This document shows positions 1-35,549 of a DNA stretch of 35,549 nt, in pieces. The stretch lies in assembly GCA_027451505.1 (NCBI GenBank), contig DAIDJD010000009.1, positions 1 to 35,549 on the forward strand. Direction: 5' to 3'. Position 1 is the stretch's first letter. The number at the start of each line of letters is the position of its first letter. The DNA comes from a candidate division FCPU426 bacterium. Its GTDB lineage: Bacteria; Oederibacteriota; JAJYGY01; DAIDJD01. The notes beneath the pieces were generated by a model. It saw only the letters and a list, made by a program, of their open reading frames with translations, did not search any database and was not told the DNA's origin. The position numbers and the translations under genes are program-made.

Positions 1-1189
1 CCTCCAGGCGGCGGACCTCGGTCCGGGCCCAGACGTCGCCGTCGGGGTGGACGCTCGGGGCCATGGTCCGGATCCGGTAGTGGCCCAGGGGGTGGTCCCG
101 GCGCAGGTCGCGGTCCAGGCCGCAGGCCCGGGCGGCCGGGCCGACCATCCCCAGGGCCCGGGCCTCCCCGGACTCCAGGCGGCCCGGGCCCCGGAAGCGG
201 GCCTGCACCGAGGCCGAGCCGCGCAGGAGGGCCAGCGCGCCGGCCAGGTCGCGTTCCGCGGCGTCCAGCCGCAGGCCGAGTTCCCTGAGCCTGGCGGCGT
301 CCGCGTCGGCGGTCGTGCCCCCCGGGCGCACCCAGCCCCGGCCGAAGCGGTTTCCGCACAGGAGCGCGGTCATGTTGAGGAAATCGCCCCGCAGCCGCCC
401 GCAGTACGCCGCGGTGGGCAGGAAGCCGGCGTCGCCGGAGAGGGCGCCCAAGTCGCCCACATGGTTGGCGAGGCGCTCCAGTTCCAGGGCCAGCGCCCCC
501 AGGGCCATGCCGCGGGCCGGGGGCCGCGCCCCGGCCAAGGCCTCGAGCGCCGCGGAGTAGGCGAGCGCGTGGCCGATGGTGGTGTCCCCGGCCAGCGTCT
601 CGGCGATGTGCGGGCTCCGCGGACCGGGGCCGCCCGCCAGGGCCCGTTCCACGCCGCGGTGCTGGTAGCCAAGGAAGATCCCCAGGTGGAGCACGGTCTC
701 GCCGTCGCACTGGAAGCGGAAGCGCCCCGGCTCGATCACCCCCGCGTGGATCGGGCCCACGGCCACCTCGTGCACGCCCTCCCCCTCCACGCGGTACGGT
801 CTGCCCTCCGGGGCCGGTCCAGCGCCGGGGCCGGCGGTCCCGCGCACGGGCCCGGGGTCGGGATGGCCGACCGGATCGAGCCCGCATTGTTCGCGGATCT
901 CCAGTTCGAAGCGCTCCAATTGGGGGAATTCCGCCGCCAGGGAGGGGAAGGCGCCTCGGACGTGCGTCCGTCCCGCCCAGACCAGTCCCCGGGCGTCGTC
1001 GGCCAGGAGCGCCACCAAGGCGCCGCCGGAGCGCCCGCTTCCGGCGCAGAAGTAGGCGCTCGCCCGGCAACCCGCGGCCAGGCGTCCCCTCAGTTCCTCG
1101 GCGAACGCGCCCCAAGGGCGCCGGGGGACGGAGTCCCAGGCCACCGAGGCGCCGTTGCGCAGGGGCGTGTAGGCTCCCGCGGCCTTCAC
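1..1189 (-). CDS. hyfG: HyfG/HycE-like large subunit of an Ehr-type complex (3' end outside window)
   Basis: I translated this reading frame by hand; it is missing from the ORF track because it runs off the window edge. About 396 residues are visible. The N-terminal ~115 residues resemble the 30-kDa (NuoC-like) domain. The 49-kDa/NiFe large-subunit domain follows, with HEVAVGPIHAGVIEPG, then ERLANHVGDLGALSGDAGFLPTA and GDFLNMTALLCGNRFGRG, all hallmarks of HycE/HyfG. At residues 199-211 the expected VCGICGFAHSTAY-type motif reads LAGDTTIGHALAY. Both proximal Ni-ligand cysteines are therefore replaced (Ala200, Thr203) while the aligned His and Tyr remain. The C-terminal CxxC region lies beyond the window. 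The GTG start overlaps the hyfF stop by 4 bp (GTGA). The likely role is the catalytic-like subunit of a membrane ion-translocating complex without NiFe chemistry; its electron partner is unknown. Confidence 0.85.
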   Translation of the reverse strand, partial: MKAAGAYTPLRNGASVAWDSVPRRPWGAFAEELRGRLAAGCRASAYFCAGSGRSGGALVALLADDARGLVWAGRTHVRGAFPSLAAEFPQLERFELEIREQCGLDPVGHPDPGPVRGTAGPGAGPAPEGRPYRVEGEGVHEVAVGPIHAGVIEPGRFRFQCDGETVLHLGIFLGYQHRGVERALAGGPGPRSPHIAETLAGDTTIGHALAYSAALEALAGARPPARGMALGALALELERLANHVGDLGALSGDAGFLPTAAYCGRLRGDFLNMTALLCGNRFGRGWVRPGGTTADADAARLRELGLRLDAAERDLAGALALLRGSASVQARFRGPGRLESGEARALGMVGPAARACGLDRDLRRDHPLGHYRIRTMAPSVHPDGDVWARTEVRRLE

Positions 1190-2610
1190 GGCCGGCCCGC
1201 CAAGAGGGCGGCCCCGCCCTGGGCCAGCCCCCTCAGGGCGGGGGGCATCCACAGGCCCAGGCCGGCGGCCACGGCCAGCAGGGCCAGGGGCGGCAGGGTC
1301 GTCCAGGCCCCCTCATGGACGCGGCGCATCCCCGCGGGGGGGCTGTCGAGCACGGCCGCAAGGACGGCCCGGCCCAGGCCGAGGAACGCGAGCATCGAGA
1401 AGGCCAGCAGCAGCCCGGCGACCCATGGCCGACCGGCGCGCAGCGCCGCAGAGAGGAGGGTGAACTCGCTGACGAAGGGCGCGAACGGCGGGGAGCCGGT
1501 GACGGCGAAGAAGCCGGCCGTCAGCATGCCCCCGGACCAGGGCAGCAGACGCCACGCGCCCCTCACTTCGTCCAGGTGCTTGCTCCCGTACACCCGCTGG
1601 ATGTTGCCGGCGCACAGGAACATCGCCCCCTCCGCGACGGCCGCGAAGACCATGTGGAGGCACGCGGCGAAGACGCCCGCGCCGCCCAGCCCTAGGCCAA
1701 CGGCGAGGACTCCCATGTTCTCGACGCTGGAGTAGGCCAGCAGGCGTTTCAGGTCGCGCTGGCCCACGATGAAGACGCCGGCGACGGCCATTGAGGCCAG
1801 CCCGAGGACCACCAAGGGGGTGCCGGAACCCGCGCCCGGGCCCGCGGCGACGCAGACCTGGCGCACCCGCAACAGCGCGAGGAAGGCCGTCGAAGTGAGG
1901 ACCCCCGCCAGAAGCGTCCCGGCCACCCCGGGCGCCTCTCCGTAGGCGTCCGGCTTCCAGGTGTGCAGGGGGGCCAGGCCCATCTTGGTCCCGTAGCCCA
2001 CGAGCAGGAAGGCGTAGGCGAGGCGCAGCCAAGTCCGGGAGAGGCCCGGCGCCGAATGGATCAGGGCGTCCAGACCCAGGCCGCCGCCCCCCGGATTCCC
2101 CAGGCCGGCGTAGGCGAGGAAGAAGGTCCCCAACAGCGCCAGGGACGCCCCCGCGCCGCAGACCATGAGGTACTTCCAGGTGGCCTCGACCGAGGCCGGC
2201 CGCCGGCCGAAGTGGACCAGGGGCGCGCCCAGAAGGGTGGCCGACTCCACCGCGACCCACAGGAGGCCCAGGTGCCGCGCCAGCGCGGCGAGGCTCGCCG
2301 CCCCCAGGAACCCGAGCATGCAAGCGACGAACACCCGGTCGTCGCGGTCGGGACGTTCCCTGAGGTAGCCCAAGGCGTACACGGAACAGGCCAGGAACAG
2401 GCCGTCGGTGAGCACGAGCACCAGGGTCCCGGCCGGGTCCAGGCCCAGCAACGCCCCGGGCGCCGGGGCCGGAGCCGGTAGGGCGGCCAGGGTGAGCGCC
2501 AAGTGGGCCGCCGCGCCCGCCGGGAGGAGGGCCAAGCGCATCCCCCGACGGGGGAGCAGGAACGCGGCGGCCCCCAGGATCGGGCCGATGAGCACAAGCG
2601 CGACGAACAC
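1186..2610 (-). CDS. hyfF: HyfF-like proton-translocating antiporter subunit (NuoN/NuoL family)
   Basis: This 474-residue hydrophobic protein is predicted to have about 13-14 membrane spans. It belongs to the Mrp/Nuo antiporter-like family used by complex I and group 4 hydrogenases. Visible family signatures are the TM7-8 segment GYGTKMGLAPLHTWKPDAYGEAP, with its conserved lysine, and the DLKRLLAYSSVENMG motif near residue 285. E. coli HyfF is slightly longer (about 526 residues). The GTG start lies 3 bp after the hyfE stop, and the stop overlaps the hyfG start, so translation is probably coupled. In the complex it should carry ions across the membrane. HyfF fits better than NuoN because of its position between HyfE and HyfG. 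Confidence 0.88.
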   Translation of the reverse strand: MFVALVLIGPILGAAAFLLPRRGMRLALLPAGAAAHLALTLAALPAPAPAPGALLGLDPAGTLVLVLTDGLFLACSVYALGYLRERPDRDDRVFVACMLGFLGAASLAALARHLGLLWVAVESATLLGAPLVHFGRRPASVEATWKYLMVCGAGASLALLGTFFLAYAGLGNPGGGGLGLDALIHSAPGLSRTWLRLAYAFLLVGYGTKMGLAPLHTWKPDAYGEAPGVAGTLLAGVLTSTAFLALLRVRQVCVAAGPGAGSGTPLVVLGLASMAVAGVFIVGQRDLKRLLAYSSVENMGVLAVGLGLGGAGVFAACLHMVFAAVAEGAMFLCAGNIQRVYGSKHLDEVRGAWRLLPWSGGMLTAGFFAVTGSPPFAPFVSEFTLLSAALRAGRPWVAGLLLAFSMLAFLGLGRAVLAAVLDSPPAGMRRVHEGAWTTLPPLALLAVAAGLGLWMPPALRGLAQGGAALLAGRP

Positions 2611-2613
2611 GGT

Positions 2614-3264
2614 TCAGTCCTTCAGCAGGTTCAGCCTGCGGGTGTCCAGGGAGGCGAAGGTCGCCTGGATTCGGTGGATGACGATACCGGCGACGAAGGC
2701 CGCCGCGAAAAGGTCCAACAGGACCCCCATCTCCACGATCAGGGGGGTCGATTCCGCCAGGAGAAGCCCGAACAGGAAGACGCCGTTCTCCAAGACGAGG
2801 TATCCCAGCACCTGGCCGATGGCCTTGGAGCGCGTGCCCATCAGCAGGAATCCGGAGGCGATGGTGGCGAAGGAGGCCGGAAGGATCAGCGAGCCCCGTT
2901 GGGCGGCGAGGACGGGGAGGCGGGGGGCGAAGCGCAGGGCGGCCGCGGTGGCCGCCGCGCCCAGGAGCACCCCGTAGGGGACCCCGCTCCTCGGTCGCTC
3001 CTCGTCCGGGGAGGCGGCCCCGCGCAGCGCGCCGCGGAGCATCCTGGGCACCAGATAGCCCTTCACCAGGACCGTGCCCGAGGCCAGCAGCAGGAGGGAG
3101 GCCCGGGGATGGGCCGCCAGGAGGGCGGGGACGCAGCCCAGTAGGGCCCCCTGTTGCGCGACGCTGCGGATCCCGTCCCGGGCCCGGAGGCGTCCCAACG
3201 CCGCAAGGTTGAGCGCCATGGCCGCCGCCACGAGGAGCTCCACGGCCCCGGAGGCGGCGTTCAC
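2614..3264 (-). CDS. hyfE: HyfE-like membrane subunit
   Basis: The ORF track reports a 525-residue frame here, but only its last 216 residues form a plausible gene; the upstream part is a shadow of hyfC. I place the start at a GTG (VNAASGAVELLVAAAMAL) whose GTGA overlaps the hyfC stop. The resulting 216 residues equal the length of E. coli HyfE. The sequence is hydrophobic with about six to seven spans and ends in a NuoK-like segment (GYLVLENGVFLFGLLLAESTP, then EMGVLLDLFAAAFVAGIVIHRI). The conserved glutamates in LENG and EMGV match the NuoK/HyfE pattern. It should form the small antiporter-like part of the membrane arm. Confidence 0.85.
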   Translation of the reverse strand: MNAASGAVELLVAAAMALNLAALGRLRARDGIRSVAQQGALLGCVPALLAAHPRASLLLLASGTVLVKGYLVPRMLRGALRGAASPDEERPRSGVPYGVLLGAAATAAALRFAPRLPVLAAQRGSLILPASFATIASGFLLMGTRSKAIGQVLGYLVLENGVFLFGLLLAESTPLIVEMGVLLDLFAAAFVAGIVIHRIQATFASLDTRRLNLLKD

Positions 3265-4163
3265 GCCAGCGCCAAAAGCAGGGAGAACCCGGCCAACAGG
3301 CAGGCCCAGAGGAGCAGGACGGGAACGCGTCTCAGGCTCCAGCGTGCCAGGGCCGACTCGAGGACACCGACGGCGAGGGCCACGCCGGCCACGCCCGCCG
3401 CCAGGGCGACGCGGGGGCCCGCCGGGGGGCAGGGTCCCGGAAGGAGCATCCGGGCCAGCAGCGCCGCGAACAGGGTCAGCCTCAGCGCGGAGGCGTAGAG
3501 CGCCAGCGCCAACAGGGGGCCGCCGTGGTCCAGCAGCATGGCCTCGTGGACCATGGTCAATTCCAGGTGCGTCTGGGGGTCGTCCACGGGCAGGCGGCAG
3601 TTCTCCGCCAGGAGCACCACGAAGAGGGCCCCCGCGGCCAGCGCCAGGGCCGCACCGCCCCCCGCCGCGCGGGTCCCGGCCTCGAGCAGGCCGCCCAGCC
3701 GCGGCGACCCCGAAATCCGCGCCAGGGCCAGAAGGGAAAGCAGGAGCGCGGGTTCGGCGAGGCTGGAGAGGGTCAGTTCGCGGGCCGCTCCCATCCCGCC
3801 GAAGGCCGAACCCGTGTCCAGCGCCGTCAAGGTGGTGAAAAAGCGCCCCACCGCGATCAGGGCGGCGAAGGCCACGAAGTCGCCGGCGAAGCCCGCCGGG
3901 CCGGGGCGCGGCCCCAGGGGAAGCAGCAGCGCGGCCGCCAAGGTGGCGGCCAAGCCCAGGGCCGGCCCCAACTGGAAGACCCAGGTGGTCGTCGAGCCGA
4001 CCACGGCGTCCTTGCGCCAGAGCTTGGCCAGGTCGTGGTAGAGCTGGAACGCGCCGGGGCCGCGCCGCCCGGCGAAGAAGGCCTTGACCCGGTTGATGAG
4101 GCCGGGCGTCAGGGGGGCGGCGACGAGGAGCGCGGCGGTGTCCGCGATGGGCAAGGGGGCCAT
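3261..4163 (-). CDS. hyfC: HyfC/HycD-like membrane anchor subunit (NuoH family)
   Basis: This 300-residue membrane protein of the NuoH/HycD/HyfC family joins the hydrophilic arm to the antiporter subunits. Motifs seen are the N-terminal PGLINRVKAFFAGRRGPG and YHDLAKLWRKDAV loop, typical of HycD/HyfC, then RELTLSSLAEPALLL and the acidic loop ENCRLPVDDPQTHLELTMVHEAMLLD, which corresponds to the charged quinone/proton-channel loop of NuoH. The ATG start follows the hyfB stop by 5 bp, and the stop overlaps hyfE. About eight membrane spans are expected. Identification is secure at family level. The physiological partner is unknown because the large subunit lacks Ni ligands. Confidence 0.9.
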   Translation of the reverse strand: MAPLPIADTAALLVAAPLTPGLINRVKAFFAGRRGPGAFQLYHDLAKLWRKDAVVGSTTTWVFQLGPALGLAATLAAALLLPLGPRPGPAGFAGDFVAFAALIAVGRFFTTLTALDTGSAFGGMGAARELTLSSLAEPALLLSLLALARISGSPRLGGLLEAGTRAAGGGAALALAAGALFVVLLAENCRLPVDDPQTHLELTMVHEAMLLDHGGPLLALALYASALRLTLFAALLARMLLPGPCPPAGPRVALAAGVAGVALAVGVLESALARWSLRRVPVLLLWACLLAGFSLLLALA

Positions 4164-4168
4164 GGGCT

Positions 4169-6142
4169 CTAGGCGAGGAGCAGGACGGCAAGGGTCAGCG
4201 CCGCCGCGGCCAGGTAGGCCTGTACGCGGCTGCGCTGGAACGAGCGCAGGTGGCCGAGGATCCGGTTGAGCCTCCGCCAGAGCGGGGCCATCCCGTGCTC
4301 GAGGACGATGTCCGGGGCCACGGACTCGATCCGGGAGGGCCCCGGCCAGAGGCGGCGCCCGGGGGGCTCACCCTCCATCCGCACCCTCAGCACCCCGCCG
4401 AAGAGTTCCACCAAGGACCGGGAGAGCGCGGTGGCCGTGGTCTGCGCCCTGGCGCCGCCCCCCGCGTACCCGCAGGCCCAGGTGTCCCCGCGACGCAGGC
4501 CGCGGCGGCGCAGCCAAGCGGAGGAGCCCAGGGCCAGGGCCGTGCCCAGCAGGACCAGCGCCGCCGCGGCTGGGGAGGTCCAGGCCAGCGCGGTCCCCAG
4601 AAGGGGCTCCGCGACCAACCCGGGCCTCCAGGTCTCCGCCACCCGCGCCAGGGGCCCCGCCAGGGGCGCGGCGGAACCCAGGGCCACGCAGCCTCCGGCG
4701 GCCAGGGCCATGGGAAGGAGCAGGCCCGCCGGCGCCTCGGTGGCCCGCCCGGCGTCTTGGGTCCGGGCCCGGCCCAGGAAGACCGCGGCTTGGATGCGGA
4801 CGGCGCCGGCCAGGGCCAGGGCCCCGGTGAAGGCCAGCGCCGCCAGGGCCAGGGGCACGGCCAGGGGCATCGTCGGGGATCCGGTGAGGGCGCGGGTCCC
4901 GCCCAGGTACAGCAGCCACTCCCCCACGAAGCCGTTGAGCGGGGGCAGGGCCGCGGCGGCGCCCGCGCCCACGGCCATCGCCAGGGCCGTGGCCGGCATG
5001 CGCCCCGCCAGGCCGCCCAGGCGGTCCAGGCTGCGGGTGCCCGTGGCGCGCTGGACCGCGCCCGCTCCGAAGAACATCAGGGGCTTGAACAGGCTGTGGT
5101 TCCAGCAGTGCAGCACGGCCGCCGCCACGCCCAGCGCCACCCAGCCCGGATGCCCGGTCGCGGCACCCAGCAGGGCCAGCCCGGCGGCCATGGCGGCCAC
5201 GCCCATGTGCTCCATGCTGCTGTAGGCCAGGCTGCGCTTCAGGTCGGACTGGGCCAGACCGAAGAGCGCGCCCCCGGCGGCCGAGGCCGCCCCGAGCGCC
5301 AGGAGGCACTGGCCCCACCAGGGTTGCGGAGCCGGGAGCAGCGCCGTGAGGCGCAGGATCCCGTAGAGCCCGACGTTGAGCATCGCCCCGGAAAGGACGG
5401 CGGAGGCGTGGCTCGGAGCGCCGGCGTGGGCCCCGGGCAGCCAGAAGTGCAGCGGGAACAGTCCGGCCTTCAGGCCGAAACCCGCCAGGGCGAGCAGGAA
5501 GGCGGCCGCCGCCGCCGTCGCGGGCAGCGCGGAGAAGGCGGTGCGGGACAGGGCGGTTGTGCCCGTGTGGGCCAGAAGCAGCGCGAACAGGGCGGCCAGG
5601 CAAAGGCTGCTGAGGTGGGCCGCCACCAGGTAGACCCAGCCGGCCCGGCGTATCCCCGGGTCGCCGTGTTCGCCCGCGGCGACGAAATAGCCGGAGACCT
5701 CCATGGCCTCCCAGGCCAGCAGGAAGGGCGCCGCGCCGCGCGAGAGAACCACAAGCCCCATGGAGGCGGCCAAAGCCGCCATCCAGGAGTCCAGGATGCG
5801 CCCCCGCGGGTGGTCCGCCCGGGCGTGGTAGCCCAGGCCGAACACGGCGCTGAGGCCGGGCACCGCGAAGATCGGCAGCAGGAAGGCCCAACTCAAGGGG
5901 TCCGCGCCCAGGCGCAGCGCGCCGATGGGCAGCCGCCCGGAAAGGGTCAGCGTCCCGGACAGCCCCCGGATGAGTCCGTCGATGGAGCAAAACAGGCCCA
6001 GGACGGCCCCGGAGAGCGTGAGGGCGCAGGCCAGGCGCTGGGCGCCCCCGGCGCGGCGGCGGTCCAACCACACGGCCGCCCCGGCCAAGGCCTGCAGGCC
6101 CAGCGCCAGAAGCGCTCCGGCCAAGTCCCCGGCCGAGGTCAC
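4169..6142 (-). CDS. hyfB: HyfB-like antiporter subunit (NuoL family)
   Basis: The track gives 743 residues from an upstream start, but that overlaps most of the regulator gene. The better start is a GTG (VTSAGDLAGALLALGLQ) whose GTGA overlaps the regulator's stop. It yields 657 residues, close to E. coli HyfB (about 672). Family signatures include WEAMEVSGYFVAAGEHGD (the conserved TM5 Glu), FPLHFWLPGAHAGAPSHASAVLSG at about residues 230-250, and DLKRSLAYSSMEHMG at about 300-313. The region near residue 560 (GDTWACGYAGG) matches HyfB/HycC C-terminal domains. It should be a large ion-translocating subunit. It is the first structural gene after the regulator. Confidence 0.9.
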   Translation of the reverse strand: MTSAGDLAGALLALGLQALAGAAVWLDRRRAGGAQRLACALTLSGAVLGLFCSIDGLIRGLSGTLTLSGRLPIGALRLGADPLSWAFLLPIFAVPGLSAVFGLGYHARADHPRGRILDSWMAALAASMGLVVLSRGAAPFLLAWEAMEVSGYFVAAGEHGDPGIRRAGWVYLVAAHLSSLCLAALFALLLAHTGTTALSRTAFSALPATAAAAAFLLALAGFGLKAGLFPLHFWLPGAHAGAPSHASAVLSGAMLNVGLYGILRLTALLPAPQPWWGQCLLALGAASAAGGALFGLAQSDLKRSLAYSSMEHMGVAAMAAGLALLGAATGHPGWVALGVAAAVLHCWNHSLFKPLMFFGAGAVQRATGTRSLDRLGGLAGRMPATALAMAVGAGAAAALPPLNGFVGEWLLYLGGTRALTGSPTMPLAVPLALAALAFTGALALAGAVRIQAAVFLGRARTQDAGRATEAPAGLLLPMALAAGGCVALGSAAPLAGPLARVAETWRPGLVAEPLLGTALAWTSPAAAALVLLGTALALGSSAWLRRRGLRRGDTWACGYAGGGARAQTTATALSRSLVELFGGVLRVRMEGEPPGRRLWPGPSRIESVAPDIVLEHGMAPLWRRLNRILGHLRSFQRSRVQAYLAAAALTLAVLLLA

Positions 6143-6519
6143 GCCACCCCTTTGGGATCCGGCCGCCGCGCGCGGCCGGGTCGCGCGGCGGGCTCCCCCA
6201 GGCGCGCCAGCAGGCGTTGGCTTTCCCGCATGCGCTTGCGCAGGATGGCGGAGACCGGGCGCAGCACGCGGAACACGTCCGGGTCCCGGATGCCGTAGTG
6301 GATGGTGGTGCCCTCGTGGCGGGTCTTCACCAGCCCCTCCTGGCGCAGGATGGCCAGGTGCTTGGAGACGCTGGGCTGGGGCATGTCCATGCGCGCGCAC
6401 AGCCGCCCGACCGGCAGCTCCCCGGCCCGGAGCAGCTCGATCAGGCGCAGCCGGGCCGGGTGCGCGAGCGCGCCCAGGAAGTCCGCTTTGACCTTGAAGA
6501 CGAATTCCTCCGACGGCAC
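6139..6519 (-). CDS. ArsR/SmtB-family transcriptional regulator heading the hyf-like operon
   Basis: This 126-residue winged-helix regulator shows the ArsR pattern: FLGALAHPARLRLIELL, the recognition helix in MPQPSVSKHLAILRQEGLV, and the wing RHEGTTIHYGI. It has no ELCVCD metal site. Its only cysteine is Cys41 (GRLCARM), so a classical As/Cd/Zn sensor is unlikely; a redox signal or a small ligand is possible. It starts with GTG, preceded by AGGAGG (6524-6529) at good spacing. The stop overlaps the hyfB start, so the regulator is made with the complex it probably controls. A perfect inverted repeat sits between its promoter and its start, which suggests self-repression. Confidence 0.85.
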   Translation of the reverse strand: MPSEEFVFKVKADFLGALAHPARLRLIELLRAGELPVGRLCARMDMPQPSVSKHLAILRQEGLVKTRHEGTTIHYGIRDPDVFRVLRPVSAILRKRMRESQRLLARLGEPAARPGRARRPDPKGVA

Positions 6520-6527
6520 GGCGCCTC

Positions 6528-6543
6528 CTATATGAAAATATAG
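6528..6543 (-). promoter_or_regulatory. Candidate operator: perfect inverted repeat before the arsR-hyf operon
   Basis: On the minus strand the sequence is CTATAT-TTTC-ATATAG, a perfect 6-bp inverted repeat. It lies just downstream of the -10 box, about where transcription should begin, and touches the ribosome-binding site. An AT-rich dyad overlapping the start of transcription is the usual position for an ArsR-family repressor. The AT-rich patch stands out in a very GC-rich window. Confidence 0.6.
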
Positions 6544-6547
6544 GAAT

Positions 6548-6575
6548 ATTATAATCTTTGGAGGCGCGTTGTCAA
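6548..6575 (-). promoter_or_regulatory. Consensus sigma-70 promoter for the arsR-hyf operon
   Basis: Reading the minus strand, TTGACA (6570-6575) is followed after 16 bases by TATAAT (6548-6553). Both hexamers match the consensus exactly. The expected start of transcription falls around 6541, inside or next to the inverted repeat, and the arsR GTG follows about 20 bases later. Confidence 0.75.
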
Positions 6576-6593
6576 ATCACGGCGTCGGGCGGG

Positions 6594-6911
6594 TCAAATC
6601 CGCGCGGACGCCGGGCCGTCGAGGACCTTGTAGAGGTCCGCGTCCACGAGCTGGGGCGCGTTCGCCCAGCACGGGCAGTCGGGCACGTCCCGTTTGCCGT
6701 CCCGGTTGAGGCGGATCGCCTCCTCCAGGAGCGCGACCCGCCGCTCGGGCGGGGCCGACGAGTCCAGGCTGGCGTAGAGCTGGGAGTCCAGCTTTTGGGT
6801 CTCGGAGAGCCAGCAGGTGCAGTACGGCACGAGGCTCTTCTCCTCCCGGTGGTGGAGGATGGCCCGCTCCAATTCCTCGAGGCGTGCCGGAACGGCTGGG
6901 GGGGCGTCCAT
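6594..6911 (-). CDS. Small two-repeat protein with CxCW motifs, unknown function
   Basis: I do not recognise this family. The track gives 159 residues, but the ATG at 6911 (MDAPPAVPARLEELER) has a fitting ribosome-binding site (AAGGAGAT) and yields 105 residues. The protein consists of two copies of a ~48-residue unit that align without gaps: E-x-A-I-x3-R-x2-K-x2-VP-x-C-x-C-W followed by LY-x2-LD. The cysteine motifs are PYCTCW (31-34) and PDCPCW (79-82). Four cysteines in two CxC pairs suggest binding of a metal or Fe-S cluster, or a redox role. There is no signal peptide, so it is probably cytoplasmic. It ends about 18 bp upstream of the -35 box of the arsR-hyf promoter and lies in the same direction, so a link to that complex is possible but unproven. 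Confidence 0.75.
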   Translation of the reverse strand: MDAPPAVPARLEELERAILHHREEKSLVPYCTCWLSETQKLDSQLYASLDSSAPPERRVALLEEAIRLNRDGKRDVPDCPCWANAPQLVDADLYKVLDGPASARI

Positions 6912-7313
6912 GGTGCATCTCCTTCCGGGGAGGGTACGGTGCGCCGCGCTCCGGTCGGGGAGCCGGTCGAAGCGCGGGCCGCGCCGGCTACCGTGAGCAG
7001 GCTCCGGGAGCGCGGGACGCCCATGGTACGGAGCAAATTCCGTGCCGCGCTTCCTTGGGCGTGCGGCGCGCATCGGGGCCGGCCCTTGGGCGGCTGCGGT
7101 CTGGGGCCTTCACGGCCATGGTCCGGGCGTTTTGGGGTTGGGGTGCCGCGACCCCAATTGGGGTGTTCCCGCCAGGGCGGCTTTTCCCGCCCGCCGCCGG
7201 GTTTGGGACCAAGGTCACAGAGCGCGCCCCGCCCGCGTGGGAAGATGGTCTTGTCCCGGGAAACCGCCGGGGGTTTAGGGGGTGGCATGGAACGTCCGAA
7301 AGGTGATCCGCCC
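6912..7313. other. 402-bp divergent intergenic region with a perfect palindrome
   Basis: No convincing gene is seen here; the frames on the ORF track look like GC-driven shadows. The stretch separates the divergent CxCW and YwiC-like genes and should hold both promoters, but no clear -35/-10 pair stands out. It contains the perfect 14-bp palindrome ACCCCAATTGGGGT at 7151-7164, preceded by two further GGGGT copies (TTGGGGTTGGGGT at 7132-7144). Shortly after comes GGGCGG-CTTTT-CCCGCC, a small hairpin. These may be regulator sites for the downstream cluster. Confidence 0.5.
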
Positions 7314-8132
7314 ATGGGAACGGGTGCGGCCCGAAGGTTCCGGGTTCCTGGCGAACATGGGGCTTGGTGGGCCTTCGGCACGACTTGGGCGGGCGCCTTC
7401 GCGCTGGCCTGGATTCGGCACGCCGACCGCGGGGCGTGCTTGGGGGCCGCGGCGGCCCTGGCGGCCGGGTTTCTGGCCCAGGATTGGGTTCTGGGGCTGG
7501 TCGCCGGGGCCCTGGGCCGGGGCGCGCCCGGCGCGTGGGGGGCCTCCACGGGTTGGCTTCTCGTGGCAGTGGCCGCGGCCGGGGCCGCCCTGACCGGCGT
7601 CCGCGCCGGGGCTCCGCTGGGCTGGAGCGCGCTTTGGTGCGCGCTCGCGCTGGGCGCCTTGGGAGGGCTGGCCCTGCGGGCGGTCGTCCCGGGCCGGGGA
7701 AGGCGTTCCCTCGCCGCCACCGCGGCGCTCCTGTCGGCCCCCGCCCTGGTTTTCGGTTGCCTGGCCTTCGGATTCACCCCGCGGGCGCTCGAGGCCTGGG
7801 CCTGGGGCTTGGTTTTCTACCCGGCCGCGACGCTCGCGGCCCAGGCCTTTGTCCGGGGCTTCCCGGAGCGGGCGCGCTGGGCCGGTCCGGCCCTGGTGGC
7901 GTCCCTCGGCTTGGCCGCCGCCGCGCTGAGGGCGCCCTTGGCGGCCCTGCTCCTTTCGGCCGATGCGGCCTTCCTTTGGGTCTCCATACGGCGGCGCTGG
8001 AGGCGGAGGCCCCAGGGCCTGCCCGAGCCCGCCGCGGTGCGCCGCTTCGGGTGGTACCAGGCGGGCTTCAGCGTGGCGCTCACGGCCGTTTGGGTGATGG
8101 TTTTCGGCGGGGTCCGGGTTCCCGGGACCTGA
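7314..8132 (+). CDS. YwiC-like multi-spanning membrane protein
   Basis: The protein starts MGTGAARRFRVPGEHGAWW. EHGAW near the N-terminus is the hallmark of the YwiC-like family. About 272 residues form eight to ten membrane spans, with a basic cytoplasmic loop (SIRRRWRRRP) before the last helix. The track's long frame starts far upstream. I prefer the ATG at 7314 because GGTGATC, complementary to the end of 16S rRNA, precedes it by 5 bases; the ATG at 7287 is an alternative. The biochemical role of the family is unknown. In several bacteria ywiC-like genes sit beside nitrate/nitrite respiration and Fnr-type regulator genes, and the neighbours here fit that. It is the first gene of the plus-strand cluster. 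Confidence 0.75.
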   Translation: MGTGAARRFRVPGEHGAWWAFGTTWAGAFALAWIRHADRGACLGAAAALAAGFLAQDWVLGLVAGALGRGAPGAWGASTGWLLVAVAAAGAALTGVRAGAPLGWSALWCALALGALGGLALRAVVPGRGRRSLAATAALLSAPALVFGCLAFGFTPRALEAWAWGLVFYPAATLAAQAFVRGFPERARWAGPALVASLGLAAAALRAPLAALLLSADAAFLWVSIRRRWRRRPQGLPEPAAVRRFGWYQAGFSVALTAVWVMVFGGVRVPGT

Positions 8133-8199
8133 GTCACAGCCCGCGGCGGCCCGGCGTGGCACACTGGAACAGCCACGAACCCCTTCTCTTGGAGACCCC

Positions 8200-8697
8200 A
8201 TGGAATCCGAAGCGCCCTTTCCCCCGGCGCCGGGCGCGCGTGCGCTGGATGTCCGTCCCATCCTGGAGCGCGGCGGCGAACCCTTCGCCGAGATCATGGG
8301 CGCGGTGGCCGCGCTGGCTCCCGGGCAGGCCCTGTCCTTGCGCGCGCCCTTCGAGCCCAAGCCGCTCTACGCCGTACTGGAGGGCAAGGGCTTCGCCCAC
8401 CGCACCCGCAGGCTCGGCGACGCGGATTGGGTCGTCGAGTTCAGGCCGGCAGGGGCGGGGGCCGGGGAGGCGGCCCCCGAGATCGACGTCCGCGGCCTGG
8501 AGCCGCCCGAACCCATGGTGCGCATCCTGGAGCGGTGCCGGAGCCTGGCCGAAGGGGGCACGCTTAGGGTGGTGCACGACCACCGGCCCGAGCTCCTGTA
8601 TCCGCGCCTGGAGGCCCTCGGGCTCGCCCACGCCACGACCGAGACCCCGGACGGCCTGATCCACCTGGAGATCACCCGACCCCCCCGGGGAGCGTGA
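8200..8697 (+). CDS. Tandem DUF2249 (TusA-like fold) protein
   Basis: This 165-residue cytoplasmic protein has two DUF2249 units. The second (about 92-158) is typical: IDVRGLEPPEPMVRILERC, then GGTLRVVHDHRPELLYPRLEALGL. The first (about 15-82) keeps LDVRPI, the PG-x-ALSLRAPFEPKPLY segment and KGF but is more divergent. DUF2249 domains are related to TusA sulfur-carrier folds and are common in denitrification and nitric-oxide-response gene sets. The exact function is unknown. The ATG start has TTGGAGA upstream. The stop overlaps a GTG at the beginning of the next gene, so the two are co-translated. Confidence 0.82.
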   Translation: MESEAPFPPAPGARALDVRPILERGGEPFAEIMGAVAALAPGQALSLRAPFEPKPLYAVLEGKGFAHRTRRLGDADWVVEFRPAGAGAGEAAPEIDVRGLEPPEPMVRILERCRSLAEGGTLRVVHDHRPELLYPRLEALGLAHATTETPDGLIHLEITRPPRGA

Positions 8698-8699
8698 GC

Positions 8700-9989
8700 A
8701 TGCCCCGCGAGGCGCTTCCCACGCGCCTGTTCTGGGGCGCCCTGGCGGCGGGTTTGGGGGCCGGGCTGGCGGCCCAGGTCCTGGTGGCCGTGCGTCCCGG
8801 GGATTTCACGCTGCATTGGTTCCGGGAGCCGGTGCAACTGGCCGCCCTGCACCTCACCACCCTGGGCTTCGTGGGCCTGCTCATCCTGGGCGTGCTCACC
8901 CAGTTCCTGCCCATGCTGCTGGGCCGGGGCCTGGGGTCGATCGCCCTTTCCGGCGCCGCACTGGGGCTTTTCGGCGCGGGATTGGCCGCGCTGGTGGCCG
9001 TCTTCCTGGGGTGGCGCTTCCCGGGGCCGGCCTGGGCCGCTGGGGCGGGTCTGCTCGGCGGGGCCCTGGTGATCCTGGCCCTGTCCGGGCCCGCCCTGCT
9101 CCGCGGCGGGGGCCGGCACGCGCTCACGCGGGCCACCCTGGCCTCGTCGTTGGCCTACTTGGTGGGCACGGCGCTCCTGGGCACCCTGATGGCCCAGGGT
9201 CTGGTGGGGTTCCCCAGGGTCTCGACCGGTCCCCTTGAGCTCATCCGGCTGCACGCCCACCTGGGGTTGGCGGGCTTCGGGACGCTGATGGTGTTCGGGG
9301 TCTCCTACGCCCTGCTGCCCATGTTCAACCTCTCCAAGGGTTGGTCCCCGTGGCCGGGCTGGGCGGCGCTGGCGGCCTTCCACCTGGGCCTGGGCGCGAC
9401 CGCCCTGGCCGCCCTGGCGGGCGTCCGCGCCGTCGGGCGTTGGGCCGACCCCCTTCTGGCCCTGGGAACGGTTTTTTACCTCTACCAGGTCCGCCTGATC
9501 CGGGCCAAGGCCGTGCGCCCCGCGGCCGACGCCAGCGTCCAGGCCTACACCTGGGCTTGCGCCTGTCTGGTGGGCGCGGCGCTGTGGTCCTGCGCGCTCC
9601 AGTCCCGCCCGGCTGAGCCGGGCGCCGACGCCGGGGTCGTCTACCTGCTGCTGTTCGGGTTCCTCGGCGGCGCCATCGCCAGCCAGCTCCTCAAGATCGT
9701 GCCGCTGCTCGCCTGGGTGGACCGGTTCTCCGGACTGGTCGGCCGGGCCGCCACGCCCTCGGCCGGCGACCTGCTGGACCCCCTGCTGGCGCGCCTGGTC
9801 CTGCCGCTGCACGCCGCGGCCGTGGCGGTCGGTTGCTGGGGCCTGGCCTCCCATGGGACGGGATGGCTGCGCCTGTCGGGATGCCTGGGGACGGCGTTGT
9901 TCCTGGACCTGGGAGGGATCGCGGTGGCGGCCCGGTTGAGGGGCGCCGCGCGGGTCGAGCCGGCGGCCCCCCAGGGCGCGCCGGCTTAA
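8700..9989 (+). CDS. COX1/NnrS-like heme-type membrane protein (copy 1)
   Basis: About 429 residues with roughly twelve membrane spans. Histidine motifs recall stand-alone heme-copper-oxidase subunit I-like and NnrS proteins: LHLTTLGFVGLLILGVLTQFLPMLLG near the N-terminus, then RLHAHLGLAGFGTLMVFGVSYALLPMF and a late LLPLHAAAV-type helix. It lacks the full set of oxidase features and is too short for a catalytic oxidase subunit. A heme-binding role in NO tolerance or respiratory assembly is plausible. GTG 8694 (overlapping the previous stop) and ATG 8700 are both possible starts; the ATG has GGGGAG at better spacing. It is paralogous to the gene at 11563-12852; both share the LFGF-GG-11-LAW--RF segment. 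Confidence 0.75.
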   Translation: MPREALPTRLFWGALAAGLGAGLAAQVLVAVRPGDFTLHWFREPVQLAALHLTTLGFVGLLILGVLTQFLPMLLGRGLGSIALSGAALGLFGAGLAALVAVFLGWRFPGPAWAAGAGLLGGALVILALSGPALLRGGGRHALTRATLASSLAYLVGTALLGTLMAQGLVGFPRVSTGPLELIRLHAHLGLAGFGTLMVFGVSYALLPMFNLSKGWSPWPGWAALAAFHLGLGATALAALAGVRAVGRWADPLLALGTVFYLYQVRLIRAKAVRPAADASVQAYTWACACLVGAALWSCALQSRPAEPGADAGVVYLLLFGFLGGAIASQLLKIVPLLAWVDRFSGLVGRAATPSAGDLLDPLLARLVLPLHAAAVAVGCWGLASHGTGWLRLSGCLGTALFLDLGGIAVAARLRGAARVEPAAPQGAPA

Positions 9990-10000
9990 GGGAGGCGGAC

Positions 10001-10339
10001 ATGGATTCGAACATCGACGGCGCGGAGGCCGGGCGGACCGGCCCCATCCCGGCGGAGGCCTATGGCGCGTTGCGCCAAGTGGTGGATCCCGAGCTGGGCC
10101 TGAACGTTGTGGACCTGGGCCTGGTCCTTTCCTTGGAACGCCGCGGCGGGGTTCTGGAACTGGACTACCAGCTCACCGCCGAGGGGTGCCCGGTCGCCTC
10201 CATCATCGAGGAGAGCATGCGTGCGGTCCTCGAGGCCCTGCCCGGGGTGGCCGAGGTGCGCATGCGGCGGATCGCCGACCCGCCTTGGGGCCCGGAACGC
10301 ATCACGCCCGAAGGCCGCGCGGCCCTCGGGCTCGCCTGA
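10001..10339 (+). CDS. MIP18/DUF59-family metal-sulfur cluster assembly factor
   Basis: This 112-residue protein shows the DUF59 core: VVDPELGLNVVDLGLV, then LTAEGCPVASIIEESM with the conserved cysteine at residue 63. The ending PPWGPERITPEGRAALG is typical of SufT/PaaD-like small proteins. Family members help mature Fe-S proteins. The start at 10001 has GGGAGG upstream, so the longer frame on the track is not needed. It lies 11 bp after the membrane protein gene and 9 bp before the DGC protein gene, so all are likely one transcript. Its client may be a nitrogen-oxide-related Fe-S protein encoded elsewhere. Confidence 0.88.
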   Translation: MDSNIDGAEAGRTGPIPAEAYGALRQVVDPELGLNVVDLGLVLSLERRGGVLELDYQLTAEGCPVASIIEESMRAVLEALPGVAEVRMRRIADPPWGPERITPEGRAALGLA

Positions 10340-10348
10340 GGGGGCCGT

Positions 10349-10735
10349 ATGCGGTCCGAGGGCAAGGCGGTGGTGTACGGCTGCTCCGGGTGTTCCGGCG
10401 CGGGGCAGATGGCCAATGCCTTGGCGGTGCGCCTGGACCGCGAGGGCCGGGCCGAGATGTCGTGCATCGCCGGGGTGGGCGGCGGCGTGGAATCCCTTGT
10501 GCGTAAGGCGCGGTCCGCGGCCCGGGTCGTGGCCATCGACGGATGCCCCCTGCACTGCGCCCTAAACAGCCTGCGCCTGAGGGGCGTGGAGCCGGCGCTG
10601 CACGTCGACCTTGCGGCCTTGGGGGTGCTCAAGCGGCCCCATGGTGATTTCGATCCGGCGCAGGCCGGCGAAATCTACGGACGCCTGGCCCAGGCCCTGG
10701 CCGGGGAGCCCGCCCTTGCGGGCTCCCCGGACTGA
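10349..10735 (+). CDS. DGC-domain putative zinc-binding protein
   Basis: The 128-residue product has the cysteine layout of the DGC family: YGCSGCS (Cys12, Cys15), EMSCIAGVGGGVE (Cys39) and IDGCPLHCA (Cys66, Cys70). The DGCxxC motif is the family signature and is thought to bind zinc or another metal. The protein is probably cytoplasmic. In many anaerobes and denitrifiers such genes sit with hemerythrin, DUF59 and Crp/Fnr genes, as here, although the role is undefined. The last codons form one arm of a strong hairpin that ends just before the stop. Confidence 0.87.
   Translation: MRSEGKAVVYGCSGCSGAGQMANALAVRLDREGRAEMSCIAGVGGGVESLVRKARSAARVVAIDGCPLHCALNSLRLRGVEPALHVDLAALGVLKRPHGDFDPAQAGEIYGRLAQALAGEPALAGSPD
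10701..10730 (+). terminator. 13-bp perfect hairpin at the end of the DGC gene
   Basis: CCGGGGAGCCCGC-CCTT-GCGGGCTCCCCGG is a perfect 13-bp stem with a 4-base loop. It lies inside the last codons of the DGC gene, two bases before the TGA. No T-run follows, so it is not a standard intrinsic terminator; pausing, 3'-end protection or attenuation before the regulator gene are possible. Confidence 0.45.
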
Positions 10736-10775
10736 CGGCACACTGGGTCCTTCCGCCGCCATTGGAGATGCGTCC

Positions 10776-11501
10776 ATGCCGAACCAACGCCCGCCCAACG
10801 GTGTCCGCAAGGACCCGCCAGCGCCCACGACCCGGGACCTGGCCGGGTGCGAGCTGTTCGGCGAATTCGACGAGGCCGGCAGGGAGGAACTCCTCGCCGG
10901 TTCCTCCCTGCGGAGGCTGGCCTCCGGGGAGCGGTTGTTCGTCGAGGGCGAACCCTGCGCGGCCCTGCACCTGCTGCTGGACGGCGAGGTCAAGATGCAT
11001 AAGCTGTCGGCCCAGGGCAAGGAGCAGGTGGTCCGGCGCCTCAAGCCGGGGCAGATCTTCGGGGCGGCACCGCTGTTCACACCGGGAGGGACCTTCCCCG
11101 CGACCGCCGTGGCCCTGGCCCCTTCCCGGGTCCTGAGCGTGCCCAAGGCCCGGCTTTTGGCCTTCCTGGAGCGCCGGCCCGGGCGTTTCCTGCGCGTGCT
11201 GTCCTTTGTCTCCCAGCACCTCGAGCAGATGATGCGCCTCGCCGAGAGGGTGTCCCTGGAGAGCGTGCCGCGGCGCCTGGCGGGGCGGCTGCTGGAATTG
11301 GGCCGGGAACAGGGCGGCCCGAAGCCCGGGCAGGTCGTGCGCCTGGGGCGGTCCCAATCCGAATTGGCGGCCGATCTGGGCACCGTGCGGGAGGTCCTGG
11401 GACGCACCCTGCGCCGCTTCCGGGAACGGGGCCTGCTGCGCATGTCCGGGCGCAACGTCGTCCTTCTGGATCCCGAGGGCCTGGCTTCGGTCGTGGAGTG
11501 A
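10776..11501 (+). CDS. Crp/Fnr-family transcriptional regulator (Dnr/NnrR-like)
   Basis: The 241-residue protein has an N-terminal cyclic-nucleotide-binding-type beta roll (LFGEFDEAGREELLAGSS, GERLFVEGEPCAALHLLLDGEVKMHK, GQIFGAAPLF), a long dimer helix (VLSFVSQHLEQMMRLAERVSL) and a C-terminal HTH (SQSELAADLGTVREVLGRTLRRFRERGLL). It lacks the cysteine cluster of FNR, having only two scattered cysteines in the N-terminal part. An oxygen-labile Fe-S sensor is therefore unlikely, and a Dnr/NnrR-like NO or heme sensor fits the neighbourhood. ATG 10776 has GGAGAT upstream. Direct targets are unknown; I did not find a clear TTGAT-N4-ATCAA site in the window. Confidence 0.88.
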   Translation: MPNQRPPNGVRKDPPAPTTRDLAGCELFGEFDEAGREELLAGSSLRRLASGERLFVEGEPCAALHLLLDGEVKMHKLSAQGKEQVVRRLKPGQIFGAAPLFTPGGTFPATAVALAPSRVLSVPKARLLAFLERRPGRFLRVLSFVSQHLEQMMRLAERVSLESVPRRLAGRLLELGREQGGPKPGQVVRLGRSQSELAADLGTVREVLGRTLRRFRERGLLRMSGRNVVLLDPEGLASVVE

Positions 11502-11562
11502 GTGCGGCAAGGCCCGCGACGCGGCCCGGGACGGCGTCCTTCATGGGCCCCCAGGGTCGGCT

Positions 11563-12852
11563 GTGCTGAACCCCCAGCCTGAACAGATCCTTCCCCGGGC
11601 CTTCTGGCCCTTCCTGGCGGTCGCGCTGTTGAGCGCGGCCGCCTCCCAAGCGCTCCTGGCCCTGGCGCCGGGGGCCTACACCCTGCCGTACCTCCGCAAT
11701 CCCTGGATGCTGGCCTCCGTCCACCTGGCCGGGCTGGGCTGGCTGGGCACGCTGTTCTTGGCGGTGTCGGTCCAGGCCGGGCCCGTGCTCGCCCACCGGG
11801 ACCGGGGCCGGACCTGGGCGGCCTGGGCCGGGCCGGGCCTGTTCCACGCCGGGGCCCTGGGTTTGGTGGCCTTCATGGCCGGCCTGCGCGGCTGGGTCTG
11901 GCTCGGCGCGGCGCTGGCCGGCCTGTTCTTGGGGTACGCCGCGGAGGCGGGCCGCCTCGCGGGCTTGGCGTTCGGCGGCGCCCCGCGCACGCGCGCCTGG
12001 TCCGGGCTCGCCGCGGCCCACGCCTATCTCGCCGCGCTCATGGCCCTGGGCTCGCTCATGGCCGTCGGCCTCCTGCGGCCCCTCCTGCCCCAGGCCCCCG
12101 AAGTGAACCTGGAGTTCCACCTCCACCTGGCCCTGGTCGGCTTCGCCGGGATGGCGGTCCTGGGAATGCTTCCCAAGCTCCTGCGCCTATTCCTCGGCGC
12201 GACCCGCTATCCGACGTGGCCGGGTGTCTGGGCCGGGCGGGCGGTGCACGCCGCGCTGTCCCTGGAGTTCCTGGCTTGGCTGGGGGCGGGCCGGGCTTTT
12301 TCGGTCGCCGCCGCGTTGGCCGTCCTGGCCGCCGCCCTGGGCCTCGCCCTACAGGTCCTGCTGCAGTGCCGCGCCGCCTCAAAGCCGTTGGTGAGCAGTT
12401 CCTTCGCCCTCCAGGCCCTCGCGTTGGTGTGGATGCTGGCCGCCGCGGGCCTGGACGTGGCGCGGGCCGTCCGCGGCCTGTCCTACGCCGGGGACGCTTC
12501 GCTGGCGTACCTGGCGCTGTTCGGCTTCGTGGGGGGCGTCCTCCTGGGCACGATCCAGCGCATCGTGGCGGTGCTGGCGTGGATGCGGCGCTTCTGGGCC
12601 GTTTCCTCGGAACGGGAGGTGCCCACGGCCTGGGGCCTCATCCCGAAGGGGCCGGCCTGGGCCGCGGCCCTGCTGCACGCAGCGGCCGTGCCCTGTGGGG
12701 TGCTGGGCCTGGTGTGGCGGAGCCCGGGGCTCATCCGCCTGGCCGGCGCCGCGGGCTGCCTGGGCGTGCTCCTCACCTTGGCCCTCATCCCCTGGGCCCT
12801 GCTCCACGGCCGGGCGGGGCGGCTCCTCCCTAAGGAACCCGAGACCGTTTGA
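11563..12852 (+). CDS. COX1/NnrS-like membrane protein (copy 2, paralogue of 8700-9989)
   Basis: A 429-residue polytopic protein, the same length and layout as copy 1. Matching segments are ASVHLAGLGWLGTLFLAV, NLEFHLHLALVGFAGMAVLGMLPKLL, and AYLALFGFVGGVLLGTIQRIVAVLAWMRRF, the last clearly homologous to VYLLLFGFLGGAIASQLLKIVPLLAWVDRF in copy 1. Histidines in helices 2 and 6 are kept and could bind heme. The start is GTG with only a weak AGGGTCGG upstream. It closes the plus-strand cluster and is convergent with the sigma factor gene. I infer a role beside copy 1, perhaps as partners or as variants for different conditions. Confidence 0.75.
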   Translation: MLNPQPEQILPRAFWPFLAVALLSAAASQALLALAPGAYTLPYLRNPWMLASVHLAGLGWLGTLFLAVSVQAGPVLAHRDRGRTWAAWAGPGLFHAGALGLVAFMAGLRGWVWLGAALAGLFLGYAAEAGRLAGLAFGGAPRTRAWSGLAAAHAYLAALMALGSLMAVGLLRPLLPQAPEVNLEFHLHLALVGFAGMAVLGMLPKLLRLFLGATRYPTWPGVWAGRAVHAALSLEFLAWLGAGRAFSVAAALAVLAAALGLALQVLLQCRAASKPLVSSSFALQALALVWMLAAAGLDVARAVRGLSYAGDASLAYLALFGFVGGVLLGTIQRIVAVLAWMRRFWAVSSEREVPTAWGLIPKGPAWAAALLHAAAVPCGVLGLVWRSPGLIRLAGAAGCLGVLLTLALIPWALLHGRAGRLLPKEPETV

Positions 12853-12914
12853 TTTCGACGCGGAAAGAGGTGCCCGCGGCCCTCATCCCCCGGCCTGGGG
12901 CCTCCGCGCCCCGC

Positions 12915-13514
12915 TCAGCGGGCGAATTCCGCCGCCGCGGGCCCGGCGCCTTCCCCCGGCCGACCGGCCAGCAGCGCCGCGCGCAGTCGGGTCCTCGCGC
13001 GGGCGAGGCGCGACATGACCGTCCCCATGGGTATCCCCAGGGCGGCGCCGATGGCGGCGTAGCGCAGCCCTTGGACGTCCCTGAGTTCGATGATCCTGCG
13101 GCCATCCGGGCTCAGGCCGCCCTTCAGCGTCTCCAGAAGGGCGAGCCGGGCGAGCCGCTGGACGTCCGCCTCGCCGTCGGAAACCCGACGCAGCGCGGCC
13201 GCGTGGAGGTACACCTCGAGGTCCCCCTCCCGGCTCACCAGGACGCGCCGCCGCGCGCGCAGGCGCGCGTAGCATAGGCGCAGGCAGATCTGGCGCAGCC
13301 AAGCGTAAATCGGCGCGCGGAACACGTATTCCCCCAACCTCCGGAACGCGATGATGTAGGTCTCCTGGACGATGTCCTCGGCGTCGGAATCCTGCCCGCC
13401 CAAAAAAAACCGGCTGGCCCGCAGCAGGCGGGGCCGGTACCTCTCGAAAAATTCCCTTTCAGCGTCCGGACTCCCCGCCAGCACGCGCCGGACCAGTTCC
13501 TGCTCTTCCACCAT
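12915..13514 (-). CDS. ECF-type RNA polymerase sigma factor
   Basis: The 199-residue protein has sigma region 2 (FFERYRPRLLRASRFFLGGQDSDAEDIVQETYIIAFRRLGEY, then IYAWLRQICLRLCYARLRARRR) and region 4 (LLETLKGGLSPDGRRIIELRDVQGLRYAAIGAALGIPMGTVMSRLARARTRLR). It lacks regions 1 and 3, as expected for extracytoplasmic-function factors. No anti-sigma factor or zinc-finger protein is next to it. It lies 54 bp after ndvB on the same strand, so it can be read with ndvB or from its own promoter. Its leader is nearly identical to that of the receiver-like gene on the other side of ndvB. Confidence 0.9.
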   Translation of the reverse strand: MVEEQELVRRVLAGSPDAEREFFERYRPRLLRASRFFLGGQDSDAEDIVQETYIIAFRRLGEYVFRAPIYAWLRQICLRLCYARLRARRRVLVSREGDLEVYLHAAALRRVSDGEADVQRLARLALLETLKGGLSPDGRRIIELRDVQGLRYAAIGAALGIPMGTVMSRLARARTRLRAALLAGRPGEGAGPAAAEFAR

Positions 13515-13545
13515 GGACCACCCGACACGGCACTGGGTCTGCCGG
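13515..13545 (-). promoter_or_regulatory. Leader element E1, shared with the receiver-like gene
   Basis: The 31 bases before the sigma factor ATG begin CCGGCAGACCCAGTGCCG. The first 28 match element E2 (22733-22764) at 24 positions without gaps, ending in the same CGGGTGG and then an ATGG-GGAA start. E1 can fold as CGGCA-N7-TGCCG, and the ACCC in its loop could pair with the GGGT of the probable ribosome-binding site. Just upstream, 13549-13563 forms a second small hairpin (CAGCG-N5-CGCTG). Confidence 0.45.
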
Positions 13546-13568
13546 AATCAGCGGGTTTCGCTGTCCAT

Positions 13569-16500
13569 TCATTGTCCCCCCAATCCCGGCGCAACGTTGG
13601 GAATTGCGGGTCCACCCCCGGAAGCGCCCGGGTTCCGGTCCTCCGGGGGGCCCAGCACGACCAGCAGCGCATGGGATTCCCCGTCCAGGAGCAGCGGAAC
13701 GCGCGGGGACGGGCCCACCGGGAACTCCCGGCCGTCCAGTTCGAGGCGGGCCACGCCCCGGCACACCGAGCGCGGGTTCGTCACCCGGATCTCCCAACGC
13801 GTGCCGCCCCGCTCGAAGCGGATTTCGAAGCCCGGCCATTCGGGAGGGATGCAGGGTTCGATCCGCATCGAGTCCGCGTCCAGGGTCAGCCCCAGGATGG
13901 ATTCGATCCCCACCCGGTGCATCCAGGCGGCGGATCCCGTGTACCAACTCCAGCCGCCCCGGCCCACATGGGGCGGCATCGAGAGCACGTCACCGGCCAT
14001 CACGTAGGGCTCGATCCGGTATCGGAGCATGCCGGCCCTGGTCGAGGCGACCCTGGCGGGGTTGAGGGCGGCGAAGAGTTCGTGGGCCTTCGCGCCTTCC
14101 CCCAGGCCGGCGAACGCGGCCACCGCCCAGGCCGCGGCGTGGTTGTACTGCCCTCCGTTTTCGCGGATCCCCGGGGGATACCCGGCGATGTATCCAGGAT
14201 CAAGGCCCGCGCCGGTGAATGGCGGTTCCAGCAGGACCTGTTGGCCGCCTCCCTTCCTCCACAGGTGTTCCTCCAGCGCCGCCATGGCCCGCGCCGCCCG
14301 CGCCGGATCGGCGGCCCCCGAAAGGACCGCCCACGACTGGGCGATGGAATCGATGCGGCATTCCGACAGGGCCGCCGACCCCAGGGCGGTTCCGTCGTCG
14401 GAGAACGCGCGCCGGTACCAGTCCCCGTCCCAGCCCCGGCTTTCGACCGCGGCGACGACGTCCGCCGCCGCCGCGCTCCAGCGGGCCTCCCGGGGGCGCT
14501 CGCCCCGCGTCCGGGCCAGGACCGCGAAGCGCCTCAGGTTGTCCACCAGGAACCAGGCCAGCCAGACGCTCTCGCCCCTGCCCGCCCGGCCCACCCGGTT
14601 CATGCCGTCGTTCCAGTCGCCGCCGCCCATCAGCGGCAGCCCGTGGCGTCCGGTCGCGAGGCTGCGGTCGAGGGCCAGGGCGCAATGCTCGTACAGCGTG
14701 GCCGTGTCGCGCGTCGCGGTGGGGGTGAAATAGAGGTCGTCGGTCCCTTCGGCGAGCGGGGGGCCCTCGACGAAGGCGACCTCCTCCTCCAGGACGGCCC
14801 GGTCCCCGCTGGAGTCGACGTAGCGGGCCACCGCGTAGGGAAGCCAAAGGCGGTCGTCGGTGATGCGCGTGCGCACGCCCGCTCCGTGGGGCGGGTGCCA
14901 CCAGTGCAGCACGTCGCCCTCCTTGAACTGCTTGCCCGCGGCGCGCAGGAGGTGGTCCCGGACCGCCGCGGGGTTGGAATGGGCCAAGGCCACCACGTCC
15001 TGGAGCTGGTCCCTGAAGCCGTAGGCGCCCCCGCACTGGTACAAGGCCGTGCGCGCCCACAACCTGCAGCTGAGGGTCTGGTACAGGAGCCAGCGGTTGA
15101 GCATGAGGTCCATCGACCGGTCGGGGGTGCGCACCGTGAGGGCGCCCAGCGTCCGGTCCCAGAAGGACCTCACCTCCGCCAGCAGCCGGTCGAGGTCGCG
15201 GGCGCGGTAGTCCTCGACCAGTGCGGCGAGCCTCTCGCGGTCGGGCGCCTGCCCCAGAAGGACCCGGAATTCCGCGCTGGCGCCGGGTTCCAGGTCGACG
15301 GCGCGGCGCAGGCAGGCGCAGGGGTCCAGCCCCGCGCCGGCCCTTCCCGAAAGCGCCGCCCCCGTGCGCAGCGCCCGCGGTCGCCGGAGCCCGCCGTGCC
15401 GCCCCAGGAATTCCCTGCGGTCGCAGGTGTAGGATACGGGCCCGTTTCCGGCGTCCAGGAAGGCCAGCGCCTCGGGATGCGTCGGGTGGAAGGGGTTCCT
15501 GGCCGTCAACAGGCCCAGGGCGGCGTCCCACCCGGTGACGAGGGTGTGGGCCGTGGCCTGGGGCTCGGTCCCCAGCACCCAGGGAACGTAGGCCGTAAGG
15601 CTCAGGCGGCGCGGGCGCGCGGACACGTTCTCCACGACCAACCTTGAGATCTTGATGGGGTCGGACAGGGGCACGAACTGCGTCAGGACCATGCGGATGC
15701 CCCGCGCCGTCGACTCGAAGCGGCTGTAGCCCTGGCCGTGGCTGGCCCGGTAGCGGCCTCCCCTCAGGCGTATGGGCTGCGCGGTGGGGCCGAACAGGGC
15801 GCCGTTGTCCTCGTCGCGGACGTAGAAGGCTTCGCCTGCGGGGTCGCTGACGGGATCGTTGCTCCAGGGACTCAGTTTGTTCTCGCGGGAATTGCCCGAC
15901 CAGGTGGCGCCGGATCCCGACTCCGAGACCTGGAACCCGAACTGGGGATTCGCCACCACGTTGATCCAAGGGGCCGGGGTGTCCTTGCCCTCCTCGAGCG
16001 TCACCCGGTATTCCTGTCCGTCCTGCGCGAAGCCGCCCAGGCCGTTGGCCAATTCCAACGCGGACTCCGGGAGCGGGCCGCAGTCGGCCGCGTCCGCCGC
16101 GTCCAGCCAGGGCGGGGGGCTGGGGAGCGGCGCCACCCGCGCCAGTTGCTCGGAGAGGCTGCCGTGGCCGGCGTGCAGGACGGCCCGCGCCGCGCACAAC
16201 AGGAGGTCCCGTTCCCGCCGCGGCAGCAGGCAGGCCTGGACGACGTGGATGGCCCCGCCCCGGTCTCCGGGGCCCGGAGCCCGATGCGCGCGCGCGAGGT
16301 CCTCGATCCACCGCTGGAACTCCGCGGCGTAGGACGCGGGCTCCTCGTTCAGGACCACGAAATCCACGGCCAGGTTCTTGAGCCGCCAATATTCCCACGC
16401 CAGGACGAGTTGCCTGAGGATTTCCCGGTCCGAGGCCTCGTCCATCCTCAACAGCAACAAGGGAAGGGCCCCCGAGATGCCGCGCGACCAAAGGACACCC

Positions 16501-19500
16501 GGCCCTAGGCGGTTGGCGGCCATCAGTTCCGCGGGGGGCCTCAGCCGGGGATCCGGGTACAGGAGGTGCCCCGCCAGGGATTGGAAGAGACGGGCCTCCT
16601 CCGGCTGGATCCCGCGGTAGCGGAGCTGCACCTGGGCGTGGATCCGGGCCTGGCCGAACAGCCGTTCGACGTTCGCGCCGTCCCCGACTTTGGCGGCCAG
16701 GGCCAGGACCTTGGCGCGGCTGGAGGCGGCCATGGTCGCGAAGGTGACGTGCGCCTGGCCCCCGGCCTGCACGGTGATGCCCCGCCTGATGCTGAAGATC
16801 GGGTCCAGCACCGCGCCGACGCCCCCGGTGAAAAGCGCTCCCGGGGCCCCCAGGGCCGGATCGAAAATGTCGCGGCCCCGGCCGAGGAAGCGTGCGCGGT
16901 CGGTCTCGTGGCGCGCGTCCTCGGGTCCGCCGAGGCAGAGGTGGGCCGCCCAGGCCTCCTCCTCCGGCGATCCGCGGGGGCGCCGATGGGCAAGCAGGGC
17001 GCCCAGTTCGGGGACGTAATCCGTCTCGACGAACAGCTTGGCGAAGGCCTGGTGGGCCAGGTCGGCGTCCTCTTCCGAAAGGGACACTTCGGCATAGGAG
17101 GTCGCCTCGAGGTCCACCGGCCTGGTTCCGTGGTTGATGAAGGTGAGCCGGCGGACCTCCACATCGTCCTCGGGGCTGACCGCCACCTCGAGTCGGGTTT
17201 CGACGCCGCCGTCCCGGCGGACGAACTCGGCCTTGTCCTCCCTGAAGGAGACCCGGTAGCTGTCGGGCTCGGCGCGGCTGGGCAGGTAGGTGGCGCTCCA
17301 ATTCCGTCCGCTGTCGACGTCGCGGATGAGGATGAAGGTGCCCCAGGCCTCGACGGTGGGATCGGGCCGGAACCGCGTGACGCGGAGATGGTTCCAGCGG
17401 CTGAAGCCCCCTCCGGCGGACGTGAGCATGACGGAGTAGCTCCCGTTGCCCAGCAGGTGGGCCTGGGGAAGGGACTGGTGGGCGCCGTCATGGGAACGCT
17501 CTTGGGTCGGCGCCTCGTCGCGGAGGACCGCGACGTCCCCTTCATCCGCCTGGGCCGCGTGGGTGAGCACCACATTCCGCGGCGTGCGCTCCTGGAGCAG
17601 CAGCGAGGCCGACCGGAGCAAGGGATCGGCCAGGAACCTGGCCTGCATGGGCCCGTCCCGGAGGACATGCAGAAGCGCGATCAGGGTCATGCCCTGGTGG
17701 TGCGCCATATGGGTCCTCACGACGGCCCAGGCCCGGCCTTCGGGGAGGCGGTCCGGCCCGAAGTCCAGCGCGTCGAAGAAGCCATAGGTTCCCAGGGCGC
17801 CCATGGAGGCCAGGCGCTCCAGGTTTTCCGCGGCGACCGGCGGGTCCACCATCAGGGCGAGGGCCGTGGCATAGGGCGCCACGACCTGTTGACGCCCCAG
17901 CCCCTCCTTCATCCCCAGGCCGTCCACCCCGAAATCGGAGTACTGGTAGGTCATGTCGTTGTCGCGCAGGTTGTAGGCCGACTCCGACACGCCCCAGGGG
18001 ACGCCATGGTCCTTCCCGAAGGCCCTTTGGCGGCGGACCACCGTGCGGTACGTGTCCGCCAGGAGGCTGCGCGGCGGCGACCGCATCACCAGCAGGGGCA
18101 TCAGGTATTCGAACATGGATCCGGACCACGATAGCAGCGCGACGCCCTTCCCCGTGGCGGTGAACGGGCGCCCCAGGCGCGACCAATGCTCGGGGGCGAC
18201 GTCCCCCCGGGCCACCGCCACGAAGCTCGCGAGCCGCGCCTCGGAAGCGAGGAGGCCGTAGCAGCCGGCGTCCAGGCAGCCGCCCGCGGGCCGGTATCCG
18301 ACGGAAAGGAGGCGCTTGGAGGGGTCGTAAAGGAACCCGAAGTCCATGGCGGCGAAAAGGGCCTGGAGCCGCCCCGCCACCCGCCGCGCCCGGCCCGCGA
18401 GCCCGGCGGCGGCCCTCGCGGGGCCCTCGAGGCCCCTTCCCAGAAGGCCTTCGGAGGCCGAACCCAGCGGCGGGTTGAAGCCCGGCGGCAGGTCCATCAT
18501 GGGCGATCCGGCCAGGGCCGCGAGGTCGTCGTGCTCGCGTTGGAGGACGCCGGCCCAGCGCGCGAGTTCGGTGGCCGCCGGTTGGTCGTGCTCCTGGAGG
18601 ACGCTGGCCGCGATGTCGGCGAGCGTGTCGGCGGAGGCCTTGATTCGTCCCAACTGTTCGCGGAGCCCCGCGGCCCCCGCGGGTTCCTCGCGGACCGCCC
18701 CCGCGAGCCCCGCGAGCGCCGCCCGCAGGTCGAGGCGGTGCATGCCGGCCAGGCGCTCGAACGTCCCGGACAGGGCCGACTCCGCGGCGAGGTCCAGGCT
18801 GTCGGCCAGGCCCCGGCAGGCCCCCGCCGGGAACAGGGGCTGCTCCAGGAGTTCCAGCACGGATTGGCGGGCCACCAGGAGGTGCCCGGCCAGATTCCCG
18901 CTGTCCACGGTGGAGACGAACCGCGGCTCCAGGGGCCGGAGCGACTTCACGTCGTACCAATTCAGGAAATGGCCTCGGCACTTCTCCATCGCCTCCATGC
19001 TGTCGAGGGTGCGTTCGAGGCGGTCCAGGAACCGCGGGGCGGTCAGCCAGCCGAAGTCGCGAGCCGCCGAGCATGCGAGCAGGTACAGCCCCATGTTCGT
19101 GGGTGAGGTCCGTCCGGCCAGGGCCGGGCGGGGATCCTCCTGGTAGTTGTCCGGGGGCAGGTCGTGCGAGGACCCGTCCACGAAGGTCTCGAAATAATGC
19201 CAGGTGCGGCGCGCGGTGCGGCGCAGCAGGGCGACCCGCGCGGGGCCGAGCCGGCGGGCGGCGCGGCGGGGGCGCGGAAGGTCGAACCAGCGGCCCAGCG
19301 CGGGCGACGCCAGCCAAAGGGCCGCCAGGGCCAGGCCCAGGGGCCAGGCCGGGGGCCGGGCCAGGGCCAGCCCGGCCAGCATCGCGCAGCCCACGAGGGG
19401 CCCGGCCGCGAAGCGCCGGAGGGAGTCGCCCCGGCCCGGACTCCAGGGAACGGAGAAGCGCGCGGAGCTGGTCCATTCCAGCAGGCCGCGCCGGCTCACG

Positions 19501-22226
19501 AACAGGCGGAACAGCGCCCGGGCCACCGCGTCGGCGCTGCGGAGCGCATCGTAGGGGAGCAGGGCGGTCGAGAGCGCGAACTTCAGGATCCCGGCGCCCA
19601 GTTCCTCGGCCATGGAGCGCCAGTGGTTCCCCAGCGCGAAGTCCCGGCCCCTGGGGACCAATTCCGTGGCCAGGACCCCCAGCAGGGGGGGCAAGGCGAG
19701 GCCGGCGAGGGCGAAAGCCGACCACGCGGGCGCGTCGCCCGGGGGCAGGAACACCGCCGCGCACAGGAGCGCCAGGGACGCGGTGGGCAGCAGGCTGCGC
19801 CTCAGGTTGTCGGTCATCTTCCACCGGGCGACGATGCCCAGGCGGGCCGCGCGGCCGGCCCCGAAGCCCAGAATCCAGGGGAGCAGCTGCCAGTCCCCCC
19901 GCGTCCAGCGGTGTTCACGGGCGGCCGAAGCGCGGCCGTGCCCGGGTAGGCTCTCGAAAAGCTCGATGTCGCTCACCAGTCCCGCCCTGGCGAAGGAGCC
20001 TTCGAACAGGTCGTGGCTCAGCAGCGCGTTGTCCGGAACCCTGCCCGCGAGGCAAGCCTCGAAGGCGTCGACGTCGTAGATGCCCTTGCCCGCGTAGCTG
20101 CCCTCGCCGAAGAGGTCCTGGTACACCTCCGACACCGTGCCGACGTAGGGATCCGAACCGGCGCGGCCCGACCCCAGGCGGTTGAGCCAGGTGCTCTCCT
20201 CCTCAAAGGGGAGGATGGGGCTGATGCGGGGCTGGAGGATGCCGTAGCCGCGGATGACGCGGTCCCCGGAGGCGTTGAGGACCGGGCGGTTCAAAGGGTG
20301 CGCCATGGCCCCCACGAGCCTCCGGGCCGCTCCGCGCGGGAGGCGGGTGTCATGGTCCAGGGTGATGACGTAGCGCACCCCGGTCGGCGGCGCGGGCGCG
20401 TCCGCGCCGGAAACGGTGAAGCTGGTCCCGGGGGCGCCCCGCAGGAGCCGGTTGAACTCCATAAGCTTGCCGCGCTTGCGCTCCCAGCCCATCCAAACGC
20501 GGTCGCGCGCGTTGTAACGCCGGCGCCGGTGGTAGAGGCCGAACCGCGGGCCTCCGCCCGGGGCGGCCCCGTGGCGGCGGTTCAACTCCCCGATCCGCTC
20601 CCGCGCGTCCGCCAATAGGCGGTCCTCCCCCTCCAGCGTCTCGCCGGGGGCGTCGGCCCAATCCGTCAGCAGCGCGAAATGCAGATCCCCCTCCGGATTG
20701 GCGAAAAAATGCACCTCCAAGGATTCCATCAGCCCCTGGAAATCGCCATTGTCGGGCAGGATCACGGGCACGGCGACCACGGTGCGCAGGGACTCGGGGA
20801 CGCCCCCTTTGAGGGATAGAGCCGGCAGGGCGTGGGGCCGCCACAGCGCCATCACCGCGTGGTTGACGAGAGCCACGGCGATTTCGGAGGCCGGCAGGAG
20901 GGCCAGAAGGGCCACTCCCAGCGTCAGCGCCCCGCCCCCGCCGGGCGTGGACGCCCCCAGGGGCCAAGCCAGGGCCCCCACGGTCGCGCACCCGAGCGAG
21001 CCCAGGTAAAAGGGTGCGCCGAAGGATGTGACGGCCCGGCCCAGCCTGAGTCGCAGGGAGGGCCCATAGCCGATTCGGCGTTCGAAGGCCTCGCGGGCGG
21101 GTCCGATGAGGCATTCCCCCACGTCGCAGGATGCGTCGCCCGGCGGAACCTCCCCGGCCCGGCCGGCGCGGGCGGCCAGGCGGGCCACTTCGACCTCGCC
21201 GTGGCGGCTCCCGCGCGCCAGGTCCTCGATCGCGTGGCGGTAGCGGTCCCGGGTGGCGAAATTGAGCCCCGCGAAATCGAAGGCCCCTTCGAACACCCCA
21301 TCCACGAGGCTGAGGCGTTCGACGAAGGAGGGCCAGTCGTACAACGCGATGGCCCGCAGGCTGGCGATCACGTTCTCGCAGGTGGCGTTGCGGGTGGCTT
21401 GTTCCTGGTGATCGCGCCGGACCGCGGCTTCGGGGGTGGTCCCCTGGACCCCGAGCCTTTCCGACAGCCAAGCCAGCATCGGGCCGACCGATGCGTCCTG
21501 GTCCCCGAGCCGCCGCTGGAGGCGGGCGCTGAAGGCCAACGGCGGCATCCGGTCGCCCAGGCGCTCCCGCGCCAGGGCCGCGGACAGGACCGGGCCGGGC
21601 CCCAGGCCCAGGAGCAGGTCGGCGAGCCGGTCGGCTCGGCCGGTCGACCTGAGGTTGACGACGATGGCCCGGGCCTGACGCCGCAGGTTCTCCAGAAGCA
21701 CCATGCGCAGGGTGATGGGCAGGGCCCAGAGTTCCCCGATCATCAACGGTTGGGCGCGCTGGTAGGCCGCGACGAAGCGCAGCAGGGTCTCCGCATCGAA
21801 GTGGCTGTCGCAGTGCGCGACCCAGTTCCAGGCCAACGCGTAGATCCTGGGGAATCCCCTCAGTCCGCCATGACCCAGCTTCGGAAGGCCCCGGTAGTAG
21901 GCGGAGGGGAGTTCCTCGCGGATGGCCGCGTCCAGGTCCGACACCAAATGGAAATTGCCGAGCAGCGCCCTCGCCGCCGGCGGTACCGGTCGACCCAGCG
22001 CCGCGGCCTCCGCCAACTCCCGCTGGCAACGGGCGAGCACGCGGCCGTTCTCCCGAACCCTGGGCGCGAGGCTGCGCCCGAAACGCACACGCGGCGTCCC
22101 CAGGTGGTCCGCGGCCAGGGCCTGGGCGAGCCCCTCCAGGCGCTCCACCGAGAAGATCTCCTCGCGGATGGCGTTTTCGGGGGGGTCCTCGAAAGGCGCG
22201 TCCCAGCGCTCCGCCGCGACCGCCAT
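13569..22226 (-). CDS. ndvB: Cyclic beta-1,2-glucan synthase (NdvB/Cgs type, GT84-GH94)
   Basis: This is a 2885-residue giant of the usual NdvB/Cgs size. An N-terminal cytoplasmic region (about 1-390) is followed by membrane spans near 393-460. The GT84 domain has LDHDTRLP near 623 and HRWTRGDWQL near 770, the Q/HxxRW-type motif. More spans lie near 810-855 and 940-980. A glycoamylase-like region (YRPAGGCLDAGCYGLLASEARLA) sits near 1310. Then come two GH94-type beta domains (NGSYSVMLTSAGGGFSRW near 1595; WINVVANPQFGFQVSESG near 2085) and the GH94 catalytic part with GGGDWNDGMNRVG near 2535. The enzyme would build, phosphorolyse and cyclise beta-1,2-glucan from UDP-glucose at the inner membrane for osmoadaptation or the envelope. 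No NdvA-type exporter is nearby. The start has a poor ribosome-binding site; a leader ORF ends one base before it. Confidence 0.95.
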   Translation of the reverse strand: MAVAAERWDAPFEDPPENAIREEIFSVERLEGLAQALAADHLGTPRVRFGRSLAPRVRENGRVLARCQRELAEAAALGRPVPPAARALLGNFHLVSDLDAAIREELPSAYYRGLPKLGHGGLRGFPRIYALAWNWVAHCDSHFDAETLLRFVAAYQRAQPLMIGELWALPITLRMVLLENLRRQARAIVVNLRSTGRADRLADLLLGLGPGPVLSAALARERLGDRMPPLAFSARLQRRLGDQDASVGPMLAWLSERLGVQGTTPEAAVRRDHQEQATRNATCENVIASLRAIALYDWPSFVERLSLVDGVFEGAFDFAGLNFATRDRYRHAIEDLARGSRHGEVEVARLAARAGRAGEVPPGDASCDVGECLIGPAREAFERRIGYGPSLRLRLGRAVTSFGAPFYLGSLGCATVGALAWPLGASTPGGGGALTLGVALLALLPASEIAVALVNHAVMALWRPHALPALSLKGGVPESLRTVVAVPVILPDNGDFQGLMESLEVHFFANPEGDLHFALLTDWADAPGETLEGEDRLLADARERIGELNRRHGAAPGGGPRFGLYHRRRRYNARDRVWMGWERKRGKLMEFNRLLRGAPGTSFTVSGADAPAPPTGVRYVITLDHDTRLPRGAARRLVGAMAHPLNRPVLNASGDRVIRGYGILQPRISPILPFEEESTWLNRLGSGRAGSDPYVGTVSEVYQDLFGEGSYAGKGIYDVDAFEACLAGRVPDNALLSHDLFEGSFARAGLVSDIELFESLPGHGRASAAREHRWTRGDWQLLPWILGFGAGRAARLGIVARWKMTDNLRRSLLPTASLALLCAAVFLPPGDAPAWSAFALAGLALPPLLGVLATELVPRGRDFALGNHWRSMAEELGAGILKFALSTALLPYDALRSADAVARALFRLFVSRRGLLEWTSSARFSVPWSPGRGDSLRRFAAGPLVGCAMLAGLALARPPAWPLGLALAALWLASPALGRWFDLPRPRRAARRLGPARVALLRRTARRTWHYFETFVDGSSHDLPPDNYQEDPRPALAGRTSPTNMGLYLLACSAARDFGWLTAPRFLDRLERTLDSMEAMEKCRGHFLNWYDVKSLRPLEPRFVSTVDSGNLAGHLLVARQSVLELLEQPLFPAGACRGLADSLDLAAESALSGTFERLAGMHRLDLRAALAGLAGAVREEPAGAAGLREQLGRIKASADTLADIAASVLQEHDQPAATELARWAGVLQREHDDLAALAGSPMMDLPPGFNPPLGSASEGLLGRGLEGPARAAAGLAGRARRVAGRLQALFAAMDFGFLYDPSKRLLSVGYRPAGGCLDAGCYGLLASEARLASFVAVARGDVAPEHWSRLGRPFTATGKGVALLSWSGSMFEYLMPLLVMRSPPRSLLADTYRTVVRRQRAFGKDHGVPWGVSESAYNLRDNDMTYQYSDFGVDGLGMKEGLGRQQVVAPYATALALMVDPPVAAENLERLASMGALGTYGFFDALDFGPDRLPEGRAWAVVRTHMAHHQGMTLIALLHVLRDGPMQARFLADPLLRSASLLLQERTPRNVVLTHAAQADEGDVAVLRDEAPTQERSHDGAHQSLPQAHLLGNGSYSVMLTSAGGGFSRWNHLRVTRFRPDPTVEAWGTFILIRDVDSGRNWSATYLPSRAEPDSYRVSFREDKAEFVRRDGGVETRLEVAVSPEDDVEVRRLTFINHGTRPVDLEATSYAEVSLSEEDADLAHQAFAKLFVETDYVPELGALLAHRRPRGSPEEEAWAAHLCLGGPEDARHETDRARFLGRGRDIFDPALGAPGALFTGGVGAVLDPIFSIRRGITVQAGGQAHVTFATMAASSRAKVLALAAKVGDGANVERLFGQARIHAQVQLRYRGIQPEEARLFQSLAGHLLYPDPRLRPPAELMAANRLGPGVLWSRGISGALPLLLLRMDEASDREILRQLVLAWEYWRLKNLAVDFVVLNEEPASYAAEFQRWIEDLARAHRAPGPGDRGGAIHVVQACLLPRRERDLLLCAARAVLHAGHGSLSEQLARVAPLPSPPPWLDAADAADCGPLPESALELANGLGGFAQDGQEYRVTLEEGKDTPAPWINVVANPQFGFQVSESGSGATWSGNSRENKLSPWSNDPVSDPAGEAFYVRDEDNGALFGPTAQPIRLRGGRYRASHGQGYSRFESTARGIRMVLTQFVPLSDPIKISRLVVENVSARPRRLSLTAYVPWVLGTEPQATAHTLVTGWDAALGLLTARNPFHPTHPEALAFLDAGNGPVSYTCDRREFLGRHGGLRRPRALRTGAALSGRAGAGLDPCACLRRAVDLEPGASAEFRVLLGQAPDRERLAALVEDYRARDLDRLLAEVRSFWDRTLGALTVRTPDRSMDLMLNRWLLYQTLSCRLWARTALYQCGGAYGFRDQLQDVVALAHSNPAAVRDHLLRAAGKQFKEGDVLHWWHPPHGAGVRTRITDDRLWLPYAVARYVDSSGDRAVLEEEVAFVEGPPLAEGTDDLYFTPTATRDTATLYEHCALALDRSLATGRHGLPLMGGGDWNDGMNRVGRAGRGESVWLAWFLVDNLRRFAVLARTRGERPREARWSAAAADVVAAVESRGWDGDWYRRAFSDDGTALGSAALSECRIDSIAQSWAVLSGAADPARAARAMAALEEHLWRKGGGQQVLLEPPFTGAGLDPGYIAGYPPGIRENGGQYNHAAAWAVAAFAGLGEGAKAHELFAALNPARVASTRAGMLRYRIEPYVMAGDVLSMPPHVGRGGWSWYTGSAAWMHRVGIESILGLTLDADSMRIEPCIPPEWPGFEIRFERGGTRWEIRVTNPRSVCRGVARLELDGREFPVGPSPRVPLLLDGESHALLVVLGPPEDRNPGASGGGPAIPNVAPGLGGQ

Positions 22227-22227
22227 C

Positions 22228-22281
22228 TCAGCGGCCCGGGGCCGGCGGCGCCGGGTGGGGATGCTTCGGGTTTGCCATCAT
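22228..22281 (-). CDS. Possible 17-residue leader ORF coupled to ndvB
   Basis: A short frame starts ATGATG after GGCGGGGG and encodes MMANPKHPHPAPPAPGR. Its TGA is separated from the ndvB ATG by one base (TGA-G-ATG). Such spacing allows termination and re-initiation, which would explain the lack of a good ribosome-binding site at ndvB. The proline-rich peptide (six prolines in 17) could slow ribosomes. It is too short for the ORF track, and whether it is translated is unknown. Confidence 0.35.
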   Translation of the reverse strand: MMANPKHPHPAPPAPGR

Positions 22282-22327
22282 GTCCCCCGCCACGGTCGCG
22301 TGGCTCCTTCGGCGCGGAACGCCCCGG

Positions 22328-22732
22328 CTACCCCACCGGGGGAAGGCGGCTTTGTTCCTCCAGGACGCGCTTCAACCGTCCGAGGTCCGGCGGCCAGTCG
22401 AGGAAGTCGACGGCGCCCATCTTGACGGCGGCCACCACCTCCGCGAGCCTTGGCGTCGCGGCCGCCAGGACCACCGCCGCGCGGCCATGTTCCATAAGGA
22501 GGTCCGCCAGAAGGTCGACGCCTTCGGCGGCGCAGCAAACCACGATGACGTCGGGCAGGGATCGGCGCGTTCTCGCGACGGCCTCCCCGAGCGACGACAC
22601 CGGGGGCACCCTGTACCCTTGCCGTTTGAGGAAGCCGTTGAGCTTCCCGGTCCGGACTCCGGGGGCCGCCACGATCAGGGCCGTTCGCGGCGGATCCCCT
22701 CCGCGGGGGGTTGGCCTGGATGTTTCCGCCAT
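22328..22732 (-). CDS. Degenerate receiver-domain (pseudo-receiver) protein
   Basis: A 134-residue stand-alone protein with the fold pattern of a response-regulator receiver: TALIVAAPG (beta 1), PDVIVVCCAAEGVDLLADLL (beta 3 to alpha 3), AVVLAAATPRLAEVVAAVKMGAVDFLDWPPDLGRLKRVLEE (beta 4 to alpha 5). Every phosphorylation residue is changed: the acidic pair is Ala22-Ala23, the phospho-Asp is Cys66, the Thr/Ser of beta 4 is Ala, and the Lys is Trp113. It therefore cannot work as a normal phospho-switch. The segment resembles NtrC-type receivers, but there is no output domain. The ATG at 22732 was chosen over the track's upstream starts because GGGTGG precedes it. ndvB follows on the same strand after about 100 bp. 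Confidence 0.75.
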   Translation of the reverse strand: MAETSRPTPRGGDPPRTALIVAAPGVRTGKLNGFLKRQGYRVPPVSSLGEAVARTRRSLPDVIVVCCAAEGVDLLADLLMEHGRAAVVLAAATPRLAEVVAAVKMGAVDFLDWPPDLGRLKRVLEEQSRLPPVG

Positions 22733-22764
22733 GATTCCACCCGCCTGGGCACTGGGTTTGCCGG
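22733..22764 (-). promoter_or_regulatory. Leader element E2, shared with the ECF sigma gene
   Basis: The 32 bases before the receiver-like gene read CCGGCAAACCCAGTGCCC on the minus strand and continue to CGGGTGG and the ATG. They match E1 at 24 of the first 28 positions. Read on the plus strand the same bases are GGGCAC-N5-TTTGC, which resembles a sigma-54 -24/-12 element and would point at the hemerythrin gene. E1 has the same layout with no plus-strand gene behind it, so I favour a minus-strand leader role. Confidence 0.45.
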
Positions 22765-22802
22765 TTGGATCGTTCCTGCCGTCTGGGAATGCCCCGGCCG
22801 CG

Positions 22803-22835
22803 CCTTTTATTCCCCCTTTGGCGACGGAATAAAGG
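22803..22835. repeat. Inverted repeat between the receiver-like and hemerythrin genes
   Basis: CCTTTTATTCC (22803-22813) and GGAATAAAGG (22826-22835) are inverted copies differing by one bulged T, with a 12-base spacer. This AT-rich dyad stands out from its surroundings and lies between two divergent genes. It could be a regulator site or a hairpin in the hemerythrin 5' leader. Confidence 0.45.
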
Positions 22836-22910
22836 CCCCCCGCCGGGACATGGACTCTCGCCCAACGCCCGCGCATCCGCGCCGACCGGAGGGCCCCTAA
22901 GGGAGCTTCG

Positions 22911-23348
22911 ATGAACGCGATCCAAATCCTCGAAAAGGACCACAAGTCCGCCAAAAGCGCCATCCAGGAGATCGGAAGGAGCAAGGGCCAGAAAAAGAAG
23001 AGCCTGTTCGAGGACTTCAAGGAGGAACTCGAGAGGCACGACCGCGTCGAGGAGCAGGTCTTCTATCCCGCGGTCCAGGCGCACTCCCTGGCGGGGGACG
23101 TTCCGGCGATGGACCGGCAGGCCCACGAGGCCGTCGGGACCGCGCTCGGCCTCTTGGAAAAGATGCCCATTTTCGACCCGAGGTGGGATCCCACCTTCCG
23201 GGACATGCGCATCCAGCTCCTCAGGCATTTCGCCGACGAGGAAGGCAGGATCTTCCTCGCCGTGAAAAAGGCGATGAAACCCCAGGAGTTGGAGGACCTC
23301 GGCGGCAAGATGCGGACCTTCAAGGCGGGCCGCCCGCAGCCGGCCTGA
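22911..23348 (+). CDS. Hemerythrin-like HHE-domain protein
   Basis: The 145-residue all-helical protein has the HHE cation-binding pattern: His11 (EKDHKSA), His43 and Glu47 (ERHDRVEEQVFYP), His72 (RQAHEAVG), His106 and Glu110 (LRHFADEEGRIF). These are the expected ligands of a di-iron site. There is no signal peptide, so it is cytoplasmic. Such proteins bind oxygen or NO or act in iron and stress responses, and the nitrogen-oxide-type cluster 10 kb away could be functionally linked. AAGGGAG precedes the ATG. The gene is divergent from the receiver-like gene, with an AT-rich dyad between them. Confidence 0.9.
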   Translation: MNAIQILEKDHKSAKSAIQEIGRSKGQKKKSLFEDFKEELERHDRVEEQVFYPAVQAHSLAGDVPAMDRQAHEAVGTALGLLEKMPIFDPRWDPTFRDMRIQLLRHFADEEGRIFLAVKKAMKPQELEDLGGKMRTFKAGRPQPA

Positions 23349-23426
23349 GGAACGTGGCCTCCCCCGACGCCCGTCGTCCGTATCAGCGACCCTGGCGTCG
23401 GCGGTCGAGGCGGCCCTCCCCCGGGG

Positions 23427-23444
23427 CCCCCAAGGCGCTGGGGG
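23427..23444. terminator. Small hairpin between convergent hemerythrin and HPr genes
   Basis: CCCCCA-AGGCGC-TGGGGG forms a 6-bp stem directly beyond the HPr stop codon. It lies between two convergent genes and could serve both directions. It has no T-run, so only weak support for termination. Confidence 0.3.
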
Positions 23445-23789
23445 TCAGTCTCTGCCTTCCCCGAAGGAGTCCAGGATCAGCGCCGCCATGGCGTCCATGC
23501 ACCGCCGGGCATCGTGGCCCTCGATCCGCAGTCGTATCCTCCCGCCGCGGGGTACGCAGGCCAGCATCATGGAAACGATGCTCTTGCCGTCCGCCACTTG
23601 GCCGTTCCCGTGGACCTCAATCGCGCTGGAGAAGGACCGGGCTATCTGGACGATCTTCGCCACCGGCCTGAGGTGCATGCCGTGTATATGGGTGATCTCG
23701 AATTCGCGTTCGTGGACCGGGGGCCCGGGATACGGCCCGCCGAGCCCCCCGGCGGGAGCGTTCACCGGCGGCCTTGGGGTGATGCCCAT
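23445..23789 (-). CDS. HPr-family phosphocarrier protein with N-terminal extension
   Basis: The C-terminal ~85 residues match HPr: FEITHIHGMHLRPVAKIVQIAR with the active-site His39, and VADGKSIVSMMLACVPRGGRIRLRIEG with Ser70 at the same 31-residue distance as His15 and Ser46 in classical HPr. Both the PEP-dependent site and the HPr-kinase site are therefore kept. About 25 extra residues rich in Pro and Gly precede the domain. The ATG has AAAGGA upstream, and I see no later start before the domain. No EI, EII or HPr kinase gene is nearby, so a regulatory (NPr-like) role is as likely as sugar transport. Confidence 0.85.
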   Translation of the reverse strand: MGITPRPPVNAPAGGLGGPYPGPPVHEREFEITHIHGMHLRPVAKIVQIARSFSSAIEVHGNGQVADGKSIVSMMLACVPRGGRIRLRIEGHDARRCMDAMAALILDSFGEGRD

Positions 23790-24081
23790 GCGTGTCCTTT
23801 CAACGGCTTCGCTGTCAGGCCCGGCCCGTCAAACGGGGCGCAGGGCGGAGCTTTTCCCGCGGGTGGTCCGGGGTCCCGAGGGCCTAGGCGCAGGCTCCCT
23901 CAGCGAATGCCCGCGCGGGGCCCGTTATTCCCTGTTCCGGGACGCTCCGCGGTCTCTTGGGGGTCTTGGCCGCCGGGCCGCTGGGGCGCCGCCGCCTGGC
24001 CCCGGACCGAACGCGTGGATCCGGACGGATCGGGTAGGGACGTCGAAAATTAGGTGTGGACTTGAATGACGGCGCGCTATC
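23790..24081. other. Divergent intergenic region between HPr and ArsR-type genes
   Basis: No gene is seen in these 292 bp. TTGACG occurs on the minus strand near 23830 but without a convincing -10 box. The last 50 bases before the ArsR-type gene are less GC-rich (GTCGAAAATTAGGTG) and probably hold its promoter. No clear dyad was found. Confidence 0.4.
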
Positions 24082-24432
24082 ATGAACCTTATGCCTAACA
24101 AAGCCGTTCCGCTGGGTTCCGTATTCCAGGCGCTGGTGGATCCCACCCGGCGCGCCGTGATCGCCCGCCTGGCCCGGGGCCCGGCCTCCACCCTGGAGCT
24201 GGCCCGACCCTTCGCGATGTCGCTGCCCGCGTTCACGCAGCATATGGACGTGCTCGAACGCACCGCCCTGGTGCGTTCGAGCAAAGAAGGCCGGGTCCGC
24301 ACCTACACGATCGAGTCCGCGACCCTGAAGGCGGCCGAGGATTGGCTGGCGGGCCAACGGCGGGTCCGGGAGGCCGGTGGCGGCCGCCCGGAACGCCGCC
24401 CCAAGCCGCGCCCAGCCGGGAAACGGCGGTGA
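24082..24432 (+). CDS. ArsR-family winged-helix regulator
   Basis: The 116-residue protein shows VFQALVDPTRRAVIARLARGPASTLELARPFAMSLPAFTQHMDVLERTALVRSSKEGRVRTYTI, typical of the ArsR subgroup often paired with SRPBCC/AHSA1 proteins. It has no cysteine, so it does not sense metals through thiols. The C-terminal tail is rich in Arg and Pro. ATG 24082 has no clear ribosome-binding site and ATG 24091 is an alternative; a leaderless message is possible. No SRPBCC partner lies beside it. It is convergent with the permease gene. Confidence 0.85.
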   Translation: MNLMPNKAVPLGSVFQALVDPTRRAVIARLARGPASTLELARPFAMSLPAFTQHMDVLERTALVRSSKEGRVRTYTIESATLKAAEDWLAGQRRVREAGGGRPERRPKPRPAGKRR

Positions 24433-24480
24433 GCGCGGACGGCGCGCCGGGGCGGGCTATGGGAAGGGCTTGGGCGCGGC

Positions 24481-25266
24481 CTAGCTGAGGCTCAGTCCCA
24501 GGGCTTGGCAGAGCAGGAGCGCGCCGACGGCGACCAGCCCGACATAGACCCAACGCACGAAGGCCTCCACCCGCATCCGGCGGTTCAGGAGCCGGCCGAT
24601 GAGGACGGCGGGCAGGGCCACGGGCAGCGCCCACAGGTACGTGCGCGTCACCTCCGGGGTCCAGACTCCGGTCGCGCGGTACCCCAGCAGGACCAGGGCG
24701 CTGGCCGGGAAGAAGTATCCCTGAAGGGTGGCCCGGAAGCGCCGGGCCGGCCAACGCCGCATCGCCCCATAGAGGGCCAGGGGCGGGCCGTTCATGCCGT
24801 AGGCGCCGCCCAGCACGCCGGCGCAGAATCCGCACAGCGACAGCCAGCCGACATGGTCCCGCTTCAGTTCGGGAGGCGCGCGGACGGCCAGCGAATAGAG
24901 CGAGAACGTTAGGATGAAGCCGGCCAGCGCGCCTTCCACCCCCCGGGGATGCCCGCACTTGAGCAGGAGCAGGCCCAGCGGCAGGCCCAGGGCCGTGGTG
25001 CCCAGGAGCCACGCCGCGCTGGGCAGGTGGACCTGGTCCCAGTCCTGCGCCAGGACCAGGCCGGCGACCGTCACCGACAAAAGGGCCGCCAGGGGCGCCG
25101 CGACCTGCAGCGGGATGAAGATCGCCAGCAACGGCACGGCGACCAGGGCCTCGCCGAACCCGAGCGTGGAACGGATCAAGGTGGCGGCGAAGACGATCGC
25201 GAGGACTTCGGGAGTGGCGGTGGCGATGGCGGGTAACCGGAGTTTGGAGGCTTGAGGTGGGGCCAA
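24481..25266 (-). CDS. TauE/SafE-family membrane permease
   Basis: About 261 residues in eight spans, in two related halves, as in the TauE/SafE sulfite/organosulfonate exporter family. Signatures are IRSTLGFGEALVAVPLLAIFIPLQVAAPLAALLSV in the first half and GFCAGVLGGAYGMNGPPLALYGAMRRWPARRFRATLQGYF in the second, matching the G-hG-G--GPP pattern. The substrate cannot be told from sequence. The track's start adds about 90 unlikely residues overlapping the TonB receptor gene. I propose the TTG at 25266 but the start is uncertain; ATG 25347 is possible. It is divergent from the TonB receptor gene with only about 50 bp between them. Confidence 0.83.
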   Translation of the reverse strand: MAPPQASKLRLPAIATATPEVLAIVFAATLIRSTLGFGEALVAVPLLAIFIPLQVAAPLAALLSVTVAGLVLAQDWDQVHLPSAAWLLGTTALGLPLGLLLLKCGHPRGVEGALAGFILTFSLYSLAVRAPPELKRDHVGWLSLCGFCAGVLGGAYGMNGPPLALYGAMRRWPARRFRATLQGYFFPASALVLLGYRATGVWTPEVTRTYLWALPVALPAVLIGRLLNRRMRVEAFVRWVYVGLVAVGALLLCQALGLSLS

Positions 25267-25315
25267 AGATAGACCATCCGGGATTGGCGGGACAGTCCCT
25301 TCTTGAAATGGGGCT

Positions 25316-27619
25316 ATGGGCCTAGCGGCGCACGGAGGTGGCGGCATACGTGGGAATCTTGCCTTGAGAGGCCGGGCTCTGGTTTGGGTCCTGGTCCTGG
25401 GACTGTCCGCGTCCATCGGGGCCTTCCCGGCCGCGGCTTCGGCCGCGGGATCCGGTCCGGCCCATGGTCCAACCGGGGGTCCGGACGCGTCCGTCGCGGT
25501 CCGGGGCCTGGTCCACCGAATCGGCGCGCCGGACCCCATCCCGGGGGCCCGGATCCGCGCAACCGGGGGCGCAGGGGCGGCGGCCGACGCCGTCGCGGAC
25601 GGCCGCGGCGCCTACCGGATGGGCCTGGCCCCCGGGCGCTGGAGCCTGGCGGCCTGCGCCGACGGATACGGCTGCGTGACGCGCACCGTGGTCTTGAAGG
25701 CGGGGCGGCCGCGGCGCCTGGATTTGGCCCTGGCGCCCGAGCCCATCCAGGGCCTGGCCGTGACCATCCTGGGGCACCGGGAGGCGCCCCAGCCCGTGGA
25801 GGCATCGGTCAGCCGGGCCGAAATCAAGGAGATCCCGGGCACCTTCGGCGACGCCTTGCGGGCGGTGCAGATCCTGCCGGGCGTGGCCGCGCCCAGCGAC
25901 ATCTCCGGCCAGTTGCTGATCCAAGGCGGCGGGCCCAACGACAACCTCTATTGGGTGGATTCGGTCCCCTGGCCCATCCCCTTCCACTTCGGGGGGCTGG
26001 ACTCCACGGTGGACCCGGAGCTGCTCAGTTCCGTGGACCTCTATGGCGCGGGCTACGGGTCCCGCTGGGGAGGCGTGTTGGCCGCGGTCCTGGACGGACG
26101 GACCCAGGCCCCGCCCTCGGACCGGCTGCATGTCGAGGCGGACCTGAGCCTGCTGGAGGCCTCGGCCTCCCTGGCCGGTCCCCTGGGGCTCGGGAACGCC
26201 ACCTTCGCCCTCACCGCCCGGCGCAGCTATTTCGACCTGGTCGGCCGACTGGTGGGCCAATCCGACCTGCCGGTCTATGACGATTCCCAGGCCGTGGTCG
26301 ACTTCCATCTGGGGGCGAACAACCGCTTCCATATCCTGGCCATGGGTTCGGACGACGTTTTCAACGCGGTGCTGGGGGGTTCCGGTGGCGTGCAGGTGAA
26401 ATCCGGTGGCGCCCCGGTCAGCGGCTCGCTGATGTACGGGAACGCCTTCGAAAGCGGCGGCCTGGGCTGGACCAACACCTCGATCCGGGGTCTGGTCTCC
26501 ACCCTCACGCCCTACGTCTACCACACCGCGCAGGACCTGGGGATCACCCCCTTGGCCGACGACAACGCCCGCACCACCTTCGGGCTCAAGGAGGAGGCCG
26601 TCTATTCCGCCGGTTCCTGGCTCGGCCTGCGCCACGAGGTCAGCGCCGGCGGCGACGCGGAGTGGACCGCCTATTCCTTCAGCGGGATGCTGCCCCGGGT
26701 GACGAACACGGCCCAGGACAGCTTCGCGGACCTCACCTCCCTGCCCCAGGTCGCCTCGAACGTGTCCACCCGGGGCTGGGACGGCTACGCCTACATCCAG
26801 GACCGGGCGCGCCTGGACCGGTTCTGGGCCCTGACCCTGGGGCTGCACTACGACACGAGCACCCTGGTCGCGGACGGGGAGGTGGGCCCGCGCGCCGCGC
26901 TGGAATTCAAACCGACGCCCCGCGATACCTGGACCGCGGCCTGGGGCCTTTATGACCAAGCCCCCCTGCCCCTTCAGGTGAACCCGCAGTACGGGAATCC
27001 GGGCCTGGAACCGGAGTCCGCCCAGCACGCGGTCCTGAGCTATGAGCACGACTTCCTGGACTCGGTCATCCTCAAGGGCGACGCCTACTACAAGGCCCTC
27101 ACCGACCTCGTGGTGGCAGTCCCTTCGAACCCCGCCATCTACGCCAACGCGGGCCAGGGCGACGTCAAGGGCATGGACCTGTCGCTCAGCCAGGACCTGG
27201 GCGCCCTGTTCTGGACGCTCTCCGGCTCCCTGTCCCAGTCCGACCGGCTCGATTTGGCGGGCGAGCCCTGGAGCCTGTACCAGTACGACCAGCCCCAGAT
27301 CCTCAACGCCGTGGTCAGTTGGATGCCCGTCCCGCGCTGGACCTTGGGCGCGAAGCTGCGCTACAACTCCGGGGACCTTGTCCTGCCCGCCGGCGCCACC
27401 TGGTACACCCCCGCGGACCGTCTGCCCTACTACCTGCGGGTGGACCTGCGGGTGGAGCGGGCTTGGACCTTCCCGTACTGGTCCCTCAAGGCCTACTTCG
27501 AGATCCTCAACGTGCTGAACCGGCAAAACGGCGAGGCGGCGACCTCCTCCTCGGGCCAGAGCCAACAGGTGCCGGACCTGCCCAGGCTGCCGAACCTGGG
27601 CCTGGAGGTGGATTACTGA
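25316..27619 (+). CDS. TonB-dependent outer-membrane receptor with carboxypeptidase-like domain
   Basis: The 767-residue protein has a signal peptide (hydrophobic core about 21-42), then a carboxypeptidase-regulatory-like beta domain (about 58-140, VAVRGLVH to LDLALAP). A plug follows (about 160-262; GDALRAVQILPGVAAPSDISGQLLIQGGGPNDNLYWVD), then a long beta-barrel of alternating aromatic and polar strands ending in LGLEVDY. It should take up a bound ligand across the outer membrane with TonB energy; no TonB-ExbBD genes are present. The ligand is unknown. Position just before a copper-efflux operon on the same strand suggests, but does not prove, a metal-related ligand. The start at 25316 could be shorter by a few residues (TTG before ALRGRAL). 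Confidence 0.88.
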   Translation: MGLAAHGGGGIRGNLALRGRALVWVLVLGLSASIGAFPAAASAAGSGPAHGPTGGPDASVAVRGLVHRIGAPDPIPGARIRATGGAGAAADAVADGRGAYRMGLAPGRWSLAACADGYGCVTRTVVLKAGRPRRLDLALAPEPIQGLAVTILGHREAPQPVEASVSRAEIKEIPGTFGDALRAVQILPGVAAPSDISGQLLIQGGGPNDNLYWVDSVPWPIPFHFGGLDSTVDPELLSSVDLYGAGYGSRWGGVLAAVLDGRTQAPPSDRLHVEADLSLLEASASLAGPLGLGNATFALTARRSYFDLVGRLVGQSDLPVYDDSQAVVDFHLGANNRFHILAMGSDDVFNAVLGGSGGVQVKSGGAPVSGSLMYGNAFESGGLGWTNTSIRGLVSTLTPYVYHTAQDLGITPLADDNARTTFGLKEEAVYSAGSWLGLRHEVSAGGDAEWTAYSFSGMLPRVTNTAQDSFADLTSLPQVASNVSTRGWDGYAYIQDRARLDRFWALTLGLHYDTSTLVADGEVGPRAALEFKPTPRDTWTAAWGLYDQAPLPLQVNPQYGNPGLEPESAQHAVLSYEHDFLDSVILKGDAYYKALTDLVVAVPSNPAIYANAGQGDVKGMDLSLSQDLGALFWTLSGSLSQSDRLDLAGEPWSLYQYDQPQILNAVVSWMPVPRWTLGAKLRYNSGDLVLPAGATWYTPADRLPYYLRVDLRVERAWTFPYWSLKAYFEILNVLNRQNGEAATSSSGQSQQVPDLPRLPNLGLEVDY

Positions 27620-27665
27620 CCCCGCCGCCCGGGCGCCTCCAGAAAAAGGTACCGGCGCGGGGCCT

Positions 27666-27696
27666 GGAGTGGTATCATGGGGTAGATACCCGCTCC
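27666..27696. promoter_or_regulatory. Dyad before the copper-efflux operon
   Basis: GGTATC-ATGGGGTA-GATACC is a perfect 6-bp inverted repeat that extends outward imperfectly (GGAGT on the left, CGCTCC on the right). It lies in the 99-bp gap between the TonB receptor and the efflux genes, about 25 bp before the first start codon. This is a fitting place for a metal-responsive regulator, but no MerR, CsoR or CopR gene is present in the window. Confidence 0.45.
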
Positions 27697-27718
27697 ATCT
27701 GGATTCTCGGATACGCGG

Positions 27719-28150
27719 TTGAAACGATGGGTGGTCCTTTTCGTCAAGCTTTCCCTGGTCCTGGCCCTCGGCTTTCAAGCTGGTGGGGTCGTTGGCTTTT
27801 GTTCGGCCACTTGCCCCTCAGGCGCGGCCCCGGACAACGCTTGCGCCCGGGCTTGCGCTCGGATGCGGATGGAACACCGGCTCCGCTACGGCTCCATCCC
27901 GGCCCTCTATGGGATGTCCTGCGGAGCGCGCGTGTCCCAGCCGGAGCCGCTCGCCCCGGCCGTGGAAAGCCCCTCTTTGGTTCCGGCCGTCTCCACGTTG
28001 GGCGCCGTGGACCTCACCCAACCCCGGGCCGCTTTCAGCCCGTACCTGCGTTCCATCCGCCACATCCCTGAACGAAGGGCGCCCGCCCGTTTCGCCGATT
28101 CAGGGCATTTGTCCGTCCCGGCCCCCAACGCCCCTCCGATCCTCGCGTAA
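27719..28150 (+). CDS. Small exported Cys-containing protein, unknown function
   Basis: I do not recognise a family. The frame begins with TTG (MKRWVVLFVKLSLVLALGFQAGG), a typical signal peptide or single N-terminal helix. Next comes a cysteine-rich stretch, FCSATCPSG then NACARACARMRMEH, with cysteines at 28, 32, 42 and 46 plus methionines and histidine, and a later MSCGA. The remaining ~90 residues are low in structure and rich in Pro, Ala and Ser. The Cys/Met pattern and position at the head of a Cu/Ag efflux set suggest periplasmic metal binding. The start lacks a good ribosome-binding site, so existence is less certain than its neighbours. Confidence 0.5.
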   Translation: MKRWVVLFVKLSLVLALGFQAGGVVGFCSATCPSGAAPDNACARACARMRMEHRLRYGSIPALYGMSCGARVSQPEPLAPAVESPSLVPAVSTLGAVDLTQPRAAFSPYLRSIRHIPERRAPARFADSGHLSVPAPNAPPILA

Positions 28151-28233
28151 GAACGGCGTTCCGCCGCCCTTCCCCCTTTCGGGGAATCCGGGCGCGCGCG
28201 GGCGTTCGCCTTTCGCTGTGTCGGAGGAGCGCG

Positions 28234-29526
28234 ATGCGTTCCCACCTGTTTTTCCCGCTTTTCCTGGTATGTCCCTCGGTCCTATGGGCCGCCGCATCTG
28301 CGGTCGCGCCGGCCGGACCCGGTTTGAGCTTGGCCCAGGTCCTGGAATCGGTGCGGGCCCGCAATCCCGACTATGCCGCCGCCCGCGCGGACCTTGGGCG
28401 CGCCCGAGCCGAGGCCGGTGAAAGCTGGGCCCTGCCCGACCCGGAGGTGGGGGTGGAATATTGGAACGTGCCCCGCCCGGGACTGGATTTGGGCCAAGCC
28501 CAGCAGACCTGGATCGACTTTTCCCAGGATTTCCCCTCCCCCGCCAAACTCCTCGCCGCCGCGAGGGTGTACGCCCGCGCGCGGGACACGGCCGGGGCCC
28601 AAGCCGACGCCGTTTTGGCGGAAAAACTCGAGGCGGCCGCGGACGCCTATTGGGACCTCTACCAGGCCGCCGCGTCCCTGACGGCCCTGGCCCGGATCCG
28701 CGCGACCCTGGACCAATTGCTGGAAGCGGCCCGCCATCGGATCCGCTACGGCCCTTCGGACCGTATGGGCCAGTTCATGGTTCCCATGCTGCGCATGCAG
28801 CTCGCGGAGACGGACAACCAAGCCTTGTCCTTGACGCAGGACCGCACCGCGGCCGAGGCCAAGCTCGAGAGCCTGACGGGCTGGCCCGTGGGTGCGGCGC
28901 TCCCCAGGCCCCTCGGTGCCGCGCCGGATCCGCCTCCCGGGGATGAGGCCGGCTTCCTTGAGGCCGTGGCGTCCCGGGATCCCGCGGTCGCCGCGGCGCG
29001 GCGCGGCGTGCTCGATGCCGAGGCCCGCAAGAGCCTGCAGGACGCCGCTTGGCAACCCGACCTCATGCTCCAATACAGCACGATGAACGGGCCCGGCATG
29101 GCCCCGGCCGGTATGGCCATGGCCAAGGTCAACGTGCCGTTCCTGTACTTCTGGCGTCGGCGCGGGGAATCGGCCGCGGCCGAGAAAGGGGTGGAGCGGG
29201 CCCGGGACCTGCTGGCCGGCGCCCGGGCCGAGGCGCGGCGGCAGGGTGTCGCGGCTTGGTCGGCCTACCGGACGGCCCTGGCCCAATGGCGCCGTGGTCG
29301 CGACCTCATCGTGCCGGAGTCCCGGGAGGCCCTCGGCTTGGCCTTGGACGGCTTCGCCGGCGGGGACCTGGGCGCCTCCGAGGCGCTTCAGGCCGTGACC
29401 GCGTCCTGGATGGCCGAAAGCGGACAGATCCAGCTCCTTGCCCGTGTGGGGCGGGAGCGCGCCCTATTGGACCGCCTGGCCGGAGTCGGCCTGGGCGTCG
29501 GGAAGGAGGCCCGTCATGGGTACTAA
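28234..29526 (+). CDS. TolC-family outer-membrane efflux channel (CusC-like)
   Basis: The 430-residue protein has a signal peptide (MRSHLFFPLFLVCPSVLWAAASA) and the two-fold TolC repeat: LSLAQVLESVRARNPDYAAARADLGRARAEAG in the first half and EAVASRDPAVAAARRGVLDAEARKSLQDAAWQPDLMLQYS in the second. Long amphipathic helices (EKLEAAADAYWDLYQAAASLTALARIRATLDQLLEAARHRIRYG) form the periplasmic tunnel. It is typical of metal-efflux TolC proteins (CusC/CzcC group). The ATG follows GGAGGA. Its end overlaps the adaptor gene by 11 bp. It should supply the outer-membrane exit for the RND pump. Confidence 0.9.
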   Translation: MRSHLFFPLFLVCPSVLWAAASAVAPAGPGLSLAQVLESVRARNPDYAAARADLGRARAEAGESWALPDPEVGVEYWNVPRPGLDLGQAQQTWIDFSQDFPSPAKLLAAARVYARARDTAGAQADAVLAEKLEAAADAYWDLYQAAASLTALARIRATLDQLLEAARHRIRYGPSDRMGQFMVPMLRMQLAETDNQALSLTQDRTAAEAKLESLTGWPVGAALPRPLGAAPDPPPGDEAGFLEAVASRDPAVAAARRGVLDAEARKSLQDAAWQPDLMLQYSTMNGPGMAPAGMAMAKVNVPFLYFWRRRGESAAAEKGVERARDLLAGARAEARRQGVAAWSAYRTALAQWRRGRDLIVPESREALGLALDGFAGGDLGASEALQAVTASWMAESGQIQLLARVGRERALLDRLAGVGLGVGKEARHGY

Positions 29527-30559
29527 GAGATTCGGGGCCACGGCCTTCGTGGCCCTGGCGGCGTTGGGGCTGCTGGCCTTCGGGGGCCGGCTGTGGGAGC
29601 GCGCATCCGCCCGCGACCAGGGGGCCCCGGTCCGACCGGTCCGGGAGCTTTGGCAGTGCCCCATGCATCCCCAGATCGTACGGGACCATCCCGGGTTCTG
29701 TCCCATCTGCCACATGCGCCTGGAACGGATGGCGGTCCCGGGGGATGCGGGGGGCGGGGCCGCGCCGGCCCGGACGCCGGAGGAGCCCTCCCCGCGCCGG
29801 GTGCTCAAGTACCGCAATCCGATGGATCCGACCGTCTTCTCCGACCATCCCATGAAGGACAGCATGGGCATGGACTACATCCCGGTGTATGCGCAACCGG
29901 ATCGGGGACCCGGCGAAGCGGGCGGCGGAAGGGGCGGATCGGCCGGGGCCCCGGATCGGGCCGCGTTCACGCTCTCCCAAACGGGGGAGCGGCTCATCGG
30001 GGTGCGCACGGCGCGGGCCGGGATTGTGCCGCTGGTGCGCACGGTCGGCATGGCCGGCCGCGTCGTGGGCCCCCACGAGGTGTCCGCCGAACTCCTGGAG
30101 ATCGACGCGGGCTCCCTTAAGGCCGGGACGCCCGCCGAAATCCAGGGGCCCGGCGGCGCGCCCCTGTGGGCGACGGTGGTCTCCGTGGGCCGGAGGGAGG
30201 ACGACCTGACGCGGGCTTTCGGCGTGCGCCTGGAGGTCCGCGGAGCCGCCCCCTGGATGCTCCCCGGGGTCTTCGTGGAGGTCTCGGCCCGGTGCGCCCT
30301 GGGGAGGGCCCTGGCCGTCCCTTCCGAGGCTGTGCTGGACACCGGGACTAGGCGCCTGGTCTTCGTCACGGACGGCCGGGGCCGTTTCGATCCGCGCCCC
30401 GTGGTCGTGGGCCGGCGGGGGGACGGCTTCAGCGAAATCCTCAGCGGGGTGGCCCCCGGCGAGCGGGTGGTGACCTCGGCCCAATTCCTGGTCGACTCGG
30501 AGTCCCAGTTTCAGGCCGCTTTGGACGCGTACACCGCGGGCTCGGGGGCGCGGCCATGA
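29516..30559 (+). CDS. cusB: CusB-like efflux adaptor lacking the lipoyl/alpha-hairpin section
   Basis: The 347-residue product starts at ATG 29516, inside the end of the TolC gene. After an N-terminal membrane anchor or signal (about 7-23) come two heavy-metal-binding units: WQCPMHPQIVRDHPGFCPICHM (Cys48, His51, Cys62, Cys65) and YRNPMDPTVFSDHPMKDSMGMDYIPVY (Met103, Met113, Met117, Met119). The adaptor part opens with GERLIGVRTARAGIVPLVRTVGMAGRVV, then passes straight to LLEIDAGSLKAGTPAEIQGPGG, the beta-barrel, and ends with the usual VVTSAQFLVDSESQFQAAL. In CusB-type proteins about 100-150 residues (lipoyl halves and the alpha-helical hairpin) lie between those points. Reading frame and flanks are intact. 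It may be a shortened adaptor or mainly a metal chaperone. The stop overlaps the pump gene. Confidence 0.87.
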   Translation: MGTKRFGATAFVALAALGLLAFGGRLWERASARDQGAPVRPVRELWQCPMHPQIVRDHPGFCPICHMRLERMAVPGDAGGGAAPARTPEEPSPRRVLKYRNPMDPTVFSDHPMKDSMGMDYIPVYAQPDRGPGEAGGGRGGSAGAPDRAAFTLSQTGERLIGVRTARAGIVPLVRTVGMAGRVVGPHEVSAELLEIDAGSLKAGTPAEIQGPGGAPLWATVVSVGRREDDLTRAFGVRLEVRGAAPWMLPGVFVEVSARCALGRALAVPSEAVLDTGTRRLVFVTDGRGRFDPRPVVVGRRGDGFSEILSGVAPGERVVTSAQFLVDSESQFQAALDAYTAGSGARP

Positions 30560-33500
30560 TGGACCGCCTGATCGAAGGCTGCGCCCGCCACCGCTGGGCG
30601 ACCCTGGCCGTGGTGCTGCTCCTGTGCGGCTGGGCTTGGTGGTCCCTGGAGCGGACGCCCTTGGACGCCATCCCGGACTTGTCCGATACCCAGGTCATCG
30701 TGTATTCCCGCTGGGACCAGAGCCCGGACTTGGTCGAGGACCAGGTGACCGGGCCCATCGTCCGGGCCCTGATGGGGGCCCCCAAGGTCAAGGCCATACG
30801 GGGGCTCTCGGACTTCGGGTATTCCTACGTGTACGTCATCTTCGACAACGGGACCGACCCGTATTGGGCCCGCAGCCGGGTGCTGGAGTACCTGTCGAAG
30901 ATCCAGGGGGAGCTCCCCGAGGGGGTCAAGACCGAGCTCGGGCCCGACGCCTCCAGCGTGGGTTGGGTCTACGAGTACGCGCTGGTGGACCCCACGGGCA
31001 GGCTCGACCTTGGGCAGTTGCGCTCCTTCCAGGACTGGACCCTCAAGTACGCGCTGCAGTCCCTGCCCGGGGTCGCCGAGGTGGCCACGGTGGGGGGGTT
31101 CACGCGCGAGATCCAGGTCCAGGTGGATCCCGCCAAGCTCCTGGCCGACGGCGTCCCCATCCGGCGGGTCGTCGACGCCGTCCGGGGGGCCAACCGCGAG
31201 ACCGGCGCCGGCTTGATCGAGTCCGCGGGCCGCGAATACATGGTCCGCGGCCGGGGCTACGCCACCACGCCCTCCGACTTCGGGAGCGCGCCGGTGCGGT
31301 GGGATGCCCGGACCGGGACCGCCCTGCGGGTTCGGGACGTGGCCCGGGTGGTTTGGGGCCCGGACCGCCGCCGGGGGATCGCCGAGTTGGACGGCACGGG
31401 CGGCGTGGTCGGGGGCATCGTGGTGATGCGCCAGGGGGAAAATGCGCTGGCGGTCATCGATGCGGTGAAGCGTAGGCTGGAGGACCTCAAGGCCAGCCTG
31501 CCTCCCGGAGTCCGGATCGTGCCGGTCTACGACCGCTCGGACCTGATCCGGCGGGCCATGCACACGGTCCGCCACGAGTTGCTCCTGGAGATGGTCGTCG
31601 TCAGCCTGGTCATCCTGCTCTTCCTCTGGCACATCCCCAGCGCCCTCATCCCCATCCTCACCCTGCCCGTGGCGGTGCTGCTGGCCTTCATCCCCATGCG
31701 GCTCCTGGGCGTGTCGGCCAACATCATGTCCATGGCCGGGATCGCGGTGGCCATCGGCGCGATGGTGGACGCCTCCATCGTGGTGGTGGAGAACAGCCAC
31801 AAGCGCCTGGAGGAGTGGCAGGCCCGGGGGCGCCCCGGCGACCACCGCGGGGTCCTGGTGCGGGCCATCCAGGAGGTGGCCCGCCCGAGCTTCTTCTCGC
31901 TGCTCGTCATCGCCGTCGCTTTCCTGCCGGTCTTCGCCCTCACGGGCCGCGAGGGGCGCCTGTTTAAGCCCCTCGCCTGGACCAAGAACCTGTCCATGCT
32001 GGTGGCCGCCGTGCTCGCCGTCACCCTGGATCCGGCCCTGCGGCTCACGCTCATCCGCCTCGAGGAGTTCAGCTTCCGGCCCCGCTGGCTGGCCAAGGCG
32101 GCCAACGCCGTGCTGGTGGGCCGCGTGCACAAGGAGGAGGAGAACCCGGTCAGCCGGCTCCTGTTCAGGCTCTACCATCCGGTCGTGGCGTGGGTCCTGG
32201 CCCACCCGCGGCGGACCATCGTCGCGGCCCTGCTTTTGCTGGCGGCGACGGTCCCGGTCTATCTCCGTTTGGGCTCGGAATTCATGCCGAACCTGGACGA
32301 GGGCACCCTCCTGTACATGCCCACGGCCCTTCCGGGCATGTCCGTGGCCGTCGCGGAGGGCCTCCTGGGGCGGCAGGACCGCATCCTGCGGGCCTTCCCC
32401 GAGGTGGAGCGGGTCTTCGGCAAGGCCGGCCGGGCCGACACCCCGACGGACGTGGCCCCCCTGTCCATGTTCGAGACCACGGTGACGTTGAAGCCGCGGT
32501 CCCAATGGCCGGAGAAGCCCCGCTGGTATTCGGGATGGATGCCCGCGGGCCTCAAGCCCCTGGTCCGCTGGATCTGGGACGACCGCATGACCACCGACGA
32601 GCTCATCGAGCGCATGGACCGGAGCCTGCGCTTCGCCGGCATGCCCAACATCTGGACCCAGCCCATCATCAACCGCATCGACATGCTCGACACCGGCATC
32701 CGCACCCCGGTGGGGGTCAAGATCCTCGGGCCGGACTTGGGCGTCATCCAGGGGATAGGGGAGAAGGTGGAGCGCCTCCTGAAGGCGGTTCCAGGCACCC
32801 GTTCCGTGGTGGCCGAACGCAGCGCGGGGGGCTACTTCCTGGACGTGGATTGGGACCGGGAGGCGCTGGCCCGCTACGGCATCTCGGTGGCCGAGGCCCA
32901 GGACGACCTCGACGCGGCCGTGGGGGGTGCGGACGCGGGCACCGTGATCCTGGGCGCGCAACGCTACCCCGTGGTGGTGCGCTACCCGCAGGAGCTGCGC
33001 CAGGGCGGTTGGGCGCTGCGCCATGTCCTCCTGACCTCCCCCAACGGGGCCCCCGTGTCCCTCGGCGAGGTGGCCCGAATCCGGCGCGTGGAGGGTCCGG
33101 GCATGGTCCGGGACGAGGACGGGCAATTGGCCGGCTACGTCAGCGTCGACGTGGCCGGGCGCGACCTGGGCGGCTACGTCCGGGATGCCCGGGCCGCGTT
33201 GGCCAAGGGGCTCGCCCTGCCCCCCGGATACAGCATCCTGTGGAGCGGCCAGTACGAGGACATGCGCCACGCCAAGCGGAGCCTGGCCGTGGTCCTGCCC
33301 CTGACCCTGGTCCTGATCTGGGTGTTGCTCTACCTCAACACCGGTTCCGCGACCAAGACGGCCATCGTGCTCCTGGCGGTGCCCTTTTCGCTCATCGGGG
33401 CGGTCTGGCTGCTGTGGATCCTCGGCTACAACCTCTCCGTCGCGGTGGCCGTGGGCATGATCGCGCTGGCCGGGCTCGACGCCGAGACCGGCATCTTCAT

Positions 33501-33807
33501 GCTGCTGTACCTGGACCTGGCCCACGACGCCGCCGCCGCGGAGGGCCGCATGCGCGACGAGGCCGACCTCAAGGCGGCCATCGTCCACGGGGCCGTCCAG
33601 CGCGTCCGCCCCAAGGTCATGACCGTGGCCACGGCCTTCTGCGGCCTTTTGCCGGTCATGTTCGCGGTGGGCACGGGCGCCGACGTGATGAAGCGCATCG
33701 CCGCGCCCATGGTGGGGGGCCTGTTCTCGTCCTTCGCGCTGGAGCTGGCCGTGTACCCGGCGGTGTATTACCTTTGGAAGGCCAAGGGCATGCGCCCCGG
33801 GGCCTGA
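30556..33807 (+). CDS. cusA: CusA-type heavy-metal RND efflux pump (Cu/Ag)
   Basis: This 1083-residue, 12-span RND transporter belongs to the heavy-metal (HME) group, with an N-terminal ARHRWATLA-like helix, PDLSDTQVIVYSRW and the proton-relay aspartate in GAMVDASIVVVEN (Asp405). The three methionines that bind Cu(I)/Ag(I) in E. coli CusA are all present: LLYMPTALPG (Met588), APLSMFETT (Met638) and NRIDMLDTG (Met710). This supports monovalent copper/silver over Zn/Co/Ni. It moves metal from the periplasm or inner membrane out through the TolC partner using the proton gradient. The ATG overlaps the adaptor's stop (ATGA), with a second ATG three bases later. No small CusF-like gene is in between. 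Confidence 0.95.
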   Translation: MMDRLIEGCARHRWATLAVVLLLCGWAWWSLERTPLDAIPDLSDTQVIVYSRWDQSPDLVEDQVTGPIVRALMGAPKVKAIRGLSDFGYSYVYVIFDNGTDPYWARSRVLEYLSKIQGELPEGVKTELGPDASSVGWVYEYALVDPTGRLDLGQLRSFQDWTLKYALQSLPGVAEVATVGGFTREIQVQVDPAKLLADGVPIRRVVDAVRGANRETGAGLIESAGREYMVRGRGYATTPSDFGSAPVRWDARTGTALRVRDVARVVWGPDRRRGIAELDGTGGVVGGIVVMRQGENALAVIDAVKRRLEDLKASLPPGVRIVPVYDRSDLIRRAMHTVRHELLLEMVVVSLVILLFLWHIPSALIPILTLPVAVLLAFIPMRLLGVSANIMSMAGIAVAIGAMVDASIVVVENSHKRLEEWQARGRPGDHRGVLVRAIQEVARPSFFSLLVIAVAFLPVFALTGREGRLFKPLAWTKNLSMLVAAVLAVTLDPALRLTLIRLEEFSFRPRWLAKAANAVLVGRVHKEEENPVSRLLFRLYHPVVAWVLAHPRRTIVAALLLLAATVPVYLRLGSEFMPNLDEGTLLYMPTALPGMSVAVAEGLLGRQDRILRAFPEVERVFGKAGRADTPTDVAPLSMFETTVTLKPRSQWPEKPRWYSGWMPAGLKPLVRWIWDDRMTTDELIERMDRSLRFAGMPNIWTQPIINRIDMLDTGIRTPVGVKILGPDLGVIQGIGEKVERLLKAVPGTRSVVAERSAGGYFLDVDWDREALARYGISVAEAQDDLDAAVGGADAGTVILGAQRYPVVVRYPQELRQGGWALRHVLLTSPNGAPVSLGEVARIRRVEGPGMVRDEDGQLAGYVSVDVAGRDLGGYVRDARAALAKGLALPPGYSILWSGQYEDMRHAKRSLAVVLPLTLVLIWVLLYLNTGSATKTAIVLLAVPFSLIGAVWLLWILGYNLSVAVAVGMIALAGLDAETGIFMLLYLDLAHDAAAAEGRMRDEADLKAAIVHGAVQRVRPKVMTVATAFCGLLPVMFAVGTGADVMKRIAAPMVGGLFSSFALELAVYPAVYYLWKAKGMRPGA

Positions 33808-33817
33808 CGGGTGGACC

Positions 33818-33840
33818 GCCCCGGCCGCGGGGGCCGGGGC
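33818..33840 (+). terminator. 9-bp GC hairpin between pump and cupredoxin genes
   Basis: GCCCCGGCC-GCGGG-GGCCGGGGC forms a 9-bp perfect stem just after the pump's stop codon. No T-run follows. It may lower read-through or protect the long upstream message while the cupredoxin keeps its own strong ribosome-binding site. Confidence 0.35.
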
Positions 33841-33866
33841 CCCTTGAGCTTGTGAGGAGGTGTCCC

Positions 33867-34286
33867 ATGAGGAAGACCGTGTTCATCCTAACCCTGCTGG
33901 GCTTGGCCTTCGGCGTCGCGCCCCAAGGCCGCGCCGCGGGGGTCCCCGCGCCGTCGCCGACGGAGGGGGCCGGTGGCGGCGCCGTCCACGAGCCGGCGAG
34001 GCGGCCCCGAAGGGTCCCCCGGGCCGTCACCGTGGCCGTATCCGTCACCGAGGACGGGTTCGTCCCGTCCGAGATCCGGGCCCGCCGGGGCCGCCCGCTG
34101 AGGTTGGTCGTCACGCGCCGGACCGACGACACCTGCGCCCGCAGCATCGTGGTCCCGGAATACCATCTCAGCCGCGACCTGCCCCTGGGCAAGCCCGTGA
34201 GCCTGACGTTGATCCCGCGCAAGGCCGGGACCATCCACTTCGCCTGCGGCATGGGCATGGTCCAGGGGACGATCCAGGTGCGCTGA
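33867..34286 (+). CDS. Exported cupredoxin-like copper-binding protein
   Basis: The 139-residue protein has a signal peptide (MRKTVFILTLLGLAFGVAPQGRAA), a ~28-residue linker rich in Pro, Arg and Gly, and a cupredoxin-like beta domain (about 53-139). Candidate copper ligands are Cys90 (DDTCARS), His100, Cys127 and Met129/Met131 (HFACGMGMVQGTIQVR). The LPLGKPVSLTLIPRKAGTIHFACGMGM pattern is the form often found beside or fused to Cu-efflux pumps. It probably passes periplasmic copper to the pump, as CusF does in E. coli with a different fold. GAGGAGGTG before the ATG is the strongest ribosome-binding site in the operon. Confidence 0.85.
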   Translation: MRKTVFILTLLGLAFGVAPQGRAAGVPAPSPTEGAGGGAVHEPARRPRRVPRAVTVAVSVTEDGFVPSEIRARRGRPLRLVVTRRTDDTCARSIVVPEYHLSRDLPLGKPVSLTLIPRKAGTIHFACGMGMVQGTIQVR

Positions 34287-34303
34287 CCCCCGGGCGGGGC
34301 GCC

Positions 34304-34325
34304 GGGCCGTGCCGCGGCATGGCCC
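34304..34325 (+). terminator. Hairpin after the copper-efflux operon
   Basis: GGGCCGTGCC-GC-GGCATGGCCC is a 10-bp stem with one G-U pair and a very short loop, 18 bp after the cupredoxin stop. No T-run follows. It is the likeliest end of the copper operon, but its strength as a terminator is uncertain. Confidence 0.35.
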
Positions 34326-34376
34326 AGGAGCGGTTCGCCCACTTTTGCGTCACAAACCCCCACCGACGGAGGCCCC

Positions 34377-34982
34377 ATGCGCAAGGTCATCCTCTGGATG
34401 TCGATCTCCCTGGACGGATATTTCGAGGGTCCGGACCGGGATATAAGCTGGCACAAGGTGGACGCCGAGCTTCACGACCACATGAACCGCGAACTCGCCA
34501 AGATGTCGGCGTTCCTGACCGGGCGCAAGACCCATGAACTAATGGCCGGCTTCTGGCCCGCGGCGGAACAAACGCACCCGGGCGACAGGCAAATGGCCGA
34601 ATTCGCGGCCCTTTGGAAGCGGATGCCGAAATACGTGTACAGCCGAACCTGGCAGGACACCTCCTGGAACAGCGTCCCGGTCCGCGCCGTGGTTCCGGCG
34701 GAGGTCCGGGCCCTGAAGGCCCTGCCGGGGGGCGACATGACCGTGGGAGGGGCCGAATTGGACGCGGAATTTATGAGGCTCGGCCTTATCGACGAGTTCC
34801 GGATCTACGTGCATCCCGTCGTGGTGGGCCAAGGCAAGCCGCTGTTTCCGGAGGGGACTCGAATGCAGGAACTGCGGCTTTTGGAGACGAAGGCCTTTGG
34901 GAACGGCGTGGTCATGATGAGATATGAGAAGAGCGCGAGCTTGGCACAGGGGGCGGGACAAAGCGGTAAGGCGGGCGTATGA
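34377..34982 (+). CDS. Dihydrofolate reductase/RibD-C-like family protein
   Basis: The 201-residue protein begins MRKVILWMSISLDGYFEGPDRDISWHKVD, the N-terminal pattern of the dihydrofolate-reductase-like RibD C-terminal family. It continues with AFLTGRKTHELMAGFWP, KYVYSRTWQD, GGDMTVGGAELDAEFMRLGLIDEFRIYVHPVVVGQGKPLFP, a typical NADPH-binding layout (VGGAEL for the glycine-rich turn). Members are cytosolic NADPH-dependent reductases of mostly unknown substrate; it is not a standard FolA. ATG 34377 follows CGGAGG. There is no obvious link to the copper genes. About 20 C-terminal residues look disordered. Confidence 0.88.
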   Translation: MRKVILWMSISLDGYFEGPDRDISWHKVDAELHDHMNRELAKMSAFLTGRKTHELMAGFWPAAEQTHPGDRQMAEFAALWKRMPKYVYSRTWQDTSWNSVPVRAVVPAEVRALKALPGGDMTVGGAELDAEFMRLGLIDEFRIYVHPVVVGQGKPLFPEGTRMQELRLLETKAFGNGVVMMRYEKSASLAQGAGQSGKAGV

Positions 34983-35016
34983 TTTCCGCACCGAAAGCGC
35001 CTCTTCCGGATGGATC

Positions 35017-35549
35017 GTGCCCCCCAAACGACGCTTCCTCGTCCTCGACGCCATGCGGGGAGTCGCCGCGATTTTCGTCGCCCAACGCCACACCCATGAC
35101 CTCTGGGGGCACCACCTTTGCGGCGCGAGTTACCTCGCGGTGGACTTCTTCTTCGCTCTCAGCGGCTTGGTCCTAGCCGAGGCTTATGGCGCGGAGTTGG
35201 ACGCGGGCTTGGGTTCGGGAAGGTTCCTGGCGATGCGGGTCGCCCGTCTTTATCCCCTTTATCTTCTCGGGGGCATCCTCGGCCTGGTCCCCATCATCCG
35301 GGAGGCGACGCGTTTGCCGCTCATGCGCGGCTACGCGATGGGGGTCGCGGTCTGCACCCTCGCCCTCCTTCCGCATGCCCCCTTCGGTCCCGCCTCCGGC
35401 CACCCTGCCCCACTGTATCCCGCGGACGTGGTCGCTTGGTCCATCGCCGCCGAGCTCCTGGTGAATTTCTTCTATGCGGCGCTGTGGACCCGGCTTAGGG
35501 GGCGGGTCCTGTTCCTTTGGCTTGGGCTCACCGCGATGGTCTTGGCGGT
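35017..35549 (+). CDS. Acyltransferase-3 family membrane protein (3' end outside window)
   Basis: I translated this by hand; it is missing from the ORF track because it has no stop before the window ends. About 177 residues are visible from GTG: FLVLDAMRGVAAIFVAQRHTHDLWG, then YLAVDFFFALSGLVLAEAYG and FLAMRVARLYPLYLLGGILGLV. The LDxxRGxAA, DFFFxLSG and RxxRLYPLY motifs define the acyltransferase-3 (OatA/NodX-like) family of multi-spanning enzymes that acylate surface polysaccharides or lipids. Substrate unknown. The start is provisional, as the frame is open a little further upstream and no strong ribosome-binding site is seen. Confidence 0.82.
   Translation, partial: MPPKRRFLVLDAMRGVAAIFVAQRHTHDLWGHHLCGASYLAVDFFFALSGLVLAEAYGAELDAGLGSGRFLAMRVARLYPLYLLGGILGLVPIIREATRLPLMRGYAMGVAVCTLALLPHAPFGPASGHPAPLYPADVVAWSIAAELLVNFFYAALWTRLRGRVLFLWLGLTAMVLA

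Follow-up and report, generated by a model that had tools for sequence, protein, structure and literature searches.

A 17-base leader block and a GGAATAA promoter motif around a candidate autoregulated ECF sigma factor operon in an Oederibacteriota bacterium

In the genome of a candidate division FCPU426 bacterium (assembly GCA_027451505.1), closely similar leaders precede the genes on both sides of a large ndvB-like gene. This raises the question of whether a pseudo-receiver, a glucan synthase and an ECF sigma factor belong to one circuit and whether the leader is what ties them together, as the original prediction had held by invoking a shared promoter or a shared RNA control. The locus was analysed within contig DAIDJD010000009.1, of which the whole stretch of 35,549 nucleotides is hereafter referred to as the window.

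Gene order and the repeated leader block

The three genes were found on the minus strand in the order receiver (22732–22328), ndvB (22226–13569) and ECF sigma (13514–12915). The first encodes a stand-alone pseudo-receiver of 134 aa, whose sole Pfam match, Response_reg, fell below the cut-off, and which carries Cys at the usual phospho-Asp position in a BLAST alignment to its paralogue. The second encodes an ndvB-like cyclic beta-glucan synthase of 2885 aa with two GH94 supersandwich domains, a GH94 catalytic domain and a glucoamylase-like domain. The 199-aa product of the third matched Sigma70_r2 and r4_2 above the Pfam cut-off and comprises regions 2 and 4 only, as expected of an ECF factor. 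The ndvB and sigma genes are co-directional and separated by a gap of 54 bp, most of which is occupied by the leader of the sigma gene (E1), and a terminator scan of both gaps in the unit returned none. Given these terminator-free gaps and the extent of E1, the latter probably lies between cistrons, a position that speaks against its being a promoter; E1 could also hold a promoter of its own. Judged from the sequence, the receiver, ndvB and sigma genes probably form one operon. A short ORF of 17 codons (MMANPKHPHPAPPAPGR; 22228–22281, minus strand), preceded by a G-rich stretch, stops just 5′ of the ndvB ATG and could encode a leader peptide.

This arrangement was not encountered among relatives: no ECF or receiver relative lay beside ndvB in any of 17 regions around ndvB-like genes, one same-order genome (76% complete) gave no ECF match at 1e-15, and a scan of named genomes yielded distant ECF homologues only.

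The leaders before the ATG of the sigma gene (E1, CCGGCAGACCCAGTGCCGTGTCGGGTGG, 13518–13545, minus strand) and before that of the pseudo-receiver gene (E2, CCGGCAAACCCAGTGCCCAGGCGGGTGG, 22737–22764, minus strand) were confirmed to be identical at 24 of 28 bases. At this base composition, an identity of at least 24/28 has a chance of approximately 1.5e-9 per comparison. The runner-up pair among the 19 plausible gene leaders of the window reached 18/28, and the next-best 28-mer anywhere in the window matched E1 at 20 bases. The likeness of the first codons, also predicted, held only as ATGG(T/C)GGAA in the E1 and E2 genes. Both leaders contain a 17-base block of the pattern CCGGCA-R-ACCCAGTGCC, represented by CCGGCAGACCCAGTGCC in E1 (13529..13545, minus strand), which lies in the ndvB–sigma gap 31 nt 5′ of the sigma ATG, and by CCGGCAAACCCAGTGCC in E2 (22748..22764, minus strand), which lies 32 nt 5′ of the receiver ATG.

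Genome-wide leader statistics were obtained from pattern searches with reversed controls. In the organism's own genome (2.36 Mb), the exact block occurs in E1 and E2 only, and allowing at most one mismatch gave three matches against one for the reversed control. The third copy (E3), with one mismatch, belongs to a truncated paralogue of the ECF gene on another contig, C212; it lies 33 nt 5′ of the ATG of this paralogue, which begins with ATGAAGCCA. A 14-base core at two mismatches gave 101 matches against 152 in the control, and this lack of excess under looser matching indicates that the block is private to these genes rather than a genome-wide motif; its three copies all precede gene starts. 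Among 58 other genomes, two one-mismatch matches were retrieved, neither of which showed a gene-start context. A coding explanation of the block was rejected because the distances of 31 and 32 nt to the ATG place the two copies in different reading frames, and a dispersed repeat was dropped as an explanation given just three copies, each before the same kind of genes.

The C212 ECF paralogue (L006:2119-2439) shares 74% identity with the sigma factor over 89 residues and has kept region 2 and lost region 4, so that it is either a gene in decay or a sigma factor consisting of region 2 alone; a further GGAATAA site directly follows it. C212 also encodes a paralogue of the receiver (37–38% identity). 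As its GC content is 67% versus 72% for the window, C212 could derive from a closely related organism whose DNA was binned together with that of this one, in which case the E3 comparison would be orthologous rather than paralogous.

The GGAATAA promoter motif and its putative regulon

A putative ECF-dependent promoter, GGAATAA-N15-CATTC (22787..22813, minus strand), was located 49 bp 5′ of the E2 block. Back to back with it, a divergent variant, GGAATAA-N16-CAT (22826..22851, plus strand), faces a hemerythrin HHE-domain gene (22911..23348, plus strand). Another putative promoter, GGAATAA-N15-CATT (23906..23931, minus strand), faces an HPr-domain (PTS) gene (23445..23789, minus strand), whose ATG lies 142 bp downstream of the −35 element. 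A one-mismatch site, GGAATCA-N15-CATT (13544..13569, plus strand), overlaps the 5′ end of E1 and points antisense into ndvB. E3 repeats the layout of E2, with motif-to-block spacings of 52 bp and 49 bp, respectively, and block-to-ATG spacings of 33 and 32 nt.

The motif is rare in this genome and strongly clustered. With at most one mismatch, GGAATAA-N15-CATT was matched three times in the window against 0.06 expected and eight times in the whole genome against one in the control. The window contig and C212 (4 kb) together hold seven of these eight, which precede the receiver, HPr, the ECF and receiver paralogues, a DUF5670 gene and a small membrane gene, with one facing away within E1. Of 24 homologous ECF genes in a related family, 20 were preceded by GGAATAA at a distance of at most 110 nt (shuffled sequences: mean 0.16, maximum 3). 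Likewise in 20 of the 24, GGAATA(A/T) was followed by a −10 element at a spacing of 14–16 bp. This element reads CACT in 18 genes, CATT in one and GACT in one. Since CACT rather than CATT prevails there and the sigma factors share just 34–45% identity with the present one, the pairing of the motif with this sigma factor is put forward as an inference. In the genomes of that family, inspection by eye also placed the motif before several genes resembling exported or lipoprotein-like proteins. GGAATAA and ECF sigma factors are mentioned together in work on SigH/SigE of Corynebacterium.

The motif thus stands upstream of the entire receiver–ndvB–sigma unit and is common to homologues, as expected of autoregulation if the three genes form one operon. 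The proposal of a single circuit is well supported through GGAATAA-N15-CATT and the probable operon; what did not hold is the shared leader as its promoter, and the link among the three genes is most likely a separate sigma-factor promoter.

A proposed feedback operon and the role of the block

We regard it as reasonably probable that the locus is a positively autoregulated ECF operon with a small regulon, in which the leader of the sigma gene came to be common to the receiver by duplication or capture. The sigma factor would steer RNA polymerase to GGAATAA-N15-CATT promoters, and transcription starting before the receiver would read through the receiver, ndvB and finally the sigma gene, closing a feedback loop on the assumption of co-transcription across 9 kb. 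Further targets would be the divergent promoter at hemerythrin, the one at HPr and four on C212. The block is most likely transcribed, as it lies between cistrons in E1 and 3′ of the promoter in the other two leaders. It would accordingly belong to the region in which translation of the sigma gene is initiated and to the 5′ leaders of the receiver gene and the ECF paralogue. E2 shares its promoter, spacing, block and first gene bases with the sigma-type leaders while the protein is unrelated, which makes a duplication or capture of the leader likely. E2 probably originated in one of two ways: the receiver and ndvB ended up between an ancestral sigma promoter–leader and the sigma gene, or the receiver captured a copy of the sigma leader.

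Whether the block does anything of its own is a separate matter, and the possibility that it reflects shared ancestry only, as a recently duplicated leader without function, falls somewhat short of an even chance. E1 and E3 precede paralogues with 76% coding identity, against which a block identity of 15/17 is unexceptional (P = 0.20) and consistent with plain descent, so that selection acting on the block is no more than possible. E2 shows the same promoter–leader layout and similar first codons. On the other side, the block is preserved although the flanking leader sequence aligns poorly, and it is better preserved than third codon positions, which are 62% identical (P = 0.02).

A doubtful alternative is RNA control, in which the block would be an RBS-occluding stem or pseudoknot, or a site for an sRNA or protein, through which translation of the sigma factor and of the receiver is jointly tuned. 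Its transcribed position, the fixed distance of 31–33 nt from the ATG and the presence of GGCA-N7-TGCC in all three copies are consistent with such a role. The small stem originally predicted, with ACCC in its loop opposite the GGGT of the ribosome-binding site, fared poorly: the predicted folds of E1–E3 do not surpass those of shuffled sequences (z = −0.13 to +1.56), the loop-to-RBS pairing is disrupted in E3 (AACC/GAGT), and the stem is invariant and hence offers no covariation. A stable, covarying fold over the RBS, as in thermometer- or riboswitch-like leaders, was accordingly not found in these three sequences. The narrower form of this idea, in which the leader is a common sRNA or protein site that coordinates the translation of sigma factor and pseudo-receiver, adding a second layer of control to the transcriptional feedback, is still less likely. 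Some related-family ECF leaders offer a possible precedent for RNA control: those of L190, L194, L191, L189 and L185 are long, with predicted hairpins over the RBS (CCCGTGG...CCACGGG in L190; CCGCAGTCG...CGACTGCGG in L191), and 3/5 fold at z of −2.3 to −3.4, which suggests that these sigma factors may be RNA-controlled.

It is very unlikely that the block is a DNA-level promoter or operator, such as a sigma-54 −24/−12 element serving as the sigma gene's own promoter: the GGCA...TGC register and GG-N10-GC fit and RpoN is encoded in the genome, but the consensus TGGCAC-N5-TTGC(A/T) is not matched (no T at −26, T at −15 or A/T at −11) while exact canonical sites occur elsewhere in this genome, transcription would start approximately 3–9 nt before the ATG and delete the RBS, and the central block bases are conserved without need.

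Relation to known systems and significance

Autoregulation is the rule for most ECF operons (PMC8103513). The present locus resembles such operons in its putative positive feedback promoter, with the sigma gene within the target operon, and in a −35 element starting with GGAA and followed by the −10 element some 15–16 bp on (PMC8103513). It differs in that the sigma gene comes last, behind a pseudo-receiver and a glucan synthase, in that an adjacent anti-sigma gene was not recognised, and in the repetition of a 17-base leader block. With the alphaproteobacterial EcfG–NepR–PhyR system (PMC8103513) it shares an ECF sigma factor tied to a receiver and a promoter of the GGAA / C-TT type. In contrast to PhyR, in which a sigma-like domain is fused to a phosphorylatable receiver, the 134-residue protein is a receiver only, with the phosphoacceptor apparently absent; NepR was not recognised, and the −35 element is GGAATAA rather than of the AAC type.

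For a lineage represented here by fragmented assemblies only, the analysis yields the promoter motif of an as yet uncharacterised group of ECF factors, together with a testable candidate regulon comprising the receiver, the cyclic glucan synthase, the sigma factor, hemerythrin, HPr and the DUF5670 protein. An enzyme of the cyclic-glucan type is thereby placed under probable direct ECF control. Should the block act on RNA, a translational layer would be added to the ECF feedback.
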